Positions 1-64,000 of a stretch of DNA of 64,000 nt are shown one piece after another. The notes under the pieces are model-generated. The model did no database searches, was not told the DNA's origin, and saw only the letters and a program-made list of their open reading frames with translations. How positions within the stretch are numbered: the stretch's first letter is position 1; each line of letters starts with the position of its first letter. Source of the DNA: Demequina sp. NBRC 110051 (GTDB lineage Bacteria; Actinomycetota; Actinomycetes; Actinomycetales; Demequinaceae); NCBI RefSeq assembly GCF_002090055.1, contig NZ_BBRH01000020.1:1-64000 (forward strand). The letters run 5' to 3'. Position numbers and translations under genes: made by a program.

Positions 1-45
1 ACCTAGGGGGTCGCGTTCCCCGGCGCGCATGTGTGCGCAGGGCGA

Positions 46-87
46 CGAGGTGACGGCCCCGGATGATGGTGCGGGGCCGTCACCTCG
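46..87. terminator. Strong symmetrical hairpin, probable bidirectional terminator
   Basis: A 16-base perfect stem (46-61 with 72-87) encloses a 10-base loop, and three more pairs extend it at the base. It lies just past the stop of the DCC gene at 141 on the minus strand, and could also end a plus-strand gene left of the window. Neither side has a long T run, so it may act as a stabilising 3' structure instead. Confidence 0.6.
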
Positions 88-140
88 CCGCTCTGTGCGC
101 TGAGCCGTGCGTTGCGCCGGGTGTGGTGTGTGGTGCGCGG

Positions 141-614
141 TCACCGGGCGGTGAGCGCGGCGACGTCTTCGAGTGAGGCAAGCCTCGCCCGCCACTGATC
201 GACAAGCCCCGGCGGGGGAGTGCCGCAGGCGGCATCCTCAGCCGGCCGGCGCGGCCGGCGTGCGGCAATCGCGTCGTACACGCGGTCGCGCGCCCGGCGC
301 GGCACCGCGCGAGCGGCACGCGCGAGGACACGCCACGGCCAGGTGAGACCGGCCGCGACCGTGAGTGATGCATCGGACTTCAACGCGGGCCCCTCGGGCC
401 GCGCAATGACGAGCGTCGACTGCGCGATCTCTAGCGGTAGCCCCATCGCGGACAGTGCGGCGCGACCGACCTCCCCTGCGGAGCCCGCGATGAGGAAGTG
501 TGCCTGTGGGTCGCGGCGGATCAGCCATGCGACGAAGCCGTTGCACAGGCCGCAGTCGCCGTCGAAGACGACGATGGGACGGGGCTGTAGCTGCGTCGAA
601 CGATGAGCTGGCAC
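141..614 (-). CDS. DCC-family thiol-disulfide oxidoreductase (DUF393)
   Basis: Small cytoplasmic protein of the DCC/DUF393 family, predicted thiol-disulfide oxidoreductases named for the motif DxDCxxC. The motif is visible as FDGDCGLCNGF near the N-terminus, giving a CxxC redox pair, followed by a conserved RRDP segment and W/Y-rich helices. I prefer the GTG at 614 because AAGGGA sits 7 bases before it. An in-frame ATG at 632 (six residues longer) has its only purine-rich box about 14 bases away. The gene stands alone, divergent from the roadblock operon, with a hairpin behind its stop. The physiological substrate is unknown. Confidence 0.85.
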   Translation of the reverse strand: MPAHRSTQLQPRPIVVFDGDCGLCNGFVAWLIRRDPQAHFLIAGSAGEVGRAALSAMGLPLEIAQSTLVIARPEGPALKSDASLTVAAGLTWPWRVLARAARAVPRRARDRVYDAIAARRPRRPAEDAACGTPPPGLVDQWRARLASLEDVAALTAR

Positions 615-674
615 CGTTATGTCCCTTCTCATTTACGGGAGTATCGCTCCTGGTAGACATTGCCCCTTTTGGTA

Positions 675-708
675 CGTAACGTTACGCCGTCCCCTGCAGC
701 GATATCGC
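675..708. promoter_or_regulatory. Two perfect palindromes between divergent genes
   Basis: CGTAACGTTACG (675-686) and GCGATATCGC (699-708) are perfect palindromes with centres 23 bases apart, about two helical turns. They lie between the DCC gene and the roadblock operon, just before a terminator. They could be operators for a dimeric regulator. The regulator is not identifiable here. Confidence 0.4.
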
Positions 709-720
709 AGTGGATATGAC

Positions 721-748
721 AGGCCCCGTCATCCGACGGGGCCTTTTT
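721..748 (+). terminator. Rho-independent terminator in the leader of the roadblock operon
   Basis: AGGCCCCGTC (721-730) and GACGGGGCCT (735-744) form a 10-base perfect stem with the tetraloop ATCC, followed by a run of five T. It points along the plus strand, yet no plus-strand gene precedes it within the window except a leader of about 90 bases. It may attenuate transcription into the gene at 829 or end a short RNA starting near 650-690. Confidence 0.75.
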
Positions 749-828
749 CGCGGCCGGTGCGCAAGTCTGGCGTGCCGGCGTCTATCGCGCCACGGCATTC
801 CGCGGTGCGCCCCTGGGGAGGGAAAACG

Positions 829-1194
829 ATGGCAACTCCAAATGAATCCATGACGACTGCAATGGCGATCGACGGCGCGATGGCGGCCGCACTGGTCGAC
901 TTCGACTCGGGAATGACTCTCGCCACCGCGGGCGGCGGCGTTGACCTTGAGCTCGCGGCCGCGGGCAATACCGAAGTGGTGCGCGCGAAGCTCCGCGTGA
1001 TGGACTCACTGGGACTCGAAGACCGCATCGAGGACATCCTTATCACGCTCGGCAGCCAGTTCCACCTCATCCGTTTGGTGAGCTCGGCGTCGGGCCAGGG
1101 GCTCTTCATCTACCTGGTGCTGACGCGCGACCGCGCCAACCTCGCGATGGCGCGCCGCCAGCTCCAGACCATCGAGCAGTCGCTCGACATCTGA
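829..1194 (+). CDS. Roadblock/LC7-family protein, first of three
   Basis: A 121-residue cytoplasmic protein of the roadblock/LC7 superfamily, small alpha-beta dimers that bind and regulate Ras-like GTPases. The C-terminal half (MDSLGLEDRIEDILITLGSQ, then GLFIYLVLTRDRANLAMARRQL) matches the family pattern of a central sheet followed by a long helix. The ATG at 829 is chosen because GGGGAGGG lies just upstream. The frame stays open back to 619 but that stretch has no protein character. It heads an operon with a small GTPase and two more roadblock proteins, so it probably acts as a regulator or scaffold for that GTPase. The closest known arrangement is CvnB of Streptomyces conservons. Confidence 0.8.
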   Translation: MATPNESMTTAMAIDGAMAAALVDFDSGMTLATAGGGVDLELAAAGNTEVVRAKLRVMDSLGLEDRIEDILITLGSQFHLIRLVSSASGQGLFIYLVLTRDRANLAMARRQLQTIEQSLDI

Positions 1195-1251
1195 CACGTC
1201 GGGGGCGGCCCCGCGACCCTCGCGGAGGTCGCCCCGGACACTCGTCACGCC

Positions 1252-1803
1252 ATGACTGACATCACCAAGATCCTCGTCGCCGGACCCTTCGGGGCGGGCA
1301 AGACGACCTTTGTTACGACCGCAGCAGACGACCTCCTGACGTCCGAGCGGGCGGTGTCCGATGACACGGCACGCCTGAAGGAGCAGACCACCGTGGCGAT
1401 GGACCACGGCACCGTGCGGCTCGCGTCCGAAATCGGCGCCAGGCGCACCATCACGCTTTTTGGCGCACCGGGCCAGGAACGCTTCAGCTTCATGTGGCCG
1501 CTGCTCGCTCAGGGTATGGGGGCCTATGTGCTGCTCGTGGACGCGAGTCGCTTGCAGTCCCTTGCTCAGTTGAAGTCGGTGGTGCGCCGGTTCGCCGATT
1601 TCGCGCCGTCGGTGCCGTACCTGGTCGCCGCGAACAGGTGGGATCCCGCTCAGATGGACGCCGGTGAGATCGCTCGTTTTGTAGGGGTGCCGGACGCTGC
1701 CGTGATGGCATGCGACCCCCGCAATGCCGAGGACGTTGTCGACGTGCTCACGGCGGCCCTTGCGCTAGCCGACGGCGCTCTCGAGGATCGGGTGAGCGCA
1801 TGA
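1252..1803 (+). CDS. Ras-like small GTPase of the conservon (CvnD-like) type
   Basis: A 183-residue cytoplasmic GTPase. The P-loop GPFGAGKTT is at residues 11-19. The switch II region reads GAPGQERF, as in CvnD proteins of actinobacterial conservons, and the G4 motif appears as ANRWD instead of NKxD. It lies between roadblock genes and its stop overlaps the next start (ATGA). GGAGG is 25 bases upstream, too far for a standard ribosome site, so coupling to the preceding gene or weak initiation is likely. In Streptomyces such GTPases work with a membrane kinase (CvnA) and a DUF742 protein (CvnC); neither is encoded nearby. Confidence 0.85.
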   Translation: MTDITKILVAGPFGAGKTTFVTTAADDLLTSERAVSDDTARLKEQTTVAMDHGTVRLASEIGARRTITLFGAPGQERFSFMWPLLAQGMGAYVLLVDASRLQSLAQLKSVVRRFADFAPSVPYLVAANRWDPAQMDAGEIARFVGVPDAAVMACDPRNAEDVVDVLTAALALADGALEDRVSA

Positions 1804-2180
1804 TCGTCCCCAAACATGGACTCATCTCTGCCGCGCGCCTGCGCCAAAGCCTTGCGGGGGTGCGGCGCGTGATCATCGCACGCGCCGACGGCATCGCGCT
1901 TTATGACGACGTGCCGCTTGCGGAGCGTGACGGCGGCGCAGCGCTGACGGCAGCCGTCAACGGGCTCGCCGCAACGGTCGCCACATCGTTCACCCTGGGT
2001 GTGGCGGGCGCGAACATCACTCTCGCCGAGCAGGGGGCACTCGTGGTGTGTCTCATCGATGCGGGCCATCTGCTCGCTATCCTCGTGGACGCCCAGACGG
2101 ACCTCACCGCGGCTTTGCGCGCCGCCGGTGCCGAGGCGGAGCACTTGCGCGCCTTGTCGAACACCCGGATCGCCTCATGA
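1800..2180 (+). CDS. Roadblock/LC7-like protein, second copy
   Basis: A 126-residue protein starting at an ATG that overlaps the GTPase stop by four bases. Its pattern (VRRVIIARADGIALYD, a short acidic helix, then GALVVCLIDAGHLLAILVDA) is that of roadblock/MglB-like folds: antiparallel strands then a helix. Probable partner of the GTPase encoded just upstream. It resembles the next protein in the VIIARADG/VVVAHADG segment, which suggests duplication. Divergence is high, so the family assignment rests on pattern and context. Confidence 0.65.
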   Translation: MIVPKHGLISAARLRQSLAGVRRVIIARADGIALYDDVPLAERDGGAALTAAVNGLAATVATSFTLGVAGANITLAEQGALVVCLIDAGHLLAILVDAQTDLTAALRAAGAEAEHLRALSNTRIAS

Positions 2181-2566
2181 TCGCGCGGCAGGACTGTGCG
2201 CTGATGGTGGCGCCGCTCGTCGAGCACCCCGGGGTGTCCCGTGTGGTCGTCGCCCACGCCGACGGCGTCGCCCACTTCGACACGGCGTCGCTGGAGGAAC
2301 GTGAGAAGGGCGCCGCGGCGGCGGCGATGGCGGCGGCGACTGCCGCGGTGATCGGCCGGGGCATGGGCCTTGAGGGCGTGCAGGGGCACGTGGTGTACGC
2401 AGCCGAGAAGCAAGTGGTGTCGCGCCCCGTGGGTTCCGACGCCATCTTGCTTGTGGTGGCCGATACGGGGCCCACGGGCGACGGCGTTTACCCGCTGGTG
2501 CGACGCATCGGCCGGGAACTCGAAAATAGTCCGTCCTCTGCTGCGGACACAGGGACGCACCGGTAG
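2177..2566 (+). CDS. Roadblock/LC7-like protein, third copy
   Basis: A 129-residue protein, translationally coupled to the previous gene by an ATGA overlap. The VSRVVVAHADGVAHFD strand-turn-strand and the later DAILLVVADTG strand mimic the upstream roadblock protein. An alanine-rich helix (residues about 45-60) lies between. Last gene of the operon; it converges on the flavodoxin-like gene 20 bases further on. Two tandem C-terminal roadblock proteins could form a heterodimer on the GTPase, as MglB does on MglA. That is inference from context. Confidence 0.6.
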   Translation: MIARQDCALMVAPLVEHPGVSRVVVAHADGVAHFDTASLEEREKGAAAAAMAAATAAVIGRGMGLEGVQGHVVYAAEKQVVSRPVGSDAILLVVADTGPTGDGVYPLVRRIGRELENSPSSAADTGTHR

Positions 2567-2585
2567 GCCGAAGGGCGCGGCCGCT

Positions 2586-3122
2586 CTACTCCAACTCGGG
2601 CGTGTGAGTCACGAGGTGGCGCAGGTGAATGCCCCATTCGAACGCGTGCTGCTCCTGGCCCGGTAGCAGCATCGCGGCGGGGGCCTCCGTGTGCTGACGC
2701 ATGGTCACGGTGAAACTGTGAGGCCGGTCGATGGCCTCGTAGCCGGCCGCCGAGAATCGCTTCGCGATGGCATCCGCCGAGCCGTGACCCAGTGGGCCCA
2801 CGATGCGCGTTTCGAAGGCCGCATACCAGCGCGGTCCGGCCGGAAGTGTCGCGAGCCAGTCGCGCATGGTGGGGTGGGTGAGGTCAGCTGGCACGTGGCC
2901 GGGGGAGTCCTTCGCGTGGGCCGATTCACGGGTCGCGTCGGTGGGGAGGTTGAGCGCGTGGACGGGAGCGCCTGCGACGACGAGCCGGGCGCGGGCGAGG
3001 ACGGCAGGCGTGGCCTTGTCCGTCGTCATCGCGACAGCTCCATCGCCGTAACCGCCCGCGATCGACTCCGCGATGGCGGCGGTGTTACCCCACATCGACT
3101 CGTATACGACCACGGTGTCCAT
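2586..3122 (-). CDS. Flavodoxin-like protein
   Basis: A 178-residue cytoplasmic protein. Its N-terminus, VVVYESMWGNTAAIAESIAGG, is the phosphate-binding loop of flavodoxins (consensus ySxTGNT, here ESMWGNT), so FMN binding is expected. RLVVAGAPVHALNLP is the second flavin-contacting region. Flavodoxins carry one or two electrons between redox enzymes. There is no clear ribosome site: a weak -10 (TAAACC) lies seven bases before the ATG, suggesting a leaderless message. A DosR-like palindrome lies at about -43, shared with the cyd operon, so low-oxygen control is plausible. Confidence 0.8.
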   Translation of the reverse strand: MDTVVVYESMWGNTAAIAESIAGGYGDGAVAMTTDKATPAVLARARLVVAGAPVHALNLPTDATRESAHAKDSPGHVPADLTHPTMRDWLATLPAGPRWYAAFETRIVGPLGHGSADAIAKRFSAAGYEAIDRPHSFTVTMRQHTEAPAAMLLPGQEQHAFEWGIHLRHLVTHTPELE

Positions 3123-3157
3123 GACATCCGGTTTACTCCCGTTTGCTCACGCGTGCA

Positions 3158-3173
3158 CGGGACCGAGGTCCCG
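3158..3173. promoter_or_regulatory. DosR-like palindrome upstream of the flavodoxin-like gene
   Basis: CGGGACCGAGGTCCCG has perfect 7-base arms around GA. It resembles the mycobacterial DosR box core (GGGACT-WW-AGTCCC) with symmetrical changes at the inner bases. Its centre is about 43 bases before the probable start of transcription of the minus-strand gene at 3122. The same word with TA at the centre lies upstream of cydA at 39481-39496. Confidence 0.65.
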
Positions 3174-3185
3174 CAACGTCGCCTA

Positions 3186-3905
3186 CTAGTGTTCCGTGCG
3201 CCGCAAGACGTCCGAGAGTTGGCGTGCGGCGTCCATGACGGCGTCGGCATGCTCGCCCGCGGGGTGGGCCGTGAGACGTTCGATGGGGCCGGAGATCGAC
3301 ACGGCCGCGATGACGGTGCCCGCGGTGCCCCACACGGGAGCGGAGACCGAGGAGACCCCCGACTCGCGCTCGCCGGCCGACTCCGCGAAGCCGCGCGAGC
3401 GAACCCGCTCAAGGTCGGCCGCGCTGAAGACGGCGCGCGCGAGGGCGGCGTGCATGCGCTCGGGTTCGGCCCATGCCAGCAGCACCTGGGCGGCAGATCC
3501 GGCCGTCATCGTCATGGTGGTGCCTACGGGGATCGAGTCGCGCAGACCCACGGGGCGGTCGACCGCCGCGATGCAGATGCGTTGGTCGCCGTGGGGGCGG
3601 TACAGCTGGCTCGACTCGCCGGTACGGTCGCGCAGCGTGGTGAGAACGGGAAGCGCCGCGGAGACGAGCCGGTCCTCACCCACAGAGGCGGCCAACTGAG
3701 CGAACCGGTCGCCCAGGACGAACGCGCCCGAGGCGTCGCGGCCCACCAGATGGTGGTGTTCAAGTGCGAGCGCGAGCCTGTGAACCGTGGGGCGCGCAAG
3801 ATGGGTGGTGGTGACGAGTTCGGCGAGAGTGGCCGGCCCCTTCTCGAGGGCACTGAGGATGGCGGCCGTCTTGTCAACGACGCCCACGCCGCTATGATTG
3901 TCCAT
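3186..3905 (-). CDS. ndgR: IclR-family regulator, NdgR/LtbR type
   Basis: A 239-residue DNA-binding regulator. An N-terminal winged helix-turn-helix (about residues 8-65, ATLAELVTTTHLARPTVHRL) is followed by the IclR effector domain. Members divergent from leuCD in actinobacteria (NdgR of Streptomyces, LtbR of Corynebacterium) regulate leucine and related amino-acid genes. The same divergent layout is seen here. The -10 box TAGTAT ends six bases before the ATG and there is no ribosome site, so the message is probably leaderless. A palindrome at 3918-3938 overlaps this promoter, suggesting self-repression. The effector is not deducible. Confidence 0.88.
   Translation of the reverse strand: MDNHSGVGVVDKTAAILSALEKGPATLAELVTTTHLARPTVHRLALALEHHHLVGRDASGAFVLGDRFAQLAASVGEDRLVSAALPVLTTLRDRTGESSQLYRPHGDQRICIAAVDRPVGLRDSIPVGTTMTMTAGSAAQVLLAWAEPERMHAALARAVFSAADLERVRSRGFAESAGERESGVSSVSAPVWGTAGTVIAAVSISGPIERLTAHPAGEHADAVMDAARQLSDVLRRTEH
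3871..3898 (+). promoter_or_regulatory. Probable leuCD promoter inside the start of ndgR
   Basis: TTGTCA (3871-3876) and TATGAT (3893-3898) are spaced by 16 bases, close to the vegetative sigma consensus. Transcription would start near 3905, so the leuCD promoter lies within the first codons of the divergent regulator and just upstream of its operator. Confidence 0.6.
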
Positions 3906-3917
3906 AGAGCGATACTA

Positions 3918-3938
3918 ACGTCTCGCATTGTGAGACGT
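3918..3938. promoter_or_regulatory. Probable NdgR operator
   Basis: Inverted arms ACGTCTC (3918-3924) and GAGACGT (3932-3938) are extended inward to 9 of 10 matching positions around a central T. The site is downstream of the proposed leuCD start point and overlaps the -35 side of the ndgR promoter, so one bound dimer could repress both. Confidence 0.65.
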
Positions 3939-3958
3939 CGAGCAGTATGGAGGAAACC

Positions 3959-5392
3959 ATGGGAACCACACTCGCGGAGAAGCTGTGGGCGGACCACCTG
4001 GTCCGCAAGGGTGAGGACGGCGCGCCCGACCTCATCTACATCGACCTGCACATGTGCCACGAGGTCACCAGCCCCCAGGCTTTCGAGGGCCTGCGCCTGG
4101 CCGGCCGCCAGGTGCGCCGTCCCGATCTCACGATCGCGACCGAGGACCACAACACCCCCACGCTCGACATCGACAAGCCGATCGCGGACCTCACCAGCCG
4201 CACCCAGGTGGACACGCTGCGCAACAACGCCAAGGAGTTCGGCATCCGCATCCACTCGCTGGGTGACGCCGACCAGGGCATCGTCCACGTGGTCGGCCCC
4301 CAGTTGGGCCTCACCATGCCGGGCATGACCGTGGTGTGCGGCGACTCGCACACCTCGACGCACGGCGCGTTCGGATCGCTCGCGTTCGGCATCGGTACCT
4401 CCGAGGTCGAGCACGTGCTCGCCACGCAGACGCTGCCGCTGAAGCCGTTCAAGACCATGGCGATCAACGTCGAGGGCGAGCTGCCCGAGGGCTCGACCGC
4501 GAAGGACATCATCCTCGCGATCATCGCGAAGATCGGCACCGGCGGTGGCCAGGGCTACGTCCTGGAGTACCGCGGCGAGGCCATCCGCAAGCTCTCGATG
4601 GAAGCGCGCATGACCATCTGCAACATGTCGATCGAGGCGGGCGCTCGCGCCGGCATGATCGCGCCAGACGAGACCACCTTCGAGTACGTCAAGGGCCGTC
4701 CCCACGCCCCCGAGGGCGCCGAATGGGATGCCGCCGTCGACTACTGGCGCACCCTGACCACGGACGACGACGCCGTCTTCGACACCGAGGTCACCCTCAA
4801 CGCCGCCGACCTCGAGCCGTTCGTGACCTGGGGCACCAACCCCGGCCAGGGACTGCCGCTGTCCGCGACCGTGCCCAACCCCGCGGAGATCGCGGACGCC
4901 GACGAGCGCGAGGCCGCCGCGAACGCCATCAAGTACATGGGCCTCACGCCCGGTCAGCCGCTGCGCGACCTCGCGATCGACACCGTCTTCCTGGGCTCGT
5001 GCACCAACGGCCGTATCGAGGACCTGCGCGCCGCCGCGGAGATCATCCAGGGCCGCACCAAGGCCCCGAACACCCGCATGCTCGTGGTGCCCGGCTCGGC
5101 GCGCGTGCGCCTGCAGGCCGAGCAGGAGGGCCTCGACAAGGTCTTCATCGAGTTCGGTGCCGAGTGGCGCAACGCCGGTTGCTCCATGTGCCTGGGCATG
5201 AACCCCGACCAGCTGAAGCCCGAGGAGCGCTCCGCGTCCACCTCGAACCGCAACTTCGAGGGCCGCCAGGGCAAGGGTGGCCGCACCCACCTGGTGAGCC
5301 CCCTCGTCGCCGCCGCCACCGCGGTGCGCGGCACGCTGTCCAGCCCCGCCGACCTGGCCGATGCCGACGTCCTCGTCGGCGCCGGCGCGTAA
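3959..5392 (+). CDS. leuC: 3-isopropylmalate dehydratase large subunit
   Basis: A 477-residue catalytic subunit of isopropylmalate isomerase, which converts 2- to 3-isopropylmalate in leucine synthesis. The aconitase-type 4Fe-4S ligands are visible as GSCTNGR and [12 protein letters not shown] (three Cys), and the substrate-binding [15 protein letters not shown] is intact. The ATG at 3959 follows GGAGGAAACC at ideal spacing; an upstream in-frame ATG at 3947 overlaps that ribosome site. Followed 11 bases later by leuD. Controlled from the promoter/operator shared with ndgR. Confidence 0.97.
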
Positions 5393-5403
5393 AGGAAGCC
5401 GCC

Positions 5404-6042
5404 ATGGAGAAGTTCACCACCCACACCGGCATCGGCGTCCCGCTGCGGCGCTCGAACGTCGACACCGACCAGATCATCCCCGCCGTCTACCTCAAGCGCG
5501 TGACCCGCACGGGCTTCGAGGACGCGCTCTTCGCCGCCTGGCGCGGCGACGAGTCCTTCGTCCTCAACCAGGACGAGTACAAGGCGGGCTCCGTGCTCGT
5601 CGCGGGCCCCGACTTCGGCACCGGCTCGTCGCGTGAGCACGCCGTATGGGCGCTCAAGGACTACGGCTTCAAGGTCGTCCTCGCCTCGCGCTTCGCGGAC
5701 ATCTTCCGCGGCAACTCGGGCAAGCAGGGCCTCGTCACCGGCATCGTGAGCCAGGAGAACATCGAGCTGCTCTGGAAGCTGCTCGAGACCGAGCCCGGCA
5801 AGCAGATCACCGTCTCGCTTGAGGACCGCACCGCCACGTGCGGCGAACTCACCGTGCCGTTCGAGATCGACGACTACGTGCGCTGGCGCCTGATGGAGGG
5901 CCTCGACGACATCGGCCTGACCCTGCAGAACGAGGGTGACATCACGGCCTTCGAGGGCACCCGCGACGCATGGCGCCCGAAGACCCTCCCGGCGAAGACC
6001 GACGAGAAGTTCGTCGTCGAGGCCGCCAGGCCCGCCCAGTAA
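5404..6042 (+). CDS. leuD: 3-isopropylmalate dehydratase small subunit
   Basis: The 212-residue small subunit of isopropylmalate isomerase, carrying the swivelling aconitase-like domain that recognises substrate. Diagnostic segments are [15 protein letters not shown] near the N-terminus and [14 protein letters not shown] in the centre. AAGGA precedes the ATG by eight bases. It forms a complex with LeuC, encoded directly upstream. In many Micrococcales murA follows leuCD; here four other genes (MATE exporter, CPBP-like protein, two kinases) come between. Confidence 0.97.
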
Positions 6043-7412
6043 GGACGCTCACGAGCACCTCATCTCAGCCGCAGCGACGCCGCGTCGCCCGACCGCTTCC
6101 GCATCGGGCCGCGGCGTCGCTTGCGTTGCCCGCGATCGCCTCCAACGTCGCCGTGCCCCTTGCCGGGCTCGTCGACACCGCGGCACTTGGACACTTCGCG
6201 ACCGCAACCGACCTGGGCGCGGTGGGGCTCGGCGCCGCCGTCATCTCGACGCTGTTTTGGATCTTCTCGTTCCTGCGCGCGGGCACCACGTCGCTGGTGG
6301 GACGCGCACTGGGCGCGGGCGACGGCGTGGGGGCCGTGCGGCACGTGCAGCGCGCGGGAGCCCTCGCGGGCGCGATGGCGCTCGCGTGGCTGATCCTCAT
6401 GTGGGCGATCGTGCCTGGCATCTTGCACATTTTGGCGCCGGACGGACCCGCTCGCGACGCCGCGCTCACCTACACCCTGATTCGCGGCCTGTCGCTGCCG
6501 GCACTCCTCGTCACGCTGATCGTCTCGGGCTACTTCATCGGAGCGAAGAACACCCGCATCCCGCTGCTGGTGGCTTCCGTGCAGGCGGCCGCGAACATCG
6601 TGCTGGACCTGGTCCTGGTCGGCGGCGCGGGCTGGGGAGCCGCGGGGGCCGCGTGGGGCACCTTCGGCTCCGAGTGGATCGGTGCTTCCCTCGCGGTCAT
6701 CATGCTGTGGCGCCGCCTCAGCCCGGAGCAACGCTCCACCGCCCGGGACTGGCGCGACGCGACCCTTCGCCGCGGCTGGGGAGCGCTCGCCCGGTTCAAT
6801 GGGGCGCTGATGGGCCGCACCGCGCTGCTGACCTCCGTCGTCACGTTCGTCGCGTCGATCGGTTCGCACTTTGGCCCCGAGATCCTCGCCGCCAACGCGA
6901 TCATGCTGCAGCTCATGAACGTCGCGTCCTACGCCCTCGACGGCTACGCGAATGCCGCCGAGGCGCTCGTCGCGCACTCCGCCGGCGCGGGCGACCTGCC
7001 TTCGCTGCATGCGGCCGTGCTGGCGTCGGCGATACCCATGGCCGTCATCGGCATCGGCCTCACCGCCGCGTACTGGCTGGGTCGCGACCTGATCCTCGCG
7101 GCCCTCACGAGCCTGCCCGCCGTGCGAGACGCCGCGACCGACTACTGGATATGGATCGCGCTGCTGCCGCTCCTGTCGTGGGGCGCCTACTGGCTCGACG
7201 GCGTCTTCCTTGGCGCGGGCCAGTCAGGTCTGATGTTCATCGCCATGGCGGTGTCCGTGCTGGGGGTCTTCGTGCCCGTGCTGCTGATCGGCGCCGCGAC
7301 GGTGGGCCTGTCGAATGGCTTGGTCTGGACCAGCTTCCTCACCCTCAATGTGGTGCGCCAGGTCACGTTGCTGGCGGCCTACCCGGCGCTGACCCGCCGC
7401 GTCGCCGCCTGA
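5970..7412 (+). CDS. MATE-family efflux transporter (DinF type)
   Basis: About 480 residues with some twelve hydrophobic segments, starting [27 protein letters not shown], the typical first MATE helix with its conserved Pro and Asp. The DinF branch exports drugs or metabolites by cation antiport in the cytoplasmic membrane. The start is a problem: the only in-frame ATG (5970) lies 73 bases inside leuD and gives an implausible charged leader. The next in-frame start codon, TTG at 6126, falls within the first membrane segment. AAGGA at 6043-6047 suggests initiation near 6050 on a non-standard codon. The hydrophobic core is intact and the substrate unknown. Confidence 0.88.
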
Positions 7413-7542
7413 CGCAGTATCGGATTGGCCCACGGTTGGGGCCACTGTGACGGGTGAGGAGCCTGTGACCCGCTCGCGGGTCACGCCGGGCAACATGCGT
7501 CACGAGTGTGGGCCAAACCGAAGTGGGGAGGGGCGGCATGGC

Positions 7543-8418
7543 ATGCTGGCGCGCATGGCCCGTGCCGTCGCGTCCCCCGCACCCGCGTCCCCTGCACCCG
7601 CGGCGCCCGCGTGGACGGGCGACGCCCGCGACTGGCTGCGCGTGGCCGCGGCCGCCCTGGTGTGCGGCTCGGCCATCCCGCTCTTCGCCCTGCACGTGCG
7701 CCCCGAGGGATACGTCCCGCTGATCGTGGGCCTGATCCTCGCCGTCGCCGTCGATCGCGCCCTCGCGCGCGACCTGGGCCTGATCGCGCTCGGCCAGGCC
7801 ATCATCTCGACCATCTCGCTGAGGGCCGACCTGTCCGACGCAGGCATGGCGCGCTTCACCCTCGCGCTAGGCCTCGCCGTGCTCGTGCCGTGGGCGCTGG
7901 ACCGCTGGGTCACCCGCCAGCGCATCATCACGTTCCCGGTCATGACGGGCCGGCGCTGGACCCGGGCGCAGTGGATCTACCTGGGCGTCGTCGTGGTGGC
8001 CGGCTACCTGATCCTGCCCTTTTACTTCCTCGGATCGGGGGCGTATCTCAATTGGCCCGACCTGTCCGGCGACACCGACATCGCCCGGCTCTTCGTCGGC
8101 GTCAACGCCGTCGGCCTGTGGGACGAACTGTTCTTCATCTGCACCGTCTTCGCCTTGCTGTGCCGCCACTTTCCGGTACCGCTGGCGAACGTCCTGCAGG
8201 CCATGGTGTTCGTGTCCTTCCTGTGGGAACTCGGGTACCGCGAGTGGGGCCCGGCCCTCACCATCCCGTTCGCTCTGGTCCAGGGGTGGATCTTCGCGCG
8301 CTTCAAGTCCCTCGGATACGTCCTTGCCGTCCATCTGCTCTTCGATGCAGTCGTCTTCGCGGTCCTCGTCCACGGCCACCACCCCGATCTGCTGAACGTG
8401 TTCGTGACGGCGCCGTGA
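7543..8418 (+). CDS. CPBP-like polytopic membrane protein
   Basis: A 291-residue membrane protein with about seven hydrophobic segments after an Ala/Pro-rich N-terminus. A segment reading WDELFFICTVFALLCRHF near residue 200 resembles CPBP (Abi/Rce1-like) motif EExxxR, but with DE in place of EE and without a clear FxxxH second motif. A late HLLFDAVVF helix could supply the third. Proteolytic activity is therefore doubtful. The ATG at 7543 is chosen because GGGGAGGGG lies upstream; other in-frame starts at 7447 and 7555 are less well placed. Stop overlaps the next gene by GTGA. Confidence 0.6.
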   Translation: MLARMARAVASPAPASPAPAAPAWTGDARDWLRVAAAALVCGSAIPLFALHVRPEGYVPLIVGLILAVAVDRALARDLGLIALGQAIISTISLRADLSDAGMARFTLALGLAVLVPWALDRWVTRQRIITFPVMTGRRWTRAQWIYLGVVVVAGYLILPFYFLGSGAYLNWPDLSGDTDIARLFVGVNAVGLWDELFFICTVFALLCRHFPVPLANVLQAMVFVSFLWELGYREWGPALTIPFALVQGWIFARFKSLGYVLAVHLLFDAVVFAVLVHGHHPDLLNVFVTAP

Positions 8419-8996
8419 CGCGCGTGATCGGCCTGGCGGGCCCGCCAGGGGCGGGCAAATCCACGCTCGCCGCTCGGATGGCCGATGCCGTGGCTGGCTC
8501 AGCGGTCGTCCTCCCCATGGACGGGTTTCACTTCCGCAACGCCGAGCTTGAGCGGCGCGGGCTGGCGGTCCGTAAGGGCGCACCCGACACCTTCGACGTG
8601 GACGGACTCGTCGCGCTCCTTGCGCGCGTTCGCGAGCCCGGCCGCCGCGCCCTCACGGCGCCGGCGTACTCACGCGAGGCTCACGAGCCCGTGGCCGACG
8701 CCATCGTCATCCCTGCGAGCGCGACTGTCGTGATCGTCGAGGGCAACTACCTGGGGCTTTCCGGTGGCGGCTGGGAGCGGGTGCGGCCTCTCCTGGACGA
8801 ACTGTGGTTCCTCGACGTCCCGTGGGAGGTGACGCGCGAGCGGCTGATTGCCCGCCGCGTCGACACAGGGCGCAGCGCGCCAGAGGCCGTCTCGTGGGTC
8901 GATACCGTCGACAAGGCTAACGACCGAGCGATCCGGGCCACGGCATCGGCCGCCGACAGGGTCCTCACGGACGGCGAGGCGCCGCCGCTCCTTTAG
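8415..8996 (+). CDS. Nucleoside/nucleotide kinase-family P-loop protein
   Basis: A 193-residue P-loop kinase related to uridine kinase/FrcK-type proteins (COG1072). GPPGAGKST near residue 10 binds ATP, and PMDGFHF carries the Asp expected to contact the substrate hydroxyl. VIVEGNYLGL, containing the second acidic site, and a later RRVDTGRS lid follow. It starts at a GTG overlapping the previous stop by four bases. Its stop overlaps that of the convergent PfkB kinase by four bases. The substrate (a sugar, nucleoside or pantothenate-like compound) cannot be decided from sequence. Confidence 0.8.
   Translation: MTRVIGLAGPPGAGKSTLAARMADAVAGSAVVLPMDGFHFRNAELERRGLAVRKGAPDTFDVDGLVALLARVREPGRRALTAPAYSREAHEPVADAIVIPASATVVIVEGNYLGLSGGGWERVRPLLDELWFLDVPWEVTRERLIARRVDTGRSAPEAVSWVDTVDKANDRAIRATASAADRVLTDGEAPPLL
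8480..8493 (+). repeat. Dispersed 14-base repeat GGCCGATGCCGTGG (family entry)
   Basis: Exact copies begin at 8480, 12277, 20275, 28707, 39556, 45524, 47276 and 58032 on the plus strand, and at 8938, 20785, 31047 and 56626 on the minus strand. A 13-base match is at 13620 and a one-mismatch copy at 32117. The 10-base core GGCCGATGCC recurs about a dozen more times. Copies in genes mostly encode Ala-Asp-Ala-Val or Thr-Ala-Ser-Ala; three are intergenic. Function unknown. Confidence 0.8.
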
Positions 8997-9892
8997 GACG
9001 GCATGTCCTGCGCGAGCCACGCGCGTGTGCCAAACGATCCGAGCGACACCGCGACCACCCGCGAGGCCCACGCGAGATCCTCGGCCAAGCGATCGAGCGA
9101 CAGGCCGAGCGTGGCGATGCGGTGAGCGAGCGCGCCGTGGAGTACATCGCCGGCCCCTAACGTGTCGACCACCGCGACGGGATCGACGGGAACCTCGACA
9201 ACCGGGCCGCCGGTCGACACGAGCAGGGGCTCGGCGCCGCGGCTGATCACGGCCGCCCGTGCACCGCGCTCGAGCAGGCGGCCCAGCGTTGCATAGTGGT
9301 CCTGGCCCAGGTCGGGGAAGTGGAAGTCGTTCGAGACCACCGCGACGTCGGTGACCGCGAGCAGGGCATCGGTATGGGGCTTGTAGGAGCCCGCATCGAG
9401 CGCTACGGGGATGCCGCGCTCGCGGGCCGCGCGAGCCAACGGCAGCGACAGGTGTCGGTGATAGCCGTCCATCAGGAGCGCCCCCACGCCCGCCACGGAC
9501 CCTTCGGGATCGAAGCCCTCGGGCGTGCCCGGCACGTCCACCGCGCTCCCCGTGGGCGACACGACGGCACGCTCGCCGGTGCTGCGTGTCACCATGATGG
9601 CGGCCGTGAGTGGTGGTCCGGTGGGGGAGGAGTCGGCCACCTCGAGCGAGACCCCGCACCCCGCGAGATCGGCGGCGATGAGGTCGCTCAGCGCATGGTG
9701 GGGAAGGGCGGTGATCAGGCGTGACGATCCGCTCAGCCGCGCAGCAGCCACGGCCGCATTCGTCGCGGGCCCTCCGGCCGCCACAAAGAAATCGTGCGAG
9801 GCCACCTTGCGATTGGCAGGAGGCACGCCGTCCACCAGATGCGCCACGTCTAGCGTGGTCAGCCCCGCACACAGCACCGTGCTACCCGTCAT
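8993..9892 (-). CDS. PfkB-family carbohydrate/nucleoside kinase
   Basis: A 299-residue cytoplasmic kinase of the ribokinase/PfkB superfamily. The glycine-rich substrate motif appears as AAGGPATNAAVAAARL near the N-terminus. The catalytic DTLGAGDVLHGAL motif, with the base Asp and anion-hole glycines, is near the C-terminus. The ATG at 9892 has AGGA nine bases before it; a GTG at 9910 is less likely. It converges on the P-loop kinase gene with overlapping stops. The substrate is undetermined. Confidence 0.85.
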   Translation of the reverse strand: MTGSTVLCAGLTTLDVAHLVDGVPPANRKVASHDFFVAAGGPATNAAVAAARLSGSSRLITALPHHALSDLIAADLAGCGVSLEVADSSPTGPPLTAAIMVTRSTGERAVVSPTGSAVDVPGTPEGFDPEGSVAGVGALLMDGYHRHLSLPLARAARERGIPVALDAGSYKPHTDALLAVTDVAVVSNDFHFPDLGQDHYATLGRLLERGARAAVISRGAEPLLVSTGGPVVEVPVDPVAVVDTLGAGDVLHGALAHRIATLGLSLDRLAEDLAWASRVVAVSLGSFGTRAWLAQDMPS

Positions 9893-9966
9893 GAGAGTCG
9901 ATCCTGCCACGCCTCTGGAGCGCGCCGGGTGAGGACTCTGAGCCCAGGTAAGGGAAGATGGACCCC

Positions 9967-11277
9967 ATGACCGACTCCATTCGCGTCCAAGGCGGGCGTG
10001 CGCTCAGTGGCGAGATCCACGTGCGCGGCGCCAAGAACTTCGTCTCCAAGGCGATGGTGGCCGCCCTGCTCGGCTCCACGCCGTCGACCCTGCGCAACGT
10101 GCCCCAGATCCGCGACGTCGAGATCGTCTCGTCGCTGCTGAGCCTGCACGGCGCCCCCGTCGACTACGACGTCGAGACCGGCGTCCTCCATGCCGACACG
10201 TCGAACCTGACGGCCGCGGACGCGTTCCAGATCGCCCAGCACGCCGGCTCGAGCCGCATCCCGATCCTGCTGTGCGGGCCCCTGCTGCACCGCATCGGCG
10301 AGGCCGTGATCCCCGACCTGGGCGGCTGTCGCATTGGCGACCGACCCATCGACTTCCACCTCGAGATCCTCACCAAGTTTGGCGCCGTCGTCACCGAGGG
10401 ACCTGACGGCCTGCACCTGAGCGCGCCGAACGGGCTCAAGGGCATCAAGCACGAGCTGACGTACCCCTCGGTGGGTGCCACCGAGCAGCTGCTGCTGACC
10501 GCGGTCATGGCCGAGGGCATCACCACGCTGCACAACGCCGCCGTCGAGCCCGAGATCAAGGACCTCATCGACACCCTCCAGCGCATGGGCGCGATCATCT
10601 CGGTCGACACCGACCGTTCGCTCACCATCGAGGGAGTGAGCGAGCTGCGCGGCTACGACCACACGGCGCTGACGGACCGCATCGAGGTCGGCTCCTGGGC
10701 CTGCGCGGCGCTCGCCACGAAGGGTGACATTTTTGTGCGCGGCGCTCAGCAGCGTCACATGGGCTACTTCCTCAACGTGTTCCGCAAGGTCGGCGGCGAG
10801 TTCGACATCACCGCCGACGGCATCCGCTTCTACCACCCGGGCACTGACCTTAAGCCGATCGCGCTGCAGACCGACGTCCACCCCGGGTTCATGACGGACT
10901 GGCAGCAGCCCACGGTGGTCGCGCTGACTCAGGCCAAGGGTCTGTCGATCGTCCACGAGACCGTCTACGAGAACCGCCTGGGCTTCACCGGTGCGCTCAA
11001 CCAGATGGGCGCGCAGGTGCAGCTGTTCCGCGAGTGCCTGGGTGACAAGCAATGCCGCTTTGGACAGCTGAACTTCCAGCACTCGGCCGTGATTTCCGGC
11101 CCCACGCCGCTCGCGGCCGCCGACATCGAGGTGCCGGACCTGCGCGGAGGCTTCTCGTACCTCATCGCCGCGCTCGCGGCCGAGGGCACCTCGACCGTAT
11201 CGAACATCGACATCATCGACCGCGGCTACGAGAACTTCCGCGGCAAGCTCACGGCGCTGGGTGCGGAGATCGCCTGA
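9967..11277 (+). CDS. murA: UDP-N-acetylglucosamine 1-carboxyvinyltransferase
   Basis: A 436-residue MurA, which adds enolpyruvate from phosphoenolpyruvate to UDP-GlcNAc in the first committed step of peptidoglycan synthesis. GAKNFVSKA near residue 21 holds the conserved Lys-Asn. The active loop reads LGGCRIGDRP with Cys121, equivalent to the Cys that fosfomycin alkylates in E. coli. The ATG at 9967 has AGGGAAG upstream at good distance; the ATG at 9958 is too close to that site. It begins the murA-plsC-gpsA-ddl operon. Confidence 0.95.
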   Translation: MTDSIRVQGGRALSGEIHVRGAKNFVSKAMVAALLGSTPSTLRNVPQIRDVEIVSSLLSLHGAPVDYDVETGVLHADTSNLTAADAFQIAQHAGSSRIPILLCGPLLHRIGEAVIPDLGGCRIGDRPIDFHLEILTKFGAVVTEGPDGLHLSAPNGLKGIKHELTYPSVGATEQLLLTAVMAEGITTLHNAAVEPEIKDLIDTLQRMGAIISVDTDRSLTIEGVSELRGYDHTALTDRIEVGSWACAALATKGDIFVRGAQQRHMGYFLNVFRKVGGEFDITADGIRFYHPGTDLKPIALQTDVHPGFMTDWQQPTVVALTQAKGLSIVHETVYENRLGFTGALNQMGAQVQLFRECLGDKQCRFGQLNFQHSAVISGPTPLAAADIEVPDLRGGFSYLIAALAAEGTSTVSNIDIIDRGYENFRGKLTALGAEIA

Positions 11278-11279
11278 TC

Positions 11280-11993
11280 ATGCCCCGTCCCATGCCCGCG
11301 GGGTTCAAGACCGCCGCGTTCTTCATCAAGCCCATTCTGCTCGGCGTCACCCGGCGCGAGTGGTCCGGCGGCGAGAACCTGCCGACTGACAGCGGCTTCA
11401 TCGCCGTGTCGAACCACATGACGTACGCGGACCCGTTCACGCTCGCGCACTATCTGTACGACCACGGCCAGGCGCCGCACTTCCTCGCCAAGGCGTCGCT
11501 GTTCGACATCCCACTGGCCGGGCGCGGGCTGCGTGGCCTCGACCAGGTGCCCGTGCACCGCGGCTCGGCGCGCGCCAAGGACGCCGTCGATGCGGCCGCG
11601 AAGCTGCTCGAACGCGGCGACTCGATCGCGGTCTTCCCCGAGGGCACCCTCACGCGCGACCCGGATCTGTGGCCCATGGTGGCGCGCACGGGAGCGGCCC
11701 GAATGGCGCTCGACTACGACGTGCCCGTGGTCCCGATCGCACAGTGGGGCGCGCAGCACCTGCTGGACCCCTATGGCAAGCGACCGCACCTCATCCCGCC
11801 CAAAAAGGTCGTCGTCCGCGCGGGCGCACCCGTCGACCTGACGGAGTTCCGCGGAGCCGACCGCGACATCGACACCCTGCGGCGTGCCACCGACCGAATC
11901 ATGGGTAGCCTGACTGCCATGCTCGAAGACATTCGGGGCGAACAGGCCCCCGCCGTGGCATGGGATATGCGTCGCGAAGGGGGAGGCCGATGA
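11280..11993 (+). CDS. plsC: 1-acyl-sn-glycerol-3-phosphate acyltransferase
   Basis: A 237-residue membrane-associated acyltransferase that makes phosphatidic acid from lysophosphatidic acid. The catalytic NHX4D box is present as SNHMTYADP, and the phosphate-binding FPEGTLTRD motif follows near residue 120. It sits two bases after murA and overlaps gpsA by four (ATGA), so phospholipid and wall-precursor synthesis are co-expressed. Paralogues acting on other lipids share these motifs, so the exact acceptor is inferred. Confidence 0.88.
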   Translation: MPRPMPAGFKTAAFFIKPILLGVTRREWSGGENLPTDSGFIAVSNHMTYADPFTLAHYLYDHGQAPHFLAKASLFDIPLAGRGLRGLDQVPVHRGSARAKDAVDAAAKLLERGDSIAVFPEGTLTRDPDLWPMVARTGAARMALDYDVPVVPIAQWGAQHLLDPYGKRPHLIPPKKVVVRAGAPVDLTEFRGADRDIDTLRRATDRIMGSLTAMLEDIRGEQAPAVAWDMRREGGGR

Positions 11994-12990
11994 CCCGCGC
12001 CGCCGTCCTCGGCGCCGGTGCCTGGGGCACCACGTTCGCCGCCGTGCTCGCCGATGCCGGCACCGACGTGACCCTCTGGGGACGCGACGCCGAGGTGGCC
12101 GAACAGATCCGCACCGAGCGTCGCAACCAGCGCTTCCTGCCCGACCTGGACCTCCCCGAGGGCCTCACCGCGACCACCGACATCGCGCAGGCGCTCGAGG
12201 GCGCCGACATCGTCGCGGTGGCCCTCCCCGCGCAGATCCTGCGTTCCGTGGTCGCCGATTGGGCCAGCCTGGTTCCGGCCGATGCCGTGGTGGTCTCGCT
12301 CATGAAGGGCATCGAGATCGGCACTCACGAGCGCATGAGTCAGGTACTCGCCGAGGTCTGGAACGTCCCCGACGAGCGTATGACCGTCGTCTCCGGGCCG
12401 AACCTTGCGCGCGAGATCGCCTCGCGTCAGCCCACCGCGACCGTGGTCGCGGGAACCGCGACGCACGCCACGGAACTGGTGGCCGGCGCATCGGCCAGCT
12501 CCTACTTCAGGCCCTACACGAACGCCGACCTCGTGGGCGTCGAACTGTGCGGAGCCTTCAAGAACGTGATCGCGGTCGCCGTGGGTGTCGCGGACGGGCT
12601 GGGTTTTGGCCACAACACCACCGCAACCGTCATCACGCGCGGGCTTGCCGAGATCACGCGCCTGGGCAATGCCCTGGGCGCGCAGCCCGACACGTTCTCG
12701 GGGCTCGCGGGCATGGGTGACCTCATCGCGACGTGTGCCTCGCCGCTGTCGCGTAACCACACACTGGGCGCCCACATCGGTCGAGGGCTCAGCCTCGAGG
12801 ACGCGATCGCGCGCACCGGAGGTACCGCGGAGGGCGTCAAGACCTCCCAGTCGATCCAGGAGCTCGCGCGTGCGCACGGCGTGGACGTGCCCATCTGCGA
12901 CGCGGTCGTGGCCATGCTCCACGACGGCGCCCCCATCCAGGACGTGCTGAACGCCCTGGTCTCTCGCCCGCGCAAGGCCGAGGGGGCCTG

Positions 12991-12991
<1 letters not shown>
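11990..12991 (+). CDS. gpsA: Glycerol-3-phosphate dehydrogenase [NAD(P)+]
   Basis: A 333-residue cytoplasmic enzyme reducing dihydroxyacetone phosphate to sn-glycerol 3-phosphate, the backbone for phospholipids. The N-terminal dinucleotide fold begins VLGAGAWGTTFA (GxGxxG). The catalytic Lys region GAFKNVIAVAVGVADGLG and the C-terminal substrate loop SRNHTLG follow. It directly follows plsC, the next user of its product, and its stop overlaps the ddl start (TGATG). Contains one copy of the dispersed 14-base repeat at 12277. Confidence 0.96.
12277..12290 (+). repeat. Dispersed 14-base repeat copy inside gpsA
   Basis: Exact GGCCGATGCCGTGG, read in frame as part of PADAVVV. See the family entry at 8480. 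Confidence 0.75.
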
Positions 12992-14082
<1,091 letters not shown>

Positions 14083-14101
14083 GCGCGTCTCCTGAGTAGT
14101 T

Positions 14102-14125
14102 CCGGGCCCGTCGCCCGGCAATTTT
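14102..14125 (+). terminator. Probable terminator after ddl
   Basis: CCGGGC (14102-14107) pairs with GCCCGG (14113-14118) around CCGTC, followed by CAATTTT. The 6-base stem is short but all G-C, and sits 20 bases after the ddl stop. Confidence 0.5.
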
Positions 14126-14171
14126 CGCTGCCCCGCTTGCGCGATTGCCCCCTCGCGCTACGATGCCCACA

Positions 14172-14187
14172 TGTGACGTAGGTCACA
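14172..14187. promoter_or_regulatory. GlxR/CRP-type operator
   Basis: TGTGACGTAGGTCACA matches the actinobacterial GlxR/CRP consensus TGTGA-NNTANN-TCACA at every defined position. It is 27 bases before the ATG of the giant propeller protein. A possible promoter (TTGCGC at 14137-14142, TACGAT at 14159-14164, 16-base spacing) would start transcription at the edge of this site, so bound regulator would be expected to repress. Confidence 0.75.
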
Positions 14188-14214
14188 TTGATAGCTCCGG
14201 GGGGAAGCGACATC

Positions 14215-17200
14215 ATGAGCTTTTTTGGCGTGCGTCTATGGGGGACTTCACCACTTCTGCGCCTGTTCCAGGCGGTGGTGATCACGGTGATAACGGCGGT
14301 GGTGGGGACGCTGACGGCGGCGGATCCCGTGCCGACCGAGGACAGTCCCGACAGTGTGGAGCAGGTGCTCGCACCAGCGGAAACACCGGCGGAACCGCTG
14401 TCGCTTGAGGGCTTCACCGACGAGGCCGTATTGACGGCCGGCCTCAATCAGCCCATCTCAATGGCGTTCCTGCCTGACGGCAGGATGCTCGTACTCGAGA
14501 AGGAGGGCCGGATCCTCATCGGTAATCCGGGCACTGTGCCGATGCAGACCCAGGCATACATGACGCTCACCAACATCGACGTGACCGCCGAGCGCGGGCT
14601 CATCGACATCGCGCTCGACCCTCAGTTCGAGACCAACGGCTACCTGTACGTGTACTACCACCCGGCCACGCCGGGCAAGGGCCGGATCAGCCGCTTCACC
14701 CACACCGAGAACGCCGGGGGACTGACGAGCCGCGCGAGCACGGCATCGGAGATGGTGGTGTGGCAGGACACCACGGGATACACCAGCTGCTGCCACTATG
14801 GCGGCGGGCTCGACATCGGCCCCGACGGCAACCTGTGGCTGACCAACGGCGACAAGTTCGACGGCGAGCGCGCCCAGGATCTGACGGACGCCTCGGGCAG
14901 CATCATTCGCGTCGCCACGGACGGCTCCGTGCCTGCCGACAACCCGTTCGCCGACGGTGCGGGCGGCGCCAACCCGTACATCTGGGCGTACGGTCTGCGT
15001 AACCCGTTCCGTGCCAGCTGGGACACCGAGACCAACCGCATGTTCGTCGGCGAGGTGGGCGGCAACGACGTCCCCGAGTCATGGGAGGACGTGCACCTCG
15101 TGAAGTACGACGAGGCGTATCGCGGACTCAACTACCAGTGGCCGTACTGCGAGGGCCCCGCGCCCTACACGGACTTTCCCGAATGCCCCATCGTGGCGGG
15201 GGACGAGGCCGAGCCGATCTTCGCCTACCAACACGCGAATTCGGCCGACAACAACGCGTCGCTCACCGGAGGCTTCGTCTACCGCGGCACTCAGTTCCCC
15301 GCGGCCTGGGATGGCGTGTACTTCTACGGCGACTACACCCGCCACATGATTCGCTACCTCACCTTCGACGAGTCGGGGGAGACGGTCACGGGCGACTTCC
15401 CGTTCCGACCCTCGGAGCAGATCCCCGGTAACCCGACGACGGTGGTCTCGATCGAGCAGGGCGGCGACGGGGCACTGTATTACGCACTGATCGCCACCGG
15501 ACAGATTCGCCGCGTGGTCTACGAGGGCGGCAACCAGGCTCCGTCGGTGACGTCGGCCGCGGCCGACGTCACCGAGGGCCCCACACCGCTCGACGTGGAG
15601 TTCACCGCGAGCGCGACCGATCCCGAGGGTGACCAGGTGGAATACACCTGGCACTTCGGGGACGGGACCACCGCGACGGGAGCGACGGCGTCTCACACGT
15701 ACACGGTGGACGGCCCCTACGACGCGTATGTCAGCGTCTCCGATGGGTCTCACACGGTCGCCTCGGACAGCATCCGCATCCAAGCGGGCGTCGCGCCCGA
15801 CGTGGAGATCACCTCGCCGGTGGGCGGCGCGCTCTTCCGTGCGGGTGACACCATCGCCGTGTCTGGGTCCGCGAGCGACGACGGGACGCTCGATGACGCG
15901 GACTATGCGTGGACCGTCCAGTTTGGTCACGACAACCACTTCCACCCTGCGGACCTCATCCCGAATGGCCCCAGTGGCGAATTCGAGATTCCCACGAGCG
16001 GGCATGACTACAGCAATGAGACCTGGTATCGCGTCACCCTGACGGTGACGGACGCCGACGGCCTGGTCGGCACCGACACGGTCGAGGTGTTCCCCGACAA
16101 GGTCGACCTCACCCTTGCCACCGAGCCGGCCGGGCTCATCGTGAACCTCGACAGTGTGCCGCGCTCCACGCCGTGGGTGCACGACACCCTTATCGGCTTC
16201 GAACACACCGTCACGGCCCGCACCCCGCAGTGCTTGGACGGCGAGGGGTATGTCTTCGATCACTGGTCCGACGGCGGCGCTGCGTCACACGTCGCCACGG
16301 TGCCCGACGTGGACTCGACCCTCACGGCTGTCTTCACGGCGAGCGGCCCGTGCGCCGCGCCCGTCACGGAGGGCCTTGTCATGCGACTCCAGGGCGACCA
16401 AGGCGTGACCGCATCCGGGGGCGCCGTGACCGCGTGGTCGGATCTCACCTCGTCGGGCAATGCGCTCGCGGCCACCACGGGCTCACCGAGCCTCATCACC
16501 GGCGCGCTCGCGGGCCACAACGTGGTGAGCTTCGACGGTGTGGACGACGGCATGGGACGCTCAGGCTTTGCGGGGCTGCCCACGGACGGCGCGGACCGCT
16601 CCGTCTTCGCCCTGGTGCGTTACGACGGATCCTCGACCACCGGCGGCTGGGCCGGGTTCACGTATGGCGCGCCCTACACAGGTGAGGCCTGGGGGCCCGT
16701 GCGCACCTCCGACGGTGACCTGGGGATCCAAGGCTGGGGCGGCGCAGGAGACGCCGATTCCGATTCGCCCGCCGATGGCGAGGGCTGGCTGGTCCAGTCC
16801 ATCGTGCTCGACGACGACGCCTGGGTGCACTACCGCGACGGCGTGGAGATCGACGCCGGGACCCAGGCCTATGACACCGGTGCGGACCGCATCCGCCTGG
16901 GCGCGGAGCTGAACGACAACCGCAAGGTCGCCATGGATGTCGCGGAGATCCTGGTCTACGACCGCGCGGTGTCGCCCACCGAGCAGGCCCAGATTCAGGA
17001 TTACTTCGCCCAGGCCTACCTCGACGGCATTGTCGAGGAGCCCGAGCCACCCACCGTGACCATCACCGCACCCACGGACGGCCAGACCGTGCGCGGAGGC
17101 GACGTGGCGGTCACGTGGCAGACCGGCGGTGGGTTCGCCGCGGGCGACCACGTCCACCTCACCCTCGACGACGGCGAGCACGTCACCGTCATGGGAGCCA

Positions 17201-19296
17201 CCGGCACCCACACCTTCACCGGTGTCGCCGAGGGCCCGCACACGGTCACCGCGACCGTCGCGGACGCATCCCACGGCGAGTACGAGGGCCCCGGCGCGAT
17301 CGACAGCGTCGACTTTTCGGTCAGCCTCGCGCCGCTCACCGGGGACTTCCCGGCCGACGGTCTCGCGCTGCACCTCGAGTCCGACCTCAACGTCATCAAG
17401 GATGGGGCCAACCACGTCGGAGGCTGGCTGGATCAATCCGGGCGCGGCAACGACCTCGACGACCCTCATGGCGATCCGGAGATGACCACGTCGCCCAGCG
17501 GCATGCCCGCCATCGCCTTCGACGGTGACGCCGACGCGCTCGAGCGTGACGGGGGCCTCAACGGCATGCCGCTCGGTGACGCCGATCGCACCGTCGCCGT
17601 GGTCGCGAGCTACGACTCGGGCGGATGGGGTGGCTTCGCGTGGGGCGCCCCGTACTGCGGGATGACGTTCGGCACGGGCGTGTCCGCCACTGGCAACCTT
17701 GCCCTCCAGGGATGGTGCGCCGACCACGATTCGGGCGTGGCAGGGACCGGGGCAGGATGGCTCGTGCAGGCCATCACCTATGACGGCAGCACCTTCGCCC
17801 ACTACCGCGACGGCGTCGAGATCGACGACGGCACCGTCGCGCTCAACACCGCGGCCGATCGCATCATCCTCGGTGCCGAGGTGGACGGCGCACCCACGCT
17901 CGACATGGACGTGGCCGCGGTGGTGGTCTACGACCGGGTCCTCGACGGCGACGAGCTGGCACAACTGACCGCCTACCTCGACGAGAAGTACATCTCCGGC
18001 GAGGTGGAGGACGGGCCGCCCACCGTTCCGGCCGGTCTGACGGCTGATCCTGGCGACGCTCAGGTGGCGTTGACCTGGGGCCCGGCGGCCGATGCCAACG
18101 GGGACCTCGAGGGATACCACGTCTATCGTGCGGAGCAGCCGGGCGCCATCGACCCCGCGGTCGACAGCCCGATCGCCACGGTCACCGAGCCCTCCTATCT
18201 CGACACCGGCGTGGTCAATGGCGTCAGCTACACCTACGCGGTGACGGCGTTCGACGCGGCGGGGCATGAGTCCGCGGCCTCGGCGACGGCGGACGCTATC
18301 CCCGCGGCACCCGAGCCGGACACCACGCCGCCTGCGGCGCCCGCGGCCCTCACCGCGACGGCGGGCATCGCCAAGGTGACCCTGGAGTGGGACGACAGCG
18401 GTGAGCCGGATCTGGATGAGTACCTGGTCTATCGCGCCGCCGCGCCCGCGACGCCGGATCCGGAGGCAGACACCCCGCTGGCGTCCGTCACGGACAGCGG
18501 GTACGTCGACACCGACGTGACCGCCGGCACCGCGTACGCGTACGTCGTCACGGCCGTGGATGAGACGGGCAATCAGTCCGCGGGCTCGACCGCCGCACAG
18601 GCCACTCCCACGGCGCCGCCGGTACCGGGTGTGGGATGCGCGGTGCCGTACGCAAGCGACACCGTGCTGTGCCTGGTCTCAACTACAGGGGTGAGCGGCC
18701 CGACCGTGAGCGCGTGGGCCGACCAGTCCACGGCCGGAAACGACCTCGACCTCGTCACCGGCGATCCGACGCTCGGCGACGTCCAGACTCCCTCGGGCCT
18801 GCCCGCCGTGTCCTTCGACGGTGACGGGGATTCCCTTCGCCGCGTCGGTTCCCTGCAGGACATGCCGCTCGGTGCGGCCGACCGCACCGTGGTCACGGTG
18901 GTGCGCTACGACTCGGTGGGCTGGGGAGGCTTCTCGTGGGGAGCGCCGTACTGCGGTATGACCTTCGGCACCACCGTCGCGACCGATGGGGACCTTGCGG
19001 TCCAGGGGTGGTGTGCCGACCACGACTCGGGTGTGGCCGGCACGGGAACCGGCTGGCTGGTCCAGTCCGTGGTCTACCGCGACGAGGAGTTCGTGCACTA
19101 CCGCGACGGGGCCGAGATCGGTGCGGGTGCGTACACCTACACCACCGCGGCCGATCAGATCATGCTGGGCGCCGAGATCGACGGCAACCCGTCGCTCGAC
19201 ATGGACGTCGCTGCCGTCCTCGTGTTCGACAGGGCGCTCAGTGCCGCCGAACACCAGGAGGTCATCGACTCCGTGACGGCCACCTACCTGGGGTGA
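14215..19296 (+). CDS. Giant surface/secreted protein: sugar-dehydrogenase propeller with PKD, three LamG-like and two FnIII domains
   Basis: A 1693-residue exported protein. Hydrophobic segment about residues 14-36 (signal or anchor); glucose/sorbosone dehydrogenase (GSDH) beta-propeller about 63-440, with GLRNPFR and QWPYCEG segments; PKD domain about 442-525 (TWHFGDG); an Ig-like stretch to about 715; LamG-like modules about 716-940, 1042-1265 and 1471-1693; FnIII repeats about 1268-1468. The second and third LamG modules are close copies, sharing YCGMTFGT and QGWCADHDSGVAGTG. No LPxTG anchor is seen. The ATG at 14215 follows GGGGGGAAG. Likely binds and oxidises, or only binds, a polysaccharide outside the cell. 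The cofactor (PQQ or none) cannot be told, and a GlxR-type site suggests carbon control. Confidence 0.85.
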   Translation: MSFFGVRLWGTSPLLRLFQAVVITVITAVVGTLTAADPVPTEDSPDSVEQVLAPAETPAEPLSLEGFTDEAVLTAGLNQPISMAFLPDGRMLVLEKEGRILIGNPGTVPMQTQAYMTLTNIDVTAERGLIDIALDPQFETNGYLYVYYHPATPGKGRISRFTHTENAGGLTSRASTASEMVVWQDTTGYTSCCHYGGGLDIGPDGNLWLTNGDKFDGERAQDLTDASGSIIRVATDGSVPADNPFADGAGGANPYIWAYGLRNPFRASWDTETNRMFVGEVGGNDVPESWEDVHLVKYDEAYRGLNYQWPYCEGPAPYTDFPECPIVAGDEAEPIFAYQHANSADNNASLTGGFVYRGTQFPAAWDGVYFYGDYTRHMIRYLTFDESGETVTGDFPFRPSEQIPGNPTTVVSIEQGGDGALYYALIATGQIRRVVYEGGNQAPSVTSAAADVTEGPTPLDVEFTASATDPEGDQVEYTWHFGDGTTATGATASHTYTVDGPYDAYVSVSDGSHTVASDSIRIQAGVAPDVEITSPVGGALFRAGDTIAVSGSASDDGTLDDADYAWTVQFGHDNHFHPADLIPNGPSGEFEIPTSGHDYSNETWYRVTLTVTDADGLVGTDTVEVFPDKVDLTLATEPAGLIVNLDSVPRSTPWVHDTLIGFEHTVTARTPQCLDGEGYVFDHWSDGGAASHVATVPDVDSTLTAVFTASGPCAAPVTEGLVMRLQGDQGVTASGGAVTAWSDLTSSGNALAATTGSPSLITGALAGHNVVSFDGVDDGMGRSGFAGLPTDGADRSVFALVRYDGSSTTGGWAGFTYGAPYTGEAWGPVRTSDGDLGIQGWGGAGDADSDSPADGEGWLVQSIVLDDDAWVHYRDGVEIDAGTQAYDTGADRIRLGAELNDNRKVAMDVAEILVYDRAVSPTEQAQIQDYFAQAYLDGIVEEPEPPTVTITAPTDGQTVRGGDVAVTWQTGGGFAAGDHVHLTLDDGEHVTVMGATGTHTFTGVAEGPHTVTATVADASHGEYEGPGAIDSVDFSVSLAPLTGDFPADGLALHLESDLNVIKDGANHVGGWLDQSGRGNDLDDPHGDPEMTTSPSGMPAIAFDGDADALERDGGLNGMPLGDADRTVAVVASYDSGGWGGFAWGAPYCGMTFGTGVSATGNLALQGWCADHDSGVAGTGAGWLVQAITYDGSTFAHYRDGVEIDDGTVALNTAADRIILGAEVDGAPTLDMDVAAVVVYDRVLDGDELAQLTAYLDEKYISGEVEDGPPTVPAGLTADPGDAQVALTWGPAADANGDLEGYHVYRAEQPGAIDPAVDSPIATVTEPSYLDTGVVNGVSYTYAVTAFDAAGHESAASATADAIPAAPEPDTTPPAAPAALTATAGIAKVTLEWDDSGEPDLDEYLVYRAAAPATPDPEADTPLASVTDSGYVDTDVTAGTAYAYVVTAVDETGNQSAGSTAAQATPTAPPVPGVGCAVPYASDTVLCLVSTTGVSGPTVSAWADQSTAGNDLDLVTGDPTLGDVQTPSGLPAVSFDGDGDSLRRVGSLQDMPLGAADRTVVTVVRYDSVGWGGFSWGAPYCGMTFGTTVATDGDLAVQGWCADHDSGVAGTGTGWLVQSVVYRDEEFVHYRDGAEIGAGAYTYTTAADQIMLGAEIDGNPSLDMDVAAVLVFDRALSAAEHQEVIDSVTATYLG

Positions 19297-19300
19297 CGCG

Positions 19301-19768
19301 CTAGCGGCACGCGAGGTTGTTCACCGGGGCGAGCGACGCGGGCCCGGAAAATTCCGCAAGGAGCTCAGCCACGGCATCGTCCGCCCGCACTCGCGGGACC
19401 GTCACCTCGAGTGCGGGCGAGCGGCCAAAGACCGTGGCGACCCACGCCTCGTCCTCCTCGCGCACCAACCAGTCCACGTCGACACCACTCGTCGTGACAC
19501 TGACGCACTGTTCGGTGGTGGGGCCCGGCGGCTCCACGCCGCAGCGCGCGATGAGCTCGTACTCGTCCCCCCACGCCTGGGTGGCCTGCGAGGTGGTCCC
19601 GCGCTGCTCGAGCCCGCCGATGGTCTCGGGGATTGCGAGCATCACCTTGGCGCAATCGGGATCGGCGGCGTAGGTGGCCGGCTCGACCACGACGGCGTGT
19701 GCGCATCCCGTGAGAGCCGCCGCCGCGATGCCCGCCCAAGCGGCGAGCGAGGGACCGGTCATGCGCAT
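19301..19768 (-). CDS. DUF3515 lipoprotein
   Basis: A 155-residue predicted lipoprotein: charged start, hydrophobic stretch and lipobox LTGC at residues about 19-22, then a Cys-containing extracytoplasmic domain (PDCAKVM, ARCGVEPP, EQCVSV, NLACR). DUF3515 proteins are conserved in actinobacteria next to ddl and thiL, as here; their role is unknown, perhaps cell-envelope related. The start is leaderless: TACCCT lies six bases before the ATG and no ribosome site is present. An in-frame ATG two codons later (19762) is also possible. Confidence 0.8.
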   Translation of the reverse strand: MRMTGPSLAAWAGIAAAALTGCAHAVVVEPATYAADPDCAKVMLAIPETIGGLEQRGTTSQATQAWGDEYELIARCGVEPPGPTTEQCVSVTTSGVDVDWLVREEDEAWVATVFGRSPALEVTVPRVRADDAVAELLAEFSGPASLAPVNNLACR

Positions 19769-19825
19769 GGGACAAGGGTAGTCGGGCTGTGCGGGCCCGC
19801 CGCACGCGTGGCCTACCCTCGTCCC
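19769..19825. promoter_or_regulatory. Divergent pair of leaderless promoters
   Basis: The 57 bases between DUF3515 and thiL hold, on each strand, the block TACCCT-N6-ATG (minus -10 at 19775-19780; plus -10 at 19814-19819). The two blocks differ at one base of fifteen (TACCCT-TGTCCC-ATG and TACCCT-CGTCCC-ATG). Neither gene has a Shine-Dalgarno sequence. Confidence 0.65.
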
Positions 19826-20761
19826 ATGACCCGCGTCGCAGACATGTCCGAGGACGACCTCATCGCCCTGTTCTCCCCGCGCCTGCCCCAGACGGACGCG
19901 GAGATTCTGGGCTCGGGTGACGACGCCGCCGTGATCGCGGTGGACGGCGATCTGGTGGTGAGCGCCGACATGCTCGTCGAGAACCGCCACTTTCGCACCG
20001 AGTGGTCGACGGGTGCCGACGTGGGGTGGCGCGCCGCGGTGCAGAATCTTGCGGACATCGATGCAATGGGCGCGGTGCCGACCGCCCTCGAGGTGTCCCT
20101 CGCGCTGCCGGGAGACACGTCCGTCGAGTGGGTGCTTGGCTTCGCCGACGGCCTGCGTGAGGCGTGCGAGCCGCACGGCGTTGGCGTGGTGGGCGGCGAC
20201 CTCTCCGGCGGCAGCGAGATCGTGGTGTCGGTCACGGCGCTCGGCGAGACTCACGGCACGGAGCCGGTGACGAGGGCCGATGCCGTGGCCGGCGACGTGG
20301 TCGCGGTCTCGGGGCCGCTCGGGGCGGCCCGCGCGGGACTCGCTCAGCTGGAGGCGGGCGTGCGATACGCCCAGGACGCGATCGACCTGTTTGTGCGGCC
20401 CCGGCCCCGTATCGGGGCCGGGCTCGAGGCCGCGCTGCACGGGGCCAGCGCCATGATGGACCTGTCGGATGGGCTCGCGCGCGACGGAGCACGGATGGCG
20501 CGGGCGTCCGAGGTTCGCCTCGCCCTCGACTCGGTGCTGATCCCCGTCCACGAGGCTGCGGTGTTCACCGCGCAGGCCCTGGACGCCGACGCCCTCGCGT
20601 GGGCCCTGGGCGGGGGAGAGGACCACCACATGCTGGCGTGCTTCCCACGCGAGTCGGCGGTGCCGGCCGGGTGGACCGTGGTGGGCATGGTCGAGGAGGG
20701 CACGGGGCTCACCGTGGACGGGGAGGCGCCAACGGTGGCGGGCTGGGACCACTTCGCGTGA
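19826..20761 (+). CDS. thiL: Thiamine-monophosphate kinase
   Basis: A 311-residue cytoplasmic kinase that phosphorylates thiamine monophosphate to the active cofactor thiamine diphosphate. The ATP/Mg site GSGDDAAVIAVDGDLVVSADMLVE is present, as are VQNLADIDAMGA, VGGDLSGG and the C-terminal MDLSDGLARD and GGGEDHHML motifs of the PurM/ThiL fold. ATG at 19826 without a ribosome site, TACCCT six bases before it: probably leaderless. No TPP riboswitch-like leader fits in the 57-base gap. Carries a copy of the 14-base repeat at 20275. Confidence 0.94.
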   Translation: MTRVADMSEDDLIALFSPRLPQTDAEILGSGDDAAVIAVDGDLVVSADMLVENRHFRTEWSTGADVGWRAAVQNLADIDAMGAVPTALEVSLALPGDTSVEWVLGFADGLREACEPHGVGVVGGDLSGGSEIVVSVTALGETHGTEPVTRADAVAGDVVAVSGPLGAARAGLAQLEAGVRYAQDAIDLFVRPRPRIGAGLEAALHGASAMMDLSDGLARDGARMARASEVRLALDSVLIPVHEAAVFTAQALDADALAWALGGGEDHHMLACFPRESAVPAGWTVVGMVEEGTGLTVDGEAPTVAGWDHFA

Positions 20762-20784
20762 GGTGGCCCAGCCGGTCGAGCCGG

Positions 20785-20798
20785 CCACGGCATCGGCC
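20785..20798 (-). repeat. Dispersed 14-base repeat, intergenic copy (thiL/rpmB)
   Basis: Exact GGCCGATGCCGTGG read on the minus strand, lying in the 96-base gap between convergent thiL and rpmB, just beyond the rpmB terminator. No protein constraint explains it here. Confidence 0.75.
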
Positions 20799-20805
20799 GC
20801 GGGCA

Positions 20806-20842
20806 AAGCAAAAGCCGCACGCTCCGTGAGGAACGTGCGGCT
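20806..20842 (-). terminator. rpmB terminator
   Basis: AGCCGCACG (20813-20821) pairs with CGTGCGGCT (20834-20842). On the minus strand the stem is followed by TTTTGCTTT. It lies 16 bases past the rpmB stop. Confidence 0.8.
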
Positions 20843-20857
20843 CGCGAGACGCGGGGA

Positions 20858-21049
20858 TTAGACCGCGCGCTGCACCTTGCCGGCCTTGAGGCACGAGGTG
20901 CAGACGTTCACACGCTTGGGGGTACCCGCGACCACGGCACGAACGCGCTGGATGTTCGGGTTCCAGCGACGCTTGGTGCGGCGGTGCGAGTGCGAGATGC
21001 TGTGACCGAAGGACGGTCCCTTGCCGCAGACGTCGCAGTTGGCAGCCAC
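20858..21049 (-). CDS. rpmB: 50S ribosomal protein L28
   Basis: A 63-residue ribosomal protein of the large subunit. It begins [31 protein letters not shown], the standard L28 signature. Two CxxC pairs (CDVC and CTSC) mark the zinc-binding form, as opposed to the Cys-free paralogue many actinobacteria express under zinc starvation. The GTG at 21049 has AGGAG seven bases upstream. Transcribed alone, with its own promoter and a T-rich terminator. Confidence 0.96.
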
Positions 21050-21130
21050 GATAGTTCTCCTAAAGTTTCCTGCGCGGCCGTGAGTCGGCGCGCCACGTTT
21101 GAGAGCCCAGCCTCGCCGGGCAACCGCACT

Positions 21131-21160
21131 AGGGTAACTGACAGTGACCCCTGCGGGCAA
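21131..21160 (-). promoter_or_regulatory. Possible rpmB promoter
   Basis: On the minus strand TTGCCC (21160-21155) and TACCCT (21136-21131) are spaced by 18 bases, about 75 bases before the rpmB start. The rest of the 200-base gap to the DAK2 gene shows no clear element for that gene beyond its AAAGGG ribosome site. Confidence 0.4.
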
Positions 21161-21249
21161 ATGCGGGGTGCGTGGATGTCCCGTGTCGGTCCTCCATGAC
21201 AGCATAGGCGCGACGTGGCCGGCAATCGTCGGCGGGAAGAAAGGGATCG

Positions 21250-22752
21250 ATGGCCGCATCGCACGACCTTCGCCGGTGGCTCGACTCGGGCGCTCGGGCG
21301 ATGAAGGCGGCCCGCGGCCGCCTCGATGCGATCAATGTGTTCCCCGTGCCCGATTCCGACACGGGTACCAACATCTACCTCACGCTCCACGAGGGTAACC
21401 GCGCCGTGACGCGGCTGCCAGAGGATGCCACGCATCGCGAGGTCGTCGCCGCCTTCGCCCGCGGCGCATTGCTTGGCGCACGCGGCAACTCGGGCGTCAT
21501 CATCAGCCAATACCTCACGACCTTCTTGGCCCGCCTGGACCGCCACGGCGGGCTCGCGCGACTGAAGGCCGGTGACCTCGCGGCCGCGCTCGCGGAGGCG
21601 GCCGATGCCGCCTACCTCGCCGTGGCGAGTCCCGTCGAGGGCACCATCCTCACCACCGCGCGCGCGGCCGCAGATGGAGCCACGGCCGCCGCCAGCGCCA
21701 AGGCCTCCGTGGGGGACACTGCCGTCGCCGCGGTCGTGGCGGCGCGGGCCGCGCTCGCGCGCACGCACGCCGACCTGCCCGCCGCGCGCGACGCCGGTGT
21801 GGTCGATGCCGGCGCGGCCGGGCTGGTGCTCCAGCTGGAGGCGCTCGCGGAGGCGATCGCCGGGGCCGATGCGCTCGCCACCTTGGACGAGGTTCCGTGG
21901 GAGCTGAGGGACGGTGCGCGCCGCGTCACCACCGAGGGCCTCCACGGCCACGACGGTGGCGCGTACGAGGTCATGTTCGTCACACGTGATGCCGACGACA
22001 TTCGCGAGGCGCTCACCGCCGAACTCGAGGCGTTGGGCGACTCGGTGGCCGTCACCGGCGCGCACGACCTGTGGCAGGCCCACGTGCATACCGATGAGCC
22101 GCACGCCGCCGTCGAGTTGGGCATTCGCCACCGCGCCAACCAGATCGTGGCGCGCAACGTCCTCGCGGGGCATGATGCTGACCGCTCGGCGACCGGCATC
22201 GTCGCCCTCACCGTGTGCCCGGGGCTGGCGGAGCCGCTGGCCGATGCCGGCGCGGTGGTGCTCGTGGTCCCCGATCCCACGACGCTGAAGCGTCGCGCGC
22301 TGCGCCGTGCCGTACAAGACGCCTCTTCCGAACACGCCGTGGTGGTCGCGGGACATCCTCATCTGCGCGCGGCGGCTCGCGAACTCGCCGAGAGGCGTCG
22401 CCATCCCGCGCTGACGGTGCTCGAGGCCGACCACGACGGCCAGGTGATCGCCGCGGTCGCGGCGGCCGCGCTGCTGACGCCCGGTCAGGTGCTCGCGGAA
22501 GAGATGGCGGCGGCTGTCGCCCGCACCCGCGTGGGCCGCTCGACGGGTGACGCCCTCGACGACGATGTGGATGCGATGGTGACTGAGGACACCGAGGTGG
22601 TGTCGCTGATTCTGGCTTCAGGCGTTCCCGAGGGCGTCGCCACGGCCGTGCAGATGTCGGTGCGGGCGGCCGCCCCCAGCGCGGATGTCACCGTGTACCG
22701 CGGCGGGCAGCACTCGCCGGCCGTGCTGATCGGGGTGGAGGCGCGCGCGTGA
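21250..22752 (+). CDS. DAK2-domain kinase, FakA/YloV-like
   Basis: A 500-residue cytoplasmic protein with an N-terminal DhaL/DAK2 nucleotide-binding domain (about residues 1-200) and a C-terminal FakA-type domain. The family generates acyl-phosphate from free fatty acids together with DegV-like FakB. The metal loop reads [14 protein letters not shown], where the family usually has PDGDTGTN (Gly to Ser), but the three Asp are kept; [12 protein letters not shown] follows. Starts at ATG 21250 after AAAGGG. Its stop overlaps recG (GTGA), the common actinobacterial arrangement. The partner FakB is not in the window. Confidence 0.85.
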
Positions 22753-24971
22753 GCGACCGGCTCGCCGAACCACTGAAGGCGGTGCTGGGTGCGCGGACCG
22801 CGGGCGGCCTGAGCAAGCTTGGTCTCACGACCGTCGGAGACCTGGTGCGCCACTATCCGCGCCGGTACGACTCGCCGGGCACCATGACCGACATGGGGGC
22901 GCTCACCGTGGGGGAGCACGTCACCGTGATGGCGCAGGTGCGTGAGGCGCGGGTGAGGTCCATGCGCTCGCGCGGCGGCGCCATGCTCGAGGCCGTGGTG
23001 ACGGACGGCACCGCCTCCCTCCAGCTGACCTTCTTCGCCAAGCGCCCCGGCGTGCTGCGCATGCATGAGGACAAGCTGCGCGCGGGACGCACGGGCCTGT
23101 TCACCGGCACCGTGGGGGAGTATCGCGGCCGTCGTCAGCTCACCCATCCCGATTACCTCATCGTGGGCGTCGACGCGGCCGACGAGGGCGAGGCGATGCT
23201 CGAGGCCTCCCGGCCCATCCCCATCTATCCGGCGTCGGCGGCGGTACCCACGTGGCGCATTGGCCGCTCCGTGCGGACGGTGCTCGACCCGCTCACCGAG
23301 GCGGACGTGCCCGACCCCCTGCCCGCGGCGCTGCGCGAAGAACGGGGCCTGCCCACGCTACTCGAGGCGTTGCGCCTGGTACACACGCCCGACGACGAGT
23401 CCGCCTACCGACGGGGCCGGGAACGCCTGCGCTTCGAGGAGGCCTTTGTGCTGCAAACCGCGCTGGCAAGGCGTCGCGCGGCGCATGCGGCGCTCACCTC
23501 CGTTCCGCGACCCGCGCGCTCCGGCGGGCTGCTCGACGCGATCGACGCGCGCCTTCCCTTCCCCCTGACCGGAGCGCAGGTGGAGGTGGGCCGCGAGATC
23601 TCGGCCGATCTCGATCGTTCGCGGCCCATGCTGCGGTTGCTGCAGGGCGATGTGGGTGCGGGCAAGACGGTCGTGGCGGTGCGTGCGATGGCGCAGGTCA
23701 TCGATGCCGGTGGTCAGGCGGCGCTGCTCGCCCCGACCGAGGTGCTCGCCGCACAGCACGCACGGTCGCTGAGGGACCTGCTGGGCCCACTCGCGGACGG
23801 CGGCATGCTCACCGGAGCCGAGGGCGCGACCCGGGTGGCGCTGCTGACGGGCTCGCTGGGTGCGACCGCGAAGAGGCAGGCGCTCGCGGAGGCCGCCTCG
23901 GGTGCCGCCGGCATCGTCGTGGGCACTCATGCGCTGCTAAGCGAGCACGTCCAGTTTGCGGACCTGGGCCTGGTGGTGGTCGACGAGCAGCATCGCTTTG
24001 GCGTCGAGCAACGCGATGCGCTGCGAGAGCGAGGCGACCATCCGCCCCACACGCTCGTCATGACGGCCACGCCCATTCCGCGCACGGTGGCGATGACGGT
24101 GTTTGGTGACCTGGAGACCTCGGTGCTCGGGGAGCGCCCTGCGGGGCGCGTCGAGGTCGTGACCCACGTGGTGCCGGCCGACAACGAGGCGTGGCTGAGG
24201 CGCACCTGGGCGCGGGCGCGCGAGGAGATCGACGCGGGTCGACGCGTCTACGTGGTGTGTCCGCGCATCGATGCGGACGAGCCAGAGCCGGCCGACGAGG
24301 GCGATGCGGGTGCGGTTGCCATGCTCGAGGGTGACACCGCGGCCGACGCGGCGGTGCCGTTGGCCTCGGTGGCGGCCACGCTGGAGGACCTCGCCGGCCG
24401 CCCGGAACTTGCTGGGGTGCGCATGGGGGCCATGCACGGACGCCTTGCGCCCGATGACAAGGACGCGGCGATGGCGGCCTTCGCGAACGGCGAGGCCCCT
24501 CTGCTGGTGTCGACCACGGTGATTGAGGTGGGCGTCGACGTGCCCCAGGCCACCATGATGGTGGTGCTCGACGCCGAGCGCTTCGGCATTTCGCAGCTCC
24601 ATCAGCTGCGTGGTCGCGTGGGGCGCTCCGACCTCCCGTCGCTGTGCCTGCTGGTCAGCCGCGCGGCGCCGGGGACTACGGCGCACGAGCGGCTCGATGC
24701 GCTCGCGGCCACGGCCGATGGGTTTGTCCTCGCCGAGAAGGACCTTGAGCTGCGCCGCGAGGGTGATGTGCTGGGCGCCTCGCAGTCGGGTGGGCGCTCG
24801 TCGCTGAGACTGCTGCGCGCGGTGCGAGACGCGCCTCTCATCGACGAGGCGCGCGCGCTCGCGGTCGCCGTGGTGGACGCGGACCCGTCGCTGACGGATC
24901 ACCCGGATCTCGATGCGGCCGTGGCCGCGTGGCTCGATCCCGAGCGAGAGGCCTTCCTCGAGCGCGGCTGA
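22749..24971 (+). CDS. recG: ATP-dependent DNA helicase RecG
   Basis: A 740-residue superfamily 2 helicase that remodels stalled replication forks and Holliday junctions. An N-terminal OB/wedge domain (about 1-200) precedes the helicase core: Walker A QGDVGAGKTVVA, motif II VVDEQHRFGVEQR, motif III TATPIPRT, and motif VI QLRGRVGRS. GTG start overlapping the upstream stop by four bases. In related genomes rsmD usually follows closely; here a 2.7 kb export locus lies between. Confidence 0.95.
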   Translation: MSDRLAEPLKAVLGARTAGGLSKLGLTTVGDLVRHYPRRYDSPGTMTDMGALTVGEHVTVMAQVREARVRSMRSRGGAMLEAVVTDGTASLQLTFFAKRPGVLRMHEDKLRAGRTGLFTGTVGEYRGRRQLTHPDYLIVGVDAADEGEAMLEASRPIPIYPASAAVPTWRIGRSVRTVLDPLTEADVPDPLPAALREERGLPTLLEALRLVHTPDDESAYRRGRERLRFEEAFVLQTALARRRAAHAALTSVPRPARSGGLLDAIDARLPFPLTGAQVEVGREISADLDRSRPMLRLLQGDVGAGKTVVAVRAMAQVIDAGGQAALLAPTEVLAAQHARSLRDLLGPLADGGMLTGAEGATRVALLTGSLGATAKRQALAEAASGAAGIVVGTHALLSEHVQFADLGLVVVDEQHRFGVEQRDALRERGDHPPHTLVMTATPIPRTVAMTVFGDLETSVLGERPAGRVEVVTHVVPADNEAWLRRTWARAREEIDAGRRVYVVCPRIDADEPEPADEGDAGAVAMLEGDTAADAAVPLASVAATLEDLAGRPELAGVRMGAMHGRLAPDDKDAAMAAFANGEAPLLVSTTVIEVGVDVPQATMMVVLDAERFGISQLHQLRGRVGRSDLPSLCLLVSRAAPGTTAHERLDALAATADGFVLAEKDLELRREGDVLGASQSGGRSSLRLLRAVRDAPLIDEARALAVAVVDADPSLTDHPDLDAAVAAWLDPEREAFLERG

Positions 24972-25024
24972 TCCCGTGCGGTGCGGGTTTCGCATTGAGG
25001 GTGCCCTTTTCGTGGGGTTTTGCC

Positions 25025-25066
25025 TATATTAAAAGCGTGGCCCCGTGCCCGAGGCCACGCGTGGCC
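25025..25066. promoter_or_regulatory. AT-rich promoter-like box and hairpin before the SipW locus
   Basis: TATATT (25025-25030) stands in a short AT-rich island, the most A/T-rich stretch nearby. Immediately after it GCGTGGCC (25035-25042) pairs with GGCCACGC (25053-25060), and GGCCACGCGTGGCC (25053-25066) is itself palindromic. Transcription from this box would place the hairpin in the leader of the gene at 25101. No good -35 was found. Confidence 0.45.
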
Positions 25067-25100
25067 CGCTGCCGCGCACTGTCGAGGTAAGGGGAAGCTC

Positions 25101-25649
25101 ATGACCGACCGTGACTCGCGATCGCTGAGGCGCGACCGCGCCAAACTCGTCCTCGCGGGAATTGCTGTGGCGGGCATCGGTGCCGCTGTGACGACCGCCG
25201 CGTGGACCGACGACGTGTGGTTCAGCGCCGAGGCCGAGGCTGCGACGTTTGATCTCCAAGGTCGTGTGGAGCCTGACGGCGCGTGGCTCGATGAAGGCAT
25301 TGACTCGACGGACTCGACAATCGATGGCGAGGATGTCGTCATCGAGATTCCCGCGGATACGTTCGTGGGCCTGGTGCCCGGCTCGAGTGTCGACGTCGAA
25401 CTCGGGCTCCTCAACGCGGGGACGTCGGACATCGACCTCGCGACTCCCGTGGCGCAGGACCTGCTCGGTGCCATCTTCACCGGCACCGATCCCGCGAGCG
25501 TCACCATCGGGGCATTGGGTGCCACCACGCTCGCTCCCGACGACACCACTACCTTCACCGTGACAGTCTCGACGGACGACACCTGGCCCGAGACCTACAT
25601 CAACACCTCGGGGACTTTCTCCGTCCTCGTCGTCGGCACCGCGAGCTGA
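25101..25649 (+). CDS. SipW-type alternate-signal exported protein (TasA/CalY-like class)
   Basis: A 182-residue exported protein. After an Arg-rich start and a hydrophobic helix (about residues 14-33) comes AAWTDDVWFSAEAEAATFDLQG, the A-[FW]-x-D...F-x-x-G pattern typical of substrates of SipW-type signal peptidases. In Bacillus such substrates (TasA) form biofilm fibres. The mature part is acidic and Thr/Ser-rich, looks all-beta, and has no Cys. Strong ribosome site AGGGGAAG. First gene of a four-gene operon that includes its probable peptidase. Fibre formation is inference. Confidence 0.75.
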   Translation: MTDRDSRSLRRDRAKLVLAGIAVAGIGAAVTTAAWTDDVWFSAEAEAATFDLQGRVEPDGAWLDEGIDSTDSTIDGEDVVIEIPADTFVGLVPGSSVDVELGLLNAGTSDIDLATPVAQDLLGAIFTGTDPASVTIGALGATTLAPDDTTTFTVTVSTDDTWPETYINTSGTFSVLVVGTAS

Positions 25650-25671
25650 CCCTCGCTCTACGCGGCTGGCG

Positions 25672-26211
25672 ATGATCCGGATCTTGCGCGCGCTCGGCGG
25701 CGCGGCCCTGTGGGCCGCCGCCGCCCTTGGCGTGCTCACATGTCTGGTGTGGCTCGCCACTGCCGCAGGCTGGATCAAGCCGTTGATCGTCGTTTCGGGT
25801 TCCATGGAGCCCGAGATTCCGACAGGAGCGCTGATCGTGGATCGCCCGCTCGACGTCGCCGAGGTAGCGGTCGGCGACATCGTGTCGCTGCCGTCGACGG
25901 TGACTGGGGAGCTGGTCACTCACCGCGTGGTCGAAATCGCGTCGCACGGTGACGCCGTCGCGCTCACGCTGCGCGGCGACGCCAACCCGGTCGACGATCC
26001 CGAGCCGTATTACATGGACGGAGACATCTGGGAGGTCGCGGCCGTGGTTCCTGGGTTGGGCGAGGTCATCGCGGACATCAGTCGCCCGGGCGTGGTGATC
26101 CCCGCCATGATTGCGATCGGTGCGCTGCTTGGTCTGTCCCTTCTACGCGACCCTGCCCCGAGTCGCGACCCATCGGCGGAAGCTTCGAGCGCCGCAGGAG
26201 GCGCGCCGTGA
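25672..26211 (+). CDS. sipW: Signal peptidase I of the SipW/ER type
   Basis: A 179-residue membrane peptidase with hydrophobic segments near both ends. The catalytic Ser is in VVSGSMEPEIPTGALIV. The general base position reads LVTHRVVEI, with His instead of the Lys of ordinary bacterial SPase I, which is the hallmark of SipW/ER-type enzymes. RGDANPVDDPEP completes the family pattern. It lies between two genes with alternate signal peptides, its likely substrates. Its stop overlaps the next start (GTGA). Confidence 0.88.
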   Translation: MIRILRALGGAALWAAAALGVLTCLVWLATAAGWIKPLIVVSGSMEPEIPTGALIVDRPLDVAEVAVGDIVSLPSTVTGELVTHRVVEIASHGDAVALTLRGDANPVDDPEPYYMDGDIWEVAAVVPGLGEVIADISRPGVVIPAMIAIGALLGLSLLRDPAPSRDPSAEASSAAGGAP

Positions 26212-26804
26212 GTCGCGTCGCGCAGGCCGTTGCCGCTGCCCTGATCGCTGTCCTCTTGGCCGCCTGCGCCGCCCTTGCTGGATCCATCGGGACTACCCGT
26301 GCGGAGGTCGATGTCGCCGTCGACGTGGACCTCGGTCTGGTCCTGCCAGGGGAGACGGTGACGCGGTCCCATGCCGTCGAGATCCCCGAGCTCGCCACCG
26401 TGGTGCGCTCCGATTGGGTCAGGCGTGACGGTCTTGCCCAGGAGATCGCGTGGGACATCCAGTTGTGCGGCGACGGCCAGTGCCAGGACGTCGCGCCGCC
26501 GCTGACGGGCGGACGCTTTGCACCAGGCAGTTACACCCTGGAGGTGGCGGCCACGCTGCCCGAGACGGTCTCCGCTGGAACCGGATCGGCGCTTGGTGTC
26601 GTGACGCTGCAGTCCGAGGACACGGCCGTCGGGGGAGACGGCGGAGTCGACAGCGAAGGTGGTGGCACGGGGGTGCCCTTGCCTGTCACCGGAGGCACTG
26701 TGCCCTGGGCAGTGGTCGCGCTCGCGGGCGGCGCCCTCGCGGCGGGCGGTTTCGCGATAGCCCTCGCGCGTCCTCGTCGTGAGAGAGAAGGTGTGTCCTC
26801 GTGA
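26208..26804 (+). CDS. LPxTG-anchored protein of the SipW locus
   Basis: A 198-residue surface protein. The N-terminal signal ends with LLAAC, which could be a lipobox or a plain signal peptide. A beta-rich domain with one Cys pair (LCGDGQCQ) follows, then a Gly-rich linker. LPVTGG, a hydrophobic helix and RPRRERE form a complete sortase cell-wall sorting signal. No sortase is encoded in the window. It may serve as the wall anchor for the two SipW substrates. Overlaps both neighbours by four bases, so the operon is translationally coupled. Confidence 0.7.
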   Translation: MSRVAQAVAAALIAVLLAACAALAGSIGTTRAEVDVAVDVDLGLVLPGETVTRSHAVEIPELATVVRSDWVRRDGLAQEIAWDIQLCGDGQCQDVAPPLTGGRFAPGSYTLEVAATLPETVSAGTGSALGVVTLQSEDTAVGGDGGVDSEGGGTGVPLPVTGGTVPWAVVALAGGALAAGGFAIALARPRREREGVSS

Positions 26805-27670
26805 ACCGCCGTCCGCGCCTCGCGCTCGTCGCCGCCATGTTCGGCCTTGGCGCCCTCGCGGCGGTTCCGGTTGTCACACAGGCGGCCTGGACAGACGACG
26901 CCTGGTTCTCGGCGACGGCCGCGGCGGGCGACTGGAGCGAGGGCGGCGGTGGCGGGGGCGGCGGCGGTGGCATCGACCCGGGCGACAATACAGAGATCAT
27001 CGACATCACCTGGACCGTGTCGTCACCGCTGTCCAGTTGCGCGATCGTCGAGGTCACCACCACGTCCGACACCCCGGTGGAATGGTCCATCACCGTGGAT
27101 CCCGACGAACGGCCGTGGAACCACGATGATCCGTCGCAAATCCAGGTCAACAACGGTGGTCAAATCGTCGAGCCTCGAACCTCGCCCTTGGTCATCGTGG
27201 GCAACACGGATACCTCGGGCGTGTTCAGCGAGTACAGCAACAACACCCCGATCCAGTCAGGGCAGGTCGCGAAGGTCGAGGTGTGCGGCTACAACAACGA
27301 GGTTCCCCCTCCAGAGCCAGACAACGGTCAGTGGTACACCTGGTCGCTGTCCGCCCCCGTGACGAGCGCGGGCCAGGTGTGCTCGACCCTCACGGTGGAG
27401 GGCCTCATCGACGAAGCAGAGGATCCCTTCTTCTATGGATGGGGTATCACGGTCGACATCCAGCCGGTGATTGACGCCTATCTCGCGTCGGGCGCGACGG
27501 TCTACTACGTGAGCTCCAACCCATCGTCCTCGTCTGGCTACGAGTTCACCTTCACACAGCAGGCCCCGCCCAACGAGAACCTGATTTACATCCAGTCCGG
27601 GACCGCCATGGCGCTGCAGGGTAACGACGTGCAGACCCTCGAGGTGTGCGTGCACGGCGTCCTGCCCTGA
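26801..27670 (+). CDS. SipW-type alternate-signal exported protein, second
   Basis: A 289-residue exported protein. A hydrophobic helix (about residues 7-28) runs into QAAWTDDAWFSATAAAGDW, nearly the same boundary motif as in the first gene of the locus (AAWTDDVWFSA). Ten consecutive Gly (48-57) form a flexible linker to a beta-rich, Thr/Ser/Asn-rich domain with four Cys (SSCAIV, VCGYN, QVCSTL, VCVHG), perhaps two disulfides. No anchor is present. The shared boundary argues that both proteins are processed by the adjacent SipW. The function of the domain is not recognised. Confidence 0.7.
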   Translation: MNRRPRLALVAAMFGLGALAAVPVVTQAAWTDDAWFSATAAAGDWSEGGGGGGGGGGIDPGDNTEIIDITWTVSSPLSSCAIVEVTTTSDTPVEWSITVDPDERPWNHDDPSQIQVNNGGQIVEPRTSPLVIVGNTDTSGVFSEYSNNTPIQSGQVAKVEVCGYNNEVPPPEPDNGQWYTWSLSAPVTSAGQVCSTLTVEGLIDEAEDPFFYGWGITVDIQPVIDAYLASGATVYYVSSNPSSSSGYEFTFTQQAPPNENLIYIQSGTAMALQGNDVQTLEVCVHGVLP

Positions 27671-27691
27671 GCGTGACCTACGCTGGACGCC

Positions 27692-28267
27692 GTGACCAGG
27701 ATCATCGCGGGCGAGCTCGGCGGGCGTCGCCTCGCCGTTCCACCGAAGGGCACGCGTCCCACCACCGATCGGGTGCGCGAGGCGCTGTTTAGCAGGCTCG
27801 ATCATGCCGATGCGCTGCGTGGCACGCGGGTGCTTGACATCTTCGCCGGCTCCGGTGCGCTCGGGATCGAGGCCCTCAGCAGGGGCGCCGTGAGTGCCGT
27901 GTTCGTCGAAGCGAGCACGGCCGCCGCGCGGGTATTGCAGCAGAACCTGCGCGACCTCGGCCTTGCCACCCGCGCCCAGGTGGCGCGCGAGAAGGCCCTG
28001 CCCTACCTCGCCCGCGCCGCAGGCGAGTTCGACCTGGTCCTCATCGACCCGCCCTACGACCTTCCCGCCGCCGAGGTAGACGCGGTGCTCGCGGCCCTCC
28101 CGCCCCTGCTCGCCCCCGACGCCCTCGTGGTGCTCGAGGGCTCCACACGCGCGGTCGTCCCCACCTGGCCCGCCACCCTCGACGCCTACGACGTCAAGGA
28201 CTACGGCGAGACCCGGCTGCACTATGCCGACGTGCGGCCCGAGCAACCCGGTAGCGTCGAGCCATGA
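27692..28267 (+). CDS. rsmD: 16S rRNA (guanine(966)-N(2))-methyltransferase
   Basis: A 191-residue SAM-dependent methyltransferase of the RsmD family, modifying G966 of 16S rRNA. The SAM-binding VLDIFAGSGALGIEALSRGA and the catalytic DPPYDLP motif are present, with the usual RPTTDRVREALFS segment near the N-terminus. GTG start with TACGCT seven bases before it and no ribosome site: probably leaderless. It overlaps coaD by four bases, the standard pair. Confidence 0.93.
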   Translation: MTRIIAGELGGRRLAVPPKGTRPTTDRVREALFSRLDHADALRGTRVLDIFAGSGALGIEALSRGAVSAVFVEASTAAARVLQQNLRDLGLATRAQVAREKALPYLARAAGEFDLVLIDPPYDLPAAEVDAVLAALPPLLAPDALVVLEGSTRAVVPTWPATLDAYDVKDYGETRLHYADVRPEQPGSVEP

Positions 28268-28743
28268 CGATCGCCGTCCTGCCGGGCACCTATGACCCCA
28301 TCACCGTGGGCCACGTCGACATCGCGCGCCGCGCCGCGCGGCTCTTCGACGAGGTCATCATCGCCGTCGCCCACAACTCGACCAAGACGCCCCTGCTCGG
28401 CGCCGACGAACGAGTCCGCCTCGCCTCGGCAGCCATCGCCGACATCCCCGGAGCCAGAGCCGTGCGAACCGACGGCCTCATCGTCGACTTTTGCCGCACC
28501 GTGGGTGCCGATGCCCTGGTCAAGGGCCTGCGCGGCGGCGCCGACTTCGACGCGGAGCGGCCCATGGCACTGATGAACCGCTCGCTCACCGGCATCGAGA
28601 CCGTCTTCGTGGTGGGGGACAACGCCCTCAGTCACGTCGCGTCGTCGCTCGTCAGGGACGTGGCCAGGCACGGCGGCGACATCTCGGCGTACGTGCCGGC
28701 GGGGGTGGCCGATGCCGTGGCGAGGGCCGTCGCGCGCGCGTAA
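28264..28743 (+). CDS. coaD: Phosphopantetheine adenylyltransferase
   Basis: A 159-residue nucleotidyltransferase that makes dephospho-CoA, the fourth step of coenzyme A synthesis. GTYDPITVGHVDI holds the HxGH-type nucleotide motif (TVGH). RGGADFDAERPMALMNR and the C-terminal IS-x-YVPAGV stretch are characteristic. Starts within the rsmD stop (ATGA). Contains an exact 14-base repeat copy at 28707 near its end. Confidence 0.96.
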   Translation: MTIAVLPGTYDPITVGHVDIARRAARLFDEVIIAVAHNSTKTPLLGADERVRLASAAIADIPGARAVRTDGLIVDFCRTVGADALVKGLRGGADFDAERPMALMNRSLTGIETVFVVGDNALSHVASSLVRDVARHGGDISAYVPAGVADAVARAVARA

Positions 28744-28754
28744 GGGACCTCGTG

Positions 28755-28784
28755 TTGAGAAATGGGTCTGGTATCGCGTAAAGT
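28755..28784 (+). promoter_or_regulatory. Promoter of the DUF177-rpmF-rnc-mutM operon
   Basis: TTGAGA (28755-28760) and TAAAGT (28779-28784) with an 18-base spacer. It leaves a leader of about 60 bases to the ATG at 28854. Confidence 0.55.
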
Positions 28785-28853
28785 AGTGCGCCGGTCCTGC
28801 CGACGGTACGGGCCTGGGTCCAGTGTGGATCGGAAACATCAGGGAGGCGCGAC

Positions 28854-29405
28854 ATGACGCACCGCCCCGAAGGCTCTCCGTATCGCGTCCCCGTGCGGGA
28901 TTTGGTACGGCGTCCGGGTGCTCAGCACCAGGTCAGCGAGACGTTCCCGACACCAGTGGTCCTGGGCACCGACGTGATCGGCGTGCCGGAAGGGAAGGAC
29001 ATCGAGCTCAACGTGAGTCTCGATTCCCTCTCCGAAGGCATCTGGGTCTCTGGAACCGTGCACGCTCTCGCCGTGGGTGAGTGTGGACGCTGCCTGGACG
29101 AGGTTCGACTCGACGTCGACGCCTCCGTGCAGGGGCTGTTCACCACTAGCCCGATGGCGAAGGACGAGGACGACGAGGAACCCGAGGACGTGTTCGAGTT
29201 CGATGGGGAGACCCTGGACCTCGAGGACGTGGTGAGGGACGCGGTGGTGACATCGCTGCCCTTCACCCCGCTCTGCCGCCCTGACTGCCCTGGTCTGTGC
29301 GACCAGTGCGGAGCGCGGCTTGAGGATGACCCGGACCACACCCACGAGGTGATCGACCCCCGATGGTCGGCCCTGCAGAGTTTGACTGAAGAGAAAGAGA
29401 GCTAG
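28854..29405 (+). CDS. DUF177 (YceD) family protein
   Basis: A 183-residue cytoplasmic protein of the YceD/DUF177 family, almost always encoded just upstream of rpmF and linked to rRNA accumulation in bacteria and plastids. The conserved [10 protein letters not shown] and [13 protein letters not shown] cysteine motifs suggest metal binding. An acidic linker ([13 protein letters not shown]) lies between. GGGAGG precedes the ATG. Two bases separate it from rpmF. Confidence 0.9.
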
Positions 29406-29407
29406 CC

Positions 29408-29602
29408 GTGGCAGTTCCCAAGCGCAAGATGTCGCGTTCGAACACGCGTGCCCGCCGTGCCCAGTGGAAGACCACCGCTGCGAACCTCACCACGTGCCCG
29501 TCGTGCAAGGCCGACAAGCTGGCCCACACCGCGTGCCCGTCGTGCGGCGCCTACAACGGTCGTCAGTACGCCGAGGCGCTGCGCACCGAGCACGAGGCGT
29601 AA
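29408..29602 (+). CDS. rpmF: 50S ribosomal protein L32
   Basis: A 64-residue large-subunit protein. It begins [20 protein letters not shown], the L32 signature, with a zinc ribbon CPSC...CPSC. GTG start at 29408. Encoded between DUF177 and rnc, the classical order. Confidence 0.96.
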
Positions 29603-29639
29603 GCACACCTTTATCCGTACGCGGACGCGAGGCGAGCAG

Positions 29640-30353
29640 TTGAGCATCCCGGGACAGGCCGCAGCCGATGAGCTAGCGGCCCGTCTCGGTGTCTCCATCG
29701 ACCCCGAACTGCTCGTCCTCGCGCTCACGCACCGGTCGTTCGCGTACGAACACGGTGGCCTGCCCACCAACGAGCGCCTCGAGTTCCTCGGCGACTCGGT
29801 GCTCGGCATCATCGTCACCGACCGGCTCTACCGCGATCACCCCGACCTTCCCGAGGGTGAACTCGCGAAGATGCGTGCCGCCACGGTGTCGCAGAAGGCC
29901 CTCAGCGAGGTGGCACGCGGCATCGACCTCGGCCCCTGCATCCTCTTGGGCAAGGGCGAGACCGCGACCGGCGGCGCCGACAAGGACTCCATCCTGTGTG
30001 ACGCCTTCGAGGCCGTCCTGGGAGCCATCTACCTCACCCACGGCATCGACACCTCTCGCGAGGTCGTCAACCGTCTGGTGGGGCCGCTGCTCGTGAGGGC
30101 GGCCGATGCCGGGGTCGCCCTGGACTGGAAGACCTCCCTTCAGGAGGCCTCGGCCGCACGCGGCATGGGTTCGCCCGTGTACACCTGCGAGGGCGAGGGG
30201 CCCGACCACGCCCGCACCTTCACCGCGACCGTCACGATCGACGGCACGGCCTACGGCACCGGCGTCGGCAGCGCGAAGAAGCATGCCGAGCAGGAGGCCG
30301 CCGAGCGCGCCTACGCAGCGCTCACCGCGGACGCCGCCGCGACCACCGCCTAG
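29640..30353 (+). CDS. rnc: Ribonuclease III
   Basis: A 237-residue double-strand-specific endoribonuclease that matures rRNA and processes structured RNAs. The RNase III signature NERLEFLGDSVLG and the second acidic site DAFEAVLGAIY are present in the catalytic domain (about 1-150). A dsRNA-binding domain (DWKTSLQE ... SAKKHAEQEAAERA) forms the C-terminus. I place the start at TTG 29640, preceded by GAGG; no ATG or GTG fits better before the conserved region. Followed 14 bases later by mutM. Confidence 0.93.
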   Translation: MSIPGQAAADELAARLGVSIDPELLVLALTHRSFAYEHGGLPTNERLEFLGDSVLGIIVTDRLYRDHPDLPEGELAKMRAATVSQKALSEVARGIDLGPCILLGKGETATGGADKDSILCDAFEAVLGAIYLTHGIDTSREVVNRLVGPLLVRAADAGVALDWKTSLQEASAARGMGSPVYTCEGEGPDHARTFTATVTIDGTAYGTGVGSAKKHAEQEAAERAYAALTADAAATTA

Positions 30354-30367
30354 CCGCCGCTGCCTCC

Positions 30368-31312
30368 ATGCCCGAGCTGCCCGAGGTCGAGACCGTCCGC
30401 GCGGGCCTCGCGCCCTTCGTCACCGACGCCACGGTGACCTCCGTCGAGGTCCGCCGCGAGTCGGTCGCGCGCCTGCTTCCAGGCGGCGGCAGTGAGTTCG
30501 CCGCGCGCCTCGCCGGTGCCACCATCACCGGCGCCGTGCGGCGGGGCAAGTTCCTCTGGCTGCCGCTCAGGCGCAGCGAGGACCCGGCCGATGCCGGGGC
30601 AAGCGAGTCACTCAGCGCTCACCTGGGCATGTCGGGACAGTTCCGCGTCCATACCGCCGCGGATGCACCCGAGCCGCATCCGCACTGCCGCGCCCGCATG
30701 ACCCTGCACCGCGCCGGCGAGGACCTGGTGCTCGACTTCCTCGACCAACGCACCTTCGGGTACCTGCACGTGGAGGACCTTCTCCACACGCCGGACGGGC
30801 TGCCGGGAGGACACGGCATGGCGGACCCGCAGGTGCCGCTGTCCGTCGCGCACATCGGCCGCGACGCCCTGGACCCGCACCTCGACGCACGGGCTGCCAG
30901 CCGCGCGTGGCGCACCGGCAGGCGCGGCATCAAGCAGCTGCTCCTCGACCAGACCCTCGTATCGGGCATCGGCAACATCTATGCCGACGAGGCCCTGTGG
31001 CTCGCTCGGGTGAATCCCGAAAGGCCCGCTCATGCCGTGAACCCAGCCACGGCATCGGCCCTGCTCAGCGCCACCCAGGACGTGATGCGCAGCGCCCTGG
31101 CCCAAGGTGGCACCAGTTTTGACGCGCTGTACGTCAACGTGAACGGGCAGTCGGGCTACTTCGCGCGCGGCCTGGAGGCGTACGGACGCGGCGGCGAGCC
31201 GTGCCGACGCTGCGGCCATCCCCTTCGTCGGGAGACCATTGGCGGCCGCTCGACGCACTGGTGCGCCACGTGCCAGCGGCGATACTCTCCGCGGCGCGCG
31301 GGCGCGCACTAG
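30368..31312 (+). CDS. mutM: Formamidopyrimidine-DNA glycosylase
   Basis: A 314-residue base-excision repair enzyme removing 8-oxoguanine and formamidopyrimidines. The mature N-terminus PELPEVE supplies the catalytic Pro and Glu. SGIGNIYADEALW is the helix-two-turn-helix region. The C-terminal zinc finger (CRRCGHPL ... HWCATCQR) is complete. Ends the DUF177-rpmF-rnc operon. Carries a 14-base repeat copy at 31047 on the minus strand. Confidence 0.95.
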   Translation: MPELPEVETVRAGLAPFVTDATVTSVEVRRESVARLLPGGGSEFAARLAGATITGAVRRGKFLWLPLRRSEDPADAGASESLSAHLGMSGQFRVHTAADAPEPHPHCRARMTLHRAGEDLVLDFLDQRTFGYLHVEDLLHTPDGLPGGHGMADPQVPLSVAHIGRDALDPHLDARAASRAWRTGRRGIKQLLLDQTLVSGIGNIYADEALWLARVNPERPAHAVNPATASALLSATQDVMRSALAQGGTSFDALYVNVNGQSGYFARGLEAYGRGGEPCRRCGHPLRRETIGGRSTHWCATCQRRYSPRRAGAH

Positions 31313-31346
31313 GTGTGAACGGCCGGTGACGCCTACGATGCAGGGT

Positions 31347-31964
31347 ATGGCTGACGTACGCGTGCTGGTGTTGGACGACCACGAGGTGGTTCGCCGGGGA
31401 ATCTGCGACATCCTCGACCGGGCCGATGGGGTCGAGGTCGTGGCGGAGGCGGGATCGGTCGCGCAGGCCGTGCGCCGCGCCGATGCTGTGCGTCCCGACG
31501 TCATCCTGTCCGACCTGCGCCTGGGAGACGGCACGGGCCTGGACGTGATTGCTCACGTGCGTCAGTCCCTGCCCGGCACCCACGTGGTGGTGCTCACTAG
31601 CTACGACGACGACGAGGCCCGCACCGCCGCCCACGCGGCCGGCGCCGACGCGTTCGTGGCCAAGACTGCGGGATCTGCCGAGCTCCTCAAGGCCGTCCTG
31701 GACACCGCCTCTGGCCGCGAGCACGGCCAGCACATCTCGGTGGGGGAGGACGAGCTCACCGCGCGCCTGACCCCCACGGAGCGACGCATCCTCCAGGCAG
31801 TGGGCGACGGTCTTGCTAACAAGGAGATCGCCGAGCAGCTCGGCATCGCCGAGAAGACCGTGAAGAACCACGTCACCTCGGTGCTCGCGAAGATGGGCCT
31901 CAAGCGCCGCACTCAGGTGGTCGCCTGGGCGACCGCGCGTCGCGCGCAGTCCTTCCGCGGCTGA
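31347..31964 (+). CDS. LuxR-family response regulator, DosR/DevR-like
   Basis: A 205-residue response regulator. The receiver domain (1-120) has the acidic pocket DDHE, phosphoacceptor Asp56 in ILSDLRLG, the Thr of VVLTSY and Lys in FVAKTAG. The C-terminal LuxR helix-turn-helix (about 140-200) reads IAEKTVKNHVTSVLAKMGLKRRTQ, very close to the DosR recognition helix AEKTVKN. TACGAT lies seven bases before the ATG and there is no ribosome site: probably leaderless. It converges on the kinase gene. Likely regulator of the DosR-like boxes before cydA and the flavodoxin-like gene; that link is inference. Confidence 0.88.
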   Translation: MADVRVLVLDDHEVVRRGICDILDRADGVEVVAEAGSVAQAVRRADAVRPDVILSDLRLGDGTGLDVIAHVRQSLPGTHVVVLTSYDDDEARTAAHAAGADAFVAKTAGSAELLKAVLDTASGREHGQHISVGEDELTARLTPTERRILQAVGDGLANKEIAEQLGIAEKTVKNHVTSVLAKMGLKRRTQVVAWATARRAQSFRG

Positions 31965-31967
31965 CGC

Positions 31968-33587
31968 TTAGCGCCGCACCTCGACGTTCCACGTCGCGCG
32001 CGAGCCCGGGCGCTCGGCCGCGGGGTCGACCGGCTCGAGCGAGAAACTGCCGTTGCGCCTGAGCGCCCGGTTACCCAGGTTCGACGTGCCGGAGTAGCGT
32101 TTGGTGGCGCCCGCGGGGCCGATGCCGTTGTCCTCGACCACCATGATGAGGCGGTCGTCCTCCACTGTGATGGACAGCCGCACCGCGGTGGCCTGGGCGT
32201 GGCGGGCGACGTTGGACAGCAGTTCTCGCAGCACCGCGATCGCGTCATCGGCAAGGGTCGCGTCCGCCGCGGCGACCGCGTTGACGTCCGACCATGCAGC
32301 CGTGAGGTCGGGCGTGAAGCCGAGCGTGGCCTGCGCGAGGGTGATCTCGCGGCGCATGCGGTCGCTCGCGGGCTCGCTCGAGCGCTGCCCGGCCAGGTTG
32401 CGCATCACGCCACGCACCTCGTACTGGGCGCGCTTGACATGGTCGGCGACGCTCGCGAGGCGGGTTTCCTGGTTCTTCGAGGCCTCCGCCGAGAGAGCCT
32501 CGAGATGCATCGCGGCCGCGAAGAGCTCCTGCGAGACGAAGTCGTGCAGGTCGTCCGCGATCTGCTCGCGCTCCTCGAGCAGCGCCGCATGGCTGCGCGC
32601 CTGGTTGAGGTCGGCAAGGGTGAGGGCGAGGGCGGCCTGGTGTGCAAAGCGCTGCGTGACCTCGAGGTCGTCCGCGGAGAATTCCTGATCGCCCTTGTCG
32701 CGCCACAGCATCAGCAGGCCGAGGGTCTCGCCGTCGGAGGCGAGCGGCGCGTAGAGGCTGGGCCCGTACTCGGTGATCTCGTGCAGCACGTGCTGGCCAG
32801 GGGGAGCGGGGGCGACGATGCCGGTGGAGGTGCGGATCACGTCCATCGCCGAGCCCTGCGACGGAAGCTCGAGCCCAATGATGTTCTGTGCGTAGTCGCC
32901 CGCGGCCATCTCGATGACCCACGCGTCGTCGACGCCGGGAAGCACCAGGGCCGCGGTGGGGGCGTGGGCGAGCTCGCGGGCGGCGTCGACGATGCCCTGC
33001 AGCGCCTCCTCCTCGTCCTCTGTCGCGAGCATCTGGGTGGTGAGGCGCTGCGAGGCCTCAAGCCACCGCTCGCGCGCGACCGCGTCGTCGTGGAGCTTGG
33101 CGTGATCGATCGCGACGGAGGCGCCCGCGGCGAGCGCGAGGATCATGCGCTTGTCCTCCTCATCGAAGGGCCCGCTGTCCTTGTCCGCGAGATACAGATG
33201 GCCAAAGACCAGCCCGCGCACGGTCAGCGACGTCCCGAGGAAGCTCTCGAGCCGCGGGTGCCACTTCGGCATGCCGCGGAAGTCCGGGTCGGCGTCGATG
33301 TGCTCGACCGCCAGGGTGCCCTGGGCGGGGATCTTGGCGAGCACTCCCACGCGGCCAGGGGGATGGCCGATGAGCTCCTTGGTGTCCTCGGGAATCCCCT
33401 GAGTGAGGAACGCGACGGACTCGCCCTGCGAGTCGAACACGTGCAGCGCCGCGTAGTGAGCGCCCGTGAGCGTGCGGGCGGACCCCAGGAGCGTGTTCAG
33501 GACCTTGTCGAGCGCGAGATCGGCGTTCAGCGCCATAATCGCGTCCGCGAGCGTGAGGGCCGACGACGACAGGGGCTGCTCAGTCAT
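31968..33587 (-). CDS. GAF-GAF sensor histidine kinase, DosS/DevS-like
   Basis: A 539-residue soluble kinase. Two GAF domains (about 20-165 and 185-330) are followed by a HisKA_3 dimerisation helix with phospho-His348 (DDLHDFVSQ) and an HATPase_c domain (ELLSNVARHA, VEDNGIGP). In GAF-A the segment MPKWHPRLESFLGTSLTVR aligns with the DosS region bearing the haem-ligand His, here His110, so oxygen, NO or redox sensing is likely. The start overlaps the cydC stop by eight bases, so it is the last gene of a cydABDC-kinase operon. Its probable partner is the convergent regulator four bases away. Confidence 0.88.
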   Translation of the reverse strand: MTEQPLSSSALTLADAIMALNADLALDKVLNTLLGSARTLTGAHYAALHVFDSQGESVAFLTQGIPEDTKELIGHPPGRVGVLAKIPAQGTLAVEHIDADPDFRGMPKWHPRLESFLGTSLTVRGLVFGHLYLADKDSGPFDEEDKRMILALAAGASVAIDHAKLHDDAVARERWLEASQRLTTQMLATEDEEEALQGIVDAARELAHAPTAALVLPGVDDAWVIEMAAGDYAQNIIGLELPSQGSAMDVIRTSTGIVAPAPPGQHVLHEITEYGPSLYAPLASDGETLGLLMLWRDKGDQEFSADDLEVTQRFAHQAALALTLADLNQARSHAALLEEREQIADDLHDFVSQELFAAAMHLEALSAEASKNQETRLASVADHVKRAQYEVRGVMRNLAGQRSSEPASDRMRREITLAQATLGFTPDLTAAWSDVNAVAAADATLADDAIAVLRELLSNVARHAQATAVRLSITVEDDRLIMVVEDNGIGPAGATKRYSGTSNLGNRALRRNGSFSLEPVDPAAERPGSRATWNVEVRR

Positions 33588-35256
33588 CGAGGCTCACCGT
33601 CACATCGGCCAGGTCCGTCAGCTGCAGGTGGTGGGTCACGAGCACCACCGTACGGCCTGCGCTCGTCAGCCGTGCCAGCACCGCGCGGAGCGCCTCGCGA
33701 CCCGCGACGTCCAGGTGCTCGGCGGGCTCGTCGATCAGCACGACGGGCTGCGGCGTGAGGAGGACGCGGGCGAGAAGAAGGCGTCTCCGCTCACCGCCCG
33801 AGACCGAATCGCCACCGGTGCCCAGGTCCGTGTCGAGTCCGCGGGGGAGAGACTCGAGCCAGGGGGCCAGGCCCACGGCGTCGAGCGCGTCGAGCGCCTC
33901 CACCTCCGTGACGTCGCCTCGCGCGACGCGCAGGTTTTCGAGCACGGTGGTGCCGAACACATGGGCGTCCTCGGCGGTCATTCCCACCACGGCCCCCAGC
34001 AGGTCGCGGTGCGCGGGGTGGGGGCCGATGCGTGCCTCGCCGGAGACGGGAGGCAGGACACCAGCGAGGGTCGCCAGCAGGGTGGTCTTGCCGATGCCCG
34101 AGCGGCCCACAATCGCGAGCACGCCGCCGGCCTCCACCTGCGCGGTCACCGGACGGGTGGGGACGGCGCCGGGCCAGCCGGCGACGAGCTCGGTGAGCGT
34201 CACCGAGAATCCACCGCTGGGGTTCGCGTAGGGGCCTTCCGCCGCCGTGTCGCTACCGCCACGGGGCGACGCGGGGGATGAGGCGAGGGCAGCCTCCGGC
34301 GCCATCGCGACGATGCGGCGGGCGGCCTCGCGCGAGCGGAACAGCTGCTGGGTGGCGGCCGGCACGGCGCCGACCGCCTCGAACGCCGCGAGCGGCACCA
34401 GGGCGATCATGGCCGCCGTGGTGGCGCCGTACATGCCTGACTGTGAACCGGTCACGGCGATCGCGAGACACGCGATGAGGGCACCGCCCGAGGCGACGGC
34501 CTGGACCGCGGCCGCGAGGGCGGCGGGACGGGCCTGAGACTCCTGCGCGCGCTCGGACGCGGCGTTCGCGTCGGCGAGGGCATCGTGTGCGGCGCCGGTC
34601 GTGCCCCACACCCGGTGCTCGGCGGCGCCCTCGAGTGCGGACAGGACGGTCTCGGCGACCCTGGCATCGGCCGCCACGCCCTGAGCGGCGGCGATCCGCG
34701 CGGCACGCCACGTCAGCAGGGCGGAACCCACGCCGGCGACGAGGATGGCCGCCACGAGCACCGCTCCCGCACGCGGGTCAAGAAATCCGAGAATGCCCAC
34801 GGAGATGCCGGAGACGACGACGGAGACGCTGAGCGGGATGACCGCGCGGACCACGGCGTCGCCCACCGCGTCCACGTCCCCGCCGATGCGGGCGAGCACG
34901 TCACCCCGCTTGAGGCCCAACACGGTGTCGGCCGGTGCGGCCGCGAGGCGCGCATACACCCGTGCGCGCAGGCTCACCACGCCGCGCAGAGCGGTCTCGT
35001 GGCTCGCGAGGCGCTCGAGATAGCGAAAGAGGCCACGGCCGATGCCGAAGAAGCGCACCACGACGGCCGCCAGCGCCAGGTCGGCGGGGGAGGGCATGCC
35101 AGCAGCACGGGCGATGAGCCACGCCGCGATCGCGGACAGCCCCACGGCCGAGCCCAGCGCGGCCGAGCCGTTGATGATCGACAGCGCGAGGCGCCCCCGG
35201 GACAGGTCGGACTCTCGCAGCAGCGAACGGAGGGCGCCGCGCGCGGGCCGGATCAC
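33580..35256 (-). CDS. cydC: ABC exporter CydC for cytochrome bd assembly
   Basis: A 558-residue half-transporter: six membrane helices (about 1-310) then an ATPase domain with Walker A GRSGIGKTT, signature VSGGERRR and Walker B VVLIDEP. CydDC exports cysteine/glutathione in E. coli and is required for haem insertion into cytochrome bd. GTG start at 35256, overlapping the cydD stop by four bases. The membrane part lacks the paired GxxxG-type loops of lipid exporters, but other functions are unlikely given the operon. Confidence 0.9.
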   Translation of the reverse strand: MIRPARGALRSLLRESDLSRGRLALSIINGSAALGSAVGLSAIAAWLIARAAGMPSPADLALAAVVVRFFGIGRGLFRYLERLASHETALRGVVSLRARVYARLAAAPADTVLGLKRGDVLARIGGDVDAVGDAVVRAVIPLSVSVVVSGISVGILGFLDPRAGAVLVAAILVAGVGSALLTWRAARIAAAQGVAADARVAETVLSALEGAAEHRVWGTTGAAHDALADANAASERAQESQARPAALAAAVQAVASGGALIACLAIAVTGSQSGMYGATTAAMIALVPLAAFEAVGAVPAATQQLFRSREAARRIVAMAPEAALASSPASPRGGSDTAAEGPYANPSGGFSVTLTELVAGWPGAVPTRPVTAQVEAGGVLAIVGRSGIGKTTLLATLAGVLPPVSGEARIGPHPAHRDLLGAVVGMTAEDAHVFGTTVLENLRVARGDVTEVEALDALDAVGLAPWLESLPRGLDTDLGTGGDSVSGGERRRLLLARVLLTPQPVVLIDEPAEHLDVAGREALRAVLARLTSAGRTVVLVTHHLQLTDLADVTVSLDD

Positions 35257-36833
35257 CGGGCCACCTCGAGCGCGGCGACCTCGACCACCACGTCGGCGGC
35301 CGCGATGAGGTCCTCCTCGTGAGTGGCGACGACGACGGTCGCGCCCGCGCCCGCGGCGGCCACGATGCGGGCGATCACGGCGTCGCGCGAGGCGCGATCC
35401 AGGTGGCTCGTGGGCTCGTCGAGGACCACGACGGGGCGGCCGGCGCCGAGCGCACGGTCGAGGGCGACGCCCTGACGCTGGCCCAGGCTCAGGGTGCGGC
35501 CCTCGGAGCCCAGGTCGGGGCGCTGCGGTGCCCAGGCAAACTGGCGCGACCAACCCTCGCCGTCGACGTCCTGCGCATCGGTGCGCCCGGAGGCCGTGAG
35601 CGCGGCCACGTAGCCCGAATCCGGCGTCAACAGACCCATCAGCGCGCTGAGCGCCGTGGACTTGCCGTCGCCGTTGGGGCCCACGAGTGCGGTGACGGTG
35701 CCGGGGCGTGCCTGGAAACTGAGGCGTGCGGGCGCCAGGCGACGACCGTCGGGAGTCGCGACCGCGAGGTCCTCCACGACAAGCGTCGCCCCCGTGAGGT
35801 CCGGCGCGGGCGCGTGGCCGCCGGGCGCGGCGACGGGGCGCTCGAGGATCGCGAAGGCGGAGTCGGCCGCCGCCATGCCGTCGGCGGAGGCGTGGAAGTG
35901 CGTGCCGACCATGCGCAGCGGCAGGTAGACCTCGGGAGCCAGGATCAACACGGCGAGCGCCGTCTCGATGGAGACCCCTCCTGCCACTAAGCGGAAGCCC
36001 AGCGTCACGGCGACGAGGGCGACCGCCAAAGTCGTGAGCAGCTCGAGCACCATGCCGGACAGGAACGCGATCCTGAGCGACCCCATCGTCGCGCGGCGCT
36101 GCGCGTCGCCGAGTTCACGCACGCGCGCGGCTGGTCCGTGCTCGCGGCCCAGGCCGCGCAGGGTGGGCAGGCCCGCGATGAGGTCGAGGGTGCGGCTCGC
36201 GAGGCGCTGCATGGCCTCGAGGTGCTTGGCGGAGCGTTCCTGCGTCGTGAGGCCCACCAGGATCATGAAGATCGGGACCAGCGGCAGGGTGCCGATGACG
36301 ATCGCCGCCGAGATCCAGTCGAGCCCCAGCACCACCACGATCATGATGGGCGTGACGGTGGCGCTCAGGAGCAGCTGCGGCAGGTAACGCACAAAATAGG
36401 GCAGCAGCGAGTCGAGGCCTCGCGTCACCGTGGTGGCGACGGCGGCTCCCTCGCCCGAGGCGGCCCAGCGCGGCCCGAGCGCGCCCGCATGCGCGACCAC
36501 CTGGGAGCGCAACTCGGAGATGACCCGGGCGCCCGCTCGGTGCGCGAGCCGCTCCTGGGTCCACGTCAGCAGCACTCGGATCGCGACGACGACGCCCAGC
36601 CAGCCGAGCGCGACCGCGAGCTGGCGCGCCTCGACCGGCACCAGCACCCCCAGCCACCGCAGCCCGTCCTCGGTGAGGGGGGCGGGGGCGAGCACGGGGG
36701 CCAGGGCACGCGCGATGAGCAACGCCTGCACCAGAATCGCCAGCGCCATCGCCAGCCCGAGCACAGCGGTGGTGGCGATGTAGCGCCGTGCTGGGCCGAT
36801 GCGACGGATGAGGCGGGGATCGAGGGGACGCAC
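35253..36833 (-). CDS. cydD: ABC exporter CydD for cytochrome bd assembly
   Basis: A 526-residue half-transporter with six helices and a C-terminal ATPase (Walker A GPNGDGKST, Walker B VVVLDEPTSHLD). The signature loop reads LSLGQRQ, where LSGGQ is normal: the first Gly is replaced by Leu. With CydC's intact VSGGE this makes an asymmetric pair, as in heterodimeric ABC exporters with one degenerate site. The GTG at 36833 is preferred; an in-frame ATG at 36938 would add 35 unlikely Cys/Arg-rich residues and overlap cydB. The gap to cydB is 61 bases. Confidence 0.9.
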   Translation of the reverse strand: MRPLDPRLIRRIGPARRYIATTAVLGLAMALAILVQALLIARALAPVLAPAPLTEDGLRWLGVLVPVEARQLAVALGWLGVVVAIRVLLTWTQERLAHRAGARVISELRSQVVAHAGALGPRWAASGEGAAVATTVTRGLDSLLPYFVRYLPQLLLSATVTPIMIVVVLGLDWISAAIVIGTLPLVPIFMILVGLTTQERSAKHLEAMQRLASRTLDLIAGLPTLRGLGREHGPAARVRELGDAQRRATMGSLRIAFLSGMVLELLTTLAVALVAVTLGFRLVAGGVSIETALAVLILAPEVYLPLRMVGTHFHASADGMAAADSAFAILERPVAAPGGHAPAPDLTGATLVVEDLAVATPDGRRLAPARLSFQARPGTVTALVGPNGDGKSTALSALMGLLTPDSGYVAALTASGRTDAQDVDGEGWSRQFAWAPQRPDLGSEGRTLSLGQRQGVALDRALGAGRPVVVLDEPTSHLDRASRDAVIARIVAAAGAGATVVVATHEEDLIAAADVVVEVAALEVAR

Positions 36834-36894
36834 GCGGCCTACGGAAGGTCGTGAAGCATCGGCCGTCGACGCACCGCCCCGGTCGGGGCAGAGG

Positions 36895-37935
36895 TCACTG
36901 TGAGACCTTCTTCGGCATGCGCAGCGTGGGCAGGCCACCGTGCTCAGGGATGTGGTCCGTGGACAGGCGACGGCGGAACACCCAGTAGCTCCAGCCCTGG
37001 TACAGCAGCACGATGGGCACGAAGATCACCGCGACCCACGTCATCACCGTCAGCGTGTAGTCGGTGGAGGACGCGTTGTCGACGGTGAGCGAGAACGCCG
37101 GGTCGGTGGTGGACGGCATGACGTCGGGGTAGAGCGAGCCGAAGATCAGCACCACGGCGCCCACAATCGCCACGGCGTTGGCGGCGAAGGCCTTGCCGTA
37201 TGAGCCGGCGTTGCCCCACATCCACGCGAGCACCAGGCTCACCGCCGCGACCGCGACCGCGGCCCAGGTCCACGCGACCGAGTAGGCGATCTGGGTCCAG
37301 ATCGCGAACACGGCGGCGATCACGAGCGCGATGGGTGCCATGGTCTTGGCGACGGCGCGGGCGCGGTCGTGGACCTCGCCCGAGGTCTTGAGCGACAGGA
37401 AGATCGCGCCGTGGCTGAGGAACAGCGCCAGGGTGGTGGCGCCGCCGAGCAGGGCGTACGGGTTCAGGAGCGTCCAGAAGGAGCCGGTGTAGGTAAAGCT
37501 CTCGTCGATCGGCACGCCGCGGACGATGTTCGCGAAGGCCACGCCCCACAGAATGGACGGAATCCAGGCGGAGCCCATGATGACCCAGTCCCAGCGCTGG
37601 CGCCACACATCGTTGTTGATCTTGCCGCGCCACTCGATGGCGCACGCACGCACGATGAGGGCCACCAGAATCAGCAGCAGCGGCAGGTAGAAGCCGGAGA
37701 ACAGCGTCGCGTACCACTCGGGGAAGGCGGCGAACGTGGCTCCACCGGCGGTGAGTAGCCACACCTCGTTGCCGTCCCACACGGGGCCGATGGTGTTGAG
37801 GGCCACGCGGCGGCCCTTGTCGCCCTTGCCGACCTTCTCAAGCAGCATGGCGACGCCGAAGTCGAATCCTTCGAGGACCAAATATCCCGTCCACAGGATC
37901 GCGATGAGGATGAACCAGACGAGTGTGAGTTCCAT
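36895..37935 (-). CDS. cydB: Cytochrome bd quinol oxidase subunit II
   Basis: A 346-residue membrane protein with about eight or nine helices, partner of CydA in the high-affinity quinol oxidase that reduces oxygen to water without pumping protons. The N-terminal WFILIAILWTGYLVLEGFDFGVAML is the invariant CydB start, and GPVWDGNEVWLL follows. Thirteen bases after cydA. Confidence 0.96.
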   Translation of the reverse strand: MELTLVWFILIAILWTGYLVLEGFDFGVAMLLEKVGKGDKGRRVALNTIGPVWDGNEVWLLTAGGATFAAFPEWYATLFSGFYLPLLLILVALIVRACAIEWRGKINNDVWRQRWDWVIMGSAWIPSILWGVAFANIVRGVPIDESFTYTGSFWTLLNPYALLGGATTLALFLSHGAIFLSLKTSGEVHDRARAVAKTMAPIALVIAAVFAIWTQIAYSVAWTWAAVAVAAVSLVLAWMWGNAGSYGKAFAANAVAIVGAVVLIFGSLYPDVMPSTTDPAFSLTVDNASSTDYTLTVMTWVAVIFVPIVLLYQGWSYWVFRRRLSTDHIPEHGGLPTLRMPKKVSQ

Positions 37936-37948
37936 GGTGGTCGGCCTC

Positions 37949-39421
37949 CTAGTACGCGAACGACAGCGGGCGGTCGGGGTCGGTGGAGACCTCTTCCGGC
38001 TCGGGGTTGGGGGCGCCCTCGTTGACGTAGCGCTTCATCAGCAGGAACCAGAACACGCCGAGGACGGAGTAGACCACGGTGAAGGTGGCCAGCGAGATGA
38101 CGACGTCAGCCACGGACGTGGCCTCCGAGACGCCGAACATCGTCATGAGCATGATCTGGTCGGAGCCCGTGGGGTTGGGTGCGACCACGAACGGCTGGCG
38201 GCCCATCTCGGTGAAGATCCAGCCAAAGCTCGCCGCGAGGAACGGCATGGGCAGCGACACGAGGGCGAGCTTGCTCATCCACGGCTGGTCGATGGCGCGG
38301 CCCTTGCGGGTGAACCAGAGGATCGCGACGGACAGGGCCGCGGAGAAGGCCGCGAGGCCGATCATGAGGCGGAAGGACCAGTACGTGACGAGCAGGTTGG
38401 GCCGGTACTCGATCTCGTCGCCGTTGGCGTCGACCGCGCCGTATCGCTCCGCGTAGATCTCCTGCAGGTCGTTGACGCCCAACACCTCGCCGTTCCAGTC
38501 GCCCGTGGCGAGGAACGAGGTGAGTCCGGGGATCTCGATGACGTGCTTGACCGAGGACGGATCGTCGCCCGCGGGGTTGCCGATGGACAGGATCGAGAAG
38601 GGGGCGGGCCCGTCGGGCGTCTCAATGAGTGCCTCGGCCGCCGCCATCTTGATGGGCTGCTGCTCGAACATGAGCTTGGCCTGCTCGTCGCCAGTGATGA
38701 TGACGGCGGCGCCCGAGATCAGCATGACGACGGCGCCAAAGCGCGCGGCGGTGCGGTACATCGGGATGTCCGCGTGATCCTTGTCCTTGCGAGCGTGACG
38801 CACCATCCACCACACGGCGATGCCGGCGACGAAGGTGCCGGCGACCAGGAACGCGGTCGCGATGACGTGGGGGAAGGCGACCAGGGTGGTGTTGTTGGTC
38901 AGCACCGCCCAGATGTCGGTCATCTCGGCGCGGCCCGTCTCCGGGTTGTACTCGGCACCGACGGGGTGCTGCATCCACGAGTTCGCGGCGATGATGAAGT
39001 AGGCCGACAGCAGCGAGCCGATGGCGAACGCCCACACCGTCATCAGGTGGATCTTGCGCGGCAGGCGGTCCCAGCCAAAGATCCACAGGCCGAGGAACGT
39101 GGACTCGAGGAAGAACGCCGCGAGCGCCTCCATCGCGAGCGGGGCGCCGAACACGTCGCCCACGAACCGCGAGTACTCGGACCAGTTCATGCCGAACTGG
39201 AACTCCTGCACGATTCCCGTGGCGATACCGAGAGCGAAGTTGATCAGCAGCAACTTGCCGTAGAACTTGGTCAGTCGGAAGTACTTTTCCTTGCCGGTGA
39301 CGTTCCACGCGGTCTGCATGATCGCGACAAGCGTCGACAGGCCGATGGTGAGCGGCACCAAGACAAAGTGATAGACGGTGGTGATGCCGAATTGCCACCG
39401 TGCGAGGTCAAGAACATCCAC
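37949..39421 (-). CDS. cydA: Cytochrome bd quinol oxidase subunit I
   Basis: A 490-residue haem-bearing subunit of cytochrome bd. ARWQFGITTVYHFVLVPLTIG carries the conserved haem-ligand His. The C-terminal signature reads GWIFTEMGRQPF, where GRQPW is usual. The Q-loop is of the short kind. GTG at 39421 has AAGGGG six bases before it. First gene of cydA-cydB-cydD-cydC-kinase. A DosR-like palindrome lies about 44 bases before the likely transcription start (-10 TAGGTT at 39456-39451), so induction under low oxygen is expected. Confidence 0.96.
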   Translation of the reverse strand: MDVLDLARWQFGITTVYHFVLVPLTIGLSTLVAIMQTAWNVTGKEKYFRLTKFYGKLLLINFALGIATGIVQEFQFGMNWSEYSRFVGDVFGAPLAMEALAAFFLESTFLGLWIFGWDRLPRKIHLMTVWAFAIGSLLSAYFIIAANSWMQHPVGAEYNPETGRAEMTDIWAVLTNNTTLVAFPHVIATAFLVAGTFVAGIAVWWMVRHARKDKDHADIPMYRTAARFGAVVMLISGAAVIITGDEQAKLMFEQQPIKMAAAEALIETPDGPAPFSILSIGNPAGDDPSSVKHVIEIPGLTSFLATGDWNGEVLGVNDLQEIYAERYGAVDANGDEIEYRPNLLVTYWSFRLMIGLAAFSAALSVAILWFTRKGRAIDQPWMSKLALVSLPMPFLAASFGWIFTEMGRQPFVVAPNPTGSDQIMLMTMFGVSEATSVADVVISLATFTVVYSVLGVFWFLLMKRYVNEGAPNPEPEEVSTDPDRPLSFAY

Positions 39422-39479
39422 TGAGAGCCCCTTCCGATCCCATGGGTATGAACCTAATCGAAAGCCCACGTTTCGGACG

Positions 39480-39497
39480 CCGGGACCTAGGTCCCGG
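39480..39497. promoter_or_regulatory. DosR-like palindrome upstream of cydA
   Basis: CCGGGACCTAGGTCCCGG is a perfect 18-base palindrome. Its core CGGGACC-TA-GGTCCCG is the same as the site before the flavodoxin-like gene except for one central base. It lies 24 bases upstream of a TAGGTT -10 box, against 22 bases in the other promoter, which suits an activator next to RNA polymerase. Confidence 0.7.
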
Positions 39498-39886
39498 GTG
39501 TCGTCACGGTTCGGTCACGATGGTGGACTGGGGCACCTCGCGTTTCCTTGACGACGGCCGATGCCGTGGCTGGCTTCCGTAGGCACCTGACACGCGCTGC
39601 CAGGGGCTTCATGGCGTTCGCGCGCCCGTGTGTCACAATGGTGCGCAGGTCCGCGTCCCTCCACACGGGGGCGCCAACCGCGCGACAGACGCAGCGAATG
39701 CGCAGCTGCCAGTCCCGTCACGGTCCCGCCGGGCTACAGCCGGTAGGCGGAGACATCGGGGATAGGCGCTTCCACGCAGGCGCCGCTGTCCGCCGCGACC
39801 TGAAGACTTGGGTGGCCACAACCGTGGACCACGAACGACGACATAGTCGACGCGCAGTGTGGGCGCGTTGATCCGAGGTACCCGCG
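39498..39886. other. Non-coding gap between divergent cydA and rne
   Basis: About 390 bases with no convincing gene. It holds one exact intergenic 14-base repeat (39556-39569) and presumably the rne promoter and a long rne leader. I found no clear -35/-10 pair. Reading frames crossing it on either strand show no family resemblance and no ribosome sites. Confidence 0.5.
39556..39569 (+). repeat. Dispersed 14-base repeat, intergenic copy (cydA/rne)
   Basis: Exact GGCCGATGCCGTGG in the gap upstream of rne, 60 bases beyond the DosR-like palindrome. No coding constraint. Confidence 0.75.
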
Positions 39887-42361
<2,475 letters not shown>

Positions 42362-42368
42362 ACACGCG

Positions 42369-42393
42369 CCCCGCCCGGTTTGACCGGGCGGGG
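42369..42393 (+). terminator. Hairpin after rne, overlapping the rplU promoter
   Basis: CCCCGCCCGGT (42369-42379) and ACCGGGCGGGG (42383-42393) form an 11-base perfect stem with a 3-base loop, eight bases after the rne stop. No T run follows. Confidence 0.6.
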
Positions 42394-42409
42394 GAGCGGG
42401 GCGTATATT
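42380..42409 (+). promoter_or_regulatory. rplU-rpmA promoter
   Basis: TTGACC (42380-42385) and TATATT (42404-42409) are spaced by 18 bases. The -35 box occupies the loop and right arm of the rne hairpin. The leader after it (42416-42494) can form GGCGC-GCGA-GCGCC and CCTGCC/GGCAGG helices, perhaps a ribosomal-protein leader structure. Confidence 0.65.
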
Positions 42410-42494
42410 TGTACGTCGGCGCGCGAGCGCCGAGACCTGCCTGCGCCTCGCATGGCAGCGGCAGGAAAAACCCCAAGCTTTGAAGGACAGATTC

Positions 42495-42803
42495 ATGGTG
42501 TACGCGATTGTGAAGGCGGGTGGCCGCCAGGAGAAGGTCTCCGAGGGCGACATCCTCGTCGTCGACCGTCTCAAGGCCGACCAGGGCTCGACCGTCGAGC
42601 TCGCCCCGGTGCTGCTCGTCGACGGTGACAAGATCACCTCCGACGCGAAGGCGCTGGCCAAGGTCAAGGTGACCGCCGAGGTCATTCGTGACGAGCGCGG
42701 CCCGAAGATCGACATCCTGAAGTACAAGAACAAGACCGGCTACCGCAAGCGTATTGGTCACCGTCAGGAGCTCACGCGCCTGAAGGTCACCGGTATCAAG
42801 TAA
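42495..42803 (+). CDS. rplU: 50S ribosomal protein L21
   Basis: A 102-residue large-subunit protein. [18 protein letters not shown] is the L21 start, and [26 protein letters not shown] the conserved C-terminus. The ATG at 42495 has GAAGGA upstream. Followed 14 bases later by rpmA in the universal pair. Confidence 0.97.
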
Positions 42804-42817
42804 GCGAGGAGACACTC

Positions 42818-43072
42818 ATGGCACACAAGAAGGGCGCGAGCTCCTCGCGCAACGGCCGCGACTCGAACCCCCAGTACCTGGGCGTGAAGCGCTTTGGCGG
42901 CCAGACCGTCAACGCCGGCGAGATCATCATCCGCCAGCGTGGTACCCACCACCACCCCGGCCTCAACGTGGGCCGCGGTAAGGACGACACGCTGTTCGCC
43001 CTCGAGGCCGGCGTCGTGGAGTTCACCAACCGTCGTGGCCGCAAGGTCGTCGACGTGGTCGCAGCGGGCTAA
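42818..43072 (+). CDS. rpmA: 50S ribosomal protein L27
   Basis: An 84-residue large-subunit protein. [28 protein letters not shown] is diagnostic; the N-terminus reaches the peptidyl-transferase centre. No N-terminal prodomain of the Firmicutes kind is present. A strong hairpin follows, separating it from obgE. Confidence 0.97.
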
Positions 43073-43092
43073 TTCCGCTCACGCAGTTTTCC

Positions 43093-43130
43093 CGTCAGGG
43101 GCGTCGCCGTTACCGGCGGCGCCCCTGACG
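43093..43130 (+). terminator. Strong hairpin after rpmA
   Basis: A 17-base stem (43093-43109 with 43114-43130, one G-T pair) around TTAC, 20 bases past the rpmA stop. The next bases (TCTATCTT) are only moderately T-rich. Confidence 0.7.
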
Positions 43131-43195
43131 TCTATCTTGGGACGGACGCCCCGTTCCTGATCTTTTTTGCGCAAGTCCCGACAGGAGGCACGAGC

Positions 43196-44722
43196 ATGGC
43201 GACGTTCGTCGACCGCGTGGTGCTCCACGTGACGGCAGGTAAGGGTGGCCACGGTGTGGCCTCCGTCCACCGCGAGAAGTTCAAGCCGCTGGGCGGCCCC
43301 GACGGCGGCAACGGTGGCCGTGGCGGCTCCGTGGTCCTCTTCGTGGACCCCCAGGTGACCACCCTGTTGGACTACCACCACGCGCCGCATCAGGTGGCGC
43401 CCAACGGCAACCAGGGCGCCGGCGACATGCGCCACGGCGCCAACGCCAAGGACCTGCGCCTGGGCGTGCCGAACGGCACCATCGTGAAGACGCAGGACGG
43501 TGAGGTCATCACGGACCTTGTCGGCGACGGCGCCGAGGTGGTCATCGCCCAGGGCGGCCGCGGGGGGCTGGGCAACGCCGCCCTCGCCACGACCAAGCGC
43601 AAGGCGCCCGGCTTTGCGCTGCTCGGCGAGCCCGGCGAGGAGGCCACAGTCCTTCTCGAGTTGAAGTCGATCGCGGATGTCGCGCTCGTGGGCTACCCGA
43701 GCGCCGGGAAGTCCTCGCTGATCGCCGCCATGAGCGCCGTGCGACCCAAGATTGCCGACTACCCGTTCACGACCCTGGTCCCCAACCTCGGCGTGGTCCA
43801 GGCCGGCGAGGGCCGCTTCACGATGGCCGATGTCCCCGGCCTCATCGAGGGCGCGTCCGAGGGCAAGGGCCTGGGTCACCACTTCCTGCGCCACATCGAG
43901 CGCTGCGCGGTGATCGCTCACGTCCTCGACACCGCCACGCTCGAGACCGACCGCGACCCCGTGAAGGACCTCAAGGTGATCGCCGGTGAGTTGCGCGCCT
44001 ACACCGGGGACGAGGCGATCAGCGGCATCCCGCTCGCGGAGCGGCCCCAGATCATCATCCTCAACAAGATCGACGTGCCCGACGGCCGCGAGCTCGCCGC
44101 CATGGTGCGCGAGGAGCTCGAGGAGACCGGCATGCCGGTGTTCGAGGTGAGCGCGGTCAGCCACGAGGGTCTCCGAGACCTGTCGTTTGCCCTCGCAGCG
44201 CTGGTCGCCGAACACCGCGCCGAGGAGCCCGAGCTCGAGGCGGCCCCGATCGTCATCCGCCCCAAGGCCGTCGACGACGGCGGCTTCACGGTGCGCCACG
44301 TACGCGACGGCGCCGAGGATTACTTCGAGGTACGCGGCGCGAAGGTCGAGCGCTGGGTCAAGCAGACCAACTTCGCCAACGACGAGGCCGTCGGCTTCCT
44401 CGCCGACCGGCTCGCGAAGGCCGGCGTCGAGGATGCACTGTTCCGCGCTGGCGCCGTCCCAGGCTCCGAGGTCCTGATCGGGCCGCGCGAGGGCGGTGTG
44501 GTCTTCGACTGGGAGCCCACCATGGCCACCGGCGCGGAGCTGCTGGGCTCGCGTGGCTCCGACCTACGTGTGGAGCAGCACGAGCGCGGAGAGGGGCGCG
44601 CCACGCGCGCCCAGAAGCGTGCCGAGCACAAGGAGCGCATGGACGCCAAGAGCGCCGCGCGCGACGAGCTGCGCGGCGAGCGCGACGCGGGAATCTGGAC
44701 GGACCCCGGAGCCGACGACTAA
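43196..44722 (+). CDS. obgE: Obg-family GTPase CgtA
   Basis: A 508-residue ribosome-associated GTPase. The glycine-rich Obg fold (about 1-158, [15 protein letters not shown]) precedes the G domain (P-loop [11 protein letters not shown], switch [10 protein letters not shown]3 [10 protein letters not shown]4 NKID). A C-terminal OCT domain (about 340-425) is followed by a charged tail. It couples 50S assembly to nucleotide levels and the stress response. AGGAGG precedes the ATG. Confidence 0.96.
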
Positions 44723-44789
44723 GGTGCCGCGCCGATGCGCCAGGATAGAGGCGCGCGGCGAGTCGAGTCGCGGGAGATAAGGGAGTGAC

Positions 44790-45905
44790 GTGACCGAGGT
44801 GCGGGAGTCCATCGCGCGAGCGCGACGTGTCGTGGTGAAGATCGGCTCGTCGTCGCTGACCGGAGCGGACGGGCGCCTCTCTGGCGGCGCCGTCAGGCGC
44901 CTGGCCGATGTGGTCGCGCACGTGCGTTCCGAGGGCAGGCAGGTGGTCCTCGTCACCTCGGGTGCCATCGCTGCCGGACTCGCGCCCATGGGGCTTCCCC
45001 TTCGCCCCAAGGACCTGGCGACGGCGCAGGCGACGGCGTCGGTGGGTCAGGGCGCGCTTGTCGCCGCCTACACCGCGGCCTTCGAGGACCACGGCATCAC
45101 CGTGGGTCAGGTGCTGCTGACCGCCGTCGACATGGGCAGGCGCTCGCACTACAACAACGCCCAGCGCGCCTTCAATCGGCTGCTCGACCTCGGCGTCGTC
45201 CCGATCGTGAACGAGAACGACGCCGTTGCGACGGACGAGATCCGCTTCGGCGACAACGACCGCCTGGCCGCTCTCGTCGCCACCGTCGTCCACGCCGATG
45301 CACTTGTGCTCCTCACCGACGTCGACGGCCTTTACACCGCCGCCCCCGGCACACCCGGAGCGGAGCGCATCGACGAGGTGCACTCGCCCGAGGAAATCGG
45401 CGGCGTGGACGTGTCGCGCCGCGGTAGCGCGCTGGGCACCGGCGGCATGATCACCAAACTCGAGGCGGCCTCGATCGCGACCACCTCTGGTATCGCGGTT
45501 GTGTTGGCGGCGGCGCCTCAGGCGGCCGATGCCGTGGCGGGTCGCCGGGTCGGCACCCTTTTTCATCCCACGGGTAAGCGCGACACCACGCGCCTGCAGT
45601 GGCTGGCCCACGCCGCGCGCACGCGCGGCACCATCATCGTCGACGCGGGCGCCGCGCGTGCCCTGCGCGGCAGGCGCGCCTCGCTCCTGGCCGCGGGCGT
45701 CACCGAGGTCACCGGAGCCTTCGAGGCGGGCGAGCCCGTGGACCTCGTGGGTCCCGACGGCACCGTTGTCGCGCGTGGTTTTGCCGGATTCAGCGCCGAC
45801 GAGGCCCTGGCGATGAAGGGTCTGACAACCGAGGTTCTGGGCTCGACGCTGGGCGAGCACTACGCGCGCGAGCTCATCCACATCGATGACCTCGTGGTGA
45901 TGTAA
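44790..45905 (+). CDS. proB: Glutamate 5-kinase
   Basis: A 371-residue cytoplasmic kinase for the first step of proline synthesis. The amino-acid kinase domain (VVKIGSSSLTG, VTSGAIAAGL, NENDAVATDEIRFGDND) is followed by a C-terminal PUA domain. GTG start with AGGGAG upstream. ProA normally follows directly; here its gene is 3.5 kb away beyond a sugar ABC operon. Contains a 14-base repeat copy at 45524. Confidence 0.95.
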   Translation: MTEVRESIARARRVVVKIGSSSLTGADGRLSGGAVRRLADVVAHVRSEGRQVVLVTSGAIAAGLAPMGLPLRPKDLATAQATASVGQGALVAAYTAAFEDHGITVGQVLLTAVDMGRRSHYNNAQRAFNRLLDLGVVPIVNENDAVATDEIRFGDNDRLAALVATVVHADALVLLTDVDGLYTAAPGTPGAERIDEVHSPEEIGGVDVSRRGSALGTGGMITKLEAASIATTSGIAVVLAAAPQAADAVAGRRVGTLFHPTGKRDTTRLQWLAHAARTRGTIIVDAGAARALRGRRASLLAAGVTEVTGAFEAGEPVDLVGPDGTVVARGFAGFSADEALAMKGLTTEVLGSTLGEHYARELIHIDDLVVM

Positions 45906-45946
45906 GACGCCCCTCACGACCGCAACGATTCGATTTGTGGGGGCTC

Positions 45947-45962
45947 GTTACAAAACTGCAAC
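45947..45962. promoter_or_regulatory. Inverted repeat upstream of the sugar ABC operon
   Basis: GTTACA-AAAC-TGCAAC pairs at five of six positions per arm, 16 bases overall, in an unusually A-rich patch. A candidate operator for a ROK or LacI-type sugar regulator; no such regulator gene is in the window. Confidence 0.35.
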
Positions 45963-46019
45963 CAAAAATAGCCTTCTGGTCAGAAAGTAGGCCTACCGGG
46001 CGCACCTCGCCGCGATTAG

Positions 46020-46035
46020 TGTGACAAAGGCCACT
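46020..46035. promoter_or_regulatory. Weak GlxR/CRP-like site
   Basis: TGTGACAAAGGCCACT has a perfect left half and a partial right half against TGTGA-N6-TCACA. It overlaps the inverted repeat CCACTC...GAGTGG (46031-46048). Plausible for a sugar transporter, but degenerate. Confidence 0.3.
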
Positions 46036-46037
46036 CA

Positions 46038-46091
46038 ATGACGAGTGGTGAGGGGCAACCCTCTTTTTCAGCAGCACAGAGAGGTGCGTGA
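46038..46091 (+). CDS. Possible 17-residue leader peptide
   Basis: An ATG at 46038, with AAAGG seven bases before it, opens a frame for MTSGEGQPSFSAAQRGA that ends at a TGA sharing one base with the ATG of the binding protein (TGATG). The frame spans the hairpin at 46050-46063 and its T run. Ribosomes on the leader would disrupt the hairpin and then reinitiate. Expression is unproven. Confidence 0.35.
   Translation: MTSGEGQPSFSAAQRGA
46050..46068 (+). terminator. Attenuator-like hairpin before the sugar-binding protein
   Basis: GAGGG-GCAA-CCCTC with a GNRA-type tetraloop is followed by five T, ending 22 bases before the binding-protein ATG. The short stem suggests a regulated, not absolute, terminator. 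Confidence 0.45.
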
Positions 46092-47215
46092 TGAAGAAAA
46101 ATTCCTGGATTGCACTGGCGACGGCTGCGAGCGCGACGGCGCTCGTCCTCGCGGGATGCTCGTCGGATCCCGGCGAAGAATCGATGTCCGAGGAACCCGA
46201 GTCGACCGCGACGACGGGTACCGAGACCGGCGGCGAAGGGGAGCAGGCCGCAGTCGATGCCCGTGCGTGCGTCATCCTGCCCGACGCCGTCTCCTCCCCG
46301 CGCTGGGAAAACGGCGACCGTCCCGCCCTCGAGGAGGCCATCACGGGCGCGGGCTTCGAGGCCGACATTCAGAACGCGCAGGGTGACACGTCGAAGTACG
46401 CGACTATCGCCGAGCAGATGCTCACGCAGGGCTGTGGCGTGATGCTGCTGGTGGACCACCAGGGCGCCGCCGTGGCCGTGATGGAGAACGCGCAGGCGCA
46501 GGGCATCCCCGTCATCGCCTACGACCGTCCCATCGCGGGCGCCGACTACTACGTCTCCTTCGACAACGTGAAGGTCGGGGAGCTCGAGGGCCAGATGGTC
46601 GTCGACGGCCTGAACGACGCGGGCATCGACCCCGCCGAGGCCATCGTGGTCTACATCGGCGGCGACCCCGCCGACGGTAACGCCGCGATGTTCTACGAGG
46701 GCGCCAACAGCGTCATGACCGACGCGGGCATCACTCCGGCCGCCGAGCCTCCGGGCAAGTGGGACGGCGAGTACTCCGCCACGGCGTTCGAGCAGGCGCT
46801 GACCGACCTGGGCGGCGAGGTCGATGCCGTGTGGGCCGCGAACGACACCAATGCGGCGGGCGTGATCTCGATCCTCGACAAGAACGGGCTGACCGTTCCC
46901 GTCTCGGGTCAGGACGCGTCGGTGGCTGGTCTGCAGAACGTGCTGCTCGGCAAGCAATACGGCACGGTCTACAAGCCGTTCCAGGTCGAGGCCGCCGCGG
47001 CCTCTGACCTCGCGATCGCCCTGCTGAACGGAGAGTCGCCCGAGGCGTCGATGACGCTCGACGACGGCACGCCGTTCATCGCGGTCGAGCCCATCTCGGT
47101 GGGCCGTGACGGCGTTCAGCAGGTCATCGATGACGGCAACGCCGCGTACGACGAGATTTGCTCCGGCGATGTCATGGCGGCATGCGACGAGGTGGGGCTC
47201 ACCCCGGCGTCCTGA
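46091..47215 (+). CDS. Sugar ABC transporter substrate-binding lipoprotein (XylF/FrcB-like)
   Basis: A 374-residue periplasmic-binding-protein type 1 lipoprotein. Signal peptide with lipobox VLAGC near residue 23, then an acidic/Thr linker and a ribose/xylose-binding fold (ILPDAVSSPRWENGDRP, MLLVDHQGAAVAVM, IPVIAYDRPIAGADYYVSFDN, DAVWAANDTNAAGVI). The N-DRP and DN-x-G stretches match XylF/FrcB-type proteins for pentose or fructose. GAGAGG precedes the ATG at 46091. First gene of an SBP-ATPase-permease operon. The exact sugar cannot be assigned. Confidence 0.88.
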   Translation: MKKNSWIALATAASATALVLAGCSSDPGEESMSEEPESTATTGTETGGEGEQAAVDARACVILPDAVSSPRWENGDRPALEEAITGAGFEADIQNAQGDTSKYATIAEQMLTQGCGVMLLVDHQGAAVAVMENAQAQGIPVIAYDRPIAGADYYVSFDNVKVGELEGQMVVDGLNDAGIDPAEAIVVYIGGDPADGNAAMFYEGANSVMTDAGITPAAEPPGKWDGEYSATAFEQALTDLGGEVDAVWAANDTNAAGVISILDKNGLTVPVSGQDASVAGLQNVLLGKQYGTVYKPFQVEAAAASDLAIALLNGESPEASMTLDDGTPFIAVEPISVGRDGVQQVIDDGNAAYDEICSGDVMAACDEVGLTPAS

Positions 47216-47225
47216 CGCGAGCGCC

Positions 47226-47261
47226 AGTGTCGGGTGGGCCGTCCGCGGCCCACCCGACACT
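47226..47261 (+). other. Intra-operon hairpin between binding protein and ATPase
   Basis: A 16-base perfect stem (47226-47241 with 47246-47261) around TCCG, ten bases after the SBP stop and without a T run. Such structures commonly stabilise the upstream message, giving more binding protein than ATPase and permease. Confidence 0.65.
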
Positions 47262-47275
47262 CGCCGCGTGACGAG

Positions 47276-47289
47276 GGCCGATGCCGTGG
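47276..47289 (+). repeat. Dispersed 14-base repeat, intergenic copy (sugar ABC operon)
   Basis: Exact GGCCGATGCCGTGG between the SBP and ATPase genes. Its end is part of a second small palindrome, TGCCGTGG-TGA-CCACGGCA (47282-47300). Confidence 0.75.
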
Positions 47290-47334
47290 TGACCACGGCA
47301 CAGGCCGCCCACCTTGACTCACAAAGGAGTGTGT

Positions 47335-48087
47335 ATGGCTCATCCACCGATCATCGAGCTGCGCGCGGTCACGAAGTCCTTCGGGCCGGTCGACGTGCTC
47401 AAGGGGGTGGACTTCGCGGCACACGCCGGCCGCGTCACCGCCCTCGTCGGCGACAACGGCGCCGGCAAGTCCACCCTCATCAAGGGCCTCGCGGGCGTGC
47501 AGCCCTACGACGGCGGCGACGTGCTCTTTGGAGGCGAGCCGGTACGGCTCGACCATCCCCGCGACGCCGCCAAGCATGGCATCGAGGTCGTGTACCAAGA
47601 CCTTGCGCTGTGCGACAACCTCGACATCGTCCAAAACATGTTCCTGGGCCGTGAGGAGCGCAGGCTGGGGACATTCGAGGAGGGGCAGATGGAGGTCGAG
47701 GCGGCCGCGGCGCTGCAGTCCCTGTCGGTGAAGACCGTGAAGTCGCTGCGCCAAAAGGTGTCGTCGCTGTCCGGCGGTCAGCGCCAGACGGTCGCGATCG
47801 CGCGTGCGGTGGTCAAGCAGGCCTCGGTCGTGATTCTCGACGAGCCGACGGCGGCGCTCGGTGTGGCGCAGACGGCGCAGGTGCTGGCGCTCGTGAGGCG
47901 GCTCGCGGATCACGGGGTGGCCGTCATCATGATCTCCCACAACCTTCAGGACGTGTTCGAGGTCGCGGACGACGTGTCCGTGCTGTACCTCGGCACCATG
48001 ACCGCGCGGATCGAGGTCGCGAACACCACCCGCGAGGACGTGGTGGGCTACATCACCGGCACCAAGACGATGGAGGCGGTGGCGTGA
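47335..48087 (+). CDS. Sugar ABC transporter ATP-binding protein (single-cassette)
   Basis: A 250-residue ATPase with one nucleotide-binding domain: Walker A GDNGAGKST, Q-loop VVYQDLALCDNLDIVQNMFLG, signature LSGGQRQ, Walker B VVILDEPTAALG, switch His in MISHN. Ribose/xylose importers usually have a double cassette of about 500 residues; the single-cassette form resembles FrcA-type systems. The ATG at 47335 has AAGGAG five bases upstream. The permease start overlaps its stop. Confidence 0.9.
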   Translation: MAHPPIIELRAVTKSFGPVDVLKGVDFAAHAGRVTALVGDNGAGKSTLIKGLAGVQPYDGGDVLFGGEPVRLDHPRDAAKHGIEVVYQDLALCDNLDIVQNMFLGREERRLGTFEEGQMEVEAAAALQSLSVKTVKSLRQKVSSLSGGQRQTVAIARAVVKQASVVILDEPTAALGVAQTAQVLALVRRLADHGVAVIMISHNLQDVFEVADDVSVLYLGTMTARIEVANTTREDVVGYITGTKTMEAVA

Positions 48088-49367
48088 GCGCGAACGTCGA
48101 CAATCCGGTGGCGCGCGAGGCCGCTCAGGCCCGGCCAGAGGACAGCCTGCTGGGCAAGGGGATGGAGGACGGCGTCCGCGACCACTTCCGCGCATATGTG
48201 CGGCGCGTACGCGGCGGTGAGATGGGAGCCCTGCCCGCCATCGGCGGCCTGGTGGTGCTCTTCATCGTGTTCGGCTTTGCGCACGACCTGTTTCTGTCTC
48301 AGCGCAACATGGCGAACCTGCTGACGCAGGCGGCGCCGCTCGTGATGTTGGGCATGGCGCTCGTGTTCGTCCTGCTCCTGGGCGAGATCGACCTGTCGGC
48401 GGGAGTGACCTTCGGCGTCTCGATGGCGTCGTTCGTCCGGCTCACCCAGCCCGATGGGCTCGCGTGGCCGGTCGCCCTCGCCGTAGCGCTGGGGATCGGG
48501 CTCGCGATCGGCGGGTTCATCGGCTTCTTCGTGGCGCGGGTAGGCATCCCGTCCTTCGTCGTGACGCTCGGCATGTTCCTGGGGCTGCAGGGAGTGCTGC
48601 TGGTCATCATCGGCGATGCCGGGGCGTACCGGCTGATTCCCGCACCCATCAAGGCGCTCAACACCTCCAACCTGCCCGTCTGGGCCGGGTGGCTCATGCT
48701 GATCGGAGTCCTCGCATTGCTCGCCGGAGTCGCGCTGTGGGATCGCGCGCGGCGCAGCGCCGCCGGCGCCCCCAATCCGCCGCTGTCGATCATGCTGGCC
48801 AAGCTCGCGGGCATCACTGTGGTGGGCATCGCGGCCGTGTGGTTCCTCAGCCAGGACCGCGGCAGCGGGGCCATCCCCATCCGCGGCGTGCCGATCGTCG
48901 TACCCGTGGTCTTGGGGTTCGCGATGGTCGCCACGTTCTTGCTCGACCGCACGCGCTACGGCCGCTACCTGTACGCCATCGGCGGCAACAGGGAGGCCGC
49001 GCGTAGGGCCGGCATCAACGTGACGGCGGTGCGGTGGACGGCCTTCGTGCTGTGCTCCACGGTCGCGGTGCTGGCGGGACTCTTCTATGTCTCGCGGGTG
49101 GGGTCGGCCGATGCCGGGATGGGGCGCGAGATCGTTCTGTCCGGCGTCGCCGCTGCCGTGGTCGGCGGCGTGAGTCTCTTCGGCGGGCGCGGCCGGCTGG
49201 TGCACGCGATCATTGGCGCGCTCGTCATCGCGACCATCCAGAACGGCATGGGCCTGCTCGGTTTGCCCGCGGGCACCGTGCTCGCGGTCTCCGGCGGCGT
49301 GCTGATTCTCGCCGCGACCGTCGACGCCTTGGCGCGGCGTCGCTCGGGCGGGGTGGCCGTCACGTAG
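48084..49367 (+). CDS. Sugar ABC transporter permease (XylH/FrcC-like)
   Basis: A 427-residue membrane protein with about ten helices. [16 protein letters not shown] is the conserved EAA-like signature of ribose/xylose permeases, and [17 protein letters not shown] the cytoplasmic coupling loop. GTG start overlapping the ATPase by four bases. It completes the importer. A strong hairpin follows at 49377-49413. Confidence 0.92.
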
Positions 49368-49376
49368 CCACCGCGT

Positions 49377-49413
49377 CGAGGAGGGGCGCCGCACGCTGCG
49401 GTGCCCCTCCTCG
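49377..49413 (+). terminator. Hairpin after the sugar ABC operon
   Basis: A 16-base stem (49377-49392 with 49398-49413, one G-T pair) around ACGCT. No T run follows. It separates the transporter from proA, which has its own leaderless promoter. Confidence 0.65.
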
Positions 49414-49444
49414 CGCGCCGCAGACGCTGACTAGACTCGGCCCT

Positions 49445-50731
49445 ATGACCGACACCGCGATTTCTGCCGACGTCGAGCGTTCCGTTCTCGAGGCCTGCCA
49501 GCGCGCCAAGGTGGCCTCGCGCGCCCTCGCGACCGCCACACGCACCGTCAAGGACGCCGCGCTCGCCGCGATGGCCGATGCCCTCGTCGCCCAGGCCCCG
49601 CGCATCATCGAGGCCAACGAGCAGGACCTCACCCGCGGGCGTGCGAACGACATGTCGCCGGGTCTCCTGGACCGCCTGGCGCTGACCGAGGAGCGCATTG
49701 GCGCCATCGCCGACGCGCTGCGCTACCTCGCGGCGCTGCCGGACCCGGTGGGCGAGGTAAAGCGCGGCTCCACGCTGCCCAACGGCATGCGGCTGATTCA
49801 GAAGGCCGTGCCCATGGGCGTGGTCGGCATGATCTATGAGGCGCGCCCCAACGTGACCGTGGACGCTGCCGGGCTCGCCCTGAAGTCGGGCAACGCCGCC
49901 GTGCTGCGCGGCGGCTCCGCGGCGGCCAGCTCGAACGAGGTCATCGTCGCGGTGCTGCAGGACGCGCTTGAGGCGACCGGGCTGCCGCGCGACGCCGTGC
50001 AGTCCATCGACGCCTTTGGCCGCGAGGGCGCCCGGGTGCTGATGAACGCGCGTGGGCTCGTCGACGTGCTGGTGCCTCGCGGCGGCCGCGACCTCATCCA
50101 GGCGGTGGTGCGCGACTCCACCGTGCCCGCCATCGAGACCGGTGAGGGCAACTGCCACGTGTATCTGGACGCCTCCGCGCCGCTCGAGCGCTCCGTCGAG
50201 ATCGTGCTCAACTCCAAGGCCCAGCGCGTAGGCGTCTGCAATGCCGCCGAGACCCTCTTGGTGCACCGCGACGCGGCCCCGACCGTCTTGCCCGCCGTGC
50301 TGGCGGCCCTGCACGAGGCGAACGTGGTGCTGCACGCCGATGCCGCAGCATCGGCCCTCGCTCCCCAGGGCGTGCCCACGGTCGGAGCCACCGACGAGGA
50401 CTGGGCGACCGAATACCTCAGCCTCGACATCGCGGTGAAGGTCGTGGACGACCTCGACGAGGCAATCGCGCACATTCAGCGCTACTCGACCGGCCACACC
50501 GAGGCAATCGTGACCGAGGACATCGGTGCCGCCGAACAGTTCTCCTCGCGCCTCGACACCGCCGCGGTGATGGTCAACGCCTCGACCCGCTTCACCGACG
50601 GCGCACAGTTCGGGCTGGGAGCGGAAATCGGCATTTCTACACAAAAGCTCCACGCCCGCGGCCCGATGGGACTGGCGGAGCTCACCACCACCAAGTGGAT
50701 CGCCTACGGCGACGGCCACGTGCGCCCCTGA
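49445..50731 (+). CDS. proA: Glutamate-5-semialdehyde dehydrogenase
   Basis: A 428-residue cytoplasmic enzyme reducing glutamyl-5-phosphate in proline synthesis. [21 protein letters not shown] and the catalytic [15 protein letters not shown] (active Cys) are present, as is the end segment [23 protein letters not shown] lies seven bases before the ATG and no ribosome site is seen: leaderless, hence independent transcription from proB. Confidence 0.96.
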
Positions 50732-50786
50732 GGCGCTCGCGACCGTGGAATAATCGCACCCAACGTCACGAGAGGAAGTCCCACCT

Positions 50787-50936
50787 GTGAGCACCGTCGT
50801 CATCGCCGAGGCCGCCGAGCACGTCGTCAACGAGCTGCCGTTCCCCGCCCCCGTATTCGGCCTGATCGCGTTCGGCGCCCTGATGGGCCTGCTGGGCATC
50901 ACGTACGCCTTCCGCAGCATCCACACGCGCCACTAA
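50787..50936 (+). CDS. 49-residue single-helix membrane peptide
   Basis: GTG at 50787 with AGAGGAAG upstream opens a 49-codon frame. A short N-terminus with ELPFPAP is followed by one hydrophobic helix (VFGLIAFGALMGLLGITYAF) and a basic end (RSIHTRH). A small membrane protein of this kind is often found between proA and nadD in actinobacteria; its role is unknown. The good ribosome site and codon pattern support it as real. Confidence 0.75.
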   Translation: MSTVVIAEAAEHVVNELPFPAPVFGLIAFGALMGLLGITYAFRSIHTRH

Positions 50937-50962
50937 CGGCCGCGCGCATCCACTCCGCTTCC

Positions 50963-51551
50963 GTGCCGCACTCGCAGCGACGCATCGGCGTCCTGGGAGG
51001 AACGTTCGACCCCATTCACCACGGGCACCTGGCCGCGGCCTCCGAGGTCGCGGCGGCGCTCGACCTGGATCAGGTGTTGCTGGTGCCGGTGCATAGCCAG
51101 CCGTTCAAACTGGACAGCCTCGCGGCGGCGCCCGAGCACAGGCTGGCGATGTGTCGCCTGGCGGTCGAGGGGGACGAACGCCTGGCCGTCTCCGACGTCG
51201 ACGTGGTGCGTGGGGGAGTGACGTACACCCTCGACACGCTCACCGATTTGCACGAGCAGGAGCCTGGGGCCGAGTGGTTTTTCATCACCGGATCGGACGC
51301 GCTCGCGCGCCTGCACGAATGGAAAGATGCGGAGCGTTTGACGTCGCTCGCACGTTTCATTGGGGTAACCCGCCCGGGCCACTCGCTGCCGGACGTGGAT
51401 ATGCCACACACGCTGGTAGAAGTCCCGGCGATGGCGGTATCCTCGACCGATGTTCGCCGCCGGGTGAGGACGGGAGCGCCGATCCGCTACCTGGTCCCTC
51501 GGGCGGTCGCCGACTACATCGCGAAGCATGACCTGTACGCGGGAGGAATCG

Positions 51552-51559
<8 letters not shown>
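50963..51559 (+). CDS. nadD: Nicotinate-nucleotide adenylyltransferase
   Basis: A 198-residue nucleotidyltransferase making deamido-NAD from nicotinate mononucleotide. GGTFDPIHHGHLA holds the HxGH motif, FFITGSDALARLHEWKD the substrate site and SSTDVRRRV the late ISST-like motif. GTG start at 50963. Its stop overlaps the next gene by eight bases (ATGACTGA). Confidence 0.96.
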
Positions 51560-53287
<1,728 letters not shown>

Positions 53288-53291
<4 letters not shown>

Positions 53292-53647
53292 TGACAGCAA
53301 CAGATAGAGCGATCGAACTGGCCCGCGCCGCAGCGGCCGCCGCGACCGACAAAAAGGCCGAGAACGTCCTCGCGCTCGATGTCAGTCAGCAGACCCCGCT
53401 GACCGACATCTTCGTTTTGGCCTCGGCCAGCAACGAGCGACTGGTCGCTGCTATCGCGGATGCCGTCGAGGAATCTCTTCACGAGATGGGCGCCAAGGTG
53501 CTCGCGCGCGAGGGCAAGCGCGAGGGACGCTGGATCGTGATCAACTTCGCGGAGATCTACGTGCACGTGATGCACGAGGAGGAGCGCGTGTTCTACGACC
53601 TCGAGCGCCTGTACAAGGACTGCCCGGTCGTCGCGCTGGACGCGTAA
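53288..53647 (+). CDS. rsfS: Ribosomal silencing factor RsfS
   Basis: A 119-residue protein that binds L14 and blocks subunit joining when nutrients are short. KAENVLALDVSQQTPLTDIFVLASASNERLV and the later EGKREGRWIVINFAEIYVHVMHEEERVFYDLERLY are the RsfS signature. The start at 53288 overlaps the previous stop (ATGA); ATG 53291 is one codon later. Encoded after nadD in the usual order. Confidence 0.95.
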
Positions 53648-53656
53648 GGCGCCGCC

Positions 53657-54280
53657 ATGCAGGTGTTCCTCGTCCGCCACGGCCAAACGCAGTGGAATGT
53701 CGAGGGCCTGCTGCAGGGCTCGTCGGACATTCCGCTCACGGAACTGGGCCTCGAGCAGGCGGAGGTCGCCGCCGCGGCGCTCAGTACCCGCGTGGGGGAG
53801 CGGCCGCTGATCGTCGCCTCTCCGCTCGAGCGTGCATTGCACACCGCTCACGCCTTGGGCGACCGCATGGGCATCGAGGTGCACTCCGACGACCGCCTGC
53901 GCGAGCGCGCGTATGGCGTATGGGAGGGGATCACTCCTGAGGAGCGCGAGCAGGGCTGGCCCGACGAGGTCGTCCAGTGGAAGACCCACGGCGACGCCCC
54001 CATCCCGGGATTCGAGAACCACGACCTGGTCCTCTCACGCATGGTTGCGGGCCTGGAGGACTGGGCCGATCGCGCCGAGGCCGAGGGGCGCACCCTGGTC
54101 GCGTTTGCGCACGGCAGCTGTGTCCGCGTGGGGCTCCACGGTCTGCTGGACCTGCCGCTCGAGCATCGCACCATCGGCAACCTGGGCAACGCCGCGTGGG
54201 CGCAGCTCACCCGGCGAGAGCGCGGCGACTGGACGCTCGACCGTCACCACGTGACGGCCGCGACGGTGGCGGCCGCGTGA
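53657..54280 (+). CDS. Histidine phosphatase (phosphoglycerate-mutase family), first
   Basis: A 207-residue cytoplasmic phosphatase. VRHGQTQWN carries the phospho-acceptor His; Arg of SPLERALHTA, Glu of RERAYGVWEG and the second His in FAHGSCVRV complete the site. In actinobacteria the enzyme after rsfS is often a phosphoglycerate-mutase-like phosphatase such as glucosyl-3-phosphoglycerate phosphatase. The substrate is not decided here. Its stop overlaps the next gene by four bases. Confidence 0.88.
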   Translation: MQVFLVRHGQTQWNVEGLLQGSSDIPLTELGLEQAEVAAAALSTRVGERPLIVASPLERALHTAHALGDRMGIEVHSDDRLRERAYGVWEGITPEEREQGWPDEVVQWKTHGDAPIPGFENHDLVLSRMVAGLEDWADRAEAEGRTLVAFAHGSCVRVGLHGLLDLPLEHRTIGNLGNAAWAQLTRRERGDWTLDRHHVTAATVAAA

Positions 54281-54882
54281 CCACGCTCATCCTGTGGCGC
54301 CACAGCCGCACCGCGTATAACTCCGAGGGCCGCCTGCAGGGCGGCCTCGACATCCCGCTGGGCGACGCGGGTCACGCCCAGGCCACCGCCGCCGGTCGCG
54401 TGCTGCTCGAGACCCACGGGCAGCCCGCACGGATCGTCTCGTCGCCGCTGGCGCGCGCTCACCACTCCGCGCGTGCCCTGTCGGCGCTCACGGAGGGCGG
54501 CGTGCCCGTCGAGACCGATGCGGCTTTCTCGCAGCGCTCCTACGGCATCTGGGAGGGCCTCACCTGGGACGAGATCGAGCGCGACTGGCCCGATGAACTC
54601 GCCGCGCGGCGCCGGGGCGAGGACCCGGCCATCGAGGGTTGGGGCAAGGCTGCAGAGGTGGCCGCGCGCGTGGGAGCGGGCCTGCGGTCCCTCGCCGGTG
54701 AGGACGCTCCGGTGGTCGTGGTGAGCCATGGATCGGCGATCATGCTGGGCCTGCTGGACCTCATCGGCCAGGAGCCCACGTCGCGGATCCTCGGCCACGT
54801 GCCGCACGCGTCGTGGTCGGTGGTGACCCAGGTGGAGTCCGGCGCGTGGCATCTGGAGCACTACGGGCTCGGTGCGCCGTAG
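54277..54882 (+). CDS. Histidine phosphatase family protein, second (RHS variant)
   Basis: A 201-residue paralogue of the previous protein, in tandem and coupled by GTGA. The first motif is WRHSRTAYN: the Gly of the usual RHG is Ser. The other catalytic residues are kept (SSPLARAHHSA, SQRSYGIWEG, VVSHGSAI). Tandem duplication with a changed active-site loop suggests a different substrate. Start is a GTG. Confidence 0.85.
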   Translation: MTTLILWRHSRTAYNSEGRLQGGLDIPLGDAGHAQATAAGRVLLETHGQPARIVSSPLARAHHSARALSALTEGGVPVETDAAFSQRSYGIWEGLTWDEIERDWPDELAARRRGEDPAIEGWGKAAEVAARVGAGLRSLAGEDAPVVVVSHGSAIMLGLLDLIGQEPTSRILGHVPHASWSVVTQVESGAWHLEHYGLGAP

Positions 54883-54985
54883 GGTTTTCACGGCCGATGC
54901 GATGGTCGGGGGAGCGGATTAGGTTTCTGCCGAGATCTGGGCTAGTATTTCATTCGCCCTCAGGGGCACGGGATCGCAAGATCAC

Positions 54986-55058
54986 GGGGCTGTGGCGCAG
55001 CTGGTAGCGCACCTGCATGGCATGCAGGGGGTCAGGGGTTCGAGTCCCCTCAGCTCCA
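54986..55058 (+). tRNA. tRNA-Ala (anticodon GGC)
   Basis: A 73-base cloverleaf: acceptor GGGGCTG/CAGCTCC, D-arm GCGC-AGCTGGTA-GCGC, anticodon stem CCTGC/GCAGG with loop ATGGCAT (anticodon GGC), T-arm AGGGGTTCGAGTCCCCT, discriminator A. CCA is not encoded. TAGTAT (54942-54947) upstream may be its -10 box. A UUCG-loop terminator follows at 55083. Confidence 0.96.
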
Positions 55059-55082
55059 CGATGTGTTGAGACAGCATCGTAG

Positions 55083-55108
55083 AAAAGCCGCCCTTCGGGG
55101 CGGCTTTT
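55083..55108. terminator. tRNA-Ala terminator
   Basis: AAAAGCCGCCC (55083-55093) and GGGCGGCTTTT (55098-55108) around the very stable TTCG loop, with A and T runs on both sides so that it can work in both directions. Confidence 0.9.
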
Positions 55109-55148
55109 CGCTTGTCCGGGGTAGGCGATGGCTCGGTACCATCGCGCT

Positions 55149-55688
55149 ATGCCTGCTGTCTTCGCCCTCGCCGATGACGTGGCCCTGCGCCTTGTCGAAA
55201 CAGGCGACGGCGTTGCCCTGTCCACCGCGCTGACACGCAATGCCGAGCACCTCGCGCCCTGGGACCCGATCCGTGAGCCGGGATACGCCACGACGGAGCG
55301 ACAAGAGGACTTCGTGGCCGAGATGCGGGCGCAGTTCGCCACGAGCAGCGCCGCGGCCTTCGTGCTCACGGACGGTGCGCAGGTCATCGGCCAGGCGACG
55401 GTCTCGCACATCCTGCGCGGCCCGTTTCTCAGCGCCAACCTGGGCTATTGGCTCGACGCGGGATGGACGGGGCGAGGGCTCATGACGGCCGCCGTCGGCG
55501 CCATCGCCGAGTTCTCGCGCGACGATCTGGGGCTTCACCGACTCCAGGCCGCGACGCTGGAGCGCAACGAGCCGTCGCAGGGGGTGCTCACGCGGGCAGG
55601 GTTCGAACGCATCGGCCTCGCGCCGCGCTACCTCCAGATCGCCGGCACGTGGCAGGACCACGTCCTGTTCCAGCGCATTCTCGAGTGA
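55149..55688 (+). CDS. GNAT-family N-acetyltransferase (RimJ/RimL-like)
   Basis: A 179-residue acetyl-CoA-dependent acetyltransferase. NLGYWLDAGWTGRGLMTAAVGAI is the GNAT acetyl-CoA motif A, and LHRLQAATLERNEPSQGVLTRAGF the later strand-helix typical of the RimJ/RimL branch that acetylates protein N-termini or small amines. TACCAT lies six bases before the ATG without a ribosome site: probably leaderless. The substrate is unknown. Confidence 0.88.
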   Translation: MPAVFALADDVALRLVETGDGVALSTALTRNAEHLAPWDPIREPGYATTERQEDFVAEMRAQFATSSAAAFVLTDGAQVIGQATVSHILRGPFLSANLGYWLDAGWTGRGLMTAAVGAIAEFSRDDLGLHRLQAATLERNEPSQGVLTRAGFERIGLAPRYLQIAGTWQDHVLFQRILE

Positions 55689-55692
55689 CACG

Positions 55693-55739
55693 CACGGAGG
55701 GCCGATGCGGGAGTCACCCCACCGCATCAGCCCTCCGTG
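55693..55739. terminator. Shared hairpin between convergent GNAT and GH43 genes
   Basis: CACGGAGGGC (55693-55702) pairs with GCCCTCCGTG (55730-55739), and inside it ATGCGG (55705-55710) with CCGCAT (55722-55727). It fits wholly in the 59-base gap, ending both transcripts. The left arm contains GGCCGATGCGG, a variant of the dispersed repeat core. Confidence 0.7.
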
Positions 55740-55747
55740 GTCTGGGG

Positions 55748-58141
55748 TTAAGCTCCGGCGAGCGCGGCGACCTCGGCGGGCGTGAGTGCCGCCGAGGAGA
55801 CCGTGAGCTCGTCGATGTCACCGTGGAACGGGGTGTCCCAGTAGTTCACGCCCAGGGCAAACGTCGCCGAGGGGCTCGTGAGGGCATCGAGGAAGCCGGT
55901 GCCCGAGTGCGCGACCTCACCGTCGAGGTAGAACACGACGTCACCCTCGTCGACCGTGACCGCCACGTGCGTCCACTCGCCGATGGGGATGAGCTGGCCC
56001 GTCTGGCCGTCGTAGAAGGGCTCGGGAGCGACGTTGGACCACAGCATCGTATTGCCGTCCCAGCCTTGGGGAACAATGCTGAGCCACTGGTTACTGGCGC
56101 TCGCCGCGAAGAATGCCGACGTGAACTGGGTCAGCGTCTGCGGCCGCAGCCACATGCTCACCGAGTACGTGTCGCCCTGCACCAGGCCGTCCGGCAGGCG
56201 CACGCCGCTGGTGCCATCCAGGTGGAGGGCGGAGCCGCTCGCGCCGTCGGCGACGTAGGACACGGCGCCTCCGGTGTTGTTGGCGCGGTTGCCGGTCACG
56301 GTGGGCTCGGCGAGGGCGCCGGCGTTGTCCGCCAGCGTGTCCTCGAAGGACCACGTGCCGACCACGCCGCCCAGGGCGCGGGCCTTGACCGTCACCTCGA
56401 AGTCGACCGTCTCCACGACGTCGCCGTTGGTGACGGTCGCGGTCAGAGTGACGACGGCATCGGCCTGGCCCGCGGCAGGTCGGGTGACCTCGCCCGCGGC
56501 GCTGACGACGGCAGGGTCGGACGAGGTCCACGCGATGGTGGTGCCCGAGGTGCCGGTGGTCGGCAGCGCCAGGTCGGCCACGACGGCCGTGGTGTCACCC
56601 AAGGTGAGCTCGCCTGCCACGGCGGCCACGGCATCGGCCGCCGACAGGCTGTCGACCTGGCGGCCCCAGAGAGACGCGCCGTTGTCAGTGAGGACCGAGA
56701 ACGTCGTGGTCCATTCCTGGGTGGTCTCATCCCAGCCGCGCGCGAAGACGCCCTCGAGGGTGCCCTCCGCGGTGGTGAGCTCGGCGGTGTCGTGACCGGT
56801 GAGCTTCCACTCACCGACGAGTGCGCCGGAGAGGCGACCGTTCTTGTCAAAGCGCACCGACTCGGGCAGCGCCGCCTGGGCGGTGATGTCCTTGCCGAGG
56901 TCGACGACCTGCCAGTCGCCCACCACGTCGGCCCGCTTGATCTTGGTCACGGACTCGCCCGCGTAACGCGTGGGGAGGACGACCGGCCAACCGTCCTCGG
57001 TCATCTCCATGCGGTGGACGCGAACCTCGTGCATCTCGCCGGTTCCGGGGAATCGCGAGTGGAACACCATGGAGGACTGGCCCGTGTCGGGGTCGTCGTA
57101 CCAGGACGTGTGGCCGGGGGAGACGTATCCGGTACCCTCGCCCGTGCCGGGGTCGCCCAGCTCGCGCGGGAACTCGTAGCCGCCCATGACCTTCACGCCG
57201 TAGGGCTGGATGGAGGCGTCGTCGAAGATGGTGCCCACCGCGCCCGCGACCTCGGCCATGTCGTTGCCCTCGGCGTCGAGGTAGGGGCCGTCCGGGCTGG
57301 TCGAACGGGCCACGCGCACGTCGTAGCCGCCGTTCGCGTCGAGCCCGCCGAACGACAGGAACAGGTAGTAGTAGCCCGTGGTCTCGTCGTAGCGGATGGT
57401 GGGCGCCTCGATGCGCGAGTGGTTGCCGCCCACCAGGTGCTTGCCGTAACCCTGGCCGGGCAGCGGCACGCCTGTTTCGGGGTCGAGTTCGAGAATGAAG
57501 ATGCCGCCCGAGTACGAGCCGTAGACCATCCACATGTTGCCCTCGGCGTCGTAGAACGCGTCGGGGTCCACCGCGTTGGGGTGGACGGTGGCGTCATAGA
57601 TCTCGCCGGGGTTCTCCGACTCCTGGTCCCACATGCCGGACTTCAGCAGGATGCCCTGGTCCTCGTAGCCGCCGTCGACGGTGTCGGAGGTGGCGAGACC
57701 CAGCGCCGAGCGCGGCGAGTCGCCCTTGCACGCGTTGTAGTACATCGCGAAGGTGCCGTCGGGCAGTTCGATGACGTCCGCGGCCCACAGGGTGCTGGTC
57801 TGCGCCCATTCGAAGGTTTCGGCGAGCTCGGCGTAGACGTCGTCGAAGAGGGGATTGGCGCTGGACTGTGACAGGTCGATCGAGTGCTGGGTCCAGTTCA
57901 TGAGGTCGGTGGTGTGAGCCGAGGCTCCGTGGGATCCGAAGACCCACACGTCGTCGCCGTCGGTCACGACCGAGGGGTCGTGCACGGTGACGTCGGTGTA
58001 GGTGGGGGAGGCGGGGTCGTTCTTGGGTGCGGCCGATGCCGTGGTGGCCCCGGTCAGCAGGGCTGCGGCGCCGAGGGCGACGAGGCCGGTGGAGGCGCCC
58101 ACGGCGAGGGCGCCGGGACGTGTGAGACGTGGGATTGCCAC
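55748..58141 (-). CDS. Secreted GH43-family glycoside hydrolase (arabinanase/arabinofuranosidase type) with LamG
   Basis: A 797-residue exported enzyme. Signal peptide to about residue 38 (TASAAP); GH43 five-bladed propeller about 42-400 with the catalytic Asp in TVHDPSVV and further motifs DPDAFYDAEGNMWMVYGSYSGG and RIEAPTIRY; an accessory beta domain; an Ig-like domain about 500-590; a C-terminal LamG/concanavalin module about 595-797 that probably binds the substrate. The GTG at 58141 has AGGAG upstream. Likely cleaves arabinan or arabinoxylan side chains outside the cell. Regulated perhaps through the palindrome at 58238. Two 14-base repeat copies (56626, 58032) lie within. Confidence 0.9.
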   Translation of the reverse strand: MAIPRLTRPGALAVGASTGLVALGAAALLTGATTASAAPKNDPASPTYTDVTVHDPSVVTDGDDVWVFGSHGASAHTTDLMNWTQHSIDLSQSSANPLFDDVYAELAETFEWAQTSTLWAADVIELPDGTFAMYYNACKGDSPRSALGLATSDTVDGGYEDQGILLKSGMWDQESENPGEIYDATVHPNAVDPDAFYDAEGNMWMVYGSYSGGIFILELDPETGVPLPGQGYGKHLVGGNHSRIEAPTIRYDETTGYYYLFLSFGGLDANGGYDVRVARSTSPDGPYLDAEGNDMAEVAGAVGTIFDDASIQPYGVKVMGGYEFPRELGDPGTGEGTGYVSPGHTSWYDDPDTGQSSMVFHSRFPGTGEMHEVRVHRMEMTEDGWPVVLPTRYAGESVTKIKRADVVGDWQVVDLGKDITAQAALPESVRFDKNGRLSGALVGEWKLTGHDTAELTTAEGTLEGVFARGWDETTQEWTTTFSVLTDNGASLWGRQVDSLSAADAVAAVAGELTLGDTTAVVADLALPTTGTSGTTIAWTSSDPAVVSAAGEVTRPAAGQADAVVTLTATVTNGDVVETVDFEVTVKARALGGVVGTWSFEDTLADNAGALAEPTVTGNRANNTGGAVSYVADGASGSALHLDGTSGVRLPDGLVQGDTYSVSMWLRPQTLTQFTSAFFAASASNQWLSIVPQGWDGNTMLWSNVAPEPFYDGQTGQLIPIGEWTHVAVTVDEGDVVFYLDGEVAHSGTGFLDALTSPSATFALGVNYWDTPFHGDIDELTVSSAALTPAEVAALAGA

Positions 58142-58237
58142 GAGGGTCTCCTGTTCATCATTGGACAGTGGTGTGCGTGGACGCAGCGACGCGTTCACGA
58201 GACGGCCGACCTCTCCTCGACGTGCCTCACGGGGGAC

Positions 58238-58253
58238 TGTACAACGATGTAAA
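58238..58253. promoter_or_regulatory. LacI-family-like operator before the GH43 gene
   Basis: TGTACAACGATGTAAA has a central CG and matches itself on the other strand at 6 of 8 positions per arm, the usual form of LacI/GalR operators. It is 97 bases before the GH43 start, in a patch richer in A/T than its surroundings. The regulator is not in the window. Confidence 0.5.
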
Positions 58254-58369
58254 TACCCGATGCAACACAGGTGCGTCAAAGACGGTCGGCGGTGAGCCTC
58301 GTCAAGTCACCATGGCCGTGCGGCCCCTCTAGGCTGAGTGACGTCCACAGGGTGAGCGCAGGGAGAATC

Positions 58370-59962
58370 GTGTCCGGTCGTCGTCGTTGGTTGTCTCTGG
58401 TGGCGGTATCAATCGCCGTGGCCCTCATCATCGTCGACTCGACCATCGTGTCGGTCGCAATCCCGTCGATCGTTGACGATCTGGACATCAGTTCGACGCA
58501 GGTGCAATGGGTGCAGGAGTCGTACACCCTGGTATTCGCCTCACTTTTACTCGTTTTCGGGGTGCTTGCTGACGGTGTGGGGCGCCGAAGAATCATGTTC
58601 GTGGGCATCGCGATTTTCGCGTTGGCCTCGGTCATGGCCGCGCTTGCCCCGAGCGGAGGGATCCTGATCCTCGCGAGGCTTGCGCAGGGACTCGGCGGGG
58701 CGATGATTCTGCCCACCACACTGTCGATCATCAACGCGACCTTTCAAGGCCGCGAGCGGGGTATCGCGTTTGCGATCTGGGGCTCGACCATTGGCGGCAT
58801 GGCGGCGGTGGGCCCGCTCGTGGGCGGATGGCTGACGACCGACTACTCGTGGCGCTGGGCCTTCGGGATCAACCCGCCCATCGCTGTGGCGATTCTGATC
58901 CTGGGAGCCCTCGTGATCGAGGAGTCCCGAGCCCCGGTCAGGCGCGGAACTGATCCGATTTCCGCAGTGCTGTCCGTCGCGATGTTCGGCGGACTGGTCT
59001 TCGGACTCATCGAGGGGCGCTCGCTCGGGTGGTGGATCGCCTCGGAATCCGCCAGCGGCTGGTGGCCGTGGGGGCTGTCGCCCGTGCCGGTGGCTCTCGC
59101 GGCTGCTGTCCTCGCGGGAGTGTGGTTCGTGTGCCGTGGACTGACCAGGTCGCGCGCGGGCCGGCCCACGCTGATCCCTCTCGACCTGTTCACTATCGCC
59201 TCGTTCCGTAACGGCAATGTCGCGGCGCTGGTCGTCTCCCTCGGAGAGTTTGGAATCCTGCTGTCGCTGCCTATCTGGCTGCAGAACGTGCTGAACTACG
59301 ACGCTCTCGCCACGGGATGGATCTTGGTCGCGCTCGCGGTGGGTTCGTTTGTGGCCAGCGGCTTGGCTCAGGTGCTGATCGCACGCCTCGGCGCCGTGGG
59401 GGTGGTGCGTCTAGGTATCGCTGCCGAGATCCTGGGCGTGGTCGGTCTCGGAGTGGTGGCCAGCGTTGACTCGACCTGGGTCTCCGTCGTGCCACTGCTG
59501 TTCGTCTACGGCTGCGGCGTGGGCCTCGCCACCGCGCAGCTGACAGGCGTGGTGCTCGTGGATGTGCCGGTAGCGGAGTCGGGCGCGGCTTCGGGCACCC
59601 AGAGCACCTCACGCCAGGTAGGTTCGGCGCTGGGCATCGCCATCCTCGGAACGGTGTTGTACGTGTCCACCGCACACGTGCTCGACGCGCGACTCGATGA
59701 GCAAGGCGTGCCCGCCGCGCAGAGGGAGCAAGTCGTGACGGCGGTGGTGGACTCCTCTGGAGGTGCGATCGTCGGCCTTGATCAGGACCCGGCGACCGCG
59801 CCGTCGGCCGCTGCCGCTCGTGAGGCGCTCACGGATGGCACCCGCTACGCCGCCTGGACCGCGGGGGGCTTCCTCGCGTTGGGCCTTCTGGCTACGCTCT
59901 CGCTCGGGCCTGCACGTCGACATGACGCGTCGCCGTCGTCCCCACCTGCACTGCACGATTGA
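58370..59962 (+). CDS. MFS exporter of the DHA2 (14-helix) family
   Basis: A 530-residue membrane exporter with about fourteen helices. VDSTIVSVAIPSIVDDLDIS is the DHA2 helix-1 motif (D1), VLADGVGRRRIMFVG the loop 2-3 motif A and GPLVGGWLTT motif C of antiporters. Members expel drugs, dyes or metabolites using the proton gradient. The GTG at 58370 has GGGAG upstream. Convergent on the next gene with four bases between stops. Confidence 0.9.
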   Translation: MSGRRRWLSLVAVSIAVALIIVDSTIVSVAIPSIVDDLDISSTQVQWVQESYTLVFASLLLVFGVLADGVGRRRIMFVGIAIFALASVMAALAPSGGILILARLAQGLGGAMILPTTLSIINATFQGRERGIAFAIWGSTIGGMAAVGPLVGGWLTTDYSWRWAFGINPPIAVAILILGALVIEESRAPVRRGTDPISAVLSVAMFGGLVFGLIEGRSLGWWIASESASGWWPWGLSPVPVALAAAVLAGVWFVCRGLTRSRAGRPTLIPLDLFTIASFRNGNVAALVVSLGEFGILLSLPIWLQNVLNYDALATGWILVALAVGSFVASGLAQVLIARLGAVGVVRLGIAAEILGVVGLGVVASVDSTWVSVVPLLFVYGCGVGLATAQLTGVVLVDVPVAESGAASGTQSTSRQVGSALGIAILGTVLYVSTAHVLDARLDEQGVPAAQREQVVTAVVDSSGGAIVGLDQDPATAPSAAAAREALTDGTRYAAWTAGGFLALGLLATLSLGPARRHDASPSSPPALHD

Positions 59963-59966
59963 CGGG

Positions 59967-60629
59967 TCAGGCCGTTTGCGCCTGGCTCGCCGCATCGACC
60001 AAGCCCACCAGCGAACGCGCGTCGGTGTTGGCGCCGAAGGCTGGCATTCCTGGCTGGAGCGCACGACCGGCGTGGAGCGCACCGATGCGCAGCGGGTCGA
60101 AGCCCAGTGCGTCCACGAATCGCGCCACGGTGGTGACCGCGACATCGTCGTCACCGGCGATCGCGATCGCCGTGCGAGCAGGGTCGCCGGCCGGGCGGTG
60201 GCCCTCGTCGAGGTCGTGATAGCCCATGTGGTTGAGGGCCTTGACGATCCGGGCTCCCGGGAGGTGGCGCGCGACGATCTCGCTCGACGTGGTGCGCGGG
60301 TCGGTGAGGTCTGCGCGCTCGCCGTCGACCTCCCACCAGTAATTCATGGCGTCGACCACGACCCGGCCCGCGAGTGCGTCGCGGTCGAGTTCGTGGAAGC
60401 GCCCCAACGGAAGCGCCAGGATGACGATGTCGGAGCCGGCGACCACGTCATCGGCCGTCGTGGCCATGGCTCCCGGCGCGAGGACGTCGATCGTCAGCGA
60501 AATGCGTTCGGCGTCGCGGGACCCGGCGATGCGGACGTCGTAGCCCGCGGCGACCGCGAGGCGGGCGAGGACGGTGCCAAGCTTGCCGGCACCGAGGATG
60601 CCGACGGTGCGGACTTTCAGGGGGGTCAT
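59967..60629 (-). CDS. NADPH:F420 reductase-like NAD(P)-binding protein
   Basis: A 220-residue Rossmann protein. [17 protein letters not shown] (GxGxxG) then AGSR, suited to NADP binding, and [21 protein letters not shown] and [12 protein letters not shown] follow, as in Fno-type NADPH-dependent F420 reductases and related dinucleotide-binding proteins. Its start overlaps the LLM flavoenzyme stop (ATGA), so the two probably form a redox pair in which this enzyme supplies reduced F420. Whether this organism makes F420 is not shown here. Confidence 0.8.
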
Positions 60630-61672
60630 CGGGCGCCTCCCTCGGACAGGAGTTCCTTCACTCGCGGGATCACCGCGGTGCCGTAGAGCTCGACCGCGCG
60701 CAGGCGCTGGCTGGCGGGCATGGCGCCGCCGCCGGTGTAGACAAGGTCGAAGCGTCCGGCATCGACGGCGCGGATGGCTGCGGCGATCTTGGCCGCGACC
60801 GTGTCGGGCGAGCCGACGTACAGGCTGCCGTGCTCGACCTCCCCGTCGAACTCCGCGCGGGTCATGGGCGGCCAGCCGCGGTCCGCGCCCACGCGGTCTC
60901 GCATGGCCTTGTAGCCGGGGAAGTAGCTCTCGCGGGCCTCCTCGTCGGTGGGCGCGATGAACCCGTGGCTGTGCATGCCGACCGGGTGCGCGGTGGTGCC
61001 GAACTGCTCGGTGGCGCGGCGGTAGAGATCCACATACGGCGCGAAGCGCTCGGGAGCACCGCCGATGATCGCGAGCATGAGGCGGAATCCGTAGTGCGCC
61101 GTGCGCACCACCGACTGAGGCGACCCGCCCACGCCCACCCACGTGGTGAGGGAGCCGCTGTCGGTCTTGGGGTACACGTCCGCGTCGTGAAGGGCCGCAC
61201 GCTTGGTGCCCTCCCACGTGACGGGCTTTTCCGTGAGCAGCTGGGAGAAGAGATCGATCTTCTCCTCGAAGAGGACCTCGTAGTCGGCGAGGTCGAAGCC
61301 AAAGAGAGGAAAGGACTCCGTGAAGGAGCCGCGACCAAGGATGACCTCGGCGCGGCCGTTGCTCACCGCGTCAAGGGTCGAGAAGCGCTGGAACACTCGC
61401 ACGGGATCGTCCGAGCTCAGCACCGTCACGGCGGAGCCGAGCGACACTCGTGCGGTGCGCGACGCGATGGCGGCGAGCACCATCTCGGGGGAGGAGATCG
61501 CGAAGTCCGAGCGGTGGTGCTCGCCGAGCGCGACGGCGTCGATGCCGATCTGGTCGGCCAGCGCGGCCTCCTCGACCACCTGGCGGATCGCGGCCGCGTG
61601 CGACATGGTCTCGCCCGAGTCGTGGCTCGCGATGTCGCCGAAGGTCTCGATGCCGAACTGCACGTCAGTCAT
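60626..61672 (-). CDS. LLM-class flavin-dependent oxidoreductase
   Basis: A 348-residue TIM-barrel enzyme of the luciferase-like monooxygenase superfamily. Typical segments are [10 protein letters not shown] at the start, [45 protein letters not shown] and [19 protein letters not shown]. The cofactor may be FMN or F420; the adjacent Fno-like gene favours F420. ATG at 61672 after GAGGAG; an upstream in-frame start at 61714 overlaps that site. The substrate is unknown. Confidence 0.88.
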
Positions 61673-61772
61673 GGGGTGGCGCTCCTCGTCGACGCCGGGT
61701 TGTTGAGGCGTCAACTAAGAAGCGTACCGGGCGCGCGATGTATTCCCGACGGCCGTCTGAGGCCGCGGTGCG

Positions 61773-62255
61773 TTACTCGGTTGCGAGCGCCGCCCTGATG
61801 TCCGCCGCAATCTGCTCGGGCTCCGTGGTCGGCGCGTAGCGCTTGATGACGTGGCCGTCGCGCCCCACGAGGAACTTGGTGAAGTTCCACTTGATGGCGC
61901 TGCCGAGAGAGCCGCCGGCCTCGGAGCGCAGCCACTGAAACACCGGATGCGCGTTCTTCCCATTGACGTCGATGGTGGCAAACATCGGGAACGTGACGCC
62001 GTAGTTCTTCTGGCAATAGTCGGCGACCTCGCCGGCGTCGGCGTACTCCTGCTTGAACTGGTTGCTGGGGAAGCCCAACACGGTGAAGCCCTCACCCGAG
62101 AACTGTTCGTGAAGCTTTTCGAGCCCGGCGAATTGGGGTGCCAGGCCGCACTGGGACGCCGTGTTGACGACGAGGACCACCTTGCCAGCATGCTGGGCGA
62201 GATCGTGGTCGGAGCCGTCGAGGGCGGTCGCGGAGAAGTCTGTCAGCGTAGGCAT
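61773..62255 (-). CDS. Glutathione peroxidase-family thiol peroxidase
   Basis: A 160-residue peroxidase. The active Cys lies in VNTASQCGLAPQFAGLE; LGFPSNQFKQEYAD and the Trp of IKWNFTKFLV complete the Cys-Gln-Trp(-Asn) site. It uses Cys, not selenocysteine. Bacterial members of this group normally draw electrons from thioredoxin, and actinobacteria lack glutathione, so a thioredoxin or mycothiol partner is likely. ATG at 62255 with GAGG upstream. Confidence 0.93.
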   Translation of the reverse strand: MPTLTDFSATALDGSDHDLAQHAGKVVLVVNTASQCGLAPQFAGLEKLHEQFSGEGFTVLGFPSNQFKQEYADAGEVADYCQKNYGVTFPMFATIDVNGKNAHPVFQWLRSEAGGSLGSAIKWNFTKFLVGRDGHVIKRYAPTTEPEQIAADIRAALATE

Positions 62256-62265
62256 GCAGCCATCC

Positions 62266-63642
62266 TCACATGCCGTCGCCGCCTTGCCCAGGGCCGATGC
62301 GATACACGAGTCCCGCATGATCGTCCGTCACGTAGATGGCGCCGTCGGGGCCGGGTACCGCCATGACGGGGCGGCCCCAGCGGGAGCCGTCGTCGAGCTG
62401 GAAGCCCGACATGACTGTGGTGGGCGGTAGCAACGTTGGTGCGTCGGCGTCCCATGCCGAAAAGGCCACCGACGGCTCGCGCGGGGGCTCGCGATTCCAG
62501 GAGCCGTGCATCGCGATGAGGGCGCCAGCGCCGAGCGCCGGCGCGGCGGCGGTGCCGTCCGTGAAGGCGAGGCCCAGGGGTGCGCTGTGCGAGGGCAGGC
62601 CGAGCGCGGTCGGCGCGAGAGAGGCGCAGTCGAGGCGCTCGCCCGCCGGGTTGTGCTCGGGGTCGTTGACGTAGGGCAGATTTGTGGTGCGCCCGGTCGC
62701 ATCCGGAACGCAGTAGGGCCAGCCCAGGTCGCCGCCCTCGGTCACCCGCGTGAGCTGTTCGACGGGATTCTCGTTGACGTAGTCGCGGTCAACCTCACCG
62801 TAGGCCTCGCCCTCAAAGGGATAGGGCTGATTGTCGGCCTGGTTGACCGCGGTCCACAGGGTGCCGTCGGGGGCGATATCCAGGCCAAAGCCGTTGCGCA
62901 CGCCGTGGGCGACCACGCTGTGCTCGCCTCCGGTGAGAGGCACGCTCGCGATGACGGCGCGCTCGGGATCGCGCTCGCGGTCGGCGGGGTCGCGATTGGA
63001 CTCGGAGCCCAGGCTGAAGAACACCTCAGCGTCGTCGACGACGACCGCCTTGGAGCCGTGCCCGGAGCCGGGTAGGCCGTCGGTGAGCGTGCGCTCGTTG
63101 TCGACGGCGCCGTCGTCGTAATCGAATGCGACGATCCTGGTGCGTTCGCCGAGGACCAGAACGTCGCGCCCATCCTCCCGCGCGAAGGCGAGCCCCTGCG
63201 GGTTGTCGCGGCCGGTGAGGAGGGTGCTCTGTTCGGGCGCGCCGCTGTCGGTGGGGGTCAGCGCGACGACGTCGCCGCCGTCGCCTGTCGAGACCAGCAG
63301 ACGGCCATCCGGCGTCCACGCGGCGAGCCGGGCCTCGGGGACGCTGGCCCACACCTCGGCGCTCCAGCCCTGGGGCACGCTGACGTCGCGACCCGCCGCG
63401 CTGGCGGCATCGGCGCCGGCAGCCACCGTGAGCGTGGCCCGCGCGAGCGGCGGCAGGCCCGCGGTCGTGGGCGAACCGGACGCGGTCGGCGTACCCGCGG
63501 AAGGTGTGCCGTCGGAAGGTGAGGCGGGCGAGTGGCTCGCGGTCGCATCGGCCGTCGTGACGGGTGGTTCCTCGCCGCCGCCGCAGGCGGCAAGGACGGC
63601 GACGGAGGCGAGGACGAGCGCTCGGACCGGGAAGCCAGGCAT
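62266..63642 (-). CDS. Glucose/sorbosone dehydrogenase-like propeller lipoprotein
   Basis: A 458-residue lipoprotein: signal with lipobox VLAAC near residue 19, a Ser/Thr/Pro linker (about 25-65), then a six-bladed GSDH-type beta-propeller (VPQGWSAEVWASVPEARLAAWTPDGRLLVST, HGVRNGFGLDIAPDGTLW, GGDLGWPYCVPD, IAMHGSWNREPP). PQQ-dependent dehydrogenase activity is the usual annotation, but many members are uncharacterised. TACGGT lies six bases before the ATG at 63642 with no ribosome site: leaderless. It is a second propeller of the type found in the giant protein at 14.2 kb. Confidence 0.87.
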   Translation of the reverse strand: MPGFPVRALVLASVAVLAACGGGEEPPVTTADATASHSPASPSDGTPSAGTPTASGSPTTAGLPPLARATLTVAAGADAASAAGRDVSVPQGWSAEVWASVPEARLAAWTPDGRLLVSTGDGGDVVALTPTDSGAPEQSTLLTGRDNPQGLAFAREDGRDVLVLGERTRIVAFDYDDGAVDNERTLTDGLPGSGHGSKAVVVDDAEVFFSLGSESNRDPADRERDPERAVIASVPLTGGEHSVVAHGVRNGFGLDIAPDGTLWTAVNQADNQPYPFEGEAYGEVDRDYVNENPVEQLTRVTEGGDLGWPYCVPDATGRTTNLPYVNDPEHNPAGERLDCASLAPTALGLPSHSAPLGLAFTDGTAAAPALGAGALIAMHGSWNREPPREPSVAFSAWDADAPTLLPPTTVMSGFQLDDGSRWGRPVMAVPGPDGAIYVTDDHAGLVYRIGPGQGGDGM

Positions 63643-63739
63643 TGTTCGACCGTACGTGAGGCGCGCGGTCGGTGGGAGGTAAGGGCAGTACACCCATCGC
63701 GGCGCGGCGACGGGCGGTCCCGGGTTTATGGTGAGATCC

Positions 63740-64000
63740 ATGCGTTTTGTGGCGATGGGTGACAGCTTCACCGAGGGGGTGGGGGACGAGCTCGACGGGG
63801 GAGCGGTGCGTGGCTGGGCGGACCTCGTCGCGGCAGGGCTCGCGTCCGGGCTCGACGAGTCTGTGGACTACGCGAACCTCGCGATCAGGGGCCGGCTCAT
63901 CCGCCCCATCGTGGATGAGCAGTTGGAGCCCGCGCTTGCGCTGAGCCCGCGGCCCGATGTGCTGGCCTTCAACGGCGGCGGCAACGACATGATGCGCCCA
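63740..64000 (+). CDS. SGNH/GDSL-family hydrolase, N-terminal part
   Basis: The first 87 codons of a hydrolase cut by the window edge. MRFVAMGDSFTEGVGDEL carries the nucleophile Ser in the GDSF block, YANLAIRGRLI is block II and FNGGGNDM block III with the oxyanion Asn. Family members are esterases or lipases acting on lipid or carbohydrate esters. TATGGT lies seven bases before the ATG: probably leaderless. The catalytic Asp-His pair lies beyond the window. Confidence 0.88.
   Translation, partial: MRFVAMGDSFTEGVGDELDGGAVRGWADLVAAGLASGLDESVDYANLAIRGRLIRPIVDEQLEPALALSPRPDVLAFNGGGNDMMRP

Follow-up and report, generated by a model that had tools for sequence, protein, structure and literature searches.

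A SipW-type locus of Demequina with two similarly tagged substrates and an LPVTG protein: a candidate for a wall-tethered, TasA-like surface assembly

Why should one predicted mature N-terminus be shared by two secreted proteins whose mature domains are unrelated? A locus on contig C20 of a 2.75 Mb Demequina genome (99.94% complete) raises this question and offers a testable reason for the sharing. It lies inside the window, by which we mean the whole stretch of 64,000 nucleotides that was analysed. Four genes occupy positions 25101-27670, all on the + strand and in the order tagged substrate 1, SipW peptidase, LPVTG protein and tagged substrate 2; the preceding gene ends at 24971 and the following one starts at 27692. 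The last three genes are connected by two 4-base overlaps, one between the SipW and LPVTG genes and the other between the LPVTG gene and substrate 2. All four reading frames that had been proposed for this locus are present, and the features are the following:

25101-25649, + strand: substrate 1 (P0001, 182 aa), with a SipW-type signal, one beta-sandwich domain and no Cys
25197-25229, + strand: AAWTDDVWFSA, signal end and predicted mature start of substrate 1, from residue 33 of P0001
25672-26211, + strand: SipW-type signal peptidase (P0002, 179 aa), with Ser44/His84 and a C-terminal hydrophobic segment (TIGR02228, alignment A1)
26208-26804, + strand: LPVTG protein (P0003, 198 aa, GTG start), with a signal, a small domain containing C87/C92 and a sorting signal
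26679-26693, + strand: LPVTG motif (residues 158-162) within the sorting signal; xxxTG is conserved in alignment A5
26801-27670, + strand: substrate 2 (P0004, 289 aa, GTG start), with the tag and, after a Gly linker, two beta-sandwich domains, each containing two Cys
26882-26914, + strand: AAWTDDAWFSA, signal end and predicted mature start of substrate 2, from residue 28 of P0004
26942-26971, + strand: ten-Gly linker, residues 48-57, of variable length and missing in some relatives

The reading that we develop below is that the locus specifies a wall-tethered, SipW-matured, TasA-like surface assembly, which would work like tapA-sipW-tasA with a sortase substrate of its own. We regard the balance for and against it as even. 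No study of such a locus was found in searches of the open-licence full-text literature.

The flanking genes are presumably recG and rsmD, as judged from their sequences. The original prediction had placed the cluster between these two genes and had described it as interrupting their usual neighbourhood. The location is correct; the interruption is unremarkable, because the recG-rsmD gap in Demequina varies from about 30 nt to more than 4 kb. Among 30 rsmD loci, all from Demequina, six have cluster genes (our own included), eight have recG within 1.5 kb upstream with the cluster absent, and 16 have neither cluster genes nor recG within the flank. Sequence patterns revealed no SipW or tagged gene in eight stretches upstream of rsmD from other Demequina. 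In seven other Demequina the cluster adjoins rsmD, with recG on the opposite side in five and unseen in the stretches from G029 and G025. Outside the genus, no rsmD match was obtained in 15 loci, and the sole recG match (L091) is weak, at 25-31% identity. Since these loci sit elsewhere, the unit is independent of the recG-rsmD position, and the latter was rejected as a meaningful location, being merely a variable gap. Also rejected was a hairpin at 25035-25060 as an operator or terminator: its pairing is poorer in the closest relative, and the folding of the upstream RNA does not exceed that of its shuffles (z -0.48).

The peptidase scores 70.6 bits with TIGR02228 (cut-off 51.85), which makes it an ER/archaeal-type signal peptidase. 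Ser44 and His84, which we take to be its catalytic positions, are invariant in all eight aligned sequences (A1), and for this reason the earlier description of P0002 as a His-type SipW is right. With the Bacillus SipW equivalog NF046067 it reaches 51.3 bits, below the cut-off of 190.

The four genes, treated as one unit in the original prediction, do co-occur in other genomes. The sample was made up of 59 genomes, our own counted among its relatives; 37 of the 59 are Demequina (ours and 36 more). Five of these 37 contain all four genes: ours together with G015, G022, G029 and G036. In G022, substrate 2 is short and its match weak (E 2.6e-4). In G025 (D. silvatica), substrate 1 and SipW are present, and a tagged Pro-rich protein replaces both the LPVTG protein and substrate 2. 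A search of 149 genomes with P0004 yielded two further cases with all four genes, G061 and G063, broken in the latter. In total, the complete set is present in six other Demequina, and a seventh is without the anchored protein. Over the 37 Demequina, the LPVTG protein and substrate 1 co-occur with a Fisher p of 1.4e-5, phylogeny being ignored.

Relatives of the four-gene unit span several actinobacterial families. When genomes were scanned with the SipW alignment, 24 loci were obtained, seven from Demequina, two from Firmicutes and 15 from other genera (nine Microbacterium and one each of Agromyces, Plantibacter, Leucobacter, Scrofimicrobium, Leifsonia and Planococcus). A relative of substrate 1 accompanies SipW in 14 of these 15 loci, Leifsonia being the exception, and directly precedes it in 12; in Plantibacter and Agromyces an LxxTG protein stands between the two. 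A second tagged protein is present in at least 10 of the 15, and an LxxTG protein was identified in six (L085, L086, L088, L089, L091 and L092). At least three Microbacterium loci (L084, L090 and L098) have the second tagged gene immediately after SipW. The anchored partner is therefore not found in every locus, and this gene order counts against it being indispensable. Several Microbacterium loci have a response-regulator-like gene next downstream.

It had been proposed that the mature domains match no family. For substrate 2 this holds, as no Pfam family was found. For substrate 1 no family passes its cut-off either; its mature part is, however, related at the profile level to actinobacterial TasA/M73 proteins, which qualifies the proposal. 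The SipW-type signal model TIGR04088 (cut-off 19) gives 17.0 bits for P0001 by hmmscan and 20.5 bits in the genome search, and it matches 11 of the 23 members of the substrate 1 family (alignment A3) at E ≤ 0.1. The Pfam M73 profile (PF12389) matches neither P0001 nor, among the families listed, any of the 23 members. When the mature family was compared with ten M73-positive actinobacterial proteins (A6), the profile-profile probability was 89% with a score of 42.0, and none of 60 column shuffles scored as high.

Because four of the 23 substrate 1 members matched CARDB, a control was built from 16 CARDB domains of the same order. This gave a score of 33.9 and 73% in local mode. With the first strand removed, the local score of substrate 1 is 40.7 for M73 against 29.8 for CARDB, and the global probabilities are 77% and 7.5%, respectively; the M73 and CARDB profiles compared with each other give a score of 20.1 and 2.9%. 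As judged by these profiles, the affinity of substrate 1 to M73 modestly exceeds that to CARDB. The control weakened the TasA claim, part of the similarity of substrate 1 being common to generic CARDB domains.

Compared with TasA alone, substrate 1 reaches a probability of 4.8%, with none of 50 shuffles as high, while the A6 proteins reach 88.6%. The model of P0001 has a mean pLDDT of 79.4 from 23 sequences, with 97 of the 182 residues at 90 or above. Foldseek places the TasA fibre 8aur_A at rank 44 (E 0.11), and it is absent from the 50 rows of another fold search, whose best Z of 7.1 is within the chance-warning range of the tool; all fold matches are weak. The M73-over-CARDB margin, the low probability with TasA and the Foldseek rank led us to call substrate 1 TasA-like by its profile, and not a member of the TasA family.

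Substrate 2 has the predicted ten-Gly run, starting at residue 48, as well as four Cys at positions 80, 162, 194 and 283. The latter are kept in 7/7, 7/8, 7/7 and 7/7, respectively, of the relatives having a letter there, which would suit one disulfide per domain. The description as two domains rests on the structural model (mean pLDDT 72.7, from only eight sequences) and on the Cys spacing, since the two halves have a common layout and align by hhalign with only 1.5%, although none of 60 shuffles is as high; an internal repeat was rejected on the basis of the same value. P0004 scores 13.4 bits with TIGR04088, below the cut-off of 19, and around the signal the profiles of the two substrate families (A4 and A3) agree with 97.5% in a stretch of 46 columns. 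The TapA model TIGR04087 matches one of the eight A4 members, at E 0.33 only. In comparisons with mature TapA, the value of each half of substrate 2 is reached by 13 of 50 shuffles and that of the LPVTG domain by one of 50, and a TapA relation above shuffles was found for neither protein.

The fold search with P0004 gave a best Z of 7.9, again within the chance-warning range, and clathrin-adaptor mu subunits in the top rows. Its low-scoring structural neighbours include binding modules borne by chitinases and cellulases, which we note as a lead only. None of the domains encoded by the locus matched an enzyme family, and neither this result nor the co-occurrence data refuted the original prediction. 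The two-domain form of substrate 2 is also found in an f9 genome (L191, 98.2% over 206 columns), and a distant relative with 20% identity occurs in Agromyces. The second tagged protein of L190 is instead a lectin of the Ricin_B family (55.2 bits with a cut-off of 29), and none of seven further second tagged proteins scanned from other genera passes a Pfam cut-off. The module behind the tag is thus exchanged between loci, and the combination of a similar tag with varying modules would suit a role in display or adhesion.

The locus could also encode a set of non-polymeric adhesins, in which the tagged proteins would bind polysaccharide as monomers or lectin-like surface proteins, the LPVTG protein would be their docking receptor or an independent wall protein, and SipW merely their dedicated peptidase. 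The lectin of L190 and the chitinase- and cellulase-borne binding modules among the low-scoring neighbours of substrate 2 favour this explanation, and polymerisation is no more than predicted in the assembly reading. Two things are left unexplained by it: the M73 relation of substrate 1, and the sharing and co-variation, by otherwise unrelated mature domains, of residues at the predicted cleavage site and beyond it (see below). We consider the adhesin set doubtful, yet a serious competitor to the TasA-like assembly.

The shared AAWTDDxWFSA had been recognised beforehand and is indeed present in both proteins. At the DNA level, AAWTDD (GCNGCNTGGACNGAYGAY) has exactly two occurrences in the genome, one per tagged gene, and a chance motif was rejected, as the reversed pattern has none. 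For the 22 loci with both tags available, the first 12 positions have 154 identities within loci compared to 134.5 expected (p = 5e-5 by permuted pairing, a test that ignores phylogeny). Divided by region and likewise ignoring phylogeny, positions 1-5 give p = 0.011 and positions 6-12 p = 0.0003; divided by group, p is 0.008 for the eight Demequina loci and 0.076 for the other 14. The standouts are D. silvatica, with ANLND and AHLND, and L190, with AAWND in both proteins. We take co-variation of the two tags within loci as suggestive, because the test does not account for phylogeny.

It is possible that the tag is a recognition signal for SipW and nothing more, having no role after cleavage. 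SipW-cognate signals are already a described class (TIGR04088), and a single protease per genome would by itself make both substrates co-vary. The matching extends, however, into the predicted mature part, with the p of 0.0003 at positions 6-12 quoted above (phylogeny ignored, and the cleavage site being inferred), and we therefore find a pure recognition signal rather improbable. With regard to a function after cleavage, the structure of TasA, 8aur_A, begins with AFNDIKSKDATFASGTLDL (AFNDIK...), and 6qay_A begins with AFHDIETFDV. By eye, AWTDDVWFSAEAEAATFDL and AWTDDAWFSATAAAGDW appear to be the local stretches that correspond to these two N-termini.

The LPVTG protein begins with a hydrophobic signal, followed by a small domain in which two Cys are invariant. 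It ends in LPVTG, a hydrophobic stretch and an Arg-rich tail, the layout expected of the proposed wall-anchored protein. Among its relatives (A5), xxxTG is present in 13 of 13 rows and the Leu in 12. With NF058582, P0003 scores 25.9 bits, below the cut-off of 27, and 11 of the 13 members match at E ≤ 0.1. With regard to a possible TasA relation of the LPVTG domain, its comparison to substrate 1 gives 12.9% in one run and 14.2% in another, with none of 60 shuffles as high in the latter, and its comparison to M73 gives 3.0%.

A search of 396 genomes of the order with the A5 profile matched 147 at E ≤ 0.001. Only matches of at least 78 bits were counted, because all others listed were at 34.7 bits or less and mostly to the sorting signal; one weaker match that was inspected (L195) has no SipW or tagged gene. 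The count is 11, five from Demequina and six from elsewhere, and all 11 near-full-length relatives stand beside SipW and at least one tagged gene. Six of them are rows of the A5 model or come from the same genomes (G000, G061, G015, G036, G022 and G296, the last with an identical protein), and the five that are independent of the model (G397, G168, G389, G281 and G290) fall without exception into a single other family (f9). Among these 11 relatives in 396 genomes, the LPVTG protein does not occur alone.

The genome has three PF04203 sortases, on contigs C7, C10 and C11. When the matched fragments were scanned, the best models were class E (169.1 bits, cut-off 160) and class F (176.1 bits, cut-off 166), and for the third fragment class F at 118.1 bits, below the cut-off; no class C sortase is among these best models. 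Class E sortases prefer LAXTG-like signals, a preference that would suit the mixture of LPxTG, LAxTG and LSxTG in A5, and the class E sortase of the genome could act on LPVTG. A sortase-polymerised pilus with substrate 1 as the pilin, which the LPXTG-type protein of the operon might bring to mind, is largely excluded and most improbable, as the sorting signal is found only on the LPVTG protein and the three sortases, which are on other contigs, have one class E and two class F models as their best matches and no class C model.

Returning to the TasA-like, wall-tethered assembly, the following sequence of events can be put forward. As judged from their signals, both tagged proteins and the LPVTG protein would be exported by Sec. 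SipW would then cut the signals of the two tagged proteins, leaving the same N-terminus, AWTDDxWFSA..., on both. In the TasA fibre, the N-terminal strand of each subunit completes the next subunit as a donor strand, and the N-terminus of TapA resembles that strand (PMC9674648; PMC10151520). Because the corresponding stretch of TasA is the donor strand and TapA has a similar N-terminus, the shared tag would most likely be an exchangeable beta-strand, the N-terminal strand of both substrates. Substrate 1 may form the stalk or be its repeating subunit, while a binding head, flexibly linked and probably disulfide-bonded, may be provided by substrate 2. The class E sortase would attach the LPVTG protein to the wall, and the LPVTG protein would hold the assembly.

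The original prediction had seen in the locus an analogue of TasA-type fibres with the LPVTG protein as wall base. In favour of this are the co-occurrence of the genes, the M73 relation of substrate 1 and the presence of a class E sortase; against it are the failure of substrate 1 with PF12389, its low probability with TasA and its partial CARDB-like character, and the anchored protein being identified in only six of the 15 loci outside Demequina. A more far-reaching version, which we offer tentatively and think unlikely to hold in full, is an actinobacterial surface filament combining TasA-like donor-strand assembly with covalent sortase anchoring, in which the AWTDDxWFSA strand would be on both stalk and head, a co-translated LPXTG protein would be the wall base, and the head would be exchangeable (a double beta-sandwich, a ricin-B lectin or other). 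If a fibre is made, the locus would add to the SipW/TasA-like systems one that brings its own covalent anchor to the wall and whose binding heads can be exchanged.

It is instructive to compare the locus with known systems. As in tapA-sipW-tasA of Bacillus subtilis, there is a dedicated SipW with two substrates whose N-termini, after maturation, are alike (in B. subtilis AFNDIK in 8aur_A and AFHDIE in 6qay_A). A stop/start overlap beside sipW is also described there (PMC10151520). The Demequina locus differs in that substrate 1 fails the M73 profile and substrate 2 is without a relation to TapA, and the LPVTG protein is without a named counterpart in the B. subtilis text consulted. The sipW-tasA/calY/capP system of Bacillus cereus likewise combines a SipW with two secreted partners and has an accessory protein at the cell wall (PMC13082335). 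Its authors term that system sortase-independent (PMC13082335), whereas the Demequina locus has a sorting signal.

The sipW-bsaABCRSD operon of Clostridium perfringens, in which a protein that polymerises is secreted with the help of SipW (PMC7395162), resembles the present locus in its predicted SipW-dependent secretion. That operon also has two-component regulators (PMC7395162), with which the response-regulator-like gene after several Microbacterium loci can be compared. Unlike in the Demequina locus, BsaA is there without an LPXTG motif, and deletion of the neighbouring srtB was without effect, according to that paper (PMC7395162). A further comparison is with the actinobacterial M73/TasA-type loci, in at least nine of which a SipW-like gene stands beside an M73 protein and whose M73 proteins have the profile relation to substrate 1 described above; unlike substrate 1, these proteins pass PF12389 (in 21 of 198 genomes of the order). 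One genome, G168, has both an M73/TasA-type locus and the present one, on different contigs.

Within the genus Demequina, genes seem to collect in the gap between recG and rsmD, where the cluster of substrate 1, SipW, the LPVTG protein and substrate 2 is located. Three of the loci (L067, L069 and L070) have reading frames of ca 430-480 aa upstream of substrate 1, which resemble proteins of the N-acylglucosamine 2-epimerase type, and in L069 a transposase-like frame is additionally found upstream of the cluster. In the window, the upstream sequence contains one further element:

25035-25060, GC-rich inverted repeat, terminator-like on the minus strand, 41 bases 5' of substrate 1

The version of this repeat in the nearest relative is less perfect.

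We now turn to the tagged proteins themselves. At L190, a locus from a genome of another family (f9), the second tagged protein (2621-3247) is a Ricin_B lectin, and the tag AAWND is present in the lectin and in substrate 1 alike. In D. silvatica (L083), a single tagged Pro/Ser/Thr-rich protein, at about 6281-8368, takes the place of both the LPxTG protein and substrate 2, and both tags read xLND instead of AWTD. In D. litorisediminis (G063, L072), substrate 2 is broken. In the same stretch, recG, fpg, the DAK-like gene and further genes are likewise in pieces, a pattern that points to errors in the sequencing and not to a loss of genes.

M73/TasA-type proteins, that is, those passing PF12389, occur together with a SipW/LPVTG-type locus in one f9 genome (G168; L143, L160 and L191). 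Since the two are found on different contigs, they are separate systems in this genome.

The genome of strain NBRC 110051 also has a further SipW-type locus, on contig C6 at about 224.5-226.4 kb (L004:4506-6408). Its first gene encodes an exported-looking protein of 152 aa. The product of the next gene is 474 aa long and contains an S26 peptidase domain that scores 57.6 bits against the signal peptidase I model TIGR02228 (cut-off 51.85). C-terminal to this domain there is a long Cys-containing extension; when compared by eye, its end is similar to the second tagged proteins found in Microbacterium loci.

The locus L085 is similar to those of Microbacterium in both gene order and protein sequence, but its record bears the name Planococcus sp. 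APC 4015, and this assembly is probably misnamed or contaminated. In seven Microbacterium-type records (L086, L088, L090, L091, L095, L097 and L188), a response-regulator-like gene, recognisable by its motif, lies downstream of the tagged genes. This 3' gene is reminiscent of BsaR in the sipW-bsaABCRSD operon of Clostridium perfringens, which is reported to hold two-component regulators (PMC7395162).
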